Assembly: GCA_002009475.1 (NCBI GenBank)
Contig: AYTS01000061.1
Coordinates: forward strand, 1-64,000
Source: Candidatus Brocadia carolinensis
GTDB taxonomy: Bacteria > Planctomycetota > Brocadiia > Brocadiales > Brocadiaceae
Direction: 5' to 3'
DNA: 64,000 nt
The notes under the pieces: model-generated
The model's input: the letters and a program-made list of their open reading frames with translations, nothing else
Databases searched by the model: none
Told to the model about the DNA's origin: nothing
Translations under genes and position numbers: made by a program
Shown here: positions 1-64,000 of the stretch, piece by piece
How positions within the stretch are numbered: the stretch's first letter is position 1
Layout of the letters: every line of letters begins with the position of its first letter

Positions 1-371
1 CATATTCTTTTTGATCCTTCACCGCCATTTTCTCCTTCCAAAAGTTTTTGGAAGAAGTCTAGGCGATTCTTACCGAGTTTTCGATGTTATGATATTCTTT
101 AAGTTATCGATGTTATGACATAAACCCTCTAATTAAAAGCTGTATTTCAGTCGTACCCCCTAATGAAAACGAATGAAGACAATTTAAAACGAATTTCCTT
201 GAATACCTTGTTATTACTGATAAAATAATGACTTTGTTCGAGTAGTACAACGATAAAAACAACAAAATTGTTGTGGCTATGGTTGCCAAAACATCTCTTT
301 GTCATTACGATACTACTTCGATGTGTCCGAATAATGTATTTCTCTTTGTACAGTAAGGGTTGCCCGCTGCA
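1..371. other. Intergenic start of window, no gene seen
   Basis: I see no convincing coding region here. The only long open frame (minus, 147-398) has a low-complexity composition and no recognisable motif. A short inverted stretch lies near 37-54 (CCAAAAGTTTTTGG), which could be the end of a hairpin belonging to a gene outside the window. Confidence 0.5.
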
Positions 372-770
372 ATGGATAAGATTCCGATAATAACACACTC
401 ACATACAGAGTTTATTGACATTACGCGGAAAGTAGAAGAACTCCTGGAAAAGCAGTCGGCGAAAGAAGGGATATGTTATATCTACGTACCTCATACTACA
501 GCCGCTATCACGATTAATGAAAACGCCGATCCTTCAGTGAAAGAGGATATGATACATGACCTCAACAGGATGGTGCCATGGAATGGTCATTATACCCACA
601 GGGAGGGGAACGCTGCCGCTCATATCAAATCCACCTTAGTGGGGTCTTCCGTATCCGTACCTGTCTCCCTGGGAAAATTAGCCCTTGGAACGTGGCAGGG
701 TATCTATTTCTGTGAATTTGACGGACCAAGGCGCAGAGAGGTTTTTGTACAAATCATGAAACATGAATAA
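372..770 (+). CDS. YjbQ family (UPF0047) protein
   Basis: This is a compact single-domain protein of about 132 residues, the normal length of the YjbQ/UPF0047 family. Family hallmarks are visible: HTTAAITINENAD near residues 42-54, DLNRMVPWNGHYTHREGNA in the middle, and a C-terminal GTWQGIYFCEFDGPRRREV block. Members form trimers and some have been linked to thiamine-phosphate synthase side activity, but the physiological role is unsettled. I chose ATG 372 over the TTG at 360 because an AAGGG stretch lies about 14 bases upstream and the homology begins at once. The next gene starts 7 bases after the stop, so the two are probably co-transcribed. Confidence 0.85.
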   Translation: MDKIPIITHSHTEFIDITRKVEELLEKQSAKEGICYIYVPHTTAAITINENADPSVKEDMIHDLNRMVPWNGHYTHREGNAAAHIKSTLVGSSVSVPVSLGKLALGTWQGIYFCEFDGPRRREVFVQIMKHE

Positions 771-777
771 CACCCAC

Positions 778-1600
778 ATGAGACCCGGAATGGTACTGAA
801 TTGTCGCTGGAATTTAAAGGACGCCGCAAAGGTTTTTTTTTGTCTATGTGATCCTTATGTTTGTTGGTATGCCGGTTATCGTGCGGTTCATCAATGCCTT
901 CCTCGGTCTTGATATCCTGAACAGCATCGGACAAAGAAACCTGATCCTTTTTATTTCACTTTTTATTAATGTATTGATCTGTTCTTATGTGTTTTACATT
1001 GTCTGCATTGAATATCGACAATCAGTTGCTGCCTTGGGTCTGTCCATAGTAAATCTATCGAAAAATATAAAACAAGGTATCAAACGATATGCAATCACGC
1101 TTCCTCTTATCATACTCGCTGGCTTTGTCATCAACCTAATCTCCAGCTACTACGGCCAATTACCGGAAATGCAGGATGTCGTCCAATGGGTGCTGGAAGA
1201 AAAATCGCTCTTTGTCCTGGGGAGTCTAATCTTTTTTGGGATTGTCGTTGCCCCGGTTATTGAGGAAATTATGTTTCGTGGGTTTCTGCAGCCGGCATTG
1301 AAAAATTCATTCTGTGGACGGTATGCGATTGCAATTACCGCATCTCTCTTTGCTGCCGTACACTTGGATATCTTCGCCTTTTTGCAAATATTTATCCTGG
1401 GAATGCTTCTTGGTTATTTGTATGAGAAGACTCAAACTCTCGTTGCATCTACCGTTGTGCATATCCTGCACAACTCACTAACCCTGGTATTTTTACTCTA
1501 TTTTAAGTTTTTTTTTGAAAGGAAAAATTCCGGTATTTTAGCGGAATACTGTCAACAGCCTTCCATGGAGGTACTACAGATCAGGAAAGGTATGAGTTAA
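778..1600 (+). CDS. CPBP family intramembrane metalloprotease, split by a T9 run
   Basis: The protein is a polytopic membrane protease of the CPBP/CAAX (Abi, Rce1-like) family. The active-site motifs are present: EEIMFRG (glutamates and arginine), FAAVHLD and VVHILHNS. The in-frame part can only start at GTG 848. The ATG at 778 gives a good family-type N-terminus (RWNLKDAAKVFF), but it joins the protease frame only if one T is removed from the nine-T run at 833-841; it then continues VYVILMFVG. Another T9 run at 1508-1516 falls just before the C-terminus, so the last 25 or so residues are also uncertain. It follows the YjbQ gene with a 7-base gap. The substrate is unknown; some family members act in bacteriocin self-immunity or protein processing. 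Confidence 0.75.
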
Positions 1601-1719
1601 CATTCGTACATCATCACTTCGAATCTTGATCACTAATTCCAAGCCCTCCATTTTTGATTCCGTGGCATACCGTGAAAATCTACCGTGAATTATGGGGACA
1701 CATGAACCCTGGAGGCATT

Positions 1720-2938
1720 ATGTTTAAGGATGTGGATGAACAATTAGAGATTCTGCTGCGCGGGACAGTAGATATTGTTACAAAAGAAGAATTGGCAAAA
1801 AAAACTCAAGCGGTCACGAGAAGAGAGTAAACCGCTTCGCATAAAATTAGGACTCGACCCAACCGCTCCTGACATCCATATCGGGAATGCGATCCCAATC
1901 CATAAATTGCGGGCATTCCAGTCGCTCGGCCACACCGCCATACTCATCATCGGGGATTATACGGCAACCGTTGGTGACCCTTCCGGGGTCAACAAGACGC
2001 GCCCCATGATTACCTATGAAAAAGTGTTGGAAAATGCCAGGACGTATCTTGCGCAGGCAGGGAAGATTCTTGATTTAGAAAAAACCGAGGTGATCTATAA
2101 CAGCGAGTGGTTTAAAAAGATGACCTTTCACGATGTCATCCAACTCACAGCCAAGATGACTGTAGCCAGAATGATGGAACGGGATGATTTTACCAAGCGG
2201 TATAATGCTGGCATTCCCATCAGTGTGCATGAATTTATCTATCCCCTCATGCAGGGGTATGATTCCATTATGGTAAAAAGTGACGTAGAATTGGGCGGCA
2301 CGGATCAGTTATTCAGCTTGCTGGTTGGAAGGGATCTGCTGCGGGACGCTGGTGCGGAGCCACAGGTCGCTTTGACCACCCCACTCCTTGAAGGAATCGA
2401 CGGAAATAAAAAGATGAGCAAAAGTCTTGGAAATTATATCGGGGTTACAGAATCTCCCAGCGAGATGTTTGGCAAGGCGATGTCTATCCCAGACAACCTC
2501 ATGCGTAAGTATTTTGAACTGGCAACAGACTTGAACACTGCCGAGATCAATAAACTCCTCGACATCCACACTCACCCACGCGCAGCAAAAGCAGCTATGG
2601 CAAAGGCAATGGTTCGGCGCTATCACAACGACCAGGATGCGGAAGCCGCCGCAGCAGAGTTTGACCGTGTCTTTAAAGAACATGCACTGCCGGACAAAAT
2701 ACCTGATGTCGAAATATCCGGCAGCGAGTTAGCTGACGGTAAAATATGGATCGCAAAACTTATTGTCTTGTGTAGCTTTGCCACGACCAACAGTGAGGCA
2801 CGACGATTGATTCAACAGGGAGGGGTAAGTATAAACAATGATCCCATAAATGATCCCACGCTGAATATCGAGATAAAACCCGGCATGGTCCTCAAGGTTG
2901 GAAAGCGGAGATTCGCGAGAATTGTGCTTAAAAAATAG
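1720..2938 (+). CDS. tyrS: Tyrosyl-tRNA synthetase, split by an A8 run
   Basis: The enzyme charges tRNA-Tyr with tyrosine in the cytoplasm. It has the class I signature PTAPDIHIGN (HIGH-like, with Asn at the last position), the KMSKS loop (KKMSKSLGN) and a C-terminal S4 RNA-binding domain (VSINNDPINDP to VGKRRFARI). ATG 1720 follows a GGAGG site and encodes the expected N-terminus (MFKDVDEQLEILLRGT). That frame reaches the main body only if one A is removed from the eight-A run at 1797-1804, which gives AKKLKRSREESKP. As printed, the body could start only at a weak TTG (1775). Since this enzyme is normally essential, the break is probably not a real loss of function. Restored length is about 405 residues, typical for the family. 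Confidence 0.93.
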
Positions 2939-3085
2939 GTTGCACCACAGAATTCAGCAGTCAGCATCCAGGAAAGAACATTAGACGTAGAGTTCTGTCT
3001 TGTTTTATTCTGGCCTATACGCCCGGACACCTGGTTCCAAGGGGAGAGTTCCTGGTTCTTGTAAACAACGCACTGTGTACCAAAA

Positions 3086-3742
3086 ATGGATAATACGCTC
3101 ATTGTCTTCCTCAAATATCCAACCCCTGGACAAGTAAAAACCCGTCTGGCAAAGGACCTCGGCAATGAAAGGGCATGTTTCATTTACCAATCACTTGCAG
3201 AACACGTTATCAAGAATATCATCCCGAAAAATCAAAGACCCTATGAGGTACGGATCTTTTTTACCCCGGTGGATAAGGCGAGCGAAATTAAAGCATGGCT
3301 AAGACCTTTCCTTAGCATCATACCGGGAGACAACACACAGTTTATATCTCAGAAAGGAAATGGTCTGGGAGAAAGAATGTCTACTGCCTTTAAAAGAACA
3401 TTGAAAAGGCCTCCCCGCACAAACGAAGGCAAGAGATTTTCGCCACATCATGCGATAATCATAGGGACAGATTGCCCCGAAATAGATGCAGAATTAATTG
3501 AAAGCGCCTTTGAAGTTTTAAAAGAAAAGGACGTTGTTATCGGGCCATGCAAGGATGGTGGTTATTACTTAATTGGCATGGCTAGATACATACCCGAATT
3601 GTTTGTGGATATAGAGTGGAGTACCAGCCGCGTATTCGACCAAACCCTGGAAAAGGTGCAGAAAAACAATCTATCCTGGAGCATCCTCAAGACTCTATCA
3701 GATATTGATTGTGTAGAAGATTTGTATCCGAGGAAAGATTAA
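3086..3742 (+). CDS. DUF2064 / TIGR04282 family glycosyltransferase
   Basis: The 218-residue protein has a nucleotide-diphospho-sugar transferase fold of the TIGR04282 type. Family blocks visible are FLKYPTPGQVKTRLAKDLG at the N-terminus, IIIGTDCPEID near residue 130 (the metal-binding DxD-like site) and IGPCKDGGYYLIGMA. Some members sit in arsenosugar biosynthesis clusters, but nothing here supports that role, and the natural acceptor is unknown. It starts about 150 bases after tyrS and ends before a strong inverted repeat shared with the convergent gene. Confidence 0.82.
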   Translation: MDNTLIVFLKYPTPGQVKTRLAKDLGNERACFIYQSLAEHVIKNIIPKNQRPYEVRIFFTPVDKASEIKAWLRPFLSIIPGDNTQFISQKGNGLGERMSTAFKRTLKRPPRTNEGKRFSPHHAIIIGTDCPEIDAELIESAFEVLKEKDVVIGPCKDGGYYLIGMARYIPELFVDIEWSTSRVFDQTLEKVQKNNLSWSILKTLSDIDCVEDLYPRKD

Positions 3743-3882
3743 TAGGCACGGTGATATTCGCTCTCGATAACCTTCGCAATCAAATAGTCTACCAACCACG
3801 CTGCAATATTGTTTGCTGTGCAAAAACTTCTCGTGGCTAAAGTTACCTGGTAGTGTAAAAAAAATAAATATTTCTTATGATC

Positions 3883-3920
3883 TTTCAAATAAAGTGTGTC
3901 ATGGCACACTTTATTTGAAA
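3883..3920. terminator. Inverted repeat between convergent genes, likely bidirectional terminator
   Basis: Two 16-base arms, 3883-3898 and 3905-3920, are perfectly complementary around a six-base centre. The arm ends are A/T rich, so each side supplies a T stretch. The repeat overlaps the stop codon of the minus-strand REC/PAS/GGDEF/EAL gene and lies 140 bases after the plus-strand glycosyltransferase. The core AAGTGTG-n6-CACACTT recurs at 42587-42606. Confidence 0.6.
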
Positions 3921-6900
3921 TTCATAGTAATGCCCTTTTGCAGAAGACGATCTATATCGCCGGCTGATAATGGCTGGCTGTAAAGGTAACCCTGTATGTT
4001 ATTACAATGGAGTTCACGAAGAAAGTCAGCCTGTTCGGTGTTTTCAACGCCCTCGGCAACGATCTTCAGCTTAAGGCTCTCAGCTACGGCAACGATAGCG
4101 GTGACAATTGCTGCGTCATCCGGATTTGTTGTAATGTCTTGTATAAAAGACCGGTCAATCTTGAGTGTGTCTATGGGAAAACGTTTCAAATAGCTCAGAG
4201 AAGAATATTCGGTGCCAAAATCATCAATGGAAAAGAGTACCCCAACGGACTTCAACTCCCGGAGCGCAGCAAGAACAACCATGTCGTTTTGCATAATAAT
4301 ACCTTCTGTAAGTTCCAGCTCCAGACACTTCGGGTCAAGACCCGTCTCCCGCAACGCACGGGTAACCATATTCACCAGATTCTGCTGCCGGAACTGGCGC
4401 ACAGAAAGATTAACGGTAATACGGAGCGTGGAAAACCCTGCTTCGTGCCATGCCCTGGTTTGAGCACAGGCGGTCTTCAGCACCCATTCACCAATGGGAA
4501 CGATAAGGCCGGTTTCTTCGGCAATGGGAATGAATTTGGTAGGGAAGAGCATCCCCCGATGGGGATGCTGCCAGCGTACCAACGCTTCCATACTGATAAT
4601 CTGGCCGCTATTCTGATCCACCAGTGGCTGGTAATATACGACCAGTTCGCCTTTTGCCAGTGCCTTGCGCAGATCATTTTCCAGCATCAGCCGCTCAAGA
4701 TTATTAATATTCATGTCCTCCATGTAAAACTTGAAGGTACTCCCCCCTTCTTCTTTGGCATGGTACATGGCAATGTCGGCCTTTTTAATCAGATCGTCCA
4801 TGTCATTTGCATCTAACGGATATATGGCAATACCTATGCTCGAGGTTACATGTACTTCATGTCCCTCAAGGTAAAAGGAGGTAGACAGGGCACTAAGAAT
4901 TTTTTGCGCTATGAAAGCAGCGTCCTGTGGATGGGTAATGTCTGAGATGATAAAGATGAATTCGTCTCCTCCCAATCGTGATACCGTGTCTCCTTCTCGT
5001 ATGCAATTTTTCAGACGGTCTGCAAGGGTCTTCAGCAACTGATCACCAAAAGCGTGCCCTAACGTATCGTTAATCGTTTTAAACCGGTCAAGATCAAGGA
5101 ATATTACCGATGCCAGTTTTTTGTTTCTGCTTGCATGGATCATTTCCTGACGAAGACGGTCAGTAAACAAAATACGGTTGGGCAGATTGGTTAATGTATC
5201 GTAATGTGCCATATAAACAAGCTGCTTTTCTACCTCCTTTTTATCCGTAATATCCTCATGTATCGCAACGAAGTGGCATGTTTTTCCATCCGGGTCCAGC
5301 AGCGGGGTAATGGTCTGATTCACCGTATAAAGACTGCCGTCCTTGCGGCGATTTATGACCTCTCCATGAAAGGCATTTCCAGAAAGGATCGTTTGCCATA
5401 CCTGCTGATAGTATGCAGCATCATGTCTGCCTGATTTAAACAGGCGCGGGGTCAGGCCACAAGCCTCGTCTGATGTGTACCCGCTCAGTTTGGCAAAAGC
5501 GGCATTGACCCACGTAATTCGTCCCTCGCTATCGGTAATAAATACCGCATTGGCTACCGATGCCATTGCTGCGCTATGCAAACGCAACTGTTGCTGATCT
5601 CTTGCAACCAGCAAGGTTATGCTGATGCGGGCAGCCAGATTTTCCAGCAAGTGAATGGTTTTTGTATCAAAGACGCAGGGCTTGCAATCATACAAATTCA
5701 GCATACCCATCACCTTACCCTCAGAATATATGGGAACCGAAAGAAAGGAGTTCAATCCATAACGGTAAGCGCGTTCCCGGCATTGTTGAAAGACAGGTTC
5801 TTGCGTATCAATGGTCTGTGACTTTCCGGTACGAATGGCAAAACCAATGATGCACTCATGCCCAGGAACATCTTGCCATTGTGCTGTGAAATCTTTAAGA
5901 TAATTTCCGTGCGTGCCGGCTTGTGCTGAAATGCTAACCGTGCCATCTTTTTCTTTCATGCCGATCCATACCAGCGGGTAAGCGAAGATATCGGTAAGAC
6001 GCGTGCAAACATACGGCAAGATAAAATTCAGCGGTTGTCCCTGCAACACAAATTGATCAATCTCGTGCAGTAAAGCATCGATAGTCTGCGTTCGTTTGTG
6101 ATCCGTGATGTCAGCAACCACGGCCATGGTGCCGTACACACTGCCTTGTCTGTCGCGCAGTAATGCCGTGGAGATGCTGATGTCAATCGGCGAACCGTTT
6201 TGTTTTTGCCTGCGTACTTCTACGCCGGTCACCGACTCGCCCTGCAATACCCTTTCCCGCAATGCAAGGAAATCTTCTTGTTTATCTTGAGGAACGATGG
6301 GAAGAAAGTGGCCGAGCACTTCCTGCTCTTTCCAGCCAAACATGTGTTCTGCAGCCGGATTCCACATCACAACGTTTCCCTGTGGATCAAGGGTGATAAT
6401 CGCCAGCGGCGAGGCGTGAATCAAAGCTTGAAGAGTTTGGTTCGTCTTCCGTAATGCCTCTTCGGCCTGCTTTTGTGTGCTGATATCTGTTGCGATTTCA
6501 AGCCGGACAATACGTCCGTCCACCCAGGTGATTGCCCTGTCGGAAATGGTATACCATCGCCCGTTCAGGGTGTTCTGAAATTCCCAGTCATACCTGCCTG
6601 CAGGATTTCCCCTGGCGTCTAAAAGTTTATCGTTGGTGCAAAATTCACACGGACCTGCCTGATTTGCCTGAAATACCCGCCAACAGATTTTACCGGTCAC
6701 ATCCTCCAAAATATCCCGTAGACATTTGTTTACATAAAGGACTTCATGGGTTTTCATGTCTGCAACATATACCACGGCATTCAGTCCATCCAAAACTGAA
6801 GTAAGTCGGTTATGAGATTCATGCAAAGCCACTTCCGCACGTTTACGTTCCGTGATGTCTCTGGCAATGCCAATAGTTCTCGTGACATTTCCGCGACCGT

Positions 6901-8707
6901 CCCTTAACTGAAAAGTCCTGTATTCACATACGATTCCCGTGTCTTTAAACCTGAGCTCAAATTGCAGGCTTTCTCCTCGTATGGTTCTTGTATGGAAATC
7001 CATTGCTTTTTTCAGGTTCTCTTCATCAAAAAGAGGTGAAAAGGGTTTCCCAAAAAATTCTTCTGGTTTATGGCCGGTAAGCCTTTCAAAGATATTGTTT
7101 ACATATAAGATATTGCCTTGCGTATCGCAAATATATGCAAGATCTCTTATTTCTGAGAATAGCAATTTAAATATTTTTAATTCTTCATGTATCTTTTCAC
7201 TCTCAGTAATGTCCACAAATGCGACTCCCACACAATTATTCGTGAGGGGAAAAGCCTTGACTGAAAAGATGGTTTTGAAATTACCCGTGTTAGTAAAGTA
7301 GTCGTCTTTCAGGTTTTTTACCTTCCCGGAACGGATAACTTCGGCATACATTTTTGGAACTTCCGTGTCGATGAGGGCAGGAAAACACTCTGCCATGGTC
7401 TTTCCGATAAGACCCTCCAACGCCACTCCGGTAAACTGAATTGTTGCAGTATTGGCGGCAACAAGTTTGCAGGTTCTTATATCATCGATATTTTCCAAAT
7501 GCCACACAATCAGACCTATTTGTACATTATTTAAGATCTCTGCATAGAGCCGGATGCGTTCCTCCGCTCGTTTGCGTTCGGTAACGTCCCGGAAAACACT
7601 CAGAACGACTCTCTTATTCCCCCATGAAGTAATACTGGTATGGAGTTCAACAGAAATTTGATGACCATTTTTATGACGAATGCAAAAGTCCTGGGTAAAG
7701 GCAGCGCCCATAGTAACACAATCTTCAACCATCTTCGTATAGAGCGTTACGGACTCTTCATGATAGAGTTGTGTGTGGTGCATCCCGACAATCTCTTTAC
7801 GATGATATCCAAATAAGTCTTCCGCCCTTTGATTTACATCGGTAATTATCCCTGATTCCATATTGACAAGGAAAATTGCATCCTGTGAAGCTTCGATGAG
7901 GTTATGGTATTTTGCTTCAGTTGCCTCATCAGGCTGTTTCCCTTCGGTAATATTCTGCGCAGTGCCATAGATATGTATGACTCTACCCTGTGCATCCCCC
8001 CAAACCGGCTGAGCGTAATCACGCAGCCATAGGACTTCTCCGTTTTTGGTAATAATACGAAATTCGCTTATCTTCGGCTGCCCTGAAAGCAAATGATTCC
8101 GGTGCTGAAGGAAAACAGGTTTATCTTCGGGACGCACAAGACTATACCAACTATCACATCCATTTATTTCTTCAAGGGTATAGCCGGTAATTGGAGGAAA
8201 AGCTTCGGTTACACATTCACCTACGAACGTACCATCAGATTCCACACGTAAGGTATATGCAAAGTCAGAATTGGTTTCAAAGGTATTACTCCGCCCCTGA
8301 CAAATTTTCACATGCTTCACTGATTCATTCCGTTCCTTCTCTACCCTGGCATCCCTCAGACTCTTCTTTAATGCCATGGGTAAACCGTGCAATTTTCTCT
8401 TAAGGATATAGTCGCTCAGACCGGATTTCATTCCCTCTACGGCGATTTCTTCGTTCCCGTGATCGGTAACCATGATTACCGGCACAGAAGGAAACCGTTC
8501 TCTGATCGACCGGAGAATCCATAATCCATCTGCCCAGTCAAGAAGATATTCGGTAATCACCGCGTCGAAGGAGCCTTTTTCAATGACCTCGTCAAAATCC
8601 TCCCGTTTCATTATCTCCAGGAACTCTAAACCATAAAATTCCTTTTGAAAATCTCGTTTGATCTGACTCCGGTCATCCTGATTATTATCGATAAGCAGAA
8701 ACTTCAT
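3911..8707 (-). CDS. REC-7xPAS-GAF-GGDEF-EAL c-di-GMP signalling protein
   Basis: This 1598-residue protein probably makes and/or degrades c-di-GMP in response to several signals. In order: a receiver-like domain (residues 1-125), six PAS domains (about 140-880) each closing with an IT(E/D)xK-type segment, a GAF domain (about 895-1045), a seventh PAS (about 1050-1170), GGDEF (about 1180-1340, intact SRLGGDEF) and EAL (about 1350-1590, MEALVRW and DDFGTEYSS). Both catalytic motifs are intact. The receiver is odd: the phosphoacceptor position reads ITEYLL with Glu53 where homologues have Asp, so it may not be phosphorylated normally. No transmembrane segment is obvious, so it is probably cytoplasmic. 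PAS5 carries extra cysteines (CEFC), a possible metal or redox site. The gene stands alone, starting at ATG 8707. Confidence 0.92.
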   Translation of the reverse strand: MKFLLIDNNQDDRSQIKRDFQKEFYGLEFLEIMKREDFDEVIEKGSFDAVITEYLLDWADGLWILRSIRERFPSVPVIMVTDHGNEEIAVEGMKSGLSDYILKRKLHGLPMALKKSLRDARVEKERNESVKHVKICQGRSNTFETNSDFAYTLRVESDGTFVGECVTEAFPPITGYTLEEINGCDSWYSLVRPEDKPVFLQHRNHLLSGQPKISEFRIITKNGEVLWLRDYAQPVWGDAQGRVIHIYGTAQNITEGKQPDEATEAKYHNLIEASQDAIFLVNMESGIITDVNQRAEDLFGYHRKEIVGMHHTQLYHEESVTLYTKMVEDCVTMGAAFTQDFCIRHKNGHQISVELHTSITSWGNKRVVLSVFRDVTERKRAEERIRLYAEILNNVQIGLIVWHLENIDDIRTCKLVAANTATIQFTGVALEGLIGKTMAECFPALIDTEVPKMYAEVIRSGKVKNLKDDYFTNTGNFKTIFSVKAFPLTNNCVGVAFVDITESEKIHEELKIFKLLFSEIRDLAYICDTQGNILYVNNIFERLTGHKPEEFFGKPFSPLFDEENLKKAMDFHTRTIRGESLQFELRFKDTGIVCEYRTFQLRDGRGNVTRTIGIARDITERKRAEVALHESHNRLTSVLDGLNAVVYVADMKTHEVLYVNKCLRDILEDVTGKICWRVFQANQAGPCEFCTNDKLLDARGNPAGRYDWEFQNTLNGRWYTISDRAITWVDGRIVRLEIATDISTQKQAEEALRKTNQTLQALIHASPLAIITLDPQGNVVMWNPAAEHMFGWKEQEVLGHFLPIVPQDKQEDFLALRERVLQGESVTGVEVRRQKQNGSPIDISISTALLRDRQGSVYGTMAVVADITDHKRTQTIDALLHEIDQFVLQGQPLNFILPYVCTRLTDIFAYPLVWIGMKEKDGTVSISAQAGTHGNYLKDFTAQWQDVPGHECIIGFAIRTGKSQTIDTQEPVFQQCRERAYRYGLNSFLSVPIYSEGKVMGMLNLYDCKPCVFDTKTIHLLENLAARISITLLVARDQQQLRLHSAAMASVANAVFITDSEGRITWVNAAFAKLSGYTSDEACGLTPRLFKSGRHDAAYYQQVWQTILSGNAFHGEVINRRKDGSLYTVNQTITPLLDPDGKTCHFVAIHEDITDKKEVEKQLVYMAHYDTLTNLPNRILFTDRLRQEMIHASRNKKLASVIFLDLDRFKTINDTLGHAFGDQLLKTLADRLKNCIREGDTVSRLGGDEFIFIISDITHPQDAAFIAQKILSALSTSFYLEGHEVHVTSSIGIAIYPLDANDMDDLIKKADIAMYHAKEEGGSTFKFYMEDMNINNLERLMLENDLRKALAKGELVVYYQPLVDQNSGQIISMEALVRWQHPHRGMLFPTKFIPIAEETGLIVPIGEWVLKTACAQTRAWHEAGFSTLRITVNLSVRQFRQQNLVNMVTRALRETGLDPKCLELELTEGIIMQNDMVVLAALRELKSVGVLFSIDDFGTEYSSLSYLKRFPIDTLKIDRSFIQDITTNPDDAAIVTAIVAVAESLKLKIVAEGVENTEQADFLRELHCNNIQGYLYSQPLSAGDIDRLLQKGITMNFK

Positions 8708-8787
8708 AGTTTATCTCTGTGTTGTAGAGAGAGCTCTGCGAAAGAATACAAGGCATATAAAATACTGAGTGCAGATCAAGTTCTTTG

Positions 8788-9283
8788 TTAACCAAAAAAT
8801 ACCCTCCAAACAAAGAGAGAAATCATCACAAGGCCGATAATCAGTTTTAACATCGACCCCCCCAAAAAACCTACAAAGTTACCCAGGCCCGACTTCAACG
8901 CCCCCTGGTAACTCTTTCCTCCTATCATTTCAAAGACAATGGTGCCAACGATAGGTCCTAAAATCAAACCGACTGGACCACCCACAAAGAACCCGGCGCC
9001 GGTACCCACCAGTGAACCAATAATTCCCCATCGTGTAGCGCCAAATTTTTTTGCACCGTATACATTCCCAAGGTTTTCCAATACAACAGAAAAAAATGGC
9101 CATCAATGCAAAGAGCAACAACATTACCCAGGTAACTTTTTCAAAATGGGTACAGAGTGCATAGATAAAAGCTCCCACCCAAATCAGAGGCGTGCTCGGA
9201 ATGATCGGCACGACAATTCCAGCCATTCCCACTATCATTATCATGAGAGAAATTACAAATATCGCAATATCCCAAATTCCCAT
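8788..9283 (-). CDS. DUF456 family membrane protein, split by an A7 run
   Basis: A small hydrophobic protein matching the DUF456 pattern. The N-terminal half has two membrane segments (FVISLMIMIVGMAGIVVPIIP and WVMLLLFALMAIF). The C-terminal half begins ENLGNVYGAKKFGATRWG and continues with glycine-rich membrane stretches. As printed the halves lie in two overlapping frames. Removing one base from the seven-A run at 9090-9096 joins them as ALMAIFSVVLENLGNVYG. Start ATG 9283 follows a GGAAAG site. Function is unknown. Confidence 0.78.
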
Positions 9284-9403
9284 CAACTATCTTTCCTTCA
9301 AGATGTTTAATTTGCAGATGTTCAGAAAACTTCAGCGTCAATAGCGCCGTAATTTTTCAGCATGTGATACACAGATGGTATTTTTTTCGTTGCTCTTATA
9401 TAA

Positions 9404-10174
9404 TTAAGCCTCAAATTCAGCTACAATAACCGTATGATCCGATGGCTTGTTCAAAAGCCTTGGGGCGATGTCGATCCATGCCTTTGTTGATTTATTTGCC
9501 AAATTCCGGGTTGCCCATATATGATCAACCCTCCAACCCCGCTTCCCGGCGATGGCATTTTTTACCCGATAATCCCAGAAAGTATATTGTCCGGCTTCAT
9601 GCTGATGTAGCCTGAATACATCAACAAATCCCCATTCCTTCAATTTCAGAAGGGCTGCATGCTCATCGGGGTGGTAGCCTATGCTCCCCAGTAAATGATC
9701 CGGATCATAAACGTCTCTTGGTTCAGGCGCAACATTAAAATCTCCCACCCACAGCACCGCCTGATCTGGCCGGTAATTTTTGTCAAAATACTCGTATAGT
9801 CTTTGAAACCAATCCAGTTTATATTGAAACTGTTTCAAAAGGGGATGGACACCCTGGGGGATATAGGTGTTGACCAGCGAAATGTTATGCACAGTAGCCG
9901 CAATGAGACGTGTGCCCTCAGATTCGTATTCATCAAAACCTATCCGGACATTTTTCAAAGGAACTTTACTGAGAATGGCTACCCCATTGTAAGACTTTTC
10001 ACCACGGAAGACCGTATAATATTTCATATCCTCAAAAGCTTCCTTCGGAAATTCAGCATCCGTCACTTTTGTCTCCTGAAGACACAGGATATCCGGTGAT
10101 TCTCTTTGTATCCAGTCAATCACAATCGGTAATCTTGCCCTCACCGAATTAACATTGAAACTGGCAATTTTCAT
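9404..10174 (-). CDS. xth: Exodeoxyribonuclease III
   Basis: A 256-residue AP endonuclease / 3'-5' exonuclease of the EEP superfamily used in base-excision repair. Motifs seen: MKIASFNVNSVRARL at the start, LQETK (metal-binding Glu), SYNGVAILSK, GDFNVAPEPRDVYDP (catalytic Asp/Asn), WRVDHIW and KPSDHT (catalytic SDH). The start was placed at ATG 10174 because homology begins exactly there; the longer reading to 10273 runs into a palindromic repeat. It is followed by intergenic sequence and no obvious partner gene. Confidence 0.93.
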   Translation of the reverse strand: MKIASFNVNSVRARLPIVIDWIQRESPDILCLQETKVTDAEFPKEAFEDMKYYTVFRGEKSYNGVAILSKVPLKNVRIGFDEYESEGTRLIAATVHNISLVNTYIPQGVHPLLKQFQYKLDWFQRLYEYFDKNYRPDQAVLWVGDFNVAPEPRDVYDPDHLLGSIGYHPDEHAALLKLKEWGFVDVFRLHQHEAGQYTFWDYRVKNAIAGKRGWRVDHIWATRNLANKSTKAWIDIAPRLLNKPSDHTVIVAEFEA

Positions 10175-10219
10175 GGCTGAAACAACCTGTACCCTTAATA
10201 GGAATGAGGCATCTGTAGT

Positions 10220-10312
10220 AAGCGTATTAAATAGACTGACATGTGCTGGTCGTTGCGAGCGACAGCAATACAATCCTACTCATAAGATTGCTTTGGGTTA
10301 ACGCCCTCGCAA
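10220..10312. repeat. Palindromic intergenic repeat (degenerate member of the CATTGCGAGCGAAGC family)
   Basis: The stretch contains a CGTTGCGAGCGACAGCAAT-like arm near 10248-10270 and a diverged opposite arm, GATTGCTTTGGG...CCCTCGCAATAA, near 10288-10316. This is the same arrangement of arms as in the larger repeats at 35.6, 42.9 and 61.3 kb. It lies just upstream of the exonuclease III gene. Confidence 0.6.
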
Positions 10313-10483
10313 TAATAACTTTCTTTATGTGCTTACTATAATAAGAAAAGTATAATAAGACATTGAATCAGGAATTTGACACGTCAAAATATAAGAATTG
10401 CAAAACTTCATTACTATCAGATAGAATGTTGCAAATTATTATACCATATTCTTAATCTTTTTAACAAGGTGAGATGAACTCAA

Positions 10484-11528
10484 ATGGGTGTTATTCACAA
10501 TACCATCAAGACATTTCACCCAGCCTATTTTGCAATGGTGATGTCTACCGGAATAATTTCCATTGCAGCCAAGTTGCTGGGTTTCACAGAAATTAGTTAC
10601 GGACTTTTTTATCTGAACATCGTTGCCTATGCAATTGTTTTTTTTACTTCAGATACTCCGGGCAACGATGTTTTGGAATAATCTTTACGCCGACCTTTCC
10701 AATCCAAAACTAAGCCTTGTCTTTTTTACCATCGTTGCGGGCACAAATGTACTGGGTGCACAGTTTACTACCATTGTTAATCACCCGGAAATTGCAAAGG
10801 GACTTTGGTACTTTGGCATTTTTCTCTGGGTGATTGTTTCACTATCTACATTCAGCATTCTCTTTATTGCCTGTGAGCAAAGGATTGAGATGGTATTACA
10901 TGGCGGGTGGTTAACTGCAACCGTAGGAACACAATCTGTCGCAGTTCTTGGCGCTACACTTGCCCCCCAATTTGGTACAGGTGGCAGCTTTGTAATATTT
11001 TCCTCATTTGTATGGTGGATGATTGGTTCGTGCCATTATGTGGTCTTAATTACGCTCATCATTTACCGTCTCGTATTTTTCAAGATATCACCCGACGCAT
11101 TGGTACCGCCGTATTGGATTAACATGGGTGCCCTTGCTATCACGACCCTGGCAGGCTCTGCGCTCTGTCTTAATATTCCGAAAGTGGAATCTCTCTATAC
11201 GGATCTCTTAGGATTCACAAAAGGACTAACCCTGTTTTTCTGGTCATTCGGCACCTGGTGGTTACCATTTTTGATAATTATTGGGGTGTGGAAATACGTT
11301 GTTACAAAGACACCATTTAAATATAGTTCGCTCTATTGGGCGATGGTCTTCCCTCTAGGCATGTACACTGCATGCACCATAAAGCTTTCTCAGGCAATCC
11401 AGATTCCTTTTATCGCTAATATATCCAAATATTTTATCTATGTGGCTTATATTGCGTGGGTTTTTATCTTTATTCATATGATTATCTCTATGATAAAGAC
11501 AGCTACTACAAAAGAAACTCCTAAATAA
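10484..11528 (+). CDS. TDT/TehA (SLAC1-type) anion transporter, split by a T8 run
   Basis: A polytopic membrane protein of the tellurite-resistance/dicarboxylate transporter family (C4dic_mal_tran fold). It opens with HPAYFAMVMSTGIISIAA, the typical first helix of TehA/Mae1 proteins, and continues with about nine more hydrophobic segments, such as FTIVAGTNVLG and FWSFGTWWLPFL. The frame breaks in the eight-T run at 10638-10645; removing one T gives AYAIVFLLQILRATMFWNN and one continuous protein of about 347 residues. Start ATG 10484 follows AAGGTGAG. The substrate cannot be read from sequence; relatives export sulfite, malate or other small anions. Confidence 0.8.
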
Positions 11529-11539
11529 AAGGAAGAGAA

Positions 11540-11867
11540 AGCCGTTCAACCTCAGACGCCTGATGCTTCTCAGGGCAAAGGCTCAGCGCAAACTGACGGG
11601 CAATGGAGAATTGAACAGAAGGTTGTGCATCGGCTTTTTTCGCACATTACCATGAATTGGAGAGGTAGGCCACTGACAAGTCATGTAGTGGTAGTAAAAC
11701 TGATTAGCTCAACAACCACATCGAAAGGATTGCAAGTGTATGCAGAATTGGATAAATCGAAATATCCCACAAAGATCGAAATGAACGACGACGAAATGCC
11801 AAAAATCACTGTTTGTAGACATGGGTTTCATGGTGACTGGAACTATACAATTCGCCCACATGGGTAA
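11540..11867 (+). pseudogene. ISAzo13-family transposase remnant (C-terminal end)
   Basis: The recognisable part is MHRLFSHITMNWRGRPLTSH, then VVVVKLISSTTTSKGL, YAELDKSKYP and a closing HGFHGDWNYTIRP, the usual C-terminus of ISAzo13 transposases. Only about 85 residues remain, so the element is inactive. It sits right behind the transporter gene and in the same reading frame, separated by the TAA at 11526-11528. The Gln/Pro-rich stretch before it (11530-11605) does not look like transposase and may be an old extension of the transporter tail. Confidence 0.72.
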
Positions 11868-11969
11868 ATGTTATTTCACGACAGCGCCTATGGATAATTT
11901 GTCCAGCAGCGAGCTTTCTGGAGGAGAAACAAAAAGTTTGAACATTATCAAGTAGCGTATTGTCAAAAA

Positions 11970-12317
11970 TTATTTTATTTGTGCCTTCGAGAGTTCCGCT
12001 TTTACATTTTCAATAGACAGACCGTAACTTTTGCCATGCTCTTGCATTTTTTTGTCATATTGATAATTGCGAGCAGCCACGAATCCCAGTCCGCCTCCCT
12101 GAAAATATTCATATACCATAATGGTTTGTTCCGTCGTGTCTACAAGATAGAACGGCTGTCTATTGCCTTGTTTTTCTCCAACAACACCGAAGACATGTCG
12201 TGCATTCCCATCCCCCTGCGCAACAACATAATTTGTCGTGTTCTTGAAGAATAGCATTATAACGAGCAAGGCGATAAGAACCAGGAAGAGGGTATTTGTG
12301 CTAAACATCTTGTGCAT
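11970..12317 (-). CDS. Small membrane-anchored protein of unknown function
   Basis: About 115 residues with one N-terminal membrane segment (LFLVLIALLVIMLFF) and a soluble domain that would face the periplasm. A strong GGAGG site seven bases before ATG 12317 fixes the start. The soluble part has DGNARHVFGVVGEKQG and FYLVDTTEQTIMVYEYFQGGGLGF. The latter resembles short domains in planctomycete proteins annotated only as hypothetical. It lies 58 bases behind the secretin gene and is probably the last gene of the pilus operon. I do not recognise the family. Confidence 0.7.
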   Translation of the reverse strand: MHKMFSTNTLFLVLIALLVIMLFFKNTTNYVVAQGDGNARHVFGVVGEKQGNRQPFYLVDTTEQTIMVYEYFQGGGLGFVAARNYQYDKKMQEHGKSYGLSIENVKAELSKAQIK

Positions 12318-12375
12318 ATTGATACCTCCATGGCAAATGAAATAATTTCCTGTATAAACAAATAGCAAAGGCTTG

Positions 12376-14581
12376 CTATTGCTTTTTAATATTTGTATGT
12401 ATCATGTTATTTTTTTTGTCTGTTAAACTGCTCAATAAGTTTTCCTCGTGCTCCTCTCTAATCAGGATCGTTGGTTTTAAAAGAATAATCAGATTTGTTT
12501 TTTCATGAGTCTTCTGGTCACGGCTAAACAATCTTCTGAGCACTGGGATATTGGATATAATAGGAATACCCGACGTCAGGTGATCTTTGGTGATATGGCC
12601 CAGACCACCGATCAAGAGCGTTCCTTTGTCAGGAACACAAACCGTTGCAGACACCTGAGAGACATTTACCTGAGGTAGCTGGATTATTTGATCAGGCGGG
12701 ATGTTCGCGGTTGATGCCCCGCCTCCACTGAAGGTGGTTCCTGTACCTACGCCACTAAACCGAAAAGAATCGATCGATTCAATCTGAAATACCGAGGGGG
12801 TTACTTCCAAATGGATGTATCTTCTGTCTGCGCTTACAATTGGTCTCACATCAAAGGTAGTGCCTTCGGGTATGGTACCGATAACAGGAGTTACAACACC
12901 CTCGGAGACAGACGTGCTTTGGACGTAATTGATAGTTTTTACAACTGCGATATTTCCCCGTTGGGTATTAGAAAGTGTTATACGGGGTGAGGTAAGAAAC
13001 TCTGAGTCTTTGCTCTGCTGAACGGCTCGTAAAAAGCCAGCCACGTTACCTAAGATAGTATAATTAAAACTAAGACCCGTAACCGTTGGATCACTGAGGT
13101 TGCCTTCTATATTTTCCGCACCATTATCAATCTCCATATCACCGCTCATCAATTCATTTCCAATATCCTCGAGAAATCTGTCTGAAACGGTAATAAAGCG
13201 GGATTCGATACTTACTTGAAGATTTTGTGACGACCTCAGGGAAGCCAGCAGATCTTCAATTTGCTCATGGACGTATTTGCTGTTTACGACAACAAGATCG
13301 CCAGGCTGTCCCATCCGCGCAATGATACTTCCTTCGCCTTGACCTGAGACATTAATGTTTCGTTGGCTACCAGCCCCGACAGCACCAATAACGCTGGCAC
13401 GCGACGACCACGTTAAAGGTTCAACGGTGGTTACAATCATTTCTATCAGATCGTGTATTCGCTCTGAAGGATCCTTGGTTCTGGTATTCTCTCTCCTGCG
13501 CATGGTTAATTGGCTGGAAGCCGCTGCTGTAATGTCAAATTCAAGCGGCTCTTTATCATCGAGATTGATGAGAATATCCCTCACGTCGTAGACCCGCAGT
13601 TCCATTTTTTGTCTATAAACATGAATAATATCTCCTTCAATCACATATTCGTACCCGCTTGGCAAAATATATTTTAACGCTGTTCGCAGTGGTACATCTT
13701 TAAGCTTTAAGGTAACAGAAGCACCTCCTGCATCTGAATCGATAATCATGTTAACATTGGTCTTTTCCCGGATAAATACGATAATGTCTCTTAGTGGCGT
13801 ATCTAAAAATTCGAATGAAATCATCGTGTTCAGTGCGTCTTCTATGACTTTTGGTGTCGAGTCTTTTTCTGGATTGAGAATCATTCGTAATTGTTCTGTT
13901 TTTCTTTCGTTTTCTTCAACAACTTTATCCAGTTCCGGAAGGGTACGCTTTGAAATATCCTCCCATTGTTCTTTGATCGGAAACCGTAAGATTTCCTGGT
14001 GGGGAATAGCTGAGTCTCTGAGATATTCATGGCTCTTGAGCTTTTCTTGTGCATGGGTAGTTTTTAGACTTTCTGTAATCCGCTGATGTTTTATATCGTT
14101 TACTTTCCCCTTGAGATATAATGCCTCCTTGTGAATAGGGTCTCTTGCAAGTATTTCCTCTATTCGTTGTAAGGCCCCATCATACTGCTCTCCCTCTAAA
14201 GCAACATGTACCTCTTGCAATAAAGAGGAAATGTCCTTATGAGGTAACACTGGCGCTGCAATCTCCTCAAGCAAGCTAACTCCAGATGCTGATTCCCGCG
14301 GGGCATTTTTTTTCTTCTAAAAGCCGCCTGGATTCTTTCAGTAGCTTTTGTGCTTCTGTATTATGAGGTTCAAGAAGGATGGCAAGTGCAAGTGCATCAA
14401 TTGCCTTTGTGAAGTCATTCAGTCCAAAGTACATTTTAGCGGTCTTAAGATAATAATTATTAGTCGCAGAACGATTCGACTCAAAACCGCTTTTATCTTG
14501 TGCCAATGGTTGACGTGGCACTAAAATAAATAGGGATGCATTCAGGACAACGATCAAGATTGAGATAAATATGCTTTTCAT
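12376..14581 (-). CDS. PilQ/GspD-type secretin with N-terminal TPR, split by a T8 run
   Basis: This should be the outer-membrane pore of a type IV pilus or type II-like secretion machine. After a signal peptide (SIFISILIVVLNASLFILV) come a TPR region (YLKTAKMYFGLNDFTKAIDALALAI and a second unit), an STN/secretin N0-like domain (TPLRDIIVFIREKTNVNMIID), N-domains, and the secretin core with VSQVSATVCVPDKGTLLIGGL and FDVRPIVSADRRYIHLEVTP. The printed sequence separates the first 90 residues from the rest. Removing one base in the eight-T run at 14306-14313 fuses them as LLEEKNAPRESASGVSLLEEI. A second T8 run at 12410-12417 may have altered the last residues. Start ATG 14581. Confidence 0.87.
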
Positions 14582-14603
14582 GCAGACCTCTTTTAAAAAA
14601 ACC

Positions 14604-15407
14604 TTATTGATTGGTTGACATGGTATTAGCTGCTGGACAAACGGTAACAGTTTCTGTTCCCAATTTAACCACCTCTCCAATCCAGACATTGTAAGTCTCT
14701 CCGGTTTTGTCTTCAAATGTGACTTGTGAAGTGGTAATCGTATGTTTCTCTTCTGTTATTGAGACACCCAAAAAATCGTTCTTTTCGCTCTGAAGAGCTG
14801 TAGTTTTTTTGGTAAAAAATGGTTTCGGTGCAAGAGGAGTAATCTCTGTCAATCTGCAATAAGTATGAAAATCCACAGTTTCCGGACCAATTTTCCGCCC
14901 TCCGCCAATTATCTCGCCTCTTCCAATGATAAAACTTTCAGCCCACCATTTGTCTTTATAAAATTTTCGGACCTGAATCAATGCCCTATCGGCAGTTCCT
15001 CCTTTGAGGATAAATTCTGTAGTCCCGGGAATGGTACCCTCCATACCGGAAGAAGGTGGTGTTTCTGATTTTTTTAATAAATCTTTAGCTGTTATATCTC
15101 TGCTTGATCCACCTGGTATAAAGTTACCAAAGAGGTCCGGCCGCAACGAAAGACTTGCAGCGGGTGGGGTTGTAAGTCGTAATTCTAATTGCGCCGCATC
15201 TTTTCGGTCTGTATTTATCGGTGGAGGCACACCTGTTTTAAGTTTCCTGTCGATGATGGCTGATAATGACAACAATTTTGAATCAATATTATGTATTTTT
15301 AAACTTGCTATAACAAAGGTACAAATTACCGTGTATATAAGGTAACTGACGATAATACCAAATATGAATTTTTCACAATGTTTGAAGGTAAAGTATTTAA
15401 TGTTCAT
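14604..15407 (-). CDS. Pilus-operon protein of unknown family (PilP position)
   Basis: A 267-residue protein with one N-terminal membrane anchor (FIFGIIVSYLIYTVICTFVIA) and a periplasmic domain. It sits where PilP or a GspC-like protein would be expected, between a PilO-like gene and the secretin. The C-terminal segment (EKHTITTSQVTFEDKTGETYNVWIGEVVKLGTETVTV) could be a small beta domain of the kind that docks on a secretin. A middle segment has FILKGGTADRALIQVRKF. I cannot assign a family with certainty. The gap to the PilO-like gene is 14 bases and to the secretin gene 22 bases. Confidence 0.65.
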   Translation of the reverse strand: MNIKYFTFKHCEKFIFGIIVSYLIYTVICTFVIASLKIHNIDSKLLSLSAIIDRKLKTGVPPPINTDRKDAAQLELRLTTPPAASLSLRPDLFGNFIPGGSSRDITAKDLLKKSETPPSSGMEGTIPGTTEFILKGGTADRALIQVRKFYKDKWWAESFIIGRGEIIGGGRKIGPETVDFHTYCRLTEITPLAPKPFFTKKTTALQSEKNDFLGVSITEEKHTITTSQVTFEDKTGETYNVWIGEVVKLGTETVTVCPAANTMSTNQ

Positions 15408-15421
15408 CTTTTTATGATGAC

Positions 15422-16328
15422 TTAGGTTTTATAGTCAATGACATACGCATCAATAATAACGTCTGTAATAAAATGAGATAGATTATCGTTTACGTCTGTA
15501 CTTAAGACATTATCGCTTTCAATGTGAGAGTTGGGACTTGGAATTTTATCTCTACTCGAAATATTAACCCCTTCTATAACAAAGGGAACTGGCGATTTTA
15601 AAATATCATGGAGTAAAGATTGGATACGATCAGCTTGCAATTCAACCTCTATGGTAATGGGTATTGCGGTATAAATATGCGCAAAAGAGGTGTCATAGGA
15701 GCAACAGGAATCTTTAAAGGTAACTTTCCCAAGCTTGGTAATTGCGGTATTATCAAGGATAATATTCACAATCGCTTCTATAATCCAAAATCTTTTCTGA
15801 GCAGTCAAAATACTGTCCCACGCGGGAATCACGGTCTCCCAATTTTGAAAGGGTAAAACACCCTTATCCGCAGCAACGTGCCTTGCCTCTAATTTTGCCA
15901 ATAATTCTGAAATCCTTTTCTCATACTCGTTCTTCCAGAGCGCTTCATCTTCAATCTTCATTAGCCTTTCTTCTGTGCCTCGTATCACAAAAACTGATTC
16001 CAGATGATCATCCATTCCCTTAAGAAAAGATTTGCACTCTTCAACTTCTTTATTATAAAGTTCACCCTCTCGTATTTTAGAGCTGATCCAGGACTCATTG
16101 TACAGGTCTTTTTTTTGCAGTATATCTTTCGAGTGCAGATGATAAATCCTCCATATTCTTGCAAGTCGTGACATATTGATTTGAAAGTGGAAATATAAAC
16201 ACGAACAAAAGAGCCAACAAGGCAAAAAAACAAATGCCTATAACCAGCCAAAAGTTCCACGTCCCCGCGAAGGCACTATGGCATATCCTTCGAATATGTT
16301 GGAAACTCATATTCCTGATAGTATTCAT
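15422..16328 (-). CDS. PilO/GspM-like inner-membrane pilus assembly protein, split by a T8 run
   Basis: The N-terminus has a cytoplasmic tail and one membrane helix (WLVIGICFFALLALLFVFIFPL). A coiled-coil region (residues about 55-165, rich in Glu/Lys) and a small alpha/beta domain follow, the PilO layout. Helix and coiled coil are in different frames. Removing one base in the eight-T run at 16109-16116 joins them as ERYTAKKDLYNESWISSKI. It lies 24 bases behind the PilM-PilN gene, as expected for PilO. It probably forms the inner-membrane alignment complex with PilM-N. Confidence 0.75.
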
Positions 16329-16352
16329 AAATTATGCAATACCCACAGTTTT

Positions 16353-18099
16353 TTAAGATTTATTAAACGGCGTTGAAGTTCCGTTAAGTAACCCTAAAGA
16401 ATCTTCTTCGCTGCGTATTTCATGGTTTGACTTTACAATCCATCGTATCTCAAAACTAATGCAATTACCCCTATTATCTTTATGTTCCACCTGGCGAGAA
16501 GATCCTGGCACTATTTCCACATTTTTGAATGCAGTAACTTTTTGATCAAAAAGGGTTAAATTTCGAATAGGCTTTAGGATATTTTCTTCAATAAAACGCA
16601 TACCTGGTTCCCGGCTTTCTCCTTTGATTCCCATAAGAAGCGATTTTTTTGGAGTGTCAGGCTTTGTGGACGTGGTTGTTTTTTTCTGTTGACCCGCCCC
16701 GGCTGATGTCTGTTTTGACAAACTTAGGACGTTTTCATCTATCCAGGAAGATTGAATGCCACAAAGAGTAACGTTAGCCGGTATCAGAGACAGTACTTTA
16801 TTCAATCCTTCCAACCAAAAAAACCTGAAAGAATCAATGGAGGAGATAAGGTCAAGTGCAGCCTTATTTGTTTGTGCAAGAGTTTCAACTTTTTTGTAGT
16901 TTCCTTCAAGCTCTTTTACATTTTGTAATACTTTTTGATGTTGAGTATTAGAGTTCTGAAGATGGGTAGTTCGGGCATATAACCCAAAATATTGAATGAT
17001 GAACGACAGGGCCAGACATGCCAGTGAGGCAACCGCGTATATTTTTTTTCTCTGCAATCTCTGCGGCTTTGATCAGTTCCGGTGGCAATAAATTAATTTT
17101 TATTCTACCTAATCCAATTCCCTGAAGGGCAAGCCCTAATACCGATACAAAATCTAGTATGTTTTCATTGAAATAGGCAGGATTTATATCGTTTGATAAT
17201 TTTACCTTGTTTAAGGTCTTAAAGATTTTTACTTCGTAGGCAAAATTATCGGTAATAAATTTTACATTATCCGATTCTTTAAATTTATTTCCCATGAGTA
17301 AAACAGTCTGAAACTTAGCCGACTCCTTCATCAAAGACTTGTAATATTCCATAGATCTCTGGATTTCTTTAACAAGGTCAGCATCGATCTTAGAAGTTGG
17401 AATACTTCTCAGCCAGAAATACAAGCCATCAACGATAATGAGATCGGTGTTTTCAGTTTCTGCGTTTATAATGATCGTTAAGCCACTGATTTGTTGGTCA
17501 AAAAAAACAAGATTGTAAATAGCCAGCGGTGTGGCCTGTATTGCATTTAGTTTCGGCTCAATTGGTGAGATATTGGCTAACAACTGGTCGAGTGTTACTC
17601 GCTTAGATGCAAACAGACCAACCTCTATACTATTTACGTCATTAACCTTTTCCGTTAATTGTTGGTAATCCCATACAATGTCTTTGAGATCAAAGGGAAT
17701 TTGTTGCTTTGCCTCATAACTTACGACACCTTTTAACTGTTTTTTATCTATTGGGGGTATGCTGATAAACCTGGACAACACGGACTGCCCAGGAATAGAC
17801 ACTATTACTTTATCGTCTTTATGTATGTGGTGACTTGTAAAAAAAGTTTGGATGGCCTCTTTGATATGAACGGATTGTGAAACATTTTCATCAGGTTTAA
17901 GCTGAGGAATTTCAATAATACTGAGGTTGTCGATTATTAATTCATTCGCTCTCTGAGTGACCTTGGCTACTCTTAAAAAGCATTCATTTATATCAATTCC
18001 CCAAGCAGATTTACTCCTGGATTGTTTAAATATTTTGGGAAGCTTATAGGTATTAAAATTAATAATTTTAGGCGTAACATGAAAATGTTTTAATTTCAT
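16353..18099 (-). CDS. PilM-PilN fusion (GspL-like), split by a T8 run
   Basis: The first ~330 residues are an actin-like PilM ATPase domain (SAWGIDINECFLRVAKV, VVSYEAKQQIPFDLKDIVW). They run straight into a PilN start, RIKINLLPPELIKAAEIAEKK, followed by a membrane helix (YAVASLACLALSFIIQYFGL), a coiled coil and a periplasmic domain. As printed PilM ends early in a nonsense tail and PilN lacks its INLLPPE leader. Removing one base in the eight-T run at 17042-17049 gives EIAEKKKIYAVASLACL and a single polypeptide of about 580 residues. Such a fusion has the layout of GspL. Start chosen at ATG 18099; a TTG at 18120 is the alternative. First gene of the pilus operon. Confidence 0.85.
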
Positions 18100-18595
18100 A
18101 TATGTTGTTTCTTTGGTCAACTGTTTTTTCTTATAGGATTATTTTATTCCTTAATAATCCTAAATTTGCACAAATCAGATACCAAAACAATAAAGTACCT
18201 TAAGATAAGCATTAACTATCCTAACTGGTTAGAATTATTACTTTTTAAAATTAATTATTTTATTTGTTAATTTATCTAAACCACGGTGAAGTTGTTTAAT
18301 TTTTCGCCATAGTCATTAAAATCATCAAAAAAATTTCAGGAAATAAACAGGTAAGTCAAAACTTTCAACCTTCTCCCTAATCGTTGCTGTTAAACAAGGA
18401 AAGGAGTAACACCTTAGTTCTTTGAAAAATTAATCAGCGATTTTATAAACTAAACTGACCTCGCAACTCAGGGTAGATGCTTTCATTCCTTAGGGTTGTA
18501 ATAACTCGTCTGAAATATTATAATTTGCTGTGGTTATGTGAAGTACGGGATTTCTTACCGACTCAATTCACAATCTTTTCTGAAAGGCCGTAAAT
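18100..18595. other. AT-rich divergent intergenic region
   Basis: This ~500-base region separates the minus-strand pilus operon from plus-strand coaB and must hold both promoters. It is very AT rich between 18130 and 18345. I found no tRNA, no riboswitch signature and no convincing repeat. A purine-rich AGGAAAGGAGTAAC stretch near 18397-18410 resembles a ribosome-binding site but no open frame follows. Confidence 0.5.
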
Positions 18596-19291
18596 ATGGA
18601 GAGTTTGGAAGGGGTACATGTCATGATAACCTCAGGACCAACCAAGGGCTATATAGACGCCGTGCGGTACATTAGCAATACATCGACCGGGAAATTGGGG
18701 GCCATGATTGCAACCGAACTTCTGAAAAGCGGCGCTTGCGTAACGTTCCTTTATGGAACAGGCAGCAGCATTCCAGATATCACTTTATTAGATAAAGACT
18801 GTTCCCGTCGACTAATTCTTATTGAAATAGAAACAATAGACGACTTGGTAATCACGATTCAGAAAAAACTGAAAGATAATTCATTCGATACGATTGTACA
18901 CGCTATGGCAGTGCTTGACTACATCCCGGAAACGCCCAGGAGCGATAAAATCCGTTCAAGTGAAGACAAGATAACAGTCACTTTCATAAAAACACCTAAG
19001 GTTATAAAATTAATAAGAAAGATGTGGCCGCATGCCTTTTTCATAGGGTTCAAACTAGAGGCGGGATTATCACGAGACGCTCTTATCGAAAGGGCATATG
19101 CATCTCTTATAGAAAATGGAACGGATTTAGTTGTCGCTAATAATCAGGATGAGATTGCGGGAAATAAACACCAGGCTTATCTGGTAAATTCACAGAAGAA
19201 AATTGAATCCTGCTGTAAAACCAAACAAGACATAGCAAAAGCACTGGTAACGGTACTTTCAAAACACCCGAAGTTGGAAAAAACGAAATAA
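18596..19291 (+). CDS. coaB: Stand-alone phosphopantothenate-cysteine ligase (CoaB domain)
   Basis: The protein joins cysteine to 4'-phosphopantothenate in coenzyme A synthesis. It has the CoaB hallmarks MITSGPTKGYIDAVRYISN near the start, STGKLGAMIA, AMAVLDYIPE (normally AAVADY) and FIGFKLEAG. At 231 residues it is the C-terminal half of a usual bacterial CoaBC; there is no flavin-binding CoaC domain here or next to it. The decarboxylase must be encoded elsewhere. The start ATG 18596 follows AAAGGCC. It is flanked by divergent and convergent minus-strand operons, so it is probably monocistronic. Confidence 0.85.
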   Translation: MESLEGVHVMITSGPTKGYIDAVRYISNTSTGKLGAMIATELLKSGACVTFLYGTGSSIPDITLLDKDCSRRLILIEIETIDDLVITIQKKLKDNSFDTIVHAMAVLDYIPETPRSDKIRSSEDKITVTFIKTPKVIKLIRKMWPHAFFIGFKLEAGLSRDALIERAYASLIENGTDLVVANNQDEIAGNKHQAYLVNSQKKIESCCKTKQDIAKALVTVLSKHPKLEKTK

Positions 19292-19339
19292 AAAGGTTTC
19301 TCCAGAAATGCACAACAAAACAGGTCGCTCTGTCCAAGG

Positions 19340-19360
19340 AAAAATGTCCTTCCTTGGTTG
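19340..19360. terminator. Short hairpin after coaB
   Basis: A CCAAGGA...TCCTTGG inverted repeat lies between the convergent coaB and cyclase genes. The stem is short and there is no clear T run, so this is a weak terminator call. Confidence 0.3.
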
Positions 19361-19447
19361 GGGCAGCCTATCCGGTACCGCAAGAGGTGCAGGGTCATAA
19401 TAATCCTTATTAAGCAGATGAAATTCAGCAATAATTTTATCGCAGAC

Positions 19448-20591
19448 TCACCCTTTCCACGTTAAGACATTATATACGTCTACCGGCTTGTTAATCCCTT
19501 TCAATTTTACGTTTTTAATTTCTTCTGTTTCCACCAGGTCTTTTATTTCTGACAAGGTACGTGAGGTAATCAGAATCTGGCTTGGTTTGGCTTCCATCTG
19601 CAATCTATGGGCAATATTGACCTGGTGGCCTATTACGGTATAGTTCATCTGGATTTCTGAGCCGATATTCCCAACCGTGGCATATCCGGTATTTATACCA
19701 AAATAAATGTCAATGTTGCATCCCGTTTCGAGCCAGTGATTTCGCAGTTCCTGCACTTTTTTTTCGCATATCAATTGCCATTCTGACCGCCCGCTCTGCG
19801 TGATTATCATACTCAATGGGATCCCCAAAAAACACGAGAATTCCGTCTCCCATGAATTTGTCAAGCGTACCTCCATACCGGAAAACGATCTTTGTCATCT
19901 CGGTAAAATATTCGTTTAGCAGGGTTATGGTATCCTCCGGCTCCATAGTCTCAGACGCCTCGGTAAAACCCTTAAGATCAGAAAAACATATCGTCAATAA
20001 TTTTCTGTCATTTGTCAGGTATTTATCACTGCCGCTTGAGATAATGCTCTCGGCAATTTGTGGTGAGACGTATCTTTTTAAGCGGGCTGTCCTCTGAATC
20101 TCTTCTACTTGTCTTTTCACCTTGTCTTCCAGCGACCGATTGAATTCTTCAATCAAAGTGTTTCGCTCCCGGAGCGCTTCGTTAAGTTTGACATTTTCTC
20201 TTATATTTTTGTAAGCTCCTACCGCACCCGCAACCGTGTCGAGGAGTTGTTCCGGATCGCTGCCCTTCACCACATAAGCATGTGGCCGAAAATGCTTGCG
20301 GATGTCAATTCGTTTTGCCCGCTCATCATGACCGCTATAAAAAATAATGGGGATGTAGGGCTTTTTTGATTTGATGGCCTCTGAAACCTTCAGCCCTGAT
20401 ATATCAGGCATATTGATATCCAGTACCACCGTAAAAACTGCATCATGAAATTTATCAATAGCCTCTTTTCCCCCCCTGCAGGTCAAGACATCATATCCTT
20501 CGTCTTCCAATATTGCAGCAGTAGTTTGAAGCATGGAGAGGTCATCATCGACAATCATGACACAAATCTTTCCAGATAATTCAATCGCCAT
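19448..20591 (-). CDS. Response regulator-class III nucleotide cyclase, split by a T8 run
   Basis: An N-terminal receiver domain (MIVDDDLSML, phosphoacceptor in VVLDINMPD, Lys in YVVKGSD) is followed by a coiled coil and a class III cyclase domain. Metal-binding aspartates are present in CFSDLKGFT and FMGDGILVFF, and the transition-state Asn/Arg in VNIAHRL. The position that usually carries the adenine-selecting Asp (GDxVN) reads GHQVN, so the product is uncertain. The frame breaks in the eight-T run at 19757-19764; removing one base gives AIDMRKKVQELRNHW and a protein of about 380 residues. It lies 6 bases behind the histidine kinase gene, its probable phosphodonor. Confidence 0.88.
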
Positions 20592-20597
20592 ACTATC

Positions 20598-22256
20598 TTA
20601 TCCTTGAGTATTTGCTATGGGTAGTCTGACGGTAAAAGTGGAGCCTTTCCCTTCTTGACTCTCTAACTCAATATGCCCTTCATGCCTCTGTATAATGCTA
20701 TGGCTGAGAGCCAGGCCGAGACCGAGCCCGTTTGCTTTTGTCGTGAACAGGGGATCAAATATCAGAGGCTTCACATTATCAGGGATACCGCGCCCGTTGT
20801 CGGCAAAGGTGGTCGACAAAACAGAGCTGCCTTCTTTTTGTGCACGAACAATTAATAATCCGCCCATGGGCATGGCCTCACAGGCATTTTGGATCAGATT
20901 TATAAATACCTGCTCAATCTGAGTGACATCAACAAGGATCGGAGGTAGAGAGTCTTCGGCGTATACTCTTGTTTTGACGTTTTCCGGTATCCTGACTCTC
21001 GAGAGGGAAGATTCAATGAGGGTGCGAATATTCACGGGAGACACCGTCGGCTTTGCAGTCCTTGAGAAACCCAGCAAATCATTGACGATCTTGATGCTCC
21101 TCTCCGTTTCTTTTTCGATGATTTCCATAAAAGCACTGAATTTTTGGCTTTTACTCTGCACCTGTGCGGCAGAAACGTCCTTTTTTAAAAGAAAGAGGGC
21201 GTTCTTAATGGCGCCAAGTGGATTTCTCAGCTCATGCCCGACTCCCGCAGCCAACTTGCCAACGACGGCTAATTTTTCCGAACGCACCAGCCGCTCCTGT
21301 GTCTCCTTCAGTTCTTTGTTTGTGTTATAGAGGCCTTTAATATGATCCCGCAACTGTTCCATAATTTTTTCTTTTTCATCGTGAGACGACTTGAGAGACC
21401 TGGTCATTTCGTTAAAATTTACGGACAACAGCCCAATTTCATCCCGCGAGCGGATGTCCACCGTGCGAGTAAGGTTTCCTCTGGCAATATCCATGGTAAT
21501 ATTTGCCATATATCGTAGCGGAGAAACTAGGTATGTGGTGAGAAAAAACGTCATGCATATTCCACCAAGGACAATGCCCAACCCCATGGGGACAATGCTT
21601 TGCCAGATAATCTTTTGAGTTCTTTTGTTTAATTTGTGATGGGATAAACCCATTTGAACAAACCCTAAAACAGCACGTAGTTCTTCCGTATCTACTCCGT
21701 CTTTACCTAAAATCTGTGCGGCAAATTCTTCCTCTGAAAAGGTCCTTTTTTCGAAGACCGGCGCAAAAAAATTACAAAATACCTCCCCTGAACTGGTCTT
21801 GATTCTATCACAGAGAATTTCCGTTGGAAGACTGAAGTCCGACTCCTCGATAAGAATACCACCTCTCGTCCACTGGCTATGGCTGGTCGCCGTACCCTGC
21901 TTTTGAAAACTTTTATGTCTGGGAATTTCTTCCATATTTATATTAATCTTTTGTGCCTTTTCTTCAACGAGGACTTTCTGGTTATCTGATATGCGTAAGT
22001 AACCAATTTCTTCTTCCCGGTCAAGCGCCCGCACTCTGTTGATAGCAGCATCAAGAAATGCCGTCTGTTCATACCGCAAGGCATAGGCAAATTCTTTGTC
22101 CTGCGCAAGCAGCAAAATAAGTGACGCTCCAAATTTCTTAAGCGCCTTTTCCTCCTGTCTTTTCGTGTGGATGAGGAAGAATGCGCAACAGAGTATCCCG
22201 ATAAAGATCACCAGGATACTCACCAAAAGGGTAAGTTTTGTACGAATGCTAATCAT
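20598..22256 (-). CDS. Membrane sensor histidine kinase (HAMP-HisKA-HATPase)
   Basis: The 552-residue kinase has an N-terminal membrane helix (TLLVSILVIFIGILCCAFFLI), a periplasmic sensor region of about 180 residues, a second helix (GLGIVLGGICMTFFLTTYLV), HAMP, a HisKA H-box (GVGHELRNPLGAIKNAL) and a complete ATPase domain (NLIQNACEAM, DNGRGIPD, GLGLGLAL). The missing receiver domain is supplied by the next gene. The upstream gene encodes a periplasmic substrate-binding protein 18 bases away, suggesting that a bound ligand is presented to the kinase. Confidence 0.93.
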   Translation of the reverse strand: MISIRTKLTLLVSILVIFIGILCCAFFLIHTKRQEEKALKKFGASLILLLAQDKEFAYALRYEQTAFLDAAINRVRALDREEEIGYLRISDNQKVLVEEKAQKININMEEIPRHKSFQKQGTATSHSQWTRGGILIEESDFSLPTEILCDRIKTSSGEVFCNFFAPVFEKRTFSEEEFAAQILGKDGVDTEELRAVLGFVQMGLSHHKLNKRTQKIIWQSIVPMGLGIVLGGICMTFFLTTYLVSPLRYMANITMDIARGNLTRTVDIRSRDEIGLLSVNFNEMTRSLKSSHDEKEKIMEQLRDHIKGLYNTNKELKETQERLVRSEKLAVVGKLAAGVGHELRNPLGAIKNALFLLKKDVSAAQVQSKSQKFSAFMEIIEKETERSIKIVNDLLGFSRTAKPTVSPVNIRTLIESSLSRVRIPENVKTRVYAEDSLPPILVDVTQIEQVFINLIQNACEAMPMGGLLIVRAQKEGSSVLSTTFADNGRGIPDNVKPLIFDPLFTTKANGLGLGLALSHSIIQRHEGHIELESQEGKGSTFTVRLPIANTQG

Positions 22257-22274
22257 GTGATTTAGAATAAAACC

Positions 22275-23255
22275 CTATTGTGGATACAAAACCACATCCG
22301 GATGCAACTGCATGGATGATATATCTATTCCAATCATTTTTGCCGTTAGGGTGTTTAACGTTAATTTCAGCTTCTTTGGCTGCTGAACACCCAGTGAAGT
22401 TGTTGTTGGATTGGCCAATAACCTTTGTGCAAGTTGGGCAGCCTGTATACCCGTCTCCCTATAATCCGGCGAAACGGAAATCAACGCCCCCGCTTTTACC
22501 ATGGCATCAGACGTGGAAAATACCGGCAGGTGACTATTCAGGGTTATTTTAGGAATACTATTTAGGTTTTTTTTTGTAATCACCGTACTGTCAGGTATCA
22601 ACCATAAGGCATCAATCTTTTGGATAATATTTTTCAGCGCTGGTTCGACATCTTTTTCCAGGAGGACCTCACTTTTAACAAGATTAAAGTCGAATTGCTT
22701 TGCCACGGTGTTTGCTTCTGCAACAATTTTCCTCGTTTTCTCCGGGTCATAAATGACCCCAACATTCTTGTGAGGCCCCAGAATATCTTTTAGGACGGAA
22801 AATTGGTCTTCGATCGATGCCTCTGATGAAATGCCCGTAATATTCGTTCCTTGTAAATTGAAGCGATCGTGATTGATAACCATACAAAATATGATGGGAA
22901 TGTCAGGGAAATGTTCTTTTGCAAGGGTTGCGGCAAGGATGCCTACGGCCAGGATGACGTCCGGTTTCGATGTACTCTCCTTGGCCTTCTGGAAAATATT
23001 CTTACCCTCTTCCGCATCACCATAAAGGTCGTAGATGGCCTTTACCGAGATATGTTTCCCTTTGCATCCCTCTTTAAATCCCTGAATTGTCTCGTTATAC
23101 GCCGCAATCTGCTGACTTCGGAAAATAATGACTGTGTTTTCTGCGGCAATTAACCGGGAAATGAAGAATATCGTTTGGAAAAGAAACACCAGGACAAACC
23201 AACTTACCAGCGCCAGCCCGTAGTGTCTTTTCAAGGGAAGAAATTCCTGTTTCAT
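22275..23255 (-). CDS. ABC-type substrate-binding protein (PF04392-like), sensory partner
   Basis: A 326-residue protein with a signal anchor (LALVSWFVLVFLFQTIFFI) and the two-lobed ABC_sub_bind fold: IIFRSQQIAAYNETIQGF, DVILAVGILAATLAKE, PIIFCMVINHDRF and KNVGVIYDPEKT are typical blocks. No ABC permease or ATPase is nearby, so it probably presents a ligand to the histidine kinase encoded directly downstream. The ligand is unknown. A nine-base A run (22567-22575 on the plus strand as T) is intact in this gene and serves as a control for the broken genes. Confidence 0.85.
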   Translation of the reverse strand: MKQEFLPLKRHYGLALVSWFVLVFLFQTIFFISRLIAAENTVIIFRSQQIAAYNETIQGFKEGCKGKHISVKAIYDLYGDAEEGKNIFQKAKESTSKPDVILAVGILAATLAKEHFPDIPIIFCMVINHDRFNLQGTNITGISSEASIEDQFSVLKDILGPHKNVGVIYDPEKTRKIVAEANTVAKQFDFNLVKSEVLLEKDVEPALKNIIQKIDALWLIPDSTVITKKNLNSIPKITLNSHLPVFSTSDAMVKAGALISVSPDYRETGIQAAQLAQRLLANPTTTSLGVQQPKKLKLTLNTLTAKMIGIDISSMQLHPDVVLYPQ

Positions 23256-23330
23256 AGCGTCGGATGTTCTCCTATCAGAAAATCTGGAAACCCATCCGGA
23301 GATAGGTGGGACGATGCGTTGATCAATCCG

Positions 23331-23864
23331 TTAATCTTCACGAAGAGATTCATCCTGATGAACGTACTGTTCAGTTATGGTATGAAGCTTTTCTTGTAGC
23401 CGTGTTATAAGGGTAATTATGTTCGGTTCAAGATCTTTTATGCGAACATCTTCGGCCTTTTTAAGCTGCAACAAGCTGTCGCTGGCATGATGCATGGTTC
23501 TTTGCGCCGAAATTAACCTGACGTTTAAATCTCTGATACGCTGAGACATCTGCTTGATCATACGGAGAGCAAGAGTAGGGTCCACTTTAATCCGCTTGAG
23601 AAGTCCTTCATATTCTATGGCCAGGACCCTTGCCTCTCCAACGGCCTTGATCGTAGCAGAACGGGGGCTGGCATCAAAGAGGCTCATCTCGCCAAAAATA
23701 TCCCCCTCTCCGAGTAAAGCCAAAACAGTTTCACTTCCCTTATCGTTCTTTACAACCTTCACTTTTCCACCCTGTATTACATACATGGTTCGGCTCAGCA
23801 TACCTTCCTCAACAATGGTTTCACCATCTTTGTAGAGTCTTCCCAGGAGAGAATCTTCCGACAT
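23331..23864 (-). CDS. Cyclic nucleotide-binding domain protein without DNA-binding domain
   Basis: About 178 residues with a CRP-type cyclic nucleotide-binding domain: MYVIQGGKVKVV, the phosphate-binding cassette GEGDIFGEMSLFDASPRSAT (Glu and Arg present), then a long C-terminal helix. There is no helix-turn-helix, so it is not a CRP/FNR transcription factor. It may act by protein contacts. ATG 23864 with AGGAGG sets the start. It lies 14 bases behind the flavoprotein gene and two genes upstream of the kinase-cyclase pair, so it is a plausible receptor for the cyclase product. Confidence 0.87.
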   Translation of the reverse strand: MSEDSLLGRLYKDGETIVEEGMLSRTMYVIQGGKVKVVKNDKGSETVLALLGEGDIFGEMSLFDASPRSATIKAVGEARVLAIEYEGLLKRIKVDPTLALRMIKQMSQRIRDLNVRLISAQRTMHHASDSLLQLKKAEDVRIKDLEPNIITLITRLQEKLHTITEQYVHQDESLRED

Positions 23865-23878
23865 GGCACTCCTCCTTT

Positions 23879-25234
23879 CTATCGGTTTATAAAGGAAAAG
23901 ACTGCTTTTTTCAACGGATAAATGACTACTGCACCTAACAAGTAAATGATACACCAGGGGTGTAATGCCCTGAAGAAGATGTCTTTATAGAATCTGCTTC
24001 CGGTAAACATATCCCAGAGGATATCACTGTAGGGTGTATTCTTCTCCGGATTTTTTTGTTCACCTTGAACGATATTGAAATAACTCCGGGAAATGGGCGA
24101 TATAAAAGAGATGAGATTGTTTGCAGCAAAGAGCAGCCGGCCAAACAGATTATCTCTATTCAAGAATTTACACGTCGGGAAGTAATATTCTCTGAAGTCT
24201 TTTTCCTCAATCCCGTGGAGCAATGCGGTATGGGCTGCGGCCTTTGCCGTTATATAGGCAGAGCCTATTCCATCTTTGTACAACCGTGTGCTACTGGCAT
24301 CTCCTACAAACGCTGTCCGGGCGGCAAAAGGGTTTCTTGCAGCGCCCACGCTTATCTTTGGAAAGCAGTGGCAAAATTTTTCTGGTACTTTAAAACCGGA
24401 CGGCAAGAATTTTTTCATTGCAGCATGGTCAAGAAAAGCCCTTATGTGGTCTAATTTAGGATCTTTTCCTAATACACTGATCGTGATGTAATCTCCTTTT
24501 GGTATGACGCTGACAAACTTTATTCCGGGGATGCGGAGCAAAAAGATGTGGATTGAGTGCCCAAACCGGTGAGCTATCCAATCATTTCCCAGTTCGATCT
24601 CAGATTGAGCAGTTTTGACGGTAGGCGGAACTTTATATCCGGTAATGATGTCCTCATACATTTTGCCGGTGGCTCCTTTAATTCCAAAGGCGCCAACAAG
24701 GAGATCACACTCCTGGAGTATGTTTCCAGCCGAATAAAGTTTTGTTTTCTCTCCTTCCCTACAAACTTTGTCGATAAAAGACCGATTTACACAAACGCCA
24801 TGTTCCATGGCCTTTCCGAGAAGGAACTCATCAAAACTCTGTATGCCTTTTGCCAAACTTCCGGCAGGTCCACTGCCCCTGAAGACCGTAGCTATGCCCC
24901 GCTGCCTGAGACGCGAAGATTTTATCTCAACACTACCCTCCAGGGTATGAAAAAAATACGACTCGATGCTCCATTGCACAACGGTAGAAGGTAAATTAAT
25001 CCCTTCCAATGCCAGAGTTTGCACCAGCGATTCTGAAATAACCCCGGCACACATATTGCATCCTGATGCCCCATGAGTAAAAAAGGACTTTCTCTCGTAA
25101 AGCGTCAAATCGAGCGTTTTGCCCATATCCTGGGCTAATTTGGAAGCAAAAATGCCGAAGAATGAGCCCGCAGGACCGCCCCCGATTATTGCCACGCGCG
25201 CACCGTCATGCAGAATCGCTTTTGCTTCTTTCAT
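23879..25234 (-). CDS. FAD-dependent oxidoreductase of the geranylgeranyl reductase type
   Basis: A 451-residue flavoprotein. The dinucleotide-binding motif VAIIGGGPAGSFFGI is at residues 14-28, a cysteine pair GCNMCAG follows near residue 58, and the second FAD site TAFVGDASSTRLYKDGIGSA is near residue 315. The C-terminus has a hydrophobic segment (CIIYLLGAVVIYPLKK) that probably attaches it to the membrane. It resembles digeranylgeranylglycerophospholipid reductases and related oxidoreductases, but its substrate is not evident. First gene of a five-gene signalling operon; the cNMP-binding protein follows after 14 bases. Confidence 0.78.
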   Translation of the reverse strand: MKEAKAILHDGARVAIIGGGPAGSFFGIFASKLAQDMGKTLDLTLYERKSFFTHGASGCNMCAGVISESLVQTLALEGINLPSTVVQWSIESYFFHTLEGSVEIKSSRLRQRGIATVFRGSGPAGSLAKGIQSFDEFLLGKAMEHGVCVNRSFIDKVCREGEKTKLYSAGNILQECDLLVGAFGIKGATGKMYEDIITGYKVPPTVKTAQSEIELGNDWIAHRFGHSIHIFLLRIPGIKFVSVIPKGDYITISVLGKDPKLDHIRAFLDHAAMKKFLPSGFKVPEKFCHCFPKISVGAARNPFAARTAFVGDASSTRLYKDGIGSAYITAKAAAHTALLHGIEEKDFREYYFPTCKFLNRDNLFGRLLFAANNLISFISPISRSYFNIVQGEQKNPEKNTPYSDILWDMFTGSRFYKDIFFRALHPWCIIYLLGAVVIYPLKKAVFSFINR

Positions 25235-25534
25235 GTACCGCTCGCTTTTTTATGAAGGTGGGATAATCTCTGTATGAGAGAGTAGAATGTGTATGATAAA
25301 CAATCTCACTCATACCCAGAACTCAATCTACTGCGGAAATGCTTTATGCTTGGTTCCAAAAAATATGGACATTATAATAACACATCTTTTGTCTCTTTTC
25401 AAGCCTGCAAACATCTCTGCCAGGGTAACGTCAAAGTCCTGAAACCAAAAAAGAAGGAGTGTGAAGGCCAGGGAATCGCTGTTTATCTCAAAAAGGTTTG
25501 ATCGATCGGGGGGGCAAAGGGTGAAAAAGAGTTG

Positions 25535-25828
25535 TTATAAACGAAGAAGTTTTAGGGCAAGGTGAGGTTTATAGGTCGTAGTTCTCAGGGTTTGTGCGAT
25601 AGCGGTTTTCTCAAGGGAGCGAAAGATGCTAATGATGCAGTTTCTCAGAGAGGCCACAACCCGGGGCGCATGGTTCGTTCGGGTGTGGGAATGGTCTTCA
25701 CGAAAGGTGACGTCACGGACATAGCGAAGGCTGTTTTCAATGCTCCAATAGCTGCGATTCAACTGGCGAATCCTTGAAGGGTTTGCCTTGTGTAGGGGAC
25801 TGATAAAGCTACAGAAATCTTCTTCCAC
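25535..25828 (-). pseudogene. DDE transposase C-terminal remnant (ISAs1-like)
   Basis: Only the end of a transposase remains: YWSIENSLRYVRDVTFRED, HAPRVVASLRNCIISIFRS and a closing LALKLLRL, the usual C-terminal pattern of ISAs1-like DDE enzymes. The catalytic Glu region is present but the DD-containing part is missing. The stretch 25860-26235 upstream and 25235-25534 downstream hold no gene I can support; this ~1 kb is a decayed insertion site. Confidence 0.72.
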
Positions 25829-26235
25829 CTGGGTGAATAAGACAAACCAAGACCGGCTAAGGGTACGCCGTTTTTTCTTGCCTCGTCATGGTTCACAAAA
25901 ATGGGCTACAAGAACCATTTTGAAAAAGTCAGTTTATCTTTTTCTTTTTTCCCTATAAATACTTGCACGTATATTTGACGTAGTCTTGGGTAAATTTTGG
26001 TATTATTTTTAACCGGAAGGATATGGCAATTTACCGAGAAATGAATCTTATGGTAGTAAATTTGCCTTGCAATTTCACTGCGGTTTGTATACCTTAAGAT
26101 AAATAATTCTCTTTACTACATGAATGGGTAAACCATCCTGCTTGTGCGTTCTGCCTGATTGCTTTTAATCCTCCAGGCAGGCTTTTCCCTGCAGGGAAGA
26201 ACACTTTTTTATGACCGGACACATTCCGTTTCCTT

Positions 26236-27249
26236 ATGCCTTTTACTATTGAGACACTTAAAGAATCCGATGTAGAAGCAGCCGTAGCCCTCTTCCGTTT
26301 CATCATCGACGAATTACACGCCAGGAGCCTTGAGGTTGAACGCCTGCACTTCAAGGATATATATCCTGCGAAAGAAGTGAAGCAACGGCTTAGCGACAAA
26401 GACTGTATTTATCTTACTGGCAAAGAGGACGATAAAATTGTAGCTTTTCTGTTTGCCTGGATTTCTGATGACGTGGGCAATATTCACTGGATGGGTGTTG
26501 CGCCGGAGTGCCGGAAAAGGGGATACGGAGACAAACTCCTGGAAGAAGCTATACAGAGATTTACCGCTAAGGGTTGCTATGAAGCCAGGCTGTTTACCTA
26601 TCCTTCAGAAAAGGCGGCGTATGATCTTTTTCAAAAACACGGCTTTAAAGAGACCGCATTTGTTGACAGGAGGTTTTTTGGGGTAAATATTATCCTCATG
26701 GTACGAAAGATTGCCACAGCCCCCAAGGAACATCGTTTAAAAAAGTTAGTCCTGGCTGGTGAGGCAGGACAGGGCATAAAACTCATGGCACATGCGCTGG
26801 CTAATATTCTTGCTAAATTAGGAAAAGAGATATCACTGAATCTAGTTTATGACGCAGCAGTGCGCGGTGGCAACATCCGGGCAGAAATTGTTTATTCTGA
26901 CGACCCCATTGACGTTCCGTTTTTTGAAGAGGCAGATATCGGTCTCCAGCTCTCGAAGACACTCGATCTTACGGTACGGGCAAAGCATATGCTCATTGAT
27001 TCTTCTGCCTGTGACGCAGAGTGTAAAAAGTGTGATCTTAAATGTCCCGCGAGCGACCGCATCCCGTTTGAGAGACTTGCGGTGGAACAATTCAGCAGTC
27101 CTATCTTTGTCAACATGATCGCCCTGGGCAGGCTCTTAAGTAAAATCGGCATTAATATCGAGACGGTAAATTTTGCTGCAGAATTTCCATCGCAATTTCT
27201 CAACGAAAATATAAAAGCGATCCGCTATGGGTACACGTACAAGGATTAG
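26236..27249 (+). CDS. GNAT acetyltransferase fused to 2-oxoacid:acceptor oxidoreductase gamma domain
   Basis: Residues 1-155 are a GNAT domain with the acetyl-CoA loop (VAPECRKRGYGDKLLEEAI) and a C-terminal FQKHGFKET block. Residues 168-337 form a pyruvate/2-oxoglutarate:ferredoxin oxidoreductase gamma domain (LVLAGEAGQGIKLMAHALA, RGGNIRAEIVYSDDPI, NMIALGRLL). Both parts look complete and in frame. The gamma domain also has a CDAECKKCDLKC cysteine cluster that gamma subunits usually lack. The gene overlaps the fumarase alpha gene by 23 bases, so they are translationally coupled. Alpha and beta oxidoreductase subunits are not in this window. Confidence 0.85.
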   Translation: MPFTIETLKESDVEAAVALFRFIIDELHARSLEVERLHFKDIYPAKEVKQRLSDKDCIYLTGKEDDKIVAFLFAWISDDVGNIHWMGVAPECRKRGYGDKLLEEAIQRFTAKGCYEARLFTYPSEKAAYDLFQKHGFKETAFVDRRFFGVNIILMVRKIATAPKEHRLKKLVLAGEAGQGIKLMAHALANILAKLGKEISLNLVYDAAVRGGNIRAEIVYSDDPIDVPFFEEADIGLQLSKTLDLTVRAKHMLIDSSACDAECKKCDLKCPASDRIPFERLAVEQFSSPIFVNMIALGRLLSKIGINIETVNFAAEFPSQFLNENIKAIRYGYTYKD

Positions 27250-28084
27250 TTCTGAGGAGGTAGTCGAAAAGGTTCATCGCCTGTGCATGGAGGCCAATTT
27301 CCAGTTAAATGCGGATGTTCTGGATGCATTGAGAGACTCCCATAAGGCAGAAAAATCTCCTGTTGCAAGGGATGTGCTTACCGATTTAGTAGAAAACGCA
27401 AAAATTGCGCGCGAATGCCAGATGCCGATCTGCCAGGATACGGGGGTTGCCGTTGTCTTTGTTGAGTTGGGCGAGGATGTGGAGATTACCGGAGGGCGCC
27501 TGCATGATGCGATTCATGACGGTGTACGCAAAGGATACAAAGAGGGTTATCTGAGAAAATCTATGGTTGCACATCCCCTTGCCCGTGTTAACACGGGCGA
27601 TAACACACCTGCTGTTATCCATACAGAACTCATTCCCGGAAATTCTGTAAGGATTACGTTCATGGCAAAGGGGGGAGGCTGTGAAAACATGAGCCGGATT
27701 GCCATGCTAACACCGGCTGACGGCAGGGAAGGGGTAATAAACTTTGTTGTAGAAACGGTGAGGTTGGCGAAGGCTAATCCCTGCCCACCCATTGTGGTGG
27801 GTGTCGGGATCGGAGGTACATTTGATTATGCAACCTTTTTGGCTAAAAAGTCACTCTTGAGACCTTTAGGAACAAAAAACCATGATACAGACACTGCCAA
27901 TTTGGAAAAGGAACTATTAGGGCGGGTAAATGATTTGGGTATTGGAGCTCAGGGGTTAGGCGGCAGGATTACAGCCCTTGCAGTTCACGTGGAATGTTTT
28001 CCCTGTCACATCGCCAGCCTCCCGGTGGCCGTTAATATCGATTGTCACGCACACCGGGTCAAGACGGTTGTATTAGGTGTTTAA
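27227..28084 (+). CDS. Class I fumarate hydratase, alpha (N-terminal) subunit
   Basis: The two-subunit iron-sulfur fumarases interconvert fumarate and malate. The three cluster-binding cysteines are visible in CQDTGVAVVF, GGGCENMSR and NPCPPIVVGVGIGGT. At 285 residues it has normal alpha-subunit length. Related L-tartrate dehydratase alpha subunits look alike and cannot be excluded, but the matching beta subunit follows 218 bases on. The start ATG 27227 lies inside the end of the GNAT-gamma gene. Confidence 0.9.
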   Translation: MGTRTRISSEEVVEKVHRLCMEANFQLNADVLDALRDSHKAEKSPVARDVLTDLVENAKIARECQMPICQDTGVAVVFVELGEDVEITGGRLHDAIHDGVRKGYKEGYLRKSMVAHPLARVNTGDNTPAVIHTELIPGNSVRITFMAKGGGCENMSRIAMLTPADGREGVINFVVETVRLAKANPCPPIVVGVGIGGTFDYATFLAKKSLLRPLGTKNHDTDTANLEKELLGRVNDLGIGAQGLGGRITALAVHVECFPCHIASLPVAVNIDCHAHRVKTVVLGV

Positions 28085-28111
28085 AATTTTTAGCACTGTG
28101 AACGCAATAAG

Positions 28112-28192
28112 AAAGTTGTCATTGCGAGCGAAGCGAAGCAATCCAACCCTGAGAGATTGCGTCGGGCTATTGTCCTCGCACGGCACCTGCAG
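28112..28192. repeat. Palindromic repeat between fumarase subunit genes
   Basis: A TTGTCATTGCGAGCGAAGC arm (28116-28145) and a diverged partner (GATTGCGTCGGGCTATTGTCCTCGCA) belong to the palindromic family of the larger repeats at 35.6, 42.9 and 61.3 kb. It interrupts an operon that is usually tightly packed. Confidence 0.7.
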
Positions 28193-28302
28193 GTATACTT
28201 ATTTAGTATGTTTACTTCATTTAAATTCAAATAAAACCAGTTACATGTTTAGCCATAGTTCGACAGGTTTATGTGTCCTGAGTATGAACTCGGTAAAGTA
28301 AT

Positions 28303-28860
28303 ATGCCAGATATAATCCATCTAAAAACTCCTCTAACGGATGATAAAATCGCAAGTCTTAGGATTGGCAACAGGGTTTTGATAACCGGAACTATTTATAC
28401 AGCAAGAGATGCAGCTCATAAACGGCTTGTAGAACTTGCGGATCAGGGTAAAGAGTTGCCCTTTGACATACAGAATCAGATCATTTATTACGTAGGTCCG
28501 AGCCCTGCACGGCCTGGGAGACCTATCGGGTCGTGCGGCCCTACCACGAGCTACCGGATGGATGTATACACCCCCTGGTTGCTGGCAATGGGATTAAAGG
28601 CCACTATCGGCAAGGGAAATCGCTCTGAGTCCGTCATTGAGGCAATGAAAAAGTATAAGGCGGTCTATTTTGTCGCAACCGGAGGCGCTGCTGCATTACT
28701 GGCAAAGAGCGTAAAAAAGGCAGATGTCATTGCTTATCAAGACCTGGGAGCAGAGGCTATCATGCGACTCGAGGTAGTAGATTTTCCTGTCGTGGTTGCC
28801 AACGACATCTACGGAAATGATTTATACAGAGAAGGAATAGCACAATATCAAAGGGCATGA
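28303..28860 (+). CDS. Class I fumarate hydratase, beta (C-terminal) subunit
   Basis: A 185-residue protein of the Fumerase_C family. Typical blocks: GNRVLITGTIYTARDAAHKR, YYVGPSPARPGRPIGSCGPTT, IGKGNRSE and YFVATGGAAALL. It supplies the substrate-binding residues that complete the alpha subunit. Its distance from alpha is caused by the inserted repeat. Confidence 0.9.
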   Translation: MPDIIHLKTPLTDDKIASLRIGNRVLITGTIYTARDAAHKRLVELADQGKELPFDIQNQIIYYVGPSPARPGRPIGSCGPTTSYRMDVYTPWLLAMGLKATIGKGNRSESVIEAMKKYKAVYFVATGGAAALLAKSVKKADVIAYQDLGAEAIMRLEVVDFPVVVANDIYGNDLYREGIAQYQRA

Positions 28861-28905
28861 ATTCATTATCCCGCCAACGTGTGTCCTCCCTCATCAAATA
28901 CGCAT

Positions 28906-30012
28906 ATGCAAAATAAAAGGGTATGGTTAAAATGGGTGATAATCACCTGCAGTTTGGCACTCGGTGTTCCTTTAGCCGCGATCTTTGTCATTCCGTCATT
29001 TATTTCTGAAGATTTTATACAACAAAAGGTTGATAAGGCGGTAAAGAAGCGCATTGAATCCGTACAGGAGATAGGGCCGGTCTCCTTTCATTGGCCCAAT
29101 AAGGTTAATATCCCCTATCTGACCATACAAAGACAGGGAAAAAAATCAGATGCCCCGATATATTTTGGGCAGATTCAGGGCACGTTTCAGTTGCTGCCGG
29201 CGCTGCGCAAAGAAATTGTCGTTAAGAAACTTTTTATCCGCCAGATTAACTATCAAAACCGGTTATTGGTGGAAGACCTCACTACCGACACCTTTTCATT
29301 CAAAGATGGCGTTCTTACTACCCGTGTTCATTGCAAGGTCAACGAAGGTCCTGCTACCGTACAGGGAGTAATTGACCTTCATCAGAAAAGGCCAACGTTC
29401 GATCTTGCGTTTGAGGCAAAAGGAGTAAATATTACCCAGGATATCCCTGTCATCGACCTCATTCCTGTCTTTGTGGTAAAGGACGGCGATATCGGGGGGC
29501 TGCTGAGTCTTAACGGCACCATGCAGGGAAATGGTCTGGGCAAGGAGATGCTCAACAAAGAGCTTGTCGCCACAGTGAACTTCAAATTAAAAGATGGCTA
29601 TATTCGGGGGAACAAAATATTGTCCTCTCTCCTGGAAATCCTGGGAGAGCCGGATCGCTATTCATTTGATACCATGGAGGCTGTAATCCAGATCAACGAC
29701 GGAAAGATTTACACACAAAAGATGGAGATGCAAGGTCCGTTAGCAAACATTACGGCATCGGGTATGGCTGAATTTGAAGGTTCGATTTCGTATGACGCCC
29801 TGGTGCAACTTCACAAAGAACGGATGGGAAAAGATATTGAAAAAATTACCGGGGTTCTTTTGGGGCAAAATGCGGTGCCCATAGAAATACGGGGCACTAC
29901 CAAAGACCCAAAGGTTGCGGTAAAACTGAATACAGAGAGCCTGGAACATCTTTTCAAAGGTCTGGTAAACGACTTTTTGCGCAAACCAAAAAAGGAGAAG
30001 AAGCATAATTAA
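28906..30012 (+). CDS. AsmA-like / DUF748-type envelope protein
   Basis: An N-terminal membrane helix (WVIITCSLALGVPLAAIFVIP) is followed by a long beta-rich region and a closing domain typical of AsmA-like proteins: FKLKDGYIRGNKILSSLLEIL, DGKIYTQKMEMQGPLANITASG and PIEIRGTTKDPKVAVKLN. Such proteins span or line the periplasm and have been linked to lipid transport between membranes. Length is about 368 residues. ATG 28906 precedes the signal anchor; no good ribosome-binding site is seen. The cvpA-like gene follows after 2 bases. Confidence 0.75.
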   Translation: MQNKRVWLKWVIITCSLALGVPLAAIFVIPSFISEDFIQQKVDKAVKKRIESVQEIGPVSFHWPNKVNIPYLTIQRQGKKSDAPIYFGQIQGTFQLLPALRKEIVVKKLFIRQINYQNRLLVEDLTTDTFSFKDGVLTTRVHCKVNEGPATVQGVIDLHQKRPTFDLAFEAKGVNITQDIPVIDLIPVFVVKDGDIGGLLSLNGTMQGNGLGKEMLNKELVATVNFKLKDGYIRGNKILSSLLEILGEPDRYSFDTMEAVIQINDGKIYTQKMEMQGPLANITASGMAEFEGSISYDALVQLHKERMGKDIEKITGVLLGQNAVPIEIRGTTKDPKVAVKLNTESLEHLFKGLVNDFLRKPKKEKKHN

Positions 30013-30014
30013 CC

Positions 30015-30596
30015 ATGCATTGGATTGATTACTCAATTTTTATCGTCTTATTTTTCTCAATCGTTTTTGGGCTTGCCGGTGGTCCGTTTTTGCAATTTCT
30101 CAGGATTGGCGGCATCTTAATCTCTTTCTTTACGGCATTGCTCTTTCATGACATCCTGAGTAATGTGCTGAAGGGCATTTTTACCCCCTCCACTGCCGGT
30201 TTATTGGGTTACTTTACTATCTTTGGAGTTGCATTCATGGCCACCTACATCCTTTCGGACCTGATAAAAAAAATCATTGGGAAATGGGAAATGGGGATGG
30301 GCATCAGGCTGTTGGGTGGCACGTTAGGGATTCTCAAAGGGTTTATCTTTTCTGGCGTAATAATTCACGGTGTCCTGGCATTTGGCAGCAAAACAACCAG
30401 CGACATGGTTCGCGCCTCAAAAGTTGCGACTCAAATCGAAAAAGGAATGCAGTCGGTCATCTCTGTCATTCCTGAAGACATTCCTGAAAAGATCAGAGAT
30501 TACACAACGGGTGTTAAGAAGAAGGATTTGCCGGAAGATGCAGCGCCGGAAGATGCAGCGCCGGAAAAGGACGAAGATTTCAAGTCGTCGTTGTGA
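30015..30596 (+). CDS. CvpA family membrane protein
   Basis: A 193-residue protein with four membrane segments and the CvpA pattern: WIDYSIFIVLFFSIVFGLAGG at the start and IRLLGGTLGILKGFIFSGVI in the last helices. The C-terminal tail has a short direct repeat PEDAAPEDAAPE. Family members are linked to colicin V production and envelope homeostasis. It lies two bases behind the AsmA-like gene. It contains an intact eight-A run at 30266-30273. Confidence 0.82.
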   Translation: MHWIDYSIFIVLFFSIVFGLAGGPFLQFLRIGGILISFFTALLFHDILSNVLKGIFTPSTAGLLGYFTIFGVAFMATYILSDLIKKIIGKWEMGMGIRLLGGTLGILKGFIFSGVIIHGVLAFGSKTTSDMVRASKVATQIEKGMQSVISVIPEDIPEKIRDYTTGVKKKDLPEDAAPEDAAPEKDEDFKSSL

Positions 30597-31276
30597 GAAA
30601 AAGATGGGCAAAAAAGATTCAAACCACAATTCATACAGCAGCGAAGCCGCAACCAAATTGACTACCCCTCAATCCCCTCCTTCGCAAGGAAGGGATAAGG
30701 GAAGATAAATCATTAAAACCCTTCCGATTTCTCCTTCGTGTAGGGTAGGACACCGCCTACGAATATTAACTGAGGCGGGCAATGCCCGCCCTACATCACG
30801 GTAAACCCACGTGCAGTAAAAAAGCCCGAAGGGCTGGCAGAGTATAGCCCCGGGCGTTAGCCCTGAAAGGGCGATACAGTATCTTAATTCAATGACGTTG
30901 CCCTCGATGGGAGGGGCTAGAGGGCGTGCTTCCTTTCCCCTTTTTCCCGCATTGAGGTGAGATACAGGGGGAGGTGGCAACTTTGAAATTCCTTGACATT
31001 TTAAAATAGAGGAGTATATTAACGAAATATTCCATGATATCCAACATGCTCGATTAATGCCATCAATGTCTGGATTATACCACTCGTCTTTTCTTGCCCA
31101 TTGTATGAAAAGCACGGGATTTCATCATAACACACATTCTATAATCAACCATCTGTCCTTATTATCTCCTGCGGAAGCAGGGTTCGTCACGTAATCGCTC
31201 AGCCGAACGGTTCGCAACCCGAACAAGCATTAGCCCTCTGTAGCTAATCTAACAATATCAGAAAGGAGAAGGCCAT
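30597..31276. repeat. Intergenic region packed with short palindromic repeats
   Basis: No gene is supported. From left to right: a short copy of the AGCGAAGCCGCAACCAA repeat end (30638-30660); a GTAGGGTAGG...CGGGCAATGCCCGCCCTACA unit (30742-30797) that recurs at 38207-38257; a GCCCGAAGGGCTG plus CCCGGGCGTTAGCCCTGAAAGGGC unit (30826-30872); a CTCGATGGGAGGGGCTAG unit (30903-30920) that recurs at 38328-38345; and CCGAACGGTTCGCAACCCGAAC (31202-31223), similar to 38293-38314. The promoter of the following gene lies in the last 100 bases. Confidence 0.65.
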
Positions 31277-32290
31277 ATGAAACAGGGATTTCAGAGACAA
31301 TCATGCAAGGCATATACTATAGTGTTTTTTTGGGGAGCGTTTATTTCAATCTTCGTATTGTCAGGTATTACGTGTACCGCCAAAAAAGCGGATAAGACAG
31401 CACCCGCATCAGACAATCAGGTACCCACAGAAATGAGCGGGGAAGGCGCTGTTGAACCAGCACAACCAACAAGGCAATCACATGGCACAACAACGGTTAC
31501 CAGATCAGCGCCAACAAAGCAACCAAAGGATTCAATCGATATATCCTCTGATGTTAAAAGCATCGAGGGCATTGCATGGCAGGGAGACTATCTCTGGGTA
31601 TTGGATGATGAAAGGAAAATAATCGATCGATTTGATACTACTTTAGAGGAACTTTCCCCTGACCCTAAATATTCGATTGATCTCGCACAGCCAAGCGGAG
31701 GTGGGTTGAAAAAATTCAAAGGTATGGCCTTTGATAAAGGAGCAGAAGTACTCTGGGTTGCCGCAGAAGAGACAAATATAAATACTAAGAAAATGGTTCC
31801 GTTGCTGATTATGATCGATCCTACAAAAGGACAGACGATAAAAACAGTAGAGATGGATACTCCCGCAGATAAAGGATTTATCTCTGTTGAGGGCATTACC
31901 TGGGATGGAAAATACCTCTTGGTTGCTATCTATGCAGGTTTTTCAAGCTCATTTAACTGGATTGATCCCATGACAGGGAAAATCAAAAGGAGCATATTTG
32001 CTGATTGTAATCCCCGCGGTATCGCAACGGATGGGGATTATCTCTGGAGCATTTGCTACAACAAAAAGAGATTTCCTTCAAGAATAGATCAGAGAAAAAT
32101 AGAAGATGAAGAGCATGAGATGTTGCGTTCGCGTGAATTTATTAAAGACCTCCCAGAAGCAGAATCCATAGGACTTGTTTTTAATGGTACAGATCTCTGG
32201 TATGCAGATAAAATTGCGGAGAAGGTCAACCGGGTTATATTACCATTCACAAAACAAAAACCTGTTGTACCGCCTGTTAAAACAAAATAA
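31277..32290 (+). CDS. Secreted/lipoprotein-like beta-propeller protein of unknown function
   Basis: A 337-residue exported protein: signal sequence (IVFFWGAFISIFVLSGIT) with a cysteine at residue 33 that may be lipidated, a Thr/Pro/Ala-rich linker (35-85), then repeated blocks such as EGIAWQGDYLWVLDD, KGMAFDKGAEVLWVAAEE, EGITWDGKYLLVAIY and RGIATDGDYLWSICY. These recur about every 45-60 residues and look like blades of a beta-propeller related to SMP-30/virginiamycin-lyase folds. GAAAGGAG precedes ATG 31277. It is followed after 27 bases by a C13-type peptidase, suggesting a joint role in the envelope. Confidence 0.7.
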   Translation: MKQGFQRQSCKAYTIVFFWGAFISIFVLSGITCTAKKADKTAPASDNQVPTEMSGEGAVEPAQPTRQSHGTTTVTRSAPTKQPKDSIDISSDVKSIEGIAWQGDYLWVLDDERKIIDRFDTTLEELSPDPKYSIDLAQPSGGGLKKFKGMAFDKGAEVLWVAAEETNINTKKMVPLLIMIDPTKGQTIKTVEMDTPADKGFISVEGITWDGKYLLVAIYAGFSSSFNWIDPMTGKIKRSIFADCNPRGIATDGDYLWSICYNKKRFPSRIDQRKIEDEEHEMLRSREFIKDLPEAESIGLVFNGTDLWYADKIAEKVNRVILPFTKQKPVVPPVKTK

Positions 32291-32317
32291 TTGCAAACGC
32301 AAAAAGGAGAGAATACC

Positions 32318-33343
32318 ATGCAAGGATACTTAAAGGGATTTCAATATATCATTATGATATGTCTTATCCTTTCCGGAGGTTGTATCACATTTACACACAC
32401 ACACTTGCCTTTACCAGAACAGCCATCGACACTAAGACATACTCCGTGTTATTGCCATTTAAGCGGCATACCTGAACCCACCCCTATTGAATCTGAACCA
32501 GAAACAAAACCAGAACCCAAACCTGGCCCCCCAAGGGGAAATAAATACGCGGTTTTAATTAGTGCTGGCATAGCTAGAGATACTGAGCTCGCTATTGAAT
32601 ACTGGAATGATCTTGTATTGCAATATAACATGTTAATAGAGAATGGATTTCCGGAAGATCAAATTTGTGTTCTTTATGACAAAGGGCAAGATTATAATCC
32701 CATAGCTGGACATTCAATTACTGATTTGCCTGTTTCTATAGCCAATATCGAGTCAGTATTCAAGGCCTTAGGTGGTATAGGAACTAATACAGCTTGTGTA
32801 AAGCGTGCACTAACCGATGAGGATCTTTTATATGTCTGGTGGATGGGACATGGATCACTAAACTATGATGAACTAGGTACTTGTATCCTTTACATGCCTA
32901 TTAGTGGTTCTAAAGAAGTAGTTGTTGATACACAGTTGCACAATTTTATTGACTATGTTTCTCGTTATAGCAAACGCATTATTGCAATAATGACCTGTCA
33001 CTCCGGTGGCATCCTTGATGATATTAATATTGTCGGTAGTAAAACAGTTACTCTTACTTCATCATCATGCGAAGAATCATCTTCTTCCTATGATCCTTCC
33101 TTAACCTGCGACAGACTGAACCACGCAGAATTTAGTTATAACTTAACATGCGCTTTGCGTCAGTATGCCTGTGACTCACTCATTCTACCGCCAGTCGATG
33201 GCAATGTAGACGGTTATAGCGATGGTTATGTCTCATTGCTGGAAACATATTTGTATGTTTTATCACCATTAAATCGGCGGTCAACTCCTCAGATAGGTGA
33301 CCCTGATTCGATAAGTTCTTCGGCCTATTTAAATGGCCCATAA
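32318..33343 (+). CDS. Legumain-like (C13, clan CD) cysteine peptidase lipoprotein
   Basis: A lipoprotein (lipobox LSGGC, Cys22) with a Pro/Glu-rich linker (residues 52-72) and a clan CD peptidase fold. The catalytic His is in VWWMGHGS (His178) and the Cys in IAIMTCHSGG (Cys227), the His-Gly-Ser and Cys spacing of C13 peptidases; KYAVLISAG marks the first core strand. The C-terminal DGNVDGYSDGYVS looks like a calcium-binding or dockerin-like loop. ATG 32318 follows AAAGGAGA. It probably acts in the periplasm or on the outer membrane; the target is unknown. Confidence 0.78.
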   Translation: MQGYLKGFQYIIMICLILSGGCITFTHTHLPLPEQPSTLRHTPCYCHLSGIPEPTPIESEPETKPEPKPGPPRGNKYAVLISAGIARDTELAIEYWNDLVLQYNMLIENGFPEDQICVLYDKGQDYNPIAGHSITDLPVSIANIESVFKALGGIGTNTACVKRALTDEDLLYVWWMGHGSLNYDELGTCILYMPISGSKEVVVDTQLHNFIDYVSRYSKRIIAIMTCHSGGILDDINIVGSKTVTLTSSSCEESSSSYDPSLTCDRLNHAEFSYNLTCALRQYACDSLILPPVDGNVDGYSDGYVSLLETYLYVLSPLNRRSTPQIGDPDSISSSAYLNGP

Positions 33344-33385
33344 ATCCATATAGAGCTATGGTTGCAAACCTGCAGGCGATAAAAA

Positions 33386-33437
33386 GAAAGCCATGTGATC
33401 AAAAAAGATAAAGAGGGTGTAACATCCCATGGCTTTC
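33386..33437. terminator. Long-range inverted repeat between convergent genes
   Basis: GAAAGCCATG (33386-33395) pairs perfectly with CATGGCTTTC (33428-33437). The loop of 32 bases is long and there is no T run, so termination is a guess, but the position between two convergent genes fits. Confidence 0.4.
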
Positions 33438-33450
33438 AGAATAAAGAATA

Positions 33451-33879
33451 CTAAAGGGAAGACATTCCAAAACTAAGTGGCACAGTTTCTCCAACATCTA
33501 CATCTATTGATGTAGTCCGTGTTGCATAACCTTGAGCCGAGCATATTGCTGTATAGCCACCTGCTAGTGGTGAAAGCGTATAGTATCCAACAGAGTTTCT
33601 ATTTGTCGAATAATCATATACTCCATCAAGTTTCACATATGCTCCAGAAATGGCTGGCTCACCTGTGTCACGTTTGTTATTCCCATTTACGTCATGATAG
33701 GCTATTCCATGAACTTTTTGTCCCCAATCAACGCCCTGTTGACGGCCCTCTTGAGGGCACTGACAACAATCACTATCATAAATAGTAATTGTTATGCACC
33801 CGCAAATTAACATGCTGAAGAACAAAACGCCTCCTATCATCAACCCATAAAAGCACACGTTTCTATTTTTAAAACCCAT
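33451..33879 (-). CDS. Small lipoprotein with SdrD B-like domain
   Basis: About 142 residues: signal sequence (LMIGGVLFFSMLICGC), a cysteine near residue 28 as lipidation site, a DCCQC cluster, and one SdrD-B/carboxypeptidase-regulatory-like domain (GIAYHDVNGNNKRDTGEPAISGAYVKLDG) with a putative calcium site. An AGGAGG site sits before ATG 33879. It is probably a surface or periplasmic structural protein and is convergent with the C13 peptidase gene. Confidence 0.75.
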   Translation of the reverse strand: MGFKNRNVCFYGLMIGGVLFFSMLICGCITITIYDSDCCQCPQEGRQQGVDWGQKVHGIAYHDVNGNNKRDTGEPAISGAYVKLDGVYDYSTNRNSVGYYTLSPLAGGYTAICSAQGYATRTTSIDVDVGETVPLSFGMSSL

Positions 33880-33977
33880 ATTTTCCTCCTTTTCAACCTT
33901 GTATTACGAACGAAGGTGGGGCACATACCCCATGCCTTGAGATACAGGAATTTCAAAACCGGTTTTTTAAACTTAGA

Positions 33978-35337
33978 TCAGAAATAAACAATAACAGAGG
34001 CCAGGAACAGGTTCTCGGTGAGGTCGAAAGTGCCGAAAGTGCCTGGTAAAGCAAAGTCCTCATCATCAACATCATTTGCCCACCGGAACTGGTATGCAGC
34101 GTCGATACTGAACCTTTTAAAGGTGATACCGCTGCCCACGCTAACGCCATATACGTCTGTAGGCTCATCCAGGGACGGACGGGGTTCGTAAAACAGTCCA
34201 CCACGGACGGGGACAATCATCTTTTGCTTAAATATCAGGTATTCTGTGCCAAACCTTACTGCAAAGGTATCGTCGATGTCCCTGTCTTCAGATGCCCCTG
34301 CAATTGGACGAGTTTCAACTCCATCTTCGTCTTCCTGCTGAAACTCTGACCAATCCGTCCACGTTACATTCATGGAGAAGGATAATGCGTCGCTGTAACG
34401 AAAACCAAAGCCGGCGCCAAATGACATGGGATAATCTATTTCAAGATGACTCCTTTTATGAGCAGGTTCTATCTGAACCGGAGAACCATCAAAAGTGGCA
34501 CTTTGATCTATAATGCGGTCGACATCTGCCGTATAAGGGGAATGATACACAGCACCGAAGCTCAGGCGCTTCTCCTCCTTTTCCCATACATCCAGCAGCA
34601 TACCTGCCGTTACATTTACTGCCTGAAAATTTTTGAATGTAACATCTAGCGCAGAACTTTCGGTAAACGGAGACCCAAAAACTGTACCAGCACCAAATGT
34701 CCTGGTTTTTTCCTTCCACGCATAGTCTCCAAAAAAATTCATCCGTATAGAAATTTACGGCCACACCAATGGATAGCCGGGGCATCACCTGCATGGCAAT
34801 GGCTGGCGTTAAGGCGCCTATCCCACCTTTTGATACGAAATCGTGTGATATATTTTCAGTTTGATCTATACTAGGGTCTTCGACTTTATAATTAAAAGAA
34901 ACATCCATATGAAAATCGTATATTTGGTGATAATTCAAGGCTGCAACCAGGTTCTTTCCAAATATCTTAAATGGATATGCAACACTGGTAAAATTCAAAT
35001 CTCCGCGGGATTCCGATTCATTATCAAGGGTAATTCCTGTTGTCAGTCCTATACTATCGGGGAGATGATCAAAATCCTGTTGTGCAGACAAGAATGAGCC
35101 TACTACGGAAAGCTCAGGCCTTTCCAGTTGTGTCAGACCGCCGGGATTCCACGATGTGGCCGTGGCATCGTCGGCGACGGCAATAAAGGCGCCACCCATG
35201 CCTAATGCCCTTGCGCCGGAACCAACAGGAAGCGGGACTGGGCTGATCTGAAATTGTGCAAAAGAGGACTGGGAAATTAGCAAAGAGACTTGGGTAAGCA
35301 GCACTATAACGAGAAAAAGAAGTTGTTTCGGTTTCAT
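33978..35337 (-). CDS. OmpP1/FadL/TodX-like outer-membrane protein, split by an A7 run
   Basis: The N-terminal signal (LLFLVIVLLTQVSLLI) is followed by the FadL-type hatch region (PLPVGSGARALGMGGAFIAVADDATATSWNPGGL), beta strands and a C-terminal aromatic end (ASVIVYF). The protein should form a beta barrel that lets hydrophobic compounds through the outer membrane. Two overlapping frames are joined by removing one base from the seven-A run at 34731-34737, giving NFYTDEFFGDYAWKEKTRTFG. Restored length is about 452 residues. It may belong to the transcription unit of the upstream TPR-CsgG gene, but a 230-base repeat lies between. Confidence 0.85.
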
Positions 35338-35550
35338 ATTTTCACCGTTCGAGTTTAGAGTTTAGGGGTCCTATTTTTTGTATTTTTGACCTTTAATCCC
35401 TGTATTGTTGAGATTAAGTTATTAAGCCCTTGATCATTTCGCTCATATTTTTTGAGGAACCGTATAATTGGTCGAACCTCTCCCCCTTAGGAAATGAGGA
35501 TCCAGGGGATTATCCGATTGCTATGATACAAAGTTTTGAAATTCTATACC

Positions 35551-35778
35551 TAACGCAGCGAAGCCGCAATCAATTCTCCGTTGTAAAAGCGGGAGATTGC
35601 TTCGGAAAAGACCCTCGCAATGACACGGGCAAGGCATTAGATAACAAATTGTGCGTTGTCATTGCGAGCGAAGCGAAGCAATCTCTCTCTCATAAACAAT
35701 CTATACCCCCTGATAAGGGATAAAAATAGGGTTGTGAAAAACTTACAAAAAAGAGATTTTTACACGGTAATGCTATAA
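35551..35778. repeat. Long palindromic repeat, copy 1
   Basis: The unit begins AACGCAGCGAAGCCGCAA, has two inverted arms (GAGATTGCTTCGG...CTCGCAATGAC at about 35604-35634 and GTCATTGCGAGCGAAGC... at 35659-35684), a CATAAACAATCT block and an end AGATTTTTACACGGTAATGCTATA. Copies with the same order are at 42874-43102 and 61226-61530. No open frame is inside. Confidence 0.85.
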
Positions 35779-35787
35779 AGGTAAGGA

Positions 35788-35850
35788 TTCAATATCCCCA
35801 GACTTTCCGATCGTCGCCATGTCTGCTCAACTCCAAACTCTAAACTCTAC
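35788..35850. repeat. 60-bp repeat behind the TPR-CsgG gene
   Basis: TTCAATATCC...CTTTCCGATCG...GCTCAACTCCAA...TAAAC is about 80% identical by eye to 38761-38825. Both copies lie behind CsgG-type paralogues, which suggests that the 3' flank was duplicated with the gene. Confidence 0.7.
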
Positions 35851-35868
35851 ACGCAACCTGAAACTCTT

Positions 35869-38055
35869 TTATTTTGTAATGGCAAGGTCTTGCTTTTTTA
35901 TCTTCCCTGTGCCTTTTGTGCTTATTCTGGCAAACGAGGTGTCAGGCTGTACCTGTACTATTCGGGCAACGGCATCCAGCGGTTCTTTTAAGACGACATC
36001 TCCCTCTTTTACCTCCCGAAACGTCAGCAATTTCATGCCTACTAACACCCCGCTCGTTGCGCCGGCATTGACATGGAATCCATTCCCTGAAACACGGATA
36101 ATACTCCCCTGCACCATAGGATATTGCCGTTTCATTTTGAGTGATAAACCATGCATGAGCCACGCAAGGTTTTCCGCGCTTTTGTCCTCGCCGTAGATAT
36201 CCGTATTAACCAGCACCTGAGTCGTTTCCGTGTCTACCAGCCGCAGGGTGACGTTAATGCCATTGGAATCCTCTTCCACAGCGCCAAAGAGCATACCCTC
36301 GGCCGCACGGATCTTCCCGACCCTTATGGCCGTGTCGGGAGAGGTAAGTTCTGTGTTGGCGATTTTTTGTTCACGAAGGATCTCCTCAAGTTTTGCCCGG
36401 TCACGTTCCACAAAGTTAAATCTCTTCGGATCTTCATCAAATGCCCTGAGCAACAGGGAGTACAGGGTTTCCGAGCGAACACCTTCTTCTGCAAACGTCC
36501 TGAAGGGGAGCAATGCGACGGTATACCGGGCATCCGTTTCCAGGAGATAAAAGCTCTTTTTGGTAATCTTCACCGGTGCAAGCTGCGTTTCGTTTCCCTC
36601 TCTGTCAACGGCCTTTACCAGTACGGTATTCTCTCCTTCGCTGAGCGTTACCAGATGATTAAAGAAGACGTGCTTCGCCGGACGTATCTCTAAAGGCTGC
36701 TGATTGACGAAGAGCCGGGCAATACCGCCATCGTCGTGCGCATGTATGCCGAAGAAGACGGTTGAGTCATGGACAATCGCGGCTTTTAAATCAGAAAATA
36801 CCACCGGAGGAATCGTGTCTTTTGACGCTATCGGTGAGACAGACGCCCCTTTTGCTTCTTTTCCTGAATTTTCAGCGTTCCCGCGGGAAGGATTTGTGAA
36901 AGCTGATTGTGCGCCCGCCTCGTGAGAAGCCAGCATCCTCTTTACTTCGGCCCTTCCCATGTTACCTTGAGCAACCAGGACGGGTGTACCCTTTGCCTGG
37001 TGCGTGTACCGGATCTGTTTGTCCCGTGTGCCGCCGGGCAATAGTGATGCCTTAATGTCTAGTTGTTCTTTGCCCGTTGTTTCATTTCCAGCCACATCGA
37101 CCACCTTTATTGAGAAGGTATGGCCGTCCGTCAGGGCAATATCCTGCTTAAAATGCACCACTTTATCCTGAGTAATGGGTATCTCCGTGTTATTAAGAGA
37201 GAGTCGCTGTATCCCGTTGTCGTCCGTGATGGTTCCCGTCACAGTTGCAATATGCCTGCCGTCTCTCTTCTGTATTTGTATATCATCCAGATACAAAACC
37301 GGCGGGCTCAGATCCAGCATGAGTTTCAAATCATGCCGTGCACTTTTGCCTGAAAGGTCAGTTGCCTCCAGACTGATCACATTCTCTCCCCTGTGGAGGG
37401 AAATGGTTTCGTCGAACGGAAGGTCCTTTTCGGCAAGTTCAATGAATAGTCGTCTCCCCTGGATAGAGATATCGTTTACATAGGAATCGTCAGTAACCAT
37501 CCCTTGTAACTTTACCAGCGGAGTATTGACAATCTGTCCATCACTATGTGAGGCAACCATGAACTCCGGGGGTTTCGTGTCCCCTTTCGTCATCTTTATG
37601 AGTGCCTCATTGGCTTTATTCAGATAATACTTTGCCCTGGCAGAATCGGCAGTGGAGAGAGATATTTCGAGCTCCTTTTTAGCATCTTCATATTCGCCCT
37701 GGTGGTAATACACGATTCCCAGTTCGCGATGGGCAAAGTATTCCCAGAAATGCATCCCGTAACTCCTGGCTGAACGCTGGTCACGACTTCTCAGATGGAT
37801 AGACTTTTGAAAGTCCTGGACGGCCTCATCATAGTGCCCACCGTCAGCAAACCATCGGCCGCGGATGTAGTAGTTCCACCACTTGCCCCGGTGAAGGTTA
37901 AAATTCCTGGCAATCTCTTCTTTCGTATGACCCGGCTCGAAATAATCCCGCCAGTTGTCCGTGCCAATCTGAGAAGTTGTTGTACAACCCGCAAGAGGCA
38001 CGAGAAACACGTGCAGTATCATAAGGAATCTGAATTTTTTATATACGGTATTCAC
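35869..38055 (-). CDS. TPR-Ig-like-CsgG lipoprotein
   Basis: A lipoprotein (lipobox VPLAGC) of about 728 residues. Near residues 55-170 lies a TPR region (YYIRGRWFADGGHYDEAVQDFQ, GIVYYHQGEYEDAKKELE). Two or three Ig-like beta domains follow with recurring ENVISLEATDLSGK/ENTVLVKAVDREGNE blocks. The C-terminal 240 residues are a CsgG/FlgO-like domain (YTVALLPFRTF, FNFVERDRAKLEEILREQ) with a closing small beta domain. Domains of this type occur in envelope assembly proteins and curli secretion. GTG 38055 was taken as start; a TTG at 38073 is possible. Its C-terminal half is duplicated in the gene at 39093. Confidence 0.8.
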   Translation of the reverse strand: MNTVYKKFRFLMILHVFLVPLAGCTTTSQIGTDNWRDYFEPGHTKEEIARNFNLHRGKWWNYYIRGRWFADGGHYDEAVQDFQKSIHLRSRDQRSARSYGMHFWEYFAHRELGIVYYHQGEYEDAKKELEISLSTADSARAKYYLNKANEALIKMTKGDTKPPEFMVASHSDGQIVNTPLVKLQGMVTDDSYVNDISIQGRRLFIELAEKDLPFDETISLHRGENVISLEATDLSGKSARHDLKLMLDLSPPVLYLDDIQIQKRDGRHIATVTGTITDDNGIQRLSLNNTEIPITQDKVVHFKQDIALTDGHTFSIKVVDVAGNETTGKEQLDIKASLLPGGTRDKQIRYTHQAKGTPVLVAQGNMGRAEVKRMLASHEAGAQSAFTNPSRGNAENSGKEAKGASVSPIASKDTIPPVVFSDLKAAIVHDSTVFFGIHAHDDGGIARLFVNQQPLEIRPAKHVFFNHLVTLSEGENTVLVKAVDREGNETQLAPVKITKKSFYLLETDARYTVALLPFRTFAEEGVRSETLYSLLLRAFDEDPKRFNFVERDRAKLEEILREQKIANTELTSPDTAIRVGKIRAAEGMLFGAVEEDSNGINVTLRLVDTETTQVLVNTDIYGEDKSAENLAWLMHGLSLKMKRQYPMVQGSIIRVSGNGFHVNAGATSGVLVGMKLLTFREVKEGDVVLKEPLDAVARIVQVQPDTSFARISTKGTGKIKKQDLAITK

Positions 38056-38199
38056 TGTGTGTTCTACCCTCAACGAATGAGATCTTTCCCTGTTCTCGCA
38101 GGTAGGTCAGGCGTTCTCGTCCCGCAGTATCATGACAGACAGTGACATATGTCCAAGTATAAGGAATTTCAAGCCGGTTATTTCCCCTCCAAAAAGCCG

Positions 38200-38355
38200 T
38201 GTAGGGTAGGCCCACCTACTAAGATTAACTGAGTCGGGCAATGTCCGCCCTACATCACTGCGGATTATCAGGCTTCGCCGCCGTGAGCGCAGACGAACGG
38301 CTTGCAATCCGAACCCATTCCCCTCCCTCGATGGGAGGGGCTAGGGGAGGGTGGG
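38200..38355. repeat. Block of short palindromic repeats downstream of the endonuclease gene
   Basis: It contains the GTAGGGTAGG...CGGGCAATG...CGCCCTACA unit (38207-38257), a CGAACGGCTTGCAATCCGAACC unit, and a CCCTCCCTCGATGGGAGGGGCTAGGGGAGGGTGGG-type G/C-rich unit (38320-38355) that runs into the last codons of the DUF559 gene. Related units are at 30742-30797, 30903-30920 and 46356-46370. Confidence 0.75.
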
Positions 38356-38682
38356 ATAAACAACATTTCTTATCATCTCCAATACCCCTTGTGAATTTTT
38401 TAAAACTTTGTTATTCCAAAATCTTAAAACTTTAAAACCCTGCTCTTCAAACCACCTATCTCTATTCCCATCCTTTTCTGCACAATGTTGACCGCCGTCA
38501 ACTTCTACAATTATTCTTTTTTCATAACATACAAAATCGACCACATACTTACCAATCGGTTCTTGTCTTCTAAATTTACAACCTCCTAACTGTCTCAATC
38601 TTAAATATCTCCATAATAACCTTTCTGCATCTGTAGGCCTTTTTCTCAGAACTTTAGCTATATGCTGAAACTCATCTCTCAA
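38341..38682 (-). CDS. DUF559 (Vsr-like) endonuclease domain protein
   Basis: A 113-residue protein with the PD-(D/E)XK/Vsr-like fold of DUF559: LRKRPTDAERLLWRYLR at the start, CKFRRQEPIGKYVVDFVCYEKRIIVEVDGGQH in the centre (catalytic Asp and the ExD pair) and FKVLRFWNNKVLKN near the end. Such proteins probably bind or cut DNA; the function is not known. The last residues (VVYPTLP) are encoded by a G/C-rich palindromic repeat, and a matching unit lies just upstream (38695-38730). The gene sits between the two CsgG-type paralogues, in repeat-rich DNA, and looks like a passenger. Confidence 0.85.
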   Translation of the reverse strand: MRDEFQHIAKVLRKRPTDAERLLWRYLRLRQLGGCKFRRQEPIGKYVVDFVCYEKRIIVEVDGGQHCAEKDGNRDRWFEEQGFKVLRFWNNKVLKNSQGVLEMIRNVVYPTLP

Positions 38683-38689
38683 CGCTTAA

Positions 38690-39062
38690 TCGCCCCCACC
38701 TAGCCTCCCCCATCAAGGGGGAGGAACTATTGTTTGAAATTCTACACATTAAATTAGGGGTTCAATATCCTCAAACCTTCCGATCGTAGCCATAGCGGCT
38801 CAACTCCAAGCTCCAAACGCTAAACCCGAATGAATCGGAATGCGTAGCGCGGGTGGTTTATCCCCCGCCAAATGCCGACCACAAGGGATCGGCGCTACCT
38901 TTTTTGCCTAAAATGTAAAAATATATTTTGTAAGATACTAAACACGAAATCCCCATCTGTTTCACCTGAAAATACTTCTAACCTGTCATTTCCCGTATAA
39001 ACGGGAATCCAGTTCTTTCGTTTTCCGGATTCCTGCTTTTGCAGGAATGACATTTTTCATTC
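38690..39062. repeat. Repeat-rich intergenic stretch upstream of the endonuclease gene
   Basis: No gene is supported. Elements seen: a CCTCCCCCATCAAGGGGGAGG palindrome core (38704-38724), the 65-bp repeat 38761-38825 shared with 35788-35850, a GCGGGTGG...CCCCCGCC hairpin (38849-38868), and a TCATTTCCCGT...GGAATCC / GGATTCCTGC...GGAATGACA inverted pair (38988-39052). Confidence 0.7.
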
Positions 39063-39092
39063 CCCTTTGCGTCTCTGTGAGACATGGATGTT

Positions 39093-40148
39093 TTATTTTG
39101 TTATAGCAAGGTCTTTCTTTTTTACCTGCGTAGGGCATTCTCCACAGATTTCAACAAAAGCAGTCCTGGGCTGCACCCGCACGACTCGTGCAACCGCATC
39201 AAGCGGCTCTTTTACAACGAAATTCCCTTCCCGTATCTCACGGAAGAGTAATAATTTCATACCCACCTCTATGCCCTTTGCAGAGCCTGCATCTACGTAA
39301 AAACCACCGTCGGAAACACGAGTAACGTTCCCCTGCACCATGGGAAACTGCCGCTTTATCTTCAAAGACAGCCCGTAGATAAGCCATTCGAGATTTGTTA
39401 TACTTTTATCTTCATCATACACACGTGCGCTTGCACGTATGCGGGCCGTTTCCGTATCAATCAGACGCAAGGTGATGCTTATGCCATTGGCGTCTTCGTC
39501 CGCCGTTCCTACGAATATCCCATCTGCCGCGACGATCTTCCCAAGCTTTATCGCTGTATCAGGAGACACAATGCTGGTGTTGCTGATTTTTTGCTCACGG
39601 AGGATCTCTTCGAGCCTTGCCAGGTCCCGCTCCACAAAATGAAATCTCTTCGGTTTTTCGTCGAATGCCTTGATGAAAAGAGAATAGATAGCTTCTGTGG
39701 GTATGCTCTGTCCGGCAACGGTCTTTATCGGAAGCAGTGCAACGGTATACCGGGAATCTGTCTCAGGCAGATCGAAGGTCTTTTTGGTAATTTTCACCGG
39801 CGAAAGCTGCATTTCGTTTCCCCCCCTGTCAACGGCCTTTACCAGTACGGTATTCTCTCCTTCGTTAAGCGTTAACAGATGATTGAAGAAGACGTGCTTC
39901 CCGGCACGGATTTCCAACGGGTGTTGATTTACGAAAAGTTGCGCAACACCGCCGTCATCGAACGCTTCGCCGCTAAAGAAGAGGTTGGTATCGGTAACCA
40001 TAACGGATTTTAGATCAGTATATATCACCGGCGGTATAGTATCCTTTACCGTGTCTGATAAAGTGGTAACAAAGCTTATGAAAGGCGATACAAACAACAC
40101 AACAAGTGCATGGCATCTGATTTTTTTATATAAAGCGTTTCTCTTCAT
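39093..40148 (-). CDS. Ig-like-CsgG exported protein, paralogue of the TPR-CsgG protein
   Basis: About 351 residues: signal sequence (CHALVVLFVSPFISFVTT), one Ig-like domain (PPVIYTDLKSVMVTDTNLFF, ENTVLVKAVDRGGNE) and a CsgG-like domain (YTVALLPIKTV, FHFVERDLARLEEILREQ). It matches the C-terminal half of the 728-residue protein at 35869 in order and spacing but lacks TPR and lipobox. ATG 40148 (GAAGGTGG upstream) was preferred to GTG 40163. It begins 54 bases behind the caspase gene and is probably co-transcribed with it under the c-di-GMP riboswitch. Its seven-A run at 40121-40127 is intact. Confidence 0.8.
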   Translation of the reverse strand: MKRNALYKKIRCHALVVLFVSPFISFVTTLSDTVKDTIPPVIYTDLKSVMVTDTNLFFSGEAFDDGGVAQLFVNQHPLEIRAGKHVFFNHLLTLNEGENTVLVKAVDRGGNEMQLSPVKITKKTFDLPETDSRYTVALLPIKTVAGQSIPTEAIYSLFIKAFDEKPKRFHFVERDLARLEEILREQKISNTSIVSPDTAIKLGKIVAADGIFVGTADEDANGISITLRLIDTETARIRASARVYDEDKSITNLEWLIYGLSLKIKRQFPMVQGNVTRVSDGGFYVDAGSAKGIEVGMKLLLFREIREGNFVVKEPLDAVARVVRVQPRTAFVEICGECPTQVKKKDLAITK

Positions 40149-40202
40149 ACGGACCACCTTCACCCATCAGATTATTACGGAATCTGCCACAAAACAATGG
40201 GG

Positions 40203-42198
40203 TCATTTTCGTTTCGCAACAATTTTTTCTCTCATCTTTGCAGCTATGTCATACGCCACAGTCCCCAAATTTTCCTCACTCCGGAAGGGGTGTTCAAACA
40301 CATCGATGAGTGTAGTCGCCGTGTCAACTACCTCTATCCTTATCATGCGCTGATCCTGCCCTTCTCCCGGATAGATTTCTCCAAAACAAAGGAACTGAGC
40401 GCCTTGTATCTTTCCCAGCTCGACTCTGTACATCTCATCGGCAAGAACAGAGCCGCTGAGCCTTTGTTCCCGTAAAATCTCCTCTTGCAATTCCAAATCC
40501 CTTTCTACCACACGCAAATCGCTTTGTGCCAGGAGGGCATCGATGATCCTTTGCCGGAGCATCTCCATGTTGTGCCGGTTTGATAGTGCACCCATTTTTA
40601 AGTTGAATTCCTTAACAGATACAGGCACAGCGCGGAGAGCGTCTGCGGATGCCGGGTTTTTCTCTGACGGTTTTTTGGCGAGCACCGGCTTTTCTTCCCC
40701 GGTTTGTTTCTTTACCATGGTCTCTAATTCTTTGATAAGGGCATCGATATTTTCCTTTGTCTTTTGCAAATCTGCATTCTGAAGCACCGTTTCTGCATAT
40801 ACCGATTGGGTACTCTCGGGAGTAATAGCTTCCGGCATGGTAACATTTTGTTTTTTATTATTCAACAGTATCGTAGTATTCGTTTTCTCACCTGATTCTA
40901 CGTAAACCGGAGAAGGTCTGTCTGCGTCTGCATATGCCATGCGCGCACCACCAGAAGCGCCGGAATTGTCACCAAAATAAAATTGTTCAAAGAGTTGCTC
41001 TGAATAGACCTCTGTCATTTCATCAGGATTGATAAATACCGTGCCTGGTACATCCGGGTGACCCCTCATTTTTATCATAACGGGATATACCCCGCTTGCG
41101 AGTTTTATGTTCAGTGGAGTGATACCCACTTCCTTGCCTTTTATATATACCGTTGCACCCTCAGGTTTGCCATAAATACGCAGACCTCCCCAGGGAGGTG
41201 TTGCAATTTTTTGAGCACCCACTTTGATACCGGTTTCTACTCCGGGAAATCCCAGGGGAAGATTGTTGTCAAAGTTTCCTGAGACATCCGGGTGCTGGGT
41301 GTTGTGTGTTGCACTCCTTACTTTTTCTTCTGCAAAATCGAATGCCTCTGCAAGGGTAACGATGCCGTTTTGGTTTCCTGCTGCATCTGCCTTTCCTCTT
41401 AAACCTTCAAGCAGATAGTGGGTAAATACGCCGTGACCACCCCCAAATTGATTGGACTCTACGGAAACCTCGCTTGCCCTGCTCGCGCTGACAATCCCCC
41501 ATCCCTCGCGCGTTGATTTAAGCGTGGAAAGCGCTGCATGAATCGTGTTCGTCCTTCCTCTGATATTTACAGTACTTTTTGTAAGGCCGGAGCTGTGACA
41601 GGCATCTGCAAAGAAGACCAGCCTTTTTGCCGCGATGTATCGCTTCATGTCGGCATTGACATCTTCCATGTGATAAGCAGTTGCAGACAGGCTGCCGGCT
41701 TCAGAGTCATGCATGAGTAAGTAGAGATTGCTGGGCCGGTCGGGTTCGGGTTCGCCATGACACGCCATGAAGATAACGACAAAATCAGTCTCCTTTGCCT
41801 TTTTAAGAAAGTTGGTGATAGACAGCGTGACGTTTTTCAGGGTTGCCTGCTCGTTCTTTAAGAGTAAAACGTGGTCTTTCTTAAAATCGCCACCGGCCGG
41901 ACTGGTGATAAAATCATAAAAGGCCTGGGCATCAGCGTCAGCATATTGCAGATCGGCTATTCGGGGGTCATTATAATCTGATATGCCAATCACGACAGCA
42001 TACCGCTGAATATCATTGTCTTCAAAATATTGTTTGGGCGGTAGTATACCGTGAACAAAAGCATCTCCACCTTCTTTTTTTTTTCGTTGATGCCGTCTCC
42101 AGAGGAGATGCATCGGCAAAAAGGCTGACCAAAACTATTGATAAGGCGAGGCACAGATACCTCCTGGCGTACAAGAGAAACAAGAAAATAGTATTCAT
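40203..42198 (-). CDS. Exported caspase-like peptidase with PEGA and CsgG-like domains, split by a T10 run
   Basis: A signal sequence (CLALSIVLVSLFADA) leads to a C14 caspase domain: YAVVIGISDYND, catalytic His in FMACHGEPEP (about residue 147) and Cys in FFADACHSSG (about residue 200). A PEGA domain follows (GLRIYGKPEGATVYIKGKEVG), then a charged linker with a coiled coil and a CsgG-like C-terminus (LRVVERDLELQEEILREQ). Signal and caspase are in different frames; removing one base in the ten-base run at 42075-42084 joins them as ETASTKKKEGGDAF. ATG 42198 lies nine bases behind GGGGG and directly after a c-di-GMP riboswitch-terminator. Peptidase targets are unknown. Confidence 0.85.
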
Positions 42199-42212
42199 AA
42201 AGTTCATCCCCC

Positions 42213-42265
42213 AAAAAAACAAAAGCCTTACTGCAAAGATTTCTCAACATCTTCGGCAGCAAGGC
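42213..42265 (-). terminator. Riboswitch-controlled intrinsic terminator in front of the caspase gene
   Basis: On the minus strand GCCTTGCTGC... (42265-42256) pairs with GCAGTAAGGC (42234-42225), one mismatch, and is followed by TTTTGTTTTTTT (42224-42213). The left arm is also the 3' part of the c-di-GMP aptamer, so aptamer and terminator cannot both form. The simplest reading is an ON switch: ligand-bound aptamer prevents termination. Confidence 0.75.
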
Positions 42266-42372
42266 TATCTTCTAAAAATCGACCTGAAACTTTAACTCAG
42301 ACCAAAAACTTAGGATTTGATGGAAGATCCTTTACTTTGCGCCCCCTGATCACTCAGGGTTTACCTTTATCG
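42251..42372 (-). ncRNA. Class I cyclic di-GMP riboswitch (GEMM-I)
   Basis: Read on the minus strand, the element has the GEMM-I order: GGTAAACC, a P2 hairpin CCCTGA-GTGA-TCAGGG with a GNRA tetraloop (42357-42342 region), the conserved GGCGCAAAGTAAAGGATC stretch (42343-42326), a P3 stem formed by GGATCTTC and GAAGATAGCC, and a closing TGCTGCCGAAG. These are the conserved parts that bind c-di-GMP in the class I aptamer. It ends about 50 bases before the start codon of the caspase-PEGA-CsgG gene and overlaps an intrinsic terminator. The window also encodes a GGDEF/EAL protein (3911-8707). Confidence 0.88.
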
Positions 42373-42561
42373 TGATGTATTCATACTATTAAATGTGAGC
42401 CTTCTGTTTAACTATATAGCAATATAAATACCACAAACTGGAAAACGAAGCCTATCAATAATAGGTTTTCCATAAGCCATTTTTTGACTTATGGTTGTAA
42501 TTATTCAAGGGAAGATACAAACAGAAGGGACTTATTAAACTCAATATAAAAAAAGTGAGAC

Positions 42562-42609
42562 ATGTCACACATGTGTGACATCACATAAGTGTGACATGAC
42601 ACACTTTAT
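42562..42609. promoter_or_regulatory. Palindrome array upstream of the riboswitch, candidate operator
   Basis: A perfect 20-base palindrome (42562-42581, centre CACATGTG) is followed within 5 bases by a second one, AAGTGTG-n6-CACACTT (42587-42606). Both are built from TGTGACA/TGTCACA words, reminiscent of CRP/FNR-type half-sites. They lie about 190 bases upstream of the riboswitch. No open frame is near. The second palindrome core matches 3886-3917. Confidence 0.5.
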
Positions 42610-42873
42610 AATACATGATACAACAATTTCTGGAAGGGGCAAACCAAGGAGGTACTTGCGGCAATCGGAGAAACATTTTCGCGGATTCTACTCAATTTTA
42701 TTTGATATGTCAATACTCTAAAAGGCGACAGATAAACCAAGATATGGCCCGGGCTGGTATGAGGGAGCATCTGGAATTTGCTACGGCATTGACAATTTCT
42801 GGCGTATTTGTTATTTTCTAAACTTGTTTTACGCACCAGGTCAAGAAAATAAATAGTAAACATCAAGCTATGC

Positions 42874-43102
42874 ATAGCGCAGCAATGCCACAACCAATTT
42901 TCCGTTGTGAAAATGGGAGATTGCTTCGGAAAAGACCCTCGCAATGACACAGGCTATGCCCTTGACGACCTATGGTGTGTTGTCATTGCGAGCGAAGCGA
43001 TGCACTCTTTCTCCCATAAACAATCTGTATCTCCTGATGAGGGATAAATAAGGCTGTGAAAAAACTTGCAAAAAAAAGAAGTTTTTATACGGTAATACGA
43101 TA
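42874..43102. repeat. Long palindromic repeat, copy 2
   Basis: Same order of blocks as 35551-35778: AGCGCAGCAATGCCACAACC at the left end, inverted GATTGCTTCGG...CTCGCAATGAC and GTCATTGCGAGCGAAGCG arms, CATAAACAATCT and a TTTTTATACGGTAATACGAT end. It is followed at 43101-43123 by a second copy of the left end (TAGCGCAGCAAAGCTGCAAC), so the unit is bounded by direct repeats or begins a truncated tandem copy. Confidence 0.85.
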
Positions 43103-43123
43103 GCGCAGCAAAGCTGCAACCAA

Positions 43124-43402
43124 ACATCCCCTCTATCGGTAGGACAAGCGTCCCCGCTTGTCATTGTGATGTCAACCGGGACGGTCGGCCTACCTCAGGG
43201 ATTTCAGGGTGTGTTAAAAAACATGCAAAAGAAATTTTTTACAGAGGCATACTATGCAGGTGAATAAAGGCGTTGGTTTTTACGCCGTATCCACCTTCTC
43301 TATTTTTCGATATGGTGGATTCGCTTCGCTTAATCCACTCTACCGCGAAACCGTTTCATTTAAACAAATCTTGTACAACAAACTTATTCACAGGAGTGAT
43401 AT
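43124..43402. repeat. Palindromic repeats upstream of htpG
   Basis: Contains a GGTAGGACAAGCGTCCCCGCTTGTC hairpin (43138-43162) with a partial partner (GTCGGCCTACC), and a TGGTGGATTCGC...TTAATCCAC inverted repeat (43313-43339). No CIRCE element or clear heat-shock promoter was found before htpG. Confidence 0.55.
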
Positions 43403-45313
43403 ATGACCGAAGACATAAAACAGGGAGAGAGTTTTGAGTTTCAGGCAGAAATTAAAAAATTATTAAATATCCTTTCTCACTCCCTCTATACTCACAAGGA
43501 GGTTTTTCTCAGGGAACTCATCTCGAATGCCTCTGATGCGCTGACCAAGATGCGGTACTACTCCCTCTCCAATCCGGATTACGAGGGAAAAGACCTGCCC
43601 CTGGAAATTAATATAGACGTAGATGAAAAAAGTAAAATATTAACGATCAGCGATACCGGTATCGGGATGACACGGGATGAAGTTATTCAGAATGTAGGGA
43701 CTATTGCGAAATCAGGGTCGCTGGAATTCATCGCGAATCTGTCGGAGCAGGCACGGAAAGACTCAAGCATCATCGGCCAGTTCGGGGTGGGTTTCTATTC
43801 GGTGTTTATGGTTGCTGATGAGGTCAAGATTAGAAGCCGGTCATACAGGAAGGACGAACCGGCGTGTGAATGGCATTCTGACGGGACGGGAAAATATTTT
43901 TTGAATCCGGTCGAAAAGGAGAAACGCGGGACAGATATTGTCGTACATCTCAAAGATGACGAAAAGGAATATCTTGACAAATCCAGAATCCAGTCGATTA
44001 TCAAAAAATATTCAAATTTTGTCAGCTTCCCCATTATGGTCTGCGGTGAAAGGGCAAATCAAATCACGGCTATCTGGAAGGAACCGAAAAAGAATATCAC
44101 GGACGAGCAGTACAACGAATTTTATAAGTTCATCTCAAATACGGAAGACAGCCCGCTCTTCCGGCTGCATACCTCTGCCGAGGCCCCGATCCAGTTCTCC
44201 AGCATATTGTATTGCCCGTCGACTAATTACGAAACTTACGGCTTTAAAAAACTGGAACACGGACTTCAACTCTATTCCAATAAAATCCTCATTCAGTCCG
44301 ATTGCAAGATGCTCTTGCCCGAATATCTGAGGTTTATCCGCGGGGTGGTAGACTCAGCGGATATCCCCTTGAATATTTCACGGGAAACCTTCCAGGACAA
44401 CAGGATGATTCAGAAGATGAAGAGCATCCTTGTCAAACAGATCATAACCCTGTTGCAGGATCTGGACAAAAATGAAAAGGAAAAATACGAAACCTTCTGG
44501 AGACAATTTGGAAGGATTCTCAAAGAGGGAGTGCACTTTGATTTCGAGAACCGGGATACCCTGTCACACCTGCTGAGGTTTAACTCCTCACAATGCGCCG
44601 ACGCCAACGGACTGGTTTCCCTGAAGGAATACGTGGGCAGAATGAAACCTGAGCAGAAGGAGATTTATTACATAACGGCGGTGAACCGGGAGACGATAGA
44701 AAAAAGTCCCTATCTGGAGATATTCCGGAAAAAGGAGGTGGAAGTGCTGTATTTAACCGACCCCAACGATGAATTCATCCTTTCCGGCCTTCACGAATTT
44801 GAGAAAGTACCGATTCGTTCCGCTGACCAGGCAAATCTGGATCTGCTCAAGGATAGCGACAAAAAGATTGTGGATACCTCAGAAGAACCCCAGAATTACG
44901 AGGAAATATTCAAGCATCTGCTCAAGACAATCAAGGTAACCCTGGCGGACAGGGTCATTGACGTGAAGGAGTCGAACCGGTTGGTCGACAGTCCCTGTTG
45001 TCTGGTAAATCCTGATGGAGTACCCAGCGTCCATGTCCAGAAGCTGATGCAAATGGTGGACAGCAATTTTAAGGTGTCCAAAAAGATCATGGAGATTAAC
45101 CGGAAAAACCGGATGATCCAGAATCTGTCCCGGATGAATGAGAATCCGAGTTGCCAGCCACTCGTAGAAAAAATAGCGCACCAGCTCTTTGAGAATGCAT
45201 TAATGCAGGACGGGGTTGTCTTTGATCCTACATCAATGGTGTCTCGCCTGAACGACCTTATGGAGGAACTAACGAAGGCGGTACTTGGTGAAGGAAAGAG
45301 GATTATCGTTTAG
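43403..45313 (+). CDS. htpG: Molecular chaperone HtpG (Hsp90 family)
   Basis: A 636-residue ATP-dependent chaperone of normal length. The N-terminal ATPase domain has LRELISNASDALTKMR, DTGIGMTRDEV, GTIAKSG and GQFGVGFYSVFMVAD. The middle domain has RGVVDSADIPLNISRETFQ with the catalytic Arg. The C-terminal dimerisation domain ends in LTKAVLGEGKRIIV. A CAGGAG site precedes ATG 43403. Monocistronic. Confidence 0.96.
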   Translation: MTEDIKQGESFEFQAEIKKLLNILSHSLYTHKEVFLRELISNASDALTKMRYYSLSNPDYEGKDLPLEINIDVDEKSKILTISDTGIGMTRDEVIQNVGTIAKSGSLEFIANLSEQARKDSSIIGQFGVGFYSVFMVADEVKIRSRSYRKDEPACEWHSDGTGKYFLNPVEKEKRGTDIVVHLKDDEKEYLDKSRIQSIIKKYSNFVSFPIMVCGERANQITAIWKEPKKNITDEQYNEFYKFISNTEDSPLFRLHTSAEAPIQFSSILYCPSTNYETYGFKKLEHGLQLYSNKILIQSDCKMLLPEYLRFIRGVVDSADIPLNISRETFQDNRMIQKMKSILVKQIITLLQDLDKNEKEKYETFWRQFGRILKEGVHFDFENRDTLSHLLRFNSSQCADANGLVSLKEYVGRMKPEQKEIYYITAVNRETIEKSPYLEIFRKKEVEVLYLTDPNDEFILSGLHEFEKVPIRSADQANLDLLKDSDKKIVDTSEEPQNYEEIFKHLLKTIKVTLADRVIDVKESNRLVDSPCCLVNPDGVPSVHVQKLMQMVDSNFKVSKKIMEINRKNRMIQNLSRMNENPSCQPLVEKIAHQLFENALMQDGVVFDPTSMVSRLNDLMEELTKAVLGEGKRIIV

Positions 45314-45810
45314 GAAAAATCCTTTTGCGCCATCCCGATGGAATCGCGCTTTAAATCGAATAACGTCGCTGGCCTGTTCTAAAAGCTTTTTCGGTTTATT
45401 ACCCGCCGTTTTTCTATTGACCCAAGCAAATTAAATTATTAAGATACCCAAAATTTGAATCTATAGTAAACGCAAGGATCTATACTCATGTCCTTAATCG
45501 CGGATCGGCAGGAGTTCACAGCCCGTTAGATAGGCTTTGAAATGGAACAAGAGGATTTTACACTGATCCGTATAAGACGACATAATAAAAAAATACAAAG
45601 AGACATACGTGGTGTTGTCTGAAGTGTTTATCAATATAGCCCTTGCCATATCAAAGGCATGTTATATGTACAATAAATCTGTATTCCGCATATTATGCGG
45701 GTTAATCTAATCAATGATAGGCAACCTGATTTTAGAATGATATACCGCTTTTTGGAGCATTTTTGTAGAGTCGATACAAATTCCATTAATAAACAGTAAG
45801 GAGAGCAATC
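45314..45810. other. Intergenic region between htpG and a lipoprotein gene
   Basis: No gene, RNA motif or repeat of the families seen elsewhere could be supported in these 497 bases. A small hairpin, CGCATATTATGCG, lies near 45687-45700. Confidence 0.5.
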
Positions 45811-46230
45811 GTGAAGAAGCTGGTTATTATTGCTTTTGTTGCTTTTGCGGCAACCACCGTCGGATGTGCAACGTTAACTGAGGATGCCATGACGCCTATT
45901 GCGCTTTCGTTCAGCGATGGGTCCAATGGTAAATGTAAACTAAAGAACAAACGCGGGGTGTGGGAGGTTAAGATACCAACAACAGTCTATGTTAGGAAAT
46001 CCGATGATGCATTAACGTACGACTGCCAAACGGAAGATGGCCGTACAGCCGTTGGAAGTATCCCCAGTGAAATGGGTGCCAAAATTGCCTTAAGTGCTGT
46101 TTTCTTAGATTTTGGGATTACGGATGCCATTACAGACAAACATCGGAAGTACACGCCAAGCTTTGTAATTCCAATCTCGAAGGACGCACCCAAGGATACG
46201 CATAACAATTCAACACAGCCTACGCAGTAA
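45811..46230 (+). CDS. Small lipoprotein of unknown function
   Basis: A 139-residue lipoprotein: signal sequence (LVIIAFVAFAATTVGC) with the lipid-attachment Cys at residue 19, then a domain with FSDGSNGKCKLKNKRGVWEVKIPTTV and a hydrophobic segment near residue 95. It resembles small lipoproteins of Gram-negative bacteria that carry a conserved CxLxNxxG block. The GTG start at 45811 is supported by AAGGAGAG eight bases upstream. Confidence 0.8.
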   Translation: MKKLVIIAFVAFAATTVGCATLTEDAMTPIALSFSDGSNGKCKLKNKRGVWEVKIPTTVYVRKSDDALTYDCQTEDGRTAVGSIPSEMGAKIALSAVFLDFGITDAITDKHRKYTPSFVIPISKDAPKDTHNNSTQPTQ

Positions 46231-46290
46231 ACTATGCGGCTGACGTGTATAGTATCAGACCTTCATTGTTCAATATATAAATATAGAAAA

Positions 46291-46370
46291 GCCTAACAAC
46301 GCGCTGCACTGGACGGCTATTCTGCTGCGTTCCATAGCCGCCAGTGGGTTTCGCGCTCGATGGGAGGGGC
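46291..46370 (+). repeat. attC-like half-site plus palindrome
   Basis: GCCTAACAACGCGCTGCACTGG at 46291-46312 looks like the left end of an integron attC site (RYYYAAC core). CACTGGACGGCTAT pairs with ATAGCCGCCAGTG (46307-46346) as the internal stem. The expected right core GTTRRRY is missing; the sequence instead continues into a CTCGATGGGAGGGGC unit shared with 30903 and 38328. The stretch 46371-46688 contains no gene I can support. Confidence 0.4.
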
Positions 46371-46700
46371 ATAACCATGACAACCCAGAATGAACCAAGC
46401 CCCTTAACTCAGGTTCCGGGCAAGATATATTGTAATTGCCCGTATTTTGTTATTCTTGTGTCCATCGTTTTACATCTTCTTCTCTATACCAGAATTCACC
46501 TCATTATGCCGACCACGATGGACTTCGTCGTGAGCTCAATCGAACGATAGGCAATACCTCTTTCAAAAAGCGAAATTGTTACATGGAAAGAACTTTATCT
46601 TTCACCCAGCCTCTTGTTTAAATTTTAGCGTGAAAGAACATTAAAAAATCATTATAATAATAACAGCAAAAATACCACTTAATAAGAAATGAGAAAGATT

Positions 46701-46922
46701 ATGGCAATGATTAACAAAGAGCTTAAGGCGAAAATATGGTCTTTGTCGGATACCGAGAAGCTTAAACTTGTCGATTCAATCCTAACGCATCTCGACAAGC
46801 CAGACCCGGAAATCGACCGTATCTGGGCTGAAGAAGCAAGGAATCGCTGGCAGGCATACAAGGCAGGCAAATTAGAGACATTTTCTTATAAAAAGGCGAT
46901 GAGCAAACATCGAGGCAGGTGA
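46701..46922 (+). CDS. Addiction-module antitoxin-like protein (PF09720 / TIGR02574)
   Basis: A 73-residue protein with the family pattern WSLSDTEKLKLVDSILTHLD, PDPEIDRIWAEEARNRWQAYKAGKLET and a basic tail. Such proteins are usually followed by a RelE/ParE toxin. Here the following 165 bases hold no toxin frame, so it looks like an orphan. Start taken at ATG 46701 behind GAGAAAG; ATG 46689 is possible. Confidence 0.8.
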   Translation: MAMINKELKAKIWSLSDTEKLKLVDSILTHLDKPDPEIDRIWAEEARNRWQAYKAGKLETFSYKKAMSKHRGR

Positions 46923-47087
46923 AAATTCACTTTCTATCTTATGAACAAACTTAATTACAATAGTTATAACATTCAAAAATGAGAGGGAATAATGTATATG
47001 CAGCATTTTCCAATTGCAGAATTGTTTTCCGCATGCTCAATAATTTACCCGCATCCCGTATAACATACAAAAATAAAGGAATACAAT

Positions 47088-47576
47088 ATGATTCATGAAG
47101 TAACTGGAGATATTCTTCTAACAAAGGCACAGGTTATTGCTCACGGTGTAGCGCCAAACGATGATTTTACCTCAGCCTTGGCGCTGAGTCTTCGGGAACA
47201 CTGGCCGGCAATGTATAAGGAATTCCGTCATCATTGCCATACGATGCATCCAAAGACCGGTGAAATCTGGATGTGGAGCAGCCCCGAAGGTAAACGGGTC
47301 GTTAATCTCTTCACCCAGGAATCTGCATATGGTCACGGTGCAAAGCCAGGACGCGCCCGGGTAGAATATGTCAATCACACCTTACGGGCCTTACATAAAG
47401 CGGTCGAATCAGAAAAATTTACGAGCCTGGCGTTGCCAAGACTTGCCACAGGAGTCGGAGGGTTGAGTTGGGAGCATGTATTTCCGCTTATCACAAACCA
47501 TTTGGGCGGACTTGCTATCCCCATTTTTGTGTACACGACATTCCATAAGGGAATGAAGGCAGACGAGAAGATTTAG
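47088..47576 (+). CDS. Macro domain protein
   Basis: A 162-residue single macro domain that should bind ADP-ribose or related nucleotides. Family features: EVTGDILLTKAQVIAHGVAPND at the start (usually GDI...Q.NN), FTQESAYGHGAKPGR in the centre and LALPRLATGVGGLSWEHVFPLI near the end. It resembles the ADP-ribosyl-hydrolase type found beside toxin genes, but no ADP-ribosyltransferase gene is next to it. GGAATACAATATG sets the start. Confidence 0.87.
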   Translation: MIHEVTGDILLTKAQVIAHGVAPNDDFTSALALSLREHWPAMYKEFRHHCHTMHPKTGEIWMWSSPEGKRVVNLFTQESAYGHGAKPGRARVEYVNHTLRALHKAVESEKFTSLALPRLATGVGGLSWEHVFPLITNHLGGLAIPIFVYTTFHKGMKADEKI

Positions 47577-47783
47577 AAGCGGTACCCGAAAGGCAGGAAA
47601 TTTAAAATTGCTTCCTTCTTTCCAACCGGTTACGAACAGCATTATCGATAAATGTCGGACGGGTATTGCCCACCTAAATTAATCTCCATTTTTTGGCAGG
47701 CGATGCCATGCCCTACATGGAGTATTTTTTCGTTAACGGGAGAACTATGCCTTCTTTTTCATTGCACAAAGGAGAAAACAGGT

Positions 47784-48020
47784 ATGAAGAAAGAGATGCC
47801 CCTTACGCTTGAGCTGGAACCAGGCACTTATCATTGGTGCACGTGTGGAAACACAAAAAAAGAACCCTTTTGCGATGGCTCACACAAAGGAACTGGTAAA
47901 GTACCTCATATGTTTAAAATCATCCTGAAAAGGAAATATCAAATCTGCAATTGCCATCTGACAAGAAATCCGCCATTTTGTGATGGCATATGCCGCCATA
48001 TGAAAGAAGAGAGAGGATAA
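47784..48020 (+). CDS. CDGSH iron-sulfur domain protein (two CDGSH units)
   Basis: About 78 residues with two CDGSH-type sites: CTCGNTKKEPFCDGSH (residues about 17-32) and CNCHLTRNPPFCDGICRH in the second half. In the second unit the usual His ligand position differs (CDGICRH). Each site would hold a [2Fe-2S] cluster. ATG 47784 with GGAGAA upstream is the start. Confidence 0.85.
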   Translation: MKKEMPLTLELEPGTYHWCTCGNTKKEPFCDGSHKGTGKVPHMFKIILKRKYQICNCHLTRNPPFCDGICRHMKEERG

Positions 48021-48148
48021 AACAGCTTGTCGTTCTGAATCCTGATTTTCACCAGGACAGGTTTATTTCAGAATCCTTTGATTTTTGGGATGCAAAAGGG
48101 CGGGACGCTTTCGACACAAATTCGGAATGACAATTATCGAACAACCTG

Positions 48149-49585
48149 TCAGGCATCTATTTTTTTCTGCACTAGCTCATTCACCATTTTGGGATTCGCC
48201 TTGCCTTTGGTTTCTTTCATTACCTGCCCTACCAAAAAGGTCAGGGCATTCTTTTTCCCTTTTTTGTAGTCTTCTATTACCGCAGGATTGCCTGATATAA
48301 CCTTAACGATCACTGCTTCAATGAATCCTTCATCGCTAATCTGCGCTAATTTCTTTTCTTCAATGATCGCCTGAGGGTCTTTGCCGGTTTGAATCATTTC
48401 GGAAAATACTTCTTTGGCAATGGTAGAACTTATCGTGCCTTTTTCAATGATTTCAACTAAAGCTGCCAACTGTTTTGGTCTGATGGGCAAATGATGGATA
48501 TCCAGTTTTCTATCATTTACCTCTCTAAGTAAATCATTGGTAATCCAGTTGCAAAAGGCCTTTGGACGATCAACAATTTTTATGCAGCCTTCAAAAAAAT
48601 CTGCAAGAATTTTTTCTTCGATAAGCAGACTCGTGTCATAGTCAGACAGCTTAAACACTTCCATAAATCGTTGTTTTCTGGCCAGAGGGAGTTCCGGTAT
48701 GGTCACCTTTACTTCATCAAGCCACTTCGCGTCAATCACCACCGGCAACAGATCCGGCTCCGGAAAATACCGGTAATCCTGAGCCTCTTCCTTAGAGCGC
48801 ATACGGGCGCTCTTCTCGTTTACTTCATCCCATAATCTCGTTTCCCTGTCAATTGTCTCGCCCCGATCTAAAGAATCAGCCTGTCTCTTTGTCTCATATT
48901 CAATCGCCTTGAGAACCGACTTCATTGAGTTAAGGTTTTTTATTTCTACCCTGTTGCCCAATTTTTCAGAACCCTTCTTCCTGAGTGAAATGCTTGCTTC
49001 AAAACGCAGCGATCCCTCCTGCATTTTGCAATCAGACACTTCCGTATACAAAAGTATTTTCCTCAAGGTTTGCATGTAACTTTCCACCTCATCCACGTTT
49101 CTCATGTCCGGATACGACACGATCTCAAGCAACGGGACACCCGCCCTGTTGAAATCAACGAGACTGTAATCCGCACCAGCTTCTTCGGGATGGATAAGCT
49201 TACCAGCCTCCTCCTCCAAATGGACGTTGTGGATACGAATCCGGTTTACCCTGTCATGTACGCAGATGTCCATAGAACCATCAACGCCTAAATTATGATA
49301 ATTTTGGGAAATCTGGTAGTTTTTCGGCAAATCGGGATAATAATAACTCTTCCGGTCAAAATTCGTATACTCACGAATTTTGCAATTGAGAGCGATAGCT
49401 GCCTTCAGCGCATATTCAAAGGCCTTTTTATTCATTACCGGCAAAACGCCCGGCATACCAAGACACACGGGACACACTTGCGTATTTGGCTCGCTACCGA
49501 ATTTTGTGCTGCATCCACAAAACAATTTTGATACCGTCGCCAGCTCTGCATGAGTCTCCAAACCAACAACAACTTCGTATTCCAT
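48149..49585 (-). CDS. gatB: Asp-tRNA(Asn)/Glu-tRNA(Gln) amidotransferase subunit B
   Basis: A 478-residue GatB, the kinase/tRNA-binding subunit that converts mischarged Glu-tRNA(Gln) or Asp-tRNA(Asn). Conserved blocks: VVVGLETHAELATVSKLFCGC, NTQVCPVCLGMPGVLPVMN (zinc cysteines), KSYYYPDLPKNYQIS, DYRYFPEPDLLPV and a C-terminal YqeY-like tail ending NPKMVNELVQKKI. It follows gatA by 16 bases. Confidence 0.96.
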   Translation of the reverse strand: MEYEVVVGLETHAELATVSKLFCGCSTKFGSEPNTQVCPVCLGMPGVLPVMNKKAFEYALKAAIALNCKIREYTNFDRKSYYYPDLPKNYQISQNYHNLGVDGSMDICVHDRVNRIRIHNVHLEEEAGKLIHPEEAGADYSLVDFNRAGVPLLEIVSYPDMRNVDEVESYMQTLRKILLYTEVSDCKMQEGSLRFEASISLRKKGSEKLGNRVEIKNLNSMKSVLKAIEYETKRQADSLDRGETIDRETRLWDEVNEKSARMRSKEEAQDYRYFPEPDLLPVVIDAKWLDEVKVTIPELPLARKQRFMEVFKLSDYDTSLLIEEKILADFFEGCIKIVDRPKAFCNWITNDLLREVNDRKLDIHHLPIRPKQLAALVEIIEKGTISSTIAKEVFSEMIQTGKDPQAIIEEKKLAQISDEGFIEAVIVKVISGNPAVIEDYKKGKKNALTFLVGQVMKETKGKANPKMVNELVQKKIDA

Positions 49586-49601
49586 AAGAGGGGCCTTTTG
49601 A

Positions 49602-51092
49602 TTATTCCTTTTGCGTTGGAGAAAATTTCAGTACCGGTTTCTTTCGATGAAAGTCAGTTTCTCGCTCAAAGGCATATGCGATTTGTAATAACTTTTCCTC
49701 TTCAAAGTGTCTTCCAAGAATCTGCATCCCTATGGGCAAGCCTTCTTTTGAAAACCCACACGGAAGAGAAATACCCGGAATACCTGCAAGATTCGCTGGT
49801 ATGGTATAAATGTCGGAAAGATACATTTCTAAAGGATTTTTCGCACGCTCTCCGATCTTGAAACCCGGCACCGGTGATGTTGGACAAACGATGCAATCGA
49901 CTTTTTGAAAAGCAACATCAAAATCACCTTTTATTAAATTCCTGACCCTGGACGCTTTCAAATAGTACGCATCATAGTACCCGGAACTCAATGCATAGTT
50001 GCCTAACATAATACGCCGTTTCACCTCGTTGCCAAATCCTTCCGACCGGGTGCGGCAGTACATATCGACAATTCCATTCGACTTTGACGTCCGATACCCA
50101 TACCGGACGCCATCATACCTTGCCAAATTCGAGCTTGCTTCTGCGTTTGCCACAATATAATAAACCGCAACAGCATACTCGGTATGCGGTAACGATATAT
50201 CCACAACCTTCGCACCAAGCTGCTCATACTTTCTCAAGGCATCTTTTAATGCATTATGGACATCCTCATTTAAACCAGCAGCAAAATATTCCTTCGGAAT
50301 ACCGATTCGTAAACCACGAACCCCTGAATCAATCTCACGCAAGTAATCGGGAACCGGCACCGGCATTGAAGTAGAATCATGGATATCATGGCCTGCAATT
50401 ACCTGAAGCAAAACGGCGGCATCTTTAACATCACGCGTAAAGGTGCCAATTTGATCAAGTGAAGAACCAAAGGCAATAAGACCAAACCGTGAAACTCTGC
50501 CGTAAGTTGGTTTTACACCAACAACACCGCACAGGGCTGCCGGCTGCCTGACAGAACCACCGGTATCAGATCCCAAAGCCATTATTGACAAGTTAGCCGC
50601 CACAGCGGCCGCAGAACCACCACTCGAGCCACCCGGTACATATTCAAGATTCCAGGGATTCCGTGTTATTTTATACCCGGAATTTTCCGTTGACGATCCC
50701 ATTGCAAATTCATCCAAATTCGTCTTTCCAAGTATTATCGCATCCTCTTCTTTTAAGCGTTTGACAACACAGGCATCATACGGCGGGATGAAATTTCTGA
50801 GGATTTTTGAGGCGCAAGTAGTAGTTAAACCTTTTGTGCAAATGTTATCTTTAATTGCGATAGGAACACCTGCAAGGTAACCGACTTTTTCAGCGTTCTC
50901 GATTCTCTTTTGAATTTGTGCAGCTTTTTGCAGAGCATCCTCTTCATGTAAGTTCAGATATGCCTGCACATGAGGATCGATGATTTTGATATGCTCAATG
51001 AACTGCTTGACAAGATCTACGGGAAGTATTTCTCCGGATATGATTTTTTCTTTTATTTGGAGTGCTGTGTATTCAAAAAGTCTCAAAGACAC
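49602..51092 (-). CDS. gatA: Amidotransferase subunit A
   Basis: A 496-residue amidase-signature enzyme that releases ammonia from glutamine for GatB. The Ser-cisSer-Lys triad is visible: IAIKDNICTKGL (Lys), PGGSSGGSAAAVA (cis-Ser) and GSDTGGSVRQPA (Ser nucleophile). The GTG at 51092 is the start; AAGAGA lies upstream. It is 21 bases behind gatC. Confidence 0.96.
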   Translation of the reverse strand: MSLRLFEYTALQIKEKIISGEILPVDLVKQFIEHIKIIDPHVQAYLNLHEEDALQKAAQIQKRIENAEKVGYLAGVPIAIKDNICTKGLTTTCASKILRNFIPPYDACVVKRLKEEDAIILGKTNLDEFAMGSSTENSGYKITRNPWNLEYVPGGSSGGSAAAVAANLSIMALGSDTGGSVRQPAALCGVVGVKPTYGRVSRFGLIAFGSSLDQIGTFTRDVKDAAVLLQVIAGHDIHDSTSMPVPVPDYLREIDSGVRGLRIGIPKEYFAAGLNEDVHNALKDALRKYEQLGAKVVDISLPHTEYAVAVYYIVANAEASSNLARYDGVRYGYRTSKSNGIVDMYCRTRSEGFGNEVKRRIMLGNYALSSGYYDAYYLKASRVRNLIKGDFDVAFQKVDCIVCPTSPVPGFKIGERAKNPLEMYLSDIYTIPANLAGIPGISLPCGFSKEGLPIGMQILGRHFEEEKLLQIAYAFERETDFHRKKPVLKFSPTQKE

Positions 51093-51113
51093 TTCTCTTA
51101 AGTCAAAATATTC

Positions 51114-51401
51114 TTATTCAATTACCTTTGGTACTTTAAAAAATACACCATTTGCCGCAGGAGCATTGAGCTGAGCTTCTTCCAGGGAAAGCGAGGATGT
51201 CAGAATATCCTCTCTAAATACATTGGTTGCATTTATAGCGCAGGACATTGGCTTAACCGATTCAGTATTTAATCTGTTAAGCTTTTCAATGTAAGATATA
51301 ATATCGCTGAGTTGACTTACAAACGTTTCTTTTTCAGTTTCGGAAAGTTCAATTCTTGAAAGGTGGGCTATATATTCAATGTCTTTTTTGCCGATTTTCA
51401 T
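51114..51401 (-). CDS. gatC: Amidotransferase subunit C
   Basis: A 95-residue GatC that clamps GatA and GatB: KKDIEYIAHLSRIELSETEK at the start, LSDIISYIEKLNRLNTE, and the C-terminal FREDILTSSLSLEEAQLNAP. ATG 51401 chosen because homology starts at MKIGKKD; the ORF could extend to 51413. Confidence 0.94.
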   Translation of the reverse strand: MKIGKKDIEYIAHLSRIELSETEKETFVSQLSDIISYIEKLNRLNTESVKPMSCAINATNVFREDILTSSLSLEEAQLNAPAANGVFFKVPKVIE

Positions 51402-51427
51402 AAGAAATGACAAATTTGTTTATACTC

Positions 51428-51659
51428 TTATAAGGCCTTTGTTACCTTGCCAGCGCTGATACATCGGGTGCACACCTTAATCCGTTTTACCGTACCTTCT
51501 ATATTCGCCCTCACTCTTTGCAGGTTTATTTTAAACTTCCTCTTTGTCTTTCCGGTAATTTTTCTGCCAACACCACCCTTCCATTTCGCCAACCCTCTGC
51601 GCTCTATCTGATTTCCCACTTGAGTTTTTTTTACCGCACATTACGCATACTTGAGACAT
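51428..51659 (-). CDS. rpmB: 50S ribosomal protein L28, split by a T8 run
   Basis: ATG 51659 starts MSQVCVMCGKK, the zinc-type N-terminus of L28. The eight-T run at 51625-51632 then shifts the frame; removing one base gives GKKTQVGNQIERRG, the family VGNQ motif, and continues with RKFKINLQRVRANIEGTVKRIKVCTRCISAGKVTKAL. Restored length is 77 residues. As printed, the downstream part would have to begin at an unlikely codon. As a ribosomal protein it is expected to be functional. It lies between fur and gatC on the same strand. Confidence 0.9.
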
Positions 51660-51707
51660 AACCAGCACCCCCGCATTTGGAATTTTACTTGTTGTGTTTT
51701 ACCTCTG

Positions 51708-52140
51708 TTATCTTCTTTTACAATCCTCACAGAAACCCTGAATTTGCAAACGGTGGGATTCTGGCTCAAAGTTATTTTTTTTTACAAACCTCTTCCTGCA
51801 ATCTTTCTATTCTATGTTCTACAAATTCAATAATTTTACCACAATTATTACAGACGAGATGATCATGATGTTCATGCCCGTACACTTGTTCATAATGTGC
51901 ATGTCTTTCGCCAAAAATTACCTCTCTCAACAAACCACTTTTTACAAGCAAAGACAGGGTGCGATAAATCGTAGCCTTAGAAATTTTGAGTCTGTTCTGT
52001 CTAAGATCAATCAAAAGTTCATCGGCCTCAAAATGTTTTGGATTTGCAAATGCCCGATCAAGTATTGCTTGTCTTTCTACGGTAAATTTCAATTTTTTTG
52101 ATTCAAGATATTCTCTAAATACATCCTCTTTTGAAAGCAT
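51708..52140 (-). CDS. fur: Fur-family metal-dependent repressor, end shifted by a T9 run
   Basis: A winged-helix domain (LTVERQAILDRAF-like start, KISKATIYRTLSLLVKSGLL) is followed by the metal-sensing domain (HYEQVYGHEHHDHLVCNNCGKIIEF). The printed frame ends at KKK just after EEVC. Removing one base from the nine-T run at 51775-51783 extends it to NNFEPESHRLQIQGFCEDCKRR with the second CxxC of the family, ending at 51708. Start is ATG 52140 or 52158. It may be Fur, Zur or PerR-like; the CxxC pairs and HHDH fit Fur best. Confidence 0.85.
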
Positions 52141-52191
52141 ATTAAACTTCCAAATCATATTGTTATTGGAAATACCCTGACACTATCAAAG

Positions 52192-52227
52192 AAAAAAACC
52201 CATCCCGAGTTCTCGGGACGGGTTTTT
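52192..52227 (-). terminator. Intrinsic terminator of the rRNA operon
   Basis: ACCCGTCCCGAG-AA-CTCGGGATGGGT on the minus strand is a strong GC stem followed by TTTTTTT. It lies 11 bases behind the 5S rRNA gene and before the fur gene on the same strand. Confidence 0.88.
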
Positions 52228-52237
52228 CAATAATATT

Positions 52238-52345
52238 CCCGGCAGTGACTTACTCTCCCAGCTTTCGCCAGTACCATCAGCGTAAAAAGCTTAACTACCG
52301 TGTTCGGAATGGGAACGGGTGTTTCCTTCTTACTATGCCCACCGG
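52238..52345 (-). rRNA. rrf: 5S ribosomal RNA
   Basis: The minus strand reads CCGGTGGGCATAGTAAGAAG...CACCCGTTCCCATTCCGAAC...GGGAGAGTAAGTCACTGCCGGG, with the conserved 5S loop B/C sequence and complementary ends. Length about 108 bases. Confidence 0.93.
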
Positions 52346-52424
52346 AAAAAACAAATCATGAATTACTTAACGGTAACAATTGACACTATATATTGTGTGT
52401 CTCTAAAATAACAAAAAAGTCAAG

Positions 52425-55421
<2,997 letters not shown>

Positions 55422-55537
55422 TATGTCATCTTATTTCACACACAATTTGAGGATCAAATTGCTACCCGTTAAGTATTCATTTTTCAAAGAACAAAACACC
55501 AACAATCTCACTTTAAATCTTATAGCACTATCTAAAG

Positions 55538-55613
55538 TGGTGGAGATGAGCGGGGTCGAACCGCCAACCTCTGCCTTGCAAGGGCAGCGCTCTCCCAGTT
55601 GAGCTACATCCCC
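55538..55613 (-). tRNA. tRNA-Ala (TGC)
   Basis: The minus strand folds as a complete cloverleaf: acceptor GGGGATG/CATCTCC, D-arm GTAGCTCAACTGGGAGAGC, anticodon loop CTTGCAA with TGC, T-arm GGTTCGACCCC, and encoded CCA. Lies in the 16S-23S spacer. Confidence 0.97.
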
Positions 55614-55637
55614 CTCTATAACCTTTATTACATAAGA

Positions 55638-55715
55638 TGGTGGGCCTAAGTGGACTCGAACCACTGACCTTTCCCTTATCAGGGGAATGCTCTAAACCAA
55701 CTGAGCTATAGGCCC
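55638..55715 (-). tRNA. tRNA-Ile (GAT)
   Basis: Complete cloverleaf on the minus strand: acceptor GGGCCTA/TAGGCCC, anticodon loop CTGATAA with GAT, T-arm GGTTCGAGTCC and encoded CCA. It precedes tRNA-Ala in the rRNA spacer, the classical order. Confidence 0.97.
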
Positions 55716-55793
55716 AATACATTTTTTAACGTCCCTTTGGGCCCACAATCCAAAAAAATCAAAAGTCATTGCGTGCGAAGTAGGCATGAAAAA

Positions 55794-57385
<1,592 letters not shown>

Positions 57386-57498
57386 TTCATAATTAAAATT
57401 ATAAAGGCTCCAGGTAAAACCCAGAGATCTTAACTTCTTCTATACTACATAGCTGATTTTACATCAGCAGCACTACTCGCACGCATTTGACTTCCATT

Positions 57499-57511
57499 TT
57501 TTAAAAGAGCA
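57499..57511 (-). promoter_or_regulatory. boxA-like antitermination site in the rRNA leader
   Basis: The minus strand reads TGCTCTTTTAAAA, one or two changes from the bacterial boxA consensus (TGCTCTTTAACA), about 115 bases before the 16S gene and just behind the proximal candidate promoter. Confidence 0.5.
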
Positions 57512-57539
57512 AAGAATCAACTACTATTGAAAGATCCGA

Positions 57540-57567
57540 ATTATATACTTATTTAAAACAAAATCAA
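57540..57567 (-). promoter_or_regulatory. Candidate rRNA promoter P2
   Basis: TTGATT - 16 bases - TATAAT on the minus strand, about 155 bases before the 16S gene, in AT-rich DNA. Confidence 0.55.
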
Positions 57568-57631
57568 GAGAAAAATAAAATATTTTTAAACTTATCTTTT
57601 TCTTGCCTACAACAAGTACGTTGATTACAGA

Positions 57632-57659
57632 ATTATACTTTCAAAAACTTTAATTGCAA
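57632..57659 (-). promoter_or_regulatory. Candidate rRNA promoter P1
   Basis: TTGCAA - 16 bases - TATAAT on the minus strand, 92 bases upstream of the P2 candidate, giving a tandem pair as often seen before rRNA operons. The 57660-57834 region further upstream shows no gene. Confidence 0.5.
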
Positions 57660-57834
57660 ACACAAAATTTCTTTTCAAGAAAATTCTTAAGAGCAAACAG
57701 AAAAGGCATCGGGGAGATCTATCTACACACCCTGGCCTTAGCCTTTTTATTCCCGCCACGCCCGTTAAGCCGCTTACCACATTCTCTTGATACGTCTTAC
57801 ATAACCTTAACGGAAAGGCTGCAAATCAATATGG

Positions 57835-58050
57835 CTAAAGGGTGTCATCCAGTGCAAATCCTATTTTTACGATCACCTCCCACCGGGCAATCTTTCCATT
57901 ATCAATACGCCCCCTGGTTTCAACGACTTGAAACCACCGCATATTGCGCAAGGTTTCCGAAGCCCTTGAAAGCGCATGCTGAATAGCATCTTCCATCGTT
58001 GTTGTGGAAGTACCCACCAATTCAATTACTTTATATATATGGTCATCCAT
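57835..58050 (-). CDS. Dodecin family flavin-binding protein
   Basis: A 71-residue protein with the complete dodecin pattern: HIYKVIELVGTSTTTMEDAI, RASETLRNMRWFQVVETRG (the flavin-stacking Trp) and GKIARWEVIVKIGFAL. Dodecins form 12-mers that store flavins. A GAGGGGGGTG site precedes ATG 58050. It lies 56 bases behind polX. Confidence 0.92.
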   Translation of the reverse strand: MDDHIYKVIELVGTSTTTMEDAIQHALSRASETLRNMRWFQVVETRGRIDNGKIARWEVIVKIGFALDDTL

Positions 58051-58106
58051 AAGAACACCCCCCTCTCTTTTGAATAAAAATAAAAACAACCGGTTTCATA
58101 TCGTTA

Positions 58107-59801
58107 CTACTTTCTTTTTTTCATGCAAAAATCCTTCACTTTATCAACGGACAGGGTATTTAACACATCCCTGGCTTCCAGCCATCCCCTGCGCGCTATT
58201 CCCACACCCAATTCCATCATCCACATTTGATCCACATGGTGGGCATCCGTATTAATCGCAATCACGACCCCCGCCTCCTTGGCCTTTCTACAGTAGATAT
58301 CATTCAGATCGAGCCGATCATGGTAGCAATTAATCTCAAGCGCCGTACCTGTCTCAGAACAAGCCTCAATTACCTTATCCATATCCACTTCATATCCCTC
58401 ACGTTTACTGATCAGACGACCTGTGGGGTGGGCAATGATATTCACATAAGGATTATGAATAGCCGCAATCATTCGTTCCGTAATCTTTTGCTTCCCCTGT
58501 TTAAAACCACTATGAATAGACGCAATAACGACATCCAGCTTTTCCAACAGTTTATCAGAAAAATCCAACACACCATCAGCCCTGATGTCCATCTCGGTGG
58601 CCTTGAGCAACGTAAACCCTTTAAGTTTTTTGTTCAGCCTATCAATCTCCTCAATCTCTTCAAGCAGTTCTTCGTCCTTCAGGCCATGTGCCACGTGAAG
58701 TGACTTTGAATGATCAGAAACCACAAGATACTGGTAATCCATCTTCATGGCATGATTGGCCATCTCCTCAATGGTTGGGATACCATCGCTCCAGTTGGAG
58801 TGGTTGTGGAGATCCCCCTTAATATCTGAGAGTTCAATGAGTTTTGGCAATTTTTTCTCCCGGGCAGCTTCAATCTCCCCCCGGTTCTCACGCATTTCAG
58901 GCGGTATCCAATCCATCCCCAGGATCGTGTAGATCTCCTCTTCGCACCGGCCTCCAATCTTTTCGTCCCCCTTAAAAATGCCGTATTCATTAATCTTGAA
59001 TCCCTTCTTTTTCGCAATCTCACGGAGATGGATATTGTGTTCCTTTGAACCGGTAAAGTACTGCAGCGCCGAACCAAACTCGTCTTCACGAACAACCCGC
59101 ACGTCTACCTGCACACCTTCCTCAACCCGGACACTTCCTTTGGTATCCCCGGCCGCCAATACCTGCGTCACCCCCCGCATAGTAACAAACGACTTCACAA
59201 TATCCGCCCCTTTTGCGCCAGTTACAAGGATATCAATGTCCCCGACCGTTTCTTTCATTCTACGCAATGAGCCGGCAGCCTGGATATCCTTAATCCGGGC
59301 ATTACGCCGCAACTCTGCGATAATCCTTTTCACAATTGGATATGCTACCCCAATAGAGATTCGTTGCTGGCTCGTCTTGAACAAGGCAATACCCTTGACG
59401 ATATTTTCAATTTTCTTTTCGCCAATCCCAAACAACCCTTTTAATTTACCTTCATGTAAGGCCAGTTCAAGGTCATTCAGTCCAACGACACCTAACTCCC
59501 GGTTTAGCATCGCCACGGTCTTTGGACCTAAACCTGGTATTTGCATGAGAGCTACTGTTTCTTCAGAAACCCCTTCCTTCACCTCTTCGTATTTTGCCAT
59601 CTTGCCGGCATGAAGATACTCAACAATCTTTTCCGCCGTACCTTCTCCTATGCCAGGAATGTCCGTCAATTTCCCGGCCCTGGCAATCTCCTCAATATCC
59701 TCCGTTAAATCACCAATTACCCGTGCGGCCTTCCGGTATGAATTGATCCTGAACGTATTTTCGCCTTTGAGTTCCAGGATGTTGGCAATCCGCTCAAACA
59801 T
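58107..59801 (-). CDS. polX: DNA polymerase X family with PHP domain
   Basis: A 564-residue repair polymerase. The N-terminal part has helix-hairpin-helix motifs (LTDIPGIGEGTAEKIVEYL, MQIPGLGPKTVAMLN), then the nucleotidyltransferase site (GSLRRMKETVGDIDILVTG, with catalytic Asp pair) and a C-terminal PHP phosphoesterase domain (GDLHNHSNWSDG, INTDAHHVDQM). Length and order are those of bacterial PolX. ATG 59801. Confidence 0.95.
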   Translation of the reverse strand: MFERIANILELKGENTFRINSYRKAARVIGDLTEDIEEIARAGKLTDIPGIGEGTAEKIVEYLHAGKMAKYEEVKEGVSEETVALMQIPGLGPKTVAMLNRELGVVGLNDLELALHEGKLKGLFGIGEKKIENIVKGIALFKTSQQRISIGVAYPIVKRIIAELRRNARIKDIQAAGSLRRMKETVGDIDILVTGAKGADIVKSFVTMRGVTQVLAAGDTKGSVRVEEGVQVDVRVVREDEFGSALQYFTGSKEHNIHLREIAKKKGFKINEYGIFKGDEKIGGRCEEEIYTILGMDWIPPEMRENRGEIEAAREKKLPKLIELSDIKGDLHNHSNWSDGIPTIEEMANHAMKMDYQYLVVSDHSKSLHVAHGLKDEELLEEIEEIDRLNKKLKGFTLLKATEMDIRADGVLDFSDKLLEKLDVVIASIHSGFKQGKQKITERMIAAIHNPYVNIIAHPTGRLISKREGYEVDMDKVIEACSETGTALEINCYHDRLDLNDIYCRKAKEAGVVIAINTDAHHVDQMWMMELGVGIARRGWLEARDVLNTLSVDKVKDFCMKKRK

Positions 59802-59924
59802 CGATGCAATTTCATGATTCTTCAGGGCAAATACTCCTCGTCTGTAAACGAAAAAATACGGAACAAGTCAGTTTTTTGAAAAGCAATATCCATGTATTGT
59901 CGACATTACGGTAGAGGCAGGTTT

Positions 59925-59975
59925 CAAACCTTCCCCTGCATACCGACACCATACCGTTGTCATTATTGAAATTTC
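59925..59975. repeat. Palindromic repeat upstream of polX
   Basis: GAGGCAGGTTTCAAACCTTCCCCTGC (59932-59960) forms an imperfect hairpin of a type common in intergenic repeats. The rest of 59802-60160 shows no gene. Confidence 0.5.
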
Positions 59976-60164
59976 TCAAAAAACTGATTTGTTACAAAAA
60001 CACGAAGATTTCAATAGATTATTATCATGATTCTGTCACATTCCATCCTCATTCAATATACCACAAGTCCCTAAAAATATAAGGCAATCACTGAACGCAG
60101 ATGAGAATTCGATCCGGCTTTCATAATTATAGCGAGGGAGTCATGGCACATCAATTTTTATTTA

Positions 60165-60205
60165 TTGACATGAACGGGGGACTTTTATCATAATTCACCC
60201 GTTCA
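60165..60205 (+). promoter_or_regulatory. Candidate mtnP promoter overlapped by an inverted repeat
   Basis: TTGACA (60165-60170) - 18 bases - CATAAT (60189-60194) is a good housekeeping promoter. TGAACGGG (60171-60178) and CCCGTTCA (60198-60205) are perfect complements bracketing the -10 region, followed by a seven-T run. The pair could be an operator or a hairpin terminator. Confidence 0.5.
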
Positions 60206-60309
60206 TTTTTTTAACTACCAGTACAGACCCTTACAACGCACAGACCTTGAGATGACAAACATTTCGTGCCTCTGTAGCAAAAAGTTTTACAAAAAGGAGA
60301 AAGCCTAAA

Positions 60310-61173
60310 ATGGGAGAACAGATGATTGGTATTATTGGCGGCAGCGGTCTTTATAATATTGAAGGAATCAGGGAGGTAAAAACGGTATCCCTTGATACAC
60401 CGTTTGGCAAACCTTCCGATAGCTTTACCGTAGGCACCCTGGAAGGCCGTAAAGTAGCCTTTTTGCCGCGACACGGCAAAGGGCACACCATTTTACCTTC
60501 AGAGCTTAACTTCAGGGCGAATATCTACGGGATGAAAAAGCTGGGGGTGGAACATATTATTGCCGTCAGTGCCGTAGGAAGCATGAAGGAAGAAATAAGG
60601 CCTTTAGATATTGTGATTCCGGATCAATTTTTCGACAGGACACGGGGCAGGATCAGCACCTTTTTCGGAGACGGGATTGTTGGTCATGTAAGTTTTGCAG
60701 ACCCCGTATGCGGCACGCTGGCCGACACCCTCTATAATGCGGCCAAATCGACAGGCGTTCAGGCACACAAAGGCGGCACGTACTTATGTATGGAAGGTCC
60801 CCTCTTCTCCACCCGCGCAGAATCACGGGTATACCGCCAGTGGGGCGTAAGCGTTATCGGCATGACGAACCTCCAGGAGGCAAAGCTGGCGAGGGAGGCA
60901 GAGATCTGCTACAGCACCCTTGCCATGGCTACGGACTATGACTGCTGGCATGTGAGCGAAGAGGTCGTAACCCTTGAAATGATTATTGGAAATTTGAATA
61001 AAAACGCCGAAACTGCGAAACGTATCCTCAAAACAGCTATTCCGAAAATTGAACAGAAAAGAACCTGCGCATGTGCAACAGCGGTTCAGAATGCCATCGT
61101 AACGCACAAAGACCTTATCCCGGAAAGCACCAAAAAGAAACTGGATATTATCTTTGGAAAATATCTGAGATAA
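60310..61173 (+). CDS. mtnP: S-methyl-5'-thioadenosine phosphorylase
   Basis: The 287-residue enzyme cleaves methylthioadenosine in the methionine salvage route. Family blocks: GIIGGSGLYNIEGI, FLPRHGKGHTILPSELNFRAN, GTYLCMEGPLFSTRAESRVYR and MTNLQEAKLAREAEICYSTLAMATDYDCW. ATG 60310 with AAGGAG upstream. Some family members also take inosine, so substrate range is not certain. Confidence 0.93.
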   Translation: MGEQMIGIIGGSGLYNIEGIREVKTVSLDTPFGKPSDSFTVGTLEGRKVAFLPRHGKGHTILPSELNFRANIYGMKKLGVEHIIAVSAVGSMKEEIRPLDIVIPDQFFDRTRGRISTFFGDGIVGHVSFADPVCGTLADTLYNAAKSTGVQAHKGGTYLCMEGPLFSTRAESRVYRQWGVSVIGMTNLQEAKLAREAEICYSTLAMATDYDCWHVSEEVVTLEMIIGNLNKNAETAKRILKTAIPKIEQKRTCACATAVQNAIVTHKDLIPESTKKKLDIIFGKYLR

Positions 61174-61225
61174 GGTCAATAAGAAATAATGGCGACCCGG
61201 ACAGTTGCCGCTTGCATGATAATCC

Positions 61226-61530
61226 TAACACAACGAAGCCGCATCCAATTCTCCGTTGAGAAAGCGGGAGATTGCTTCGGAAGAGACCCTCGCAAGGACA
61301 CAAGCTATGCCTTTGATGAACTATTGTGCGTTGCCATTGCGAGCACATTCGCGTTGCTCAGGGTAAACTCCGCGAAGCAATCCTTCTCCCATAAACAATC
61401 TGTACCTCCTGATAAGGGGTAAATAGGGTTGTGAAAAAACTTACTAAAACATGTCCTCATAAATCTCGTCCTCGTAAAAACGGGGAATGGGGAAAGAGAT
61501 TTTTACACGGTAGTACTATATGATCCTTTC
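61226..61530. repeat. Long palindromic repeat, copy 3
   Basis: Same order as 35551-35778 and 42874-43102: AACACAACGAAGCCGCATCC, GATTGCTTCGG...CTCGCAAGGAC, an opposite arm enlarged by a 25-base insertion near 61340-61370, CATAAACAATCT, then a 60-base extra segment before the TTTTTACACGGTAGTACTATA end. It reaches into the last codons of the SWIM gene at 61516-61530. Confidence 0.8.
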
Positions 61531-63453
61531 ACCGGTGAGGGTGCGTAAACTTTGGATAAACCGTGTCTTCTTCTTATTCGTTTCCCTTAAAACGGCCAGA
61601 TAGGATTCCCACTCCTTTGTCCGATGGGTCTTCCGATAAATGTCGCGCACCTGTTTCAGGTAACCCACGGCTGTTTCGTACGCTGAAGGCTTCGTTAGCG
61701 CAATCTGATTTTCTGCCAACCCACACCATATCTTGAGCGCCTCATCAGGATACTTCCCTGCGATAGCGTGGGCAACCTGAACGTGTTCCCCGGAAAACCA
61801 ATGACTCCTGGTTTGAGACTTTTTGTACCAGTGCAAAACCATATCAGCGTCCTTCTCCTTGTCCGCGATATCAATTAATACGTCATAGGCAGGGAAATTT
61901 TTGGAATACCTTTCCTTGCCTTTCGGTGGATTCTTTAGTTCTCCCTTGGTATGGGCATTTCCCGTTTCCAAAAATTTTAATGCCCAGTCCCTGGTCACTG
62001 CTTCTGTTTTAATTTTCTCCGCCGCCTCTATGAGTTTGTTGTAGTTTTTCAGGCAGGGAGAATCTAAAAATTCTTCCTGCCGTAAGGACACGATCGAGTT
62101 ATAGTCGCCGCTTTTTTCTGCAAGCTTTACAATATGTTCCCTCAAGGTACTCGCAATCCCCGGGTACTTTTTGCCAACTTGCTGAATGCCCTCTTCTGCC
62201 GCTTTTCTGGCCTCATCATATTTTTTTGCACCGTTCAGCCGCTCGACATACCGCGCCCAGCTGCCGGTTATTTTTGCCTCCGCCCTGCATAACGGAAGCA
62301 CCTCTTCGTTCCGGCCGGATTTTTCCAAGGCGGAGACAAGAAAATTGGACACACGGTCTCTCCGGTAGTTGGTGCTAAATTCGTCGTTAGAATTCTTTGA
62401 AGATGGCAAATGGGCAAGCCTGTCTGATAAATCGTCTGCCACTGCAGACCATGCCGACTTGTCGCGTATTGATTCTAAGATTTCGTATGTGTTGCCACAC
62501 AGATCGTATGCGTCCTGCAATTCCGCTTCTATAATGAACATAATCTTCCTGACGTTTGGCCATTCACACCTTTTAACCGCTTTGAATCCGATTTCCAGGC
62601 ATTCAGAAATTTGCACGGCTGAATCACCTTCATCATCACAGGTTTCAACGTACGAATTCCCTTTTTCCAGCAATTCCCCGGCAATAGTAGTGACGGCATC
62701 GTAATAACCCTGGTCAAAAAGCGTTAACATCATAGACCTCACCCTGCTGAAGTCAGACGGATTCTCTTCATCTGACCAATGATTGCGCCATGCCGGTTCA
62801 GACATAATGTTGTCTATCTCCATGCGTATGCTGGAAACAAGTTTTTCTACCTTTCCGCCGGCCAACCGTGCGCTGTCCAAAAGTTCTGTATAAACCTCCG
62901 GATACTTATTTGCAAGCCTTGTCACTAATTTTACCAGAAATTCCTTATCATGCTGGTCAAGGAACTCTGCAATATCGTTGTCCGGGGCTGATTTAGCGGA
63001 AGACTTTTTTGATCGGGTTTGGGTATCTCCGGCATCATCGGAATCGTCGTACTCATCTTCATTACCTTCATCATACTCACCGTCGTCAAGGCCTTCCATC
63101 CTCTTGATATCCGGGTCCGTCAGTTGCGCCATTGGTATTTTTCTCTTCTCTTTAATAGCCTGCGAAAATGCCAGGAGCGTGGCAACGGCATGTTTGCAGC
63201 CGCTGCCGTAGGGGCAGGTGCAATCGGATGAGATCTCCTTGTGCTGGCCTTGCCCGTGTATCGTAACCAGGGTTGTATATTCATCCGTGCCAGATACGGT
63301 GGCGAGAATCCCCTTCGGTGCAATTCTCAGGTTCGTAACCCGGCCGCGCCTGAAATAATCTTCTCCCCTTTTTAAAATCCGGCTGCCAACCCAATTCGTC
63401 AAATCATTCCAGGTTAATTCTCTAAAATCCTCTTCCAGGTTTTTCAATGACAA
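61516..63453 (-). CDS. SWIM zinc-finger protein
   Basis: A 645-residue cytoplasmic protein. The SWIM finger (SSDCTCPYGSGCKHAVATLLAF, CxC...CxH) is near residues 78-100, followed by an acidic linker (DEGNEDEYDDSDD) and a long alpha-helical region with degenerate TPR-like repeats. SWIM fingers bind DNA or proteins; in bacteria some occur with SWI2/SNF2 helicases, but none is next to this gene. The TTG at 63453 follows AGGAGG and was chosen as start. Its C-terminal codons lie in a palindromic repeat. Confidence 0.85.
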   Translation of the reverse strand: MSLKNLEEDFRELTWNDLTNWVGSRILKRGEDYFRRGRVTNLRIAPKGILATVSGTDEYTTLVTIHGQGQHKEISSDCTCPYGSGCKHAVATLLAFSQAIKEKRKIPMAQLTDPDIKRMEGLDDGEYDEGNEDEYDDSDDAGDTQTRSKKSSAKSAPDNDIAEFLDQHDKEFLVKLVTRLANKYPEVYTELLDSARLAGGKVEKLVSSIRMEIDNIMSEPAWRNHWSDEENPSDFSRVRSMMLTLFDQGYYDAVTTIAGELLEKGNSYVETCDDEGDSAVQISECLEIGFKAVKRCEWPNVRKIMFIIEAELQDAYDLCGNTYEILESIRDKSAWSAVADDLSDRLAHLPSSKNSNDEFSTNYRRDRVSNFLVSALEKSGRNEEVLPLCRAEAKITGSWARYVERLNGAKKYDEARKAAEEGIQQVGKKYPGIASTLREHIVKLAEKSGDYNSIVSLRQEEFLDSPCLKNYNKLIEAAEKIKTEAVTRDWALKFLETGNAHTKGELKNPPKGKERYSKNFPAYDVLIDIADKEKDADMVLHWYKKSQTRSHWFSGEHVQVAHAIAGKYPDEALKIWCGLAENQIALTKPSAYETAVGYLKQVRDIYRKTHRTKEWESYLAVLRETNKKKTRFIQSLRTLTGERII

Positions 63454-63540
63454 TCTTCCTCCTTCATGGTATGAAATCGGCTTTTTATGGACCCAGTAAC
63501 TACATACCCTGTAAATCTTGCGGATTTTTATTATTTGAGG

Positions 63541-63772
63541 TTATATGTGAACAGTTTCTTCAAGCGATATTGTTTTTGCGGCATAGAGAAGCGCCGCTTT
63601 AATATCATCTTTCTTGAGAAATAGATATTCTTTCCTTATCTCGTCCTCTGTTTCACCATAGGCAAGTTTTTCCAAAATTATTTCTACTGTCAACCGTGTT
63701 CCTTTGATTACCGGTTTACCAAACATTATTTTTGGATTTATTTCTATTCTTTTTAATAATTTTTTTTTCCAC
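63541..63772 (-). CDS. DUF433 antitoxin-like protein, start shifted by a T9 run
   Basis: A 76-residue DUF433 protein, usually the antitoxin of a PIN-like toxin: KRIEINPKIMFGKPVIKGTRLTVEIILEKL and EYLFLKKDDIKAALLYAAK. AGGAGG and GTG 63772 would give MEKKLLKRIEI, but only if one base is removed from the nine-T run at 63760-63768; otherwise a poor TTG at 63789 must be used. It lies 22 bases behind the DUF5615 gene. Confidence 0.85.
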
Positions 63773-63794
63773 GTTGACACCTCCTGCAAAAATA

Positions 63795-64000
63795 TTATAT
63801 AGGCGTAAACCTAAACTTTTCTTTGGTGATAACAACAAAATGTTTCGATATTCTGTCTTTGTGTGAAACTAAAACTTTTGTGAGTAGTTTTATTTTTTCC
63901 CTCGTGTCTTGTCCTTTAATCCTGAAAAGAACAATTCCAGAAGAGACTAATTTCTGTCTAAACACAATATCCCCAAAATCCTTATCATTGGTTAACAGGA
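63795..64000 (-). CDS. DUF5615 PIN-like toxin, partial (cut by window end)
   Basis: The visible C-terminal 68 residues read LLTNDKDFGDIVFRQKL, SGIVLFRI and HFVVITKEKFRFTPI, matching the DUF5615 PIN-like ribonuclease family (acidic DKDF site). The N-terminus lies outside the window. It precedes DUF433, the reverse of the usual order. Confidence 0.8.
   Translation of the reverse strand, partial: LLTNDKDFGDIVFRQKLVSSGIVLFRIKGQDTREKIKLLTKVLVSHKDRISKHFVVITKEKFRFTPI

Follow-up and report, generated by a model that had tools for sequence, protein, structure and literature searches.

The C13 (legumain/GPI8-like) peptidase gene described here belongs to a bacterial subfamily that keeps one constant neighbour over several phyla, a gene for an exported beta-propeller protein, termed PROP below, which lies directly upstream on the same strand. 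The partnership is well supported by the gene order in every close relative that was found, and the likely working partner of the peptidase is this propeller rather than the caspase encoded nearby. The genes were studied in a stretch of 64,000 nucleotides of Candidatus Brocadia carolinensis (contig AYTS01000061.1), referred to throughout as the window; its features are collected in Table 1. An earlier, sequence-only reading of this DNA had stressed the closeness of the peptidase to the caspase and had mentioned the propeller as a neighbour only.

Table 1. Features of the window that are discussed in the text, with the basis of each assignment.
Feature	Position	Strand	Basis
Exported beta-propeller protein PROP (337 aa), the constant partner on the upstream side	31277..32290	+	model, fold, co-occurrence
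Likely ribosome-binding site (AGGAG) for the C13 gene	32305..32309	+	sequence
C13 (legumain/GPI8-like) peptidase lipoprotein, 341 aa	32318..33343	+	PF01650 and fold matches to legumain, PIG-K
Predicted signal peptide and lipobox LSGGC (Cys22)	32318..32383	+	pattern match, hydrophobic stretch
Pro/Glu-rich linker, about residues 50-74	32465..32539	+	sequence
Catalytic His178 codon (VWWMGHGS)	32849..32851	+	invariant in 9/9 aligned relatives
Catalytic Cys227 codon (MTCHSGG)	32996..32998	+	invariant in 9/9 aligned relatives
EF-hand-like loop DGYSDGYVSLLE, residues 298-309	33209..33244	+	aligned loop in 14/15 relatives
Lipoprotein of CarboxypepD_reg type, closing the caspase operon	33451..33879	-	Pfam 32.8 bits, cut-off 32.3
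FadL/OmpP1-type gene, two overlapping frames	33978..35337	-	
Further frames of the caspase operon	35869..38073, 39093..40163	-	
DUF559-like ORF, interrupting the caspase operon	38341..38682		by eye
Caspase (C14) and PEGA protein, opening the adjacent operon	40203..42119	-	PF00656 E 1.1e-15; not a constant partner
Signal-peptide-like frame	about 42120..42200	-	by eye
c-di-GMP-I-GGC riboswitch aptamer, directly upstream of the caspase gene	42251..42374	-	61.1 bits, cut-off 59
Complete rRNA operon (16S, two tRNAs, 23S, 5S)	52237..57393	-	

The peptidase and its family

Family C13 is best known from eukaryotes, through legumain and a subunit of the GPI transamidase. The window gene begins with an ATG that has an AGGAG 5' of it, and its product carries the lipobox and the Pro/Glu linker noted in the sequence-only reading; in the C13 alignment the long linker is seen in some Brocadiaceae copies only and is not conserved outside the Brocadiaceae. 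The GHGS/TCHSGG dyad, which the same reading had called intact, bears this description out. His178 and Cys227 are invariant among the aligned relatives (Table 1), and the His-Cys dyad motif is present in all 15 C13 proteins of a wider set, so that a chance resemblance can be set aside.

The HMM search and the structure prediction that had been suggested as checks were both run. Against Pfam Peptidase_C13 (PF01650) the window protein scored 27.6 bits (E 2.6e-6, cut-off 22.8), and it is the one match to this profile in the 3.7-Mb assembly. A PDB search with the single sequence returned a metacaspase as its sole match (E 0.039), while a nine-sequence C13 profile reached human legumain (7fqh_A, E 2.4e-5), spanning the catalytic domain, and metacaspase-4 (E 2.4e-6). 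The AlphaFold2 model has a mean pLDDT of 55; it is good in parts only and poor after residue 228, and its confident part lies nearest to the legumains and PIG-K among the Foldseek/VIA-align 2 matches listed, which span about residues 71-251. Bacterial caspase homologues (C14) share the clan and the dyad with C13; the window protein, however, fails the NCBIfam EACC1-associated caspase model (16.5 bits, cut-off 140) and passes the cut-off for C13.

With legumain the protein shares the fold of its first half (5obt, Z 12.4, rmsd 2.9 over 156 residues), the His-Cys dyad and the profile match over the catalytic domain. It differs from legumain in being a lipoprotein paired with a propeller, and in its C-terminal part, where legumain has a prodomain of about 110 residues and the window protein has only 32 residues after an EF-hand-like loop. 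Judged by its sequence, the window protein is a member of family C13, though it is no legumain in the narrow sense, since it has no prodomain and, by profile alignment, a different residue at one S1 position.

The sequence-only reading had also described a calcium-loop tail, and this part of it held only by half. The window protein does carry, near its end, DGNVDGYSDGYVSLLE, a stretch of the DGNVDGYSDGY type that contains an EF-hand-like loop, and the loop can be aligned in all relatives save a 15th, in which masked bases have removed the region. It is imperfect, and it is no added tail, because 32 residues follow it and because the relatives, too, have it where the catalytic domain ends. Compared with the EF-hand consensus, the full pattern is found in several relatives, e.g., DTDGDGSVSWQE, DTNGDGKISFEE and DYDGNGYVSLSE, whereas the loops of the Brocadiaceae have drifted away from it. 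We regard the loop as a feature of the family, and calcium binding as doubtful in the window copy, which has a Tyr at position 3 of the pattern.

The S1 pocket allows a guess at specificity. PMC4357240 describes the Asn-specific, zwitterionic S1 pocket of legumain as made of Arg44, His45, Ser216 and Asp231. The position of Arg44 is taken by Glu in 13 of the 15 C13 members and by Cys in the other two, as read from a single profile alignment with modest E-values in which Asp231 could not be aligned. Since this position is acidic in 13 of 15, our guess would be that a basic P1 residue is likelier than Asn for these C13 proteins.

A constant propeller neighbour

The gap between PROP and the C13 gene in the window is 27 bp. 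At the seven loci of an initial search, as in the remaining Brocadiaceae copies, C13 is directly preceded by a relative of the window's propeller gene. A C13 profile was searched over 392, 395, 396 and 400 genomes of four phyla, three of which, outside that of the window, were picked because the initial search had matches there. Ten matches scored above 340 bits, and PROP stands directly upstream on the same strand in ten out of ten. Together with L004 (in which PROP is cut by the contig end), L007 and L008, they make up 13 distinct loci with close C13 relatives, some labels denoting the same genome (L002 and G002, L003 and G416, L005 and G418, L006 and G419); the arrangement is found at all 13, with gaps of 11-54 bp. 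What had been named as a neighbour in one genome is thus a neighbour in all close relatives, and the pair has been seen in anammox bacteria, Nitrospirota, Acidobacteriota and Chloroflexota.

The pairing extends to two remote relatives. In G603 (139 bits) PROP and C13 are adjacent with a gap of 1 bp, and in G176 (115 bits) both are contained in one reading frame of 521 aa, the propeller coming first. Other C13 proteins do without it: in G1046 (162 bits) and G1038 (148 bits) the C13 proteins are 1215-1243 aa long, one of them having a P-domain, and PROP is absent from the locus; there is none either in the loci of the weaker matches in G1169, G877, G478, G890 and G969. Because these mid- and low-scoring proteins lack PROP, the pairing rule holds for one C13 subfamily. 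The reciprocal search with a PROP profile over 217 genomes gave four strong matches (>350 bits), all of them in genomes with C13, after which the score drops from 353 to 75 bits. Among the 30 loci of this search, C13 was found only with those four, with G603, and in G483 at 18.7 bits. The 59 related genomes give the same picture: both C13 and PROP are present in the same four and neither in the remaining 55.

Over 15 loci the pairwise identities of PROP and C13 are correlated (r = 0.88, with 0 of 10000 permutations as high), a co-divergence that operon linkage alone could give, as linked genes are expected to correlate. The placing of the pair is informative as well. It faces the caspase operon in G000 and G008 and follows it in G002 and G015, G002 being Candidatus Brocadia pituitae (AP021856.1), of the same genus as the genome of the window. 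G002 and G008 share a 158-bp repeat of 92% identity on the far side of the pair; its orientation relative to the operon does not differ between them, from which it follows that both genes were inverted jointly while their flanks stayed in place. G015 and G026 have flanks that are about 95% identical, and where G015 has the pair, G026 has unrelated genes. Export signals are found on both proteins where both N-termini are full-length, and on neither in G603.

Between G000 and G008 the identity is 38% for C13 and 46% for PROP, whereas the caspase keeps 82% and the fumarase genes 84-93%; by this comparison the pair changes fast in the Brocadiaceae. Such rapid divergence of both proteins, together with the strict pairing, the first place of PROP in the operon and the one fusion, could also be expected if PROP were a substrate or a silencing inhibitor of C13, as in a protease with its cognate inhibitor. 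We consider this unlikely, as PROP is strongly conserved at GFSSxxN and FADCxPRG, the most conserved stretches of its family, which look more like a functional site than bait, and fusion to an inhibitor would be unusual.

Searches of other collections added nothing: that of viral contigs had 14 pattern matches, none of them a relative, and those of plasmids and of PHROGs gave none. The PADLOC defence models matched neither C13 nor PROP, the caspase model matching the caspase only. In the open-licence literature we found no description of a C13-propeller pair in bacteria.

The caspase operon next door

That the window holds a second clan CD peptidase within 10 kb of the caspase is correct. The two genes are 6.9 kb apart, and the caspase, like the C13 protein, is the only match to its family profile (PF00656) in the assembly. 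The order runs from the caspase through CsgG-type proteins, a FadL-like protein and the small CarboxypepD_reg lipoprotein to the C13 pair, and the CarboxypepD_reg gene adjoins the caspase operon also in genomes that are without the pair (L050, L051). The joint occurrence of C13 with this operon, proposed as a check in the sequence-only reading, proved to be a matter of one lineage. C13 is found in four of 59 genomes, that of the window included (G000, G002, G008 and G015), and in these four Brocadiaceae it always lies 6-8 kb from the caspase gene. A strong caspase match (E below 1e-100) is present in 20 of the 59, of which 18 belong to the same family of 33 genomes, the match being full-length in these 18. 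Within the family, C13 occurs in 4 of 18 genomes with a full caspase and in 0 of 15 without (one-sided Fisher p 0.075, uncorrected for kinship).

The four Brocadiaceae copies group as a single clade in both trees, with support of 98/95 for C13 and 97/93 for PROP; the C13 tree has 14 rows, as L008, whose C13 is cut by masked bases, was left out though kept in the identity matrix. Because there is one clade and one site, the four neighbour cases count as one event. Repeated independent insertion beside the caspase operon, which we had expected from the low identity of the syntenic copies, is rejected on the same two trees. Outside the family no linkage was found in six genomes. Four of the six with this C13 have no caspase match, though some genomes may be incomplete, the other two have the caspase on other contigs than C13, and the flanks of the six C13 loci hold no homologue of the window's caspase. 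A general C13-caspase pair is therefore rejected. In the best explanation, to which we give middling confidence, the caspase operon is a shared address inherited within the Brocadiaceae and not a required part of the system.

This bears on the idea that C13 and the caspase form one proteolytic cascade of the envelope, in which one activates the other and the CsgG/LpoB-like and outer-membrane proteins of the operon act as sensors. The single C13 and C14 matches of the genome lie close together, they have stayed neighbours in all four Brocadiaceae even after the inversion, and in G002 the pair comes right after the operon and shares its direction, the caspase gene of the operon having an upstream c-di-GMP riboswitch. 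The single event behind these four cases, the 14 of 18 family genomes that have the caspase gene and no C13, the outside genomes just described, and the opposite strands of pair and operon in the window all speak against it, and we hold a cascade to be quite unlikely.

Several features of the operon deserve mention in their own right. The riboswitch recurs in front of the caspase gene in 4 of 19 further caspase loci (G002, G003, G008 and G009), and a riboswitch scan of nine loci outside the Brocadiaceae (L003, L005, L006, L007 and L160-L164) gave none; by eye, its 3' part could pair with the stretch that follows before a T-run, as in a transcription switch. The signal-peptide-like frame upstream of the caspase ORF is in another frame, beside an A run, and the annotation of the caspase may miss its export signal. 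Two proteins of the operon match CsgG (Pfam), and the C-terminus of the caspase resembles theirs; the caspase, by eye, has an EF-hand-like loop too. The FadL/OmpP1-type gene is split in the window and is one ORF in G002, G007, G008, G009, G015 and G026, so that the split is either a recent loss or a sequence error. At or near the site that the pair occupies elsewhere, G036 has a papain-like protein (Pfam C1; L058, 16411-18594) beside the caspase operon, and G026 has a trypsin-like ORF, seen by eye and with no Pfam match (L051, 8751-9707). A promoter and terminator scan found 11 promoter-like sites where 8.2 were expected, and 5 terminator-like sites, all on the minus strand, where 2.3 were expected; we base nothing on these counts.

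Possible roles of the propeller

The patchy spread over the phyla would be natural if this were an ordinary secreted scavenging peptidase, with the propeller an unrelated companion in the operon. Related papain-like (C1) genes do adjoin the pair in Nitrospirota (L160, 7673-8601) and in Chloroflexota (L006, 12094-13035), as in a digestive gene set, each being disrupted once; neighbours were checked for peptidases only where they looked like peptidases, and the papain-like neighbours are no counted enrichment. Chance companions would hardly stay together over such divergence or become fused, and we find this account improbable.

The AlphaFold2 model of PROP shows 20 strands, and most of the domain is modelled with confidence, 169 residues having a pLDDT over 90. 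Its nearest solved folds are 3mbr (Z 21.4, rmsd 2.5 over 207 residues) and 3qqz (Z 20.2, rmsd 2.9 over 208 residues), that is, the glutaminyl cyclases of the plant and bacterial type and YjiK; the next propellers match at Z 17. PROP in the model looks like a five-bladed propeller, five being the number of blades in the glutaminyl cyclases. It shares this fold with the cyclases and YjiK, and differs from them in sequence (11-15% identity). The catalytic Glu of the glutaminyl cyclases lies in the motif LYEST. That PROP is itself an enzyme, of the glutaminyl cyclase type or another propeller lyase or esterase modifying the ends made by C13, is suggested by the gap in Z below these folds and is nevertheless very improbable, since the best member of the PROP family scores 15.9 against the Glu_cyclase_2 cut-off of 22.3, the window copy has no match, and LWVLD-like residues stand in place of the motif. 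With the cyclase profile failing and the catalytic Glu missing at the matching place, we read PROP as a binding protein.

Some propellers are more elaborate. Those of L003, L161 and L162 are extended at the N-terminus by a further domain, about 370 aa long, that contains the motifs WCGPATGQM, EHW and WFNDP, and a second propeller-like gene lies upstream of them. Our guess from these motifs is that the extra domain of the fused Nitrospirota propellers may be papain/C39-like. Pfam does not bear this out, its best match being Peptidase_C39_2 (E 0.42, in one of the three), the search for solved relatives of the domain had a best E of 0.61, and a profile comparison with the C39-type neighbour covered 63 columns, signal peptide included. 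A C39-type gene lies near the pair in L160, and in L161 as judged by the same N-terminus. In L172 (G097, 6010-9015) a C13 gene (50 bits) lies beside a weak propeller, on its other side, that is fused to a transglutaminase core domain.

What is observed is the pairing; from here we infer how PROP might bind and gate the enzyme, with what specificity and on which substrates. We propose, with moderate confidence, that the two genes form an envelope module in which PROP binds the downstream C13 protein and controls or presents its substrates. The exported, five-bladed PROP would bind the enzyme, usually a lipoprotein, at the cell envelope, and would recruit, gate or present substrates to its active site. 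The His178/Cys227 dyad would act on exported or surface proteins, some members may respond to calcium through the EF-hand-like loop, and the acidic residue in place of legumain Arg44 would favour a basic P1 residue over Asn.

The proposal that PROP recruits or gates substrates draws on the GPI transamidase, which has the same two ingredients in PIG-K and PIG-T. PMC7522609 and PMC8465894 describe PIG-K as linked to PIG-T by a disulphide, and PIG-T as predicted to be a propeller in front of the PIG-K active site that controls substrate access. Both systems thus have a C13 catalytic subunit (8imy_K matches the window protein with Z 12.1 and rmsd 2.4 over 145 residues) and a propeller-type partner. 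PROP, however, looks like a closed five-bladed propeller, there is no PIG-T chain among the fold matches listed for it, an absence that does not count against kinship, and its likeness to PIG-T may be one of analogy or of homology. We know of no transamidation by a bacterial C13-PROP pair. A two-part bacterial transamidase or sorting enzyme, in which the propeller would hold exported proteins before the C13 active site, there to be cleaved and linked to an acceptor in the envelope, and which would be an analogue or relative of PIG-K/PIG-T spread by transfer, is in our estimate a long shot.

For the study of this family, the lead is corrected in that the propeller, rather than the caspase, is the partner worth pursuing. 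A bacterial C13 subfamily with a constant propeller partner, present over several phyla and fused once, offers a small two-protein test system. As an envelope module the pair would allow the control of a C13 active site by a propeller to be put to the test, and it may be a bacterial counterpart of the transamidase core.

Follow-up and report, generated by a model that had tools for sequence, protein, structure and literature searches.

A c-di-GMP-I riboswitch, predicted to be an ON switch, precedes a caspase-PEGA-CsgG operon in Candidatus Brocadia carolinensis

The pilM cGAMP riboswitch of Geobacter metallireducens has been shown experimentally to be an ON switch, in which the terminator sequesters the ligand-pairing C75 (PMC9262584), and in Clostridioides difficile the c-di-GMP-I riboswitch Cdi-1-12 acts as an OFF switch upstream of the exported protease PPEP-1 (CD2830) (PMC8428550, PMC7865049). 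Literature searches, which missed most subscription journals, returned no work joining c-di-GMP to the control of bacterial caspases and none on c-di-GMP riboswitches of anammox bacteria; the text of a survey of prokaryotic caspase homologues makes no mention of PEGA or of riboswitches (PMC3501461). Here we analyse a 64,000-nucleotide stretch of a Candidatus Brocadia carolinensis contig (the window; features in Table 1), where we read a transcriptional ON riboswitch of class c-di-GMP-I that controls a caspase-PEGA-CsgG operon, with a probability of about 0.83. As an RNA, the riboswitch is a typical representative of an established class; the novelty, as far as checked, lies in its target and in the size of the regulon.

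Table 1. Features of the riboswitch-caspase locus, in window coordinates
Feature	Position	Strand	Basis
Sigma-54-like -24/-12 promoter TGGTATTTATATTGCT (GG-N10-GC)	42418..42433	-	motif score; function inferred
c-di-GMP-I riboswitch aptamer	42251..42374	-	RF03167 and RF01051 scores, both above cut-off
C equivalent to ligand-pairing C92, sequestered by the terminator	42256	-	model mapping and fold
Intrinsic terminator, left arm = aptamer 3' strand, T-run TTTTGTTTTTTT	42213..42266	-	-23.9 kcal/mol, z -6.4
ATG of the signal-peptide frame (MNTIFLFLLYARRYLCLALSIVLVSLFADASP...)	42196..42198	-	aligns with the start of uninterrupted orthologues
A10 run at which the signal-peptide and caspase frames part by one base	42075..42084	-	run absent from orthologues
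Caspase-PEGA-CsgG-like protein (extent of the open frame; translation probably begins at 42198 and passes through the A-run)	40203..42119	-	PF00656 1.1e-15, PF08308 7.3e-13
Peptidase_C14 (caspase) domain; His 41759-41757, Cys 41600-41598	41277..42005	-	PF00656, orthologue alignment
CsgG-domain protein, about 40 bases 3' of the caspase gene	39093..40163	-	PF03783 8e-7
TPR / Ig-like / CsgG-domain protein, further downstream, putative operon member	35869..38073	-	PF03783 5.6e-7, PF09136, TPR

A cmscan search of the whole window placed the aptamer at 42374..42251 (-), where RF03167 (c-di-GMP-I-GGC) scored 61.1 bits (E 5.7e-12, gathering threshold 59) and RF01051 scored 53.9 bits at the same site (gathering threshold 35), so that the minus-strand GEMM-I aptamer of the first-pass annotation is confirmed by both models, including the RF01051 search that had been proposed as its check. 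It is built of a P1 5' strand CACGA, a P2 whose GUGA cap agrees with the GNRA cap described at first pass, a P3 with an insertion and the 3' end GCUGCCGAAG; by model mapping all P2 pairs form, and together P2 and P3 show 18 of 18 consensus pairs, two of them G-U. The terminator (AGCCUUGCUGC.CGAAGAU/AUCUUUGCAGUAAGGCU + UUUUGUUUUUUU) folds at -23.9 kcal/mol, a stability reached by 0 of 500 dinucleotide shuffles. The aptamer ends in 16 bases, from 42266, that double as the left arm of this strong terminator, and the leader is accordingly predicted to be an ON switch. The C at 42256 pairs with a G in the terminator fold; the free fold of the leader, with the terminator, has -48.3 kcal/mol as against -35.4 kcal/mol for the best fold that holds the aptamer (a gap of 13 kcal/mol), and before the right arm is transcribed the free fold and the best aptamer-holding fold differ by less than 4 kcal/mol. 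The overlap of aptamer and terminator seen at first pass is real and includes the C92 equivalent, and the ON logic proposed with it holds as a prediction. The same layout was found in 43 of the 48 leaders scored (44 of the B. carolinensis genome and 4 orthologue leaders), all five caspase leaders among them.

In the mechanism that we propose, the transcript would start about 35 bases before the aptamer, probably at the sigma-54 promoter. Without c-di-GMP the downstream arm GCAGUAAGGC would take the aptamer 3' strand (AGCCUUGCUGC, including the ligand-pairing C), the terminator would form and transcription would end at the T-run, whilst with c-di-GMP the 3' strand would be kept in P3 and the binding pocket, the terminator would be blocked and the caspase-PEGA-CsgG operon would be transcribed. 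High c-di-GMP, as in the sessile, aggregated state, would then switch on an envelope or exported caspase along with about 40 further units under such riboswitches, which encode mainly surface proteins and exported proteases. The putative promoter is found in all five caspase leaders, 30-46 nt before the aptamer, with a near-perfect score of 19.2 of 19.7; the five share the motif TGG[CT]A[CT]N5TTGCT (consensus tested: GG-N10-GC with TGGCACG-N4-TTGCW), and TGGYAYN5TTGCW has a single occurrence in the whole window. Shuffled leaders reach a score of 17 in 1.5% of cases, statistics that are after the fact because the motif was spotted by eye before the scan, and as the five leaders share descent the common motif is partly inherited similarity. 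RpoN is encoded in the genome (its DNA-binding domain was found), a few other leaders of the genome have sites of the sigma-54 type and many have TTGACA-type sites. Sigma-54-like promoters before a subset of leaders suggest double control, by an enhancer-binding protein and by c-di-GMP.

The caspase shares 82% identity with its orthologue in Candidatus Brocadia sp. WS118 and 74% with that of B. pituitae, and an aptamer stands directly 5' of the orthologous gene in both (63 bits and a weak 37.5 bits) and in two further Brocadia genomes, G021 (58.6) and G023 (58.1), followed each time by the same terminator and an ATG. Five Brocadia genomes therefore hold the aptamer-terminator-caspase arrangement, each with a sigma-54-like promoter just 5', whereas the gene upstream of the leader differs (htpG in the window, tatC in both WS118 and B. 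pituitae). Since the orthologues in Brocadia G019 and in the other genera and families examined lack an aptamer, the link does not hold generally, and we rejected a universal aptamer-caspase linkage. Two other caspase subfamilies are found directly behind an aptamer and terminator: a caspase of about 280 aa (second C14 subfamily) in G023, G020 and G022, and in G016 a protein of 577 aa whose caspase domain is C-terminal (third subfamily). Among 11 Brocadia genomes 9 of 26 C14 matches lie directly behind an aptamer, where chance placement of a gene would give about 1.1%. Because the genomes are related, these are not independent events; counting the three subfamilies is safer than 9/26 and gives a binomial probability of 8e-5 on the assumption of eight subfamilies. 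Conserved in five genomes and present separately with two further subfamilies, the link between switch and caspase, first drawn from this one locus, is real and repeated. A single acquisition was considered but did not emerge from the tree, in which the cluster of the five riboswitch-bearing caspases has weak support (70/6) and genus g5 lies beside it. Most riboswitch-less orthologues (L037-L053) have an extra N-terminal segment of about 100 residues, FecR-like by eye though not a Pfam match, which the riboswitch-bearing ones lack. A phage origin of the caspase was rejected, with no match in the phage collection. A second aptamer lies directly 3' of the ~280-aa caspase gene and before the next gene at four loci (L116 2381-2463, L123 1271-1368, L122 1242-1361 and L118 2629-2729), so that this caspase and its neighbour, a papain-like C70-type protease in G020, are probably switched separately.

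The B. carolinensis genome is a MAG of 3.73 Mb in 209 contigs, in which 44 RF03167 and 42 RF01051 matches mark 45 places with a c-di-GMP-I aptamer, the weakest of them uncertain; the genome thus carries about 45 riboswitches, and the caspase belongs to a large regulon. Brocadia genomes have 19 to 56 aptamers each (56 in G016) and other anammox genera have fewer. The first genes behind the aptamers are mostly of surface type (Ig-like, lectin-like, beta-propeller, beta-helix, DUF11), together with proteases and related enzymes (two subtilases, a peptidase M6, a papain-like C70, a transglutaminase-like protein and an amidase); a peroxidase, a secretin and a type III-B CRISPR operon also occur. 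A PF00656 search found exactly one C14 gene in the genome, the one behind the window aptamer. There are 14 GGDEF domains, one of them in the window, in keeping with the GGDEF protein already noted there. On contigs C192, C197 and C87 of G000, aptamers come in pairs that point the same way and are separated by a few hundred bases, each with its own terminator. The CRISPR operon (L081 446-8801; G000:C85:107646 onward) has an aptamer and terminator about 176 bases before cmr1, and consists of cmr1, a nucleotidyltransferase/HEPN-like pair, cmr1, cmr2 in pieces and cmr3-6; other Brocadia cmr1 loci lack an aptamer, and a conserved CRISPR link was rejected.

The target gene matches PF00656 with 58.5 bits (cut-off 21.4), and the caspase-like peptidase first recognised behind the aptamer, of a family related to the cell-death enzymes of animals, is confirmed (PF00656 1e-15), with a PEGA domain beside it (PF08308, 7e-13). 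The C-terminal part of the protein has no Pfam match and is CsgG-like by resemblance to the two following genes; in WS118 and B. pituitae, too, the caspase is followed by two CsgG-domain genes, with the order unchanged. In the window a DUF559 (endonuclease-like) gene (38341-38682, -) lies between the two. A sequence search found no solved structure of a matching sequence, and an AlphaFold model of the caspase built from three sequences (pLDDT 36) was discarded. The likeliest function, in our view, is that c-di-GMP permits transcription of an envelope or exported caspase, with a probable role in surface remodelling, within a programme of aggregation; there is less support for a role in death or defence. 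The caspase could instead be a programmed-death or anti-phage effector armed by c-di-GMP, as might be read from its match to the generic caspase model of PADLOC, from the CRISPR operon in the regulon of the same genome and from the two caspase types without an obvious signal peptide under the same switch in other Brocadia. We think this unlikely, as the partners in the operon have CsgG domains and PEGA is part of the caspase itself, features typical of the envelope, PADLOC found no partner, toxin or sensor, from a known defence system, the regulon members are mostly surface proteins and exported proteases, and the CRISPR link occurs in one genome only.

The description of the target at first pass as an exported caspase with an intact dyad stood in one part: the His-Cys dyad is conserved throughout the caspase orthologues (20 of 20), but the signal peptide is out of frame as assembled. 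The signal-peptide frame (signal peptide judged by eye), opening with the ATG at 42198, and the caspase frame lie one base apart at the A10 run in the assembly, whereas they are in frame in four orthologues. The frame break may be an assembly error, slippage or a real mutation. Were it a frameshift that has cut the signal peptide off a decaying gene, the switch would here control a pseudogene. That one-base difference is the argument for decay, which we nevertheless regard as quite improbable, since past the run over 620 codons remain intact with the catalytic residues included, the four orthologues behind the same switch are uninterrupted, and a 10-base homopolymer in a draft MAG is a possible assembly error or slippage site.

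The ligand of the switch is most readily taken to be c-di-GMP. Riboswitches for cGAMP are marked by a G-to-A change at position 20. All 44 aptamers of the genome have G at this position and 43 of the 44 have A at position 47, and C92 is C in 45 of the 48 leaders, the remaining three being unreadable by the pattern used; by sequence, the canonical G, A and C at the three ligand contacts argue for c-di-GMP and against cGAMP. The 'GGC' in the name of RF03167 presumably stands for these three positions. Both Rfam families belong to clan CL00126, and the window RNA shares with them the aptamer fold, the conserved cores and the G20/A47/C92 positions; RF03167 scores highest because of the overall sequence, and its consensus has G where the window RNA and 43 of 44 in the genome have the canonical A at position 47, whilst the P3 insertions here are long. 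We therefore did not accept the RF03167 match as proof of a variant pocket. One aptamer, at G000:C107:70028-70145 (-), reads CGCGAAGG and, like the RF03167 consensus, has G at position 47; the genes after it are on the opposite strand. That the window aptamer senses 3',3'-cGAMP (GEMM-Ib type), which would link the caspase to a different signal, is suggested by a fold and ON layout common to cGAMP riboswitches (PMC9262584, PMC8835794) and by a top Rfam family that is the variant RF03167 and not RF01051; it is very improbable, with A20, the mark of cGAMP, absent from all 44 aptamers of the genome, and we rejected this specificity. Finally, a chance terminator beside a relic aptamer with no switching function is scarcely credible, given that the two are conserved as a unit in 43 of 48 leaders, all five of the caspase among them, and that P2 covaries: over 31 distinct sequences 98% of its pairs are kept, whereas shuffles give 85% (89% at the highest), and one pair appears as T-A, G-C, C-G and A-T among the aptamers compared.

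More broadly, we lean towards a picture in which a c-di-GMP RNA regulon spans the whole genome in Brocadia, with 19 to 56 riboswitches in each, and at least three caspase subfamilies were captured into it separately, to be switched on directly by c-di-GMP during aggregation (granule formation). With about 45 riboswitches here and up to 56 in G016, the c-di-GMP regulon of Brocadia may rank among the largest that are RNA-based. If true, the arrangement would link second-messenger signalling to caspase expression, a link of which we found no description in the literature searched, and a direct second-messenger switch would offer a testable answer to the question of when bacterial caspase homologues are made. 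The switch also points to a part for the caspase in the sessile, aggregated lifestyle of anammox bacteria, the granules of which are important in wastewater treatment.

Compared with known systems, the window riboswitch resembles that of pilM in that aptamer and terminator are predicted to be mutually exclusive and the terminator takes the ligand-pairing C, but the pilM riboswitch senses cGAMP (A20) and controls type IV pilus genes (PMC9262584). The caspase shares with the prokaryotic caspase homologues and metacaspases surveyed earlier the C14 domain, the His-Cys dyad and, in its orthologues, a single N-terminal helix or signal peptide, and differs from them in its PEGA domain, its CsgG-like partners and its predicted riboswitch control (PMC3501461). 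The first-pass remark that such control of a caspase was unfamiliar holds for caspases, for which we found no other case in the literature searched, but for exported proteases PPEP-1 is a precedent (PMC8428550). There too a c-di-GMP-I riboswitch lies before an exported protease, one that processes surface proteins (PMC8428550, PMC7865049); PPEP-1 is a zinc metalloprotease under an OFF switch, whereas the window has a caspase-family cysteine protease under a predicted ON switch.
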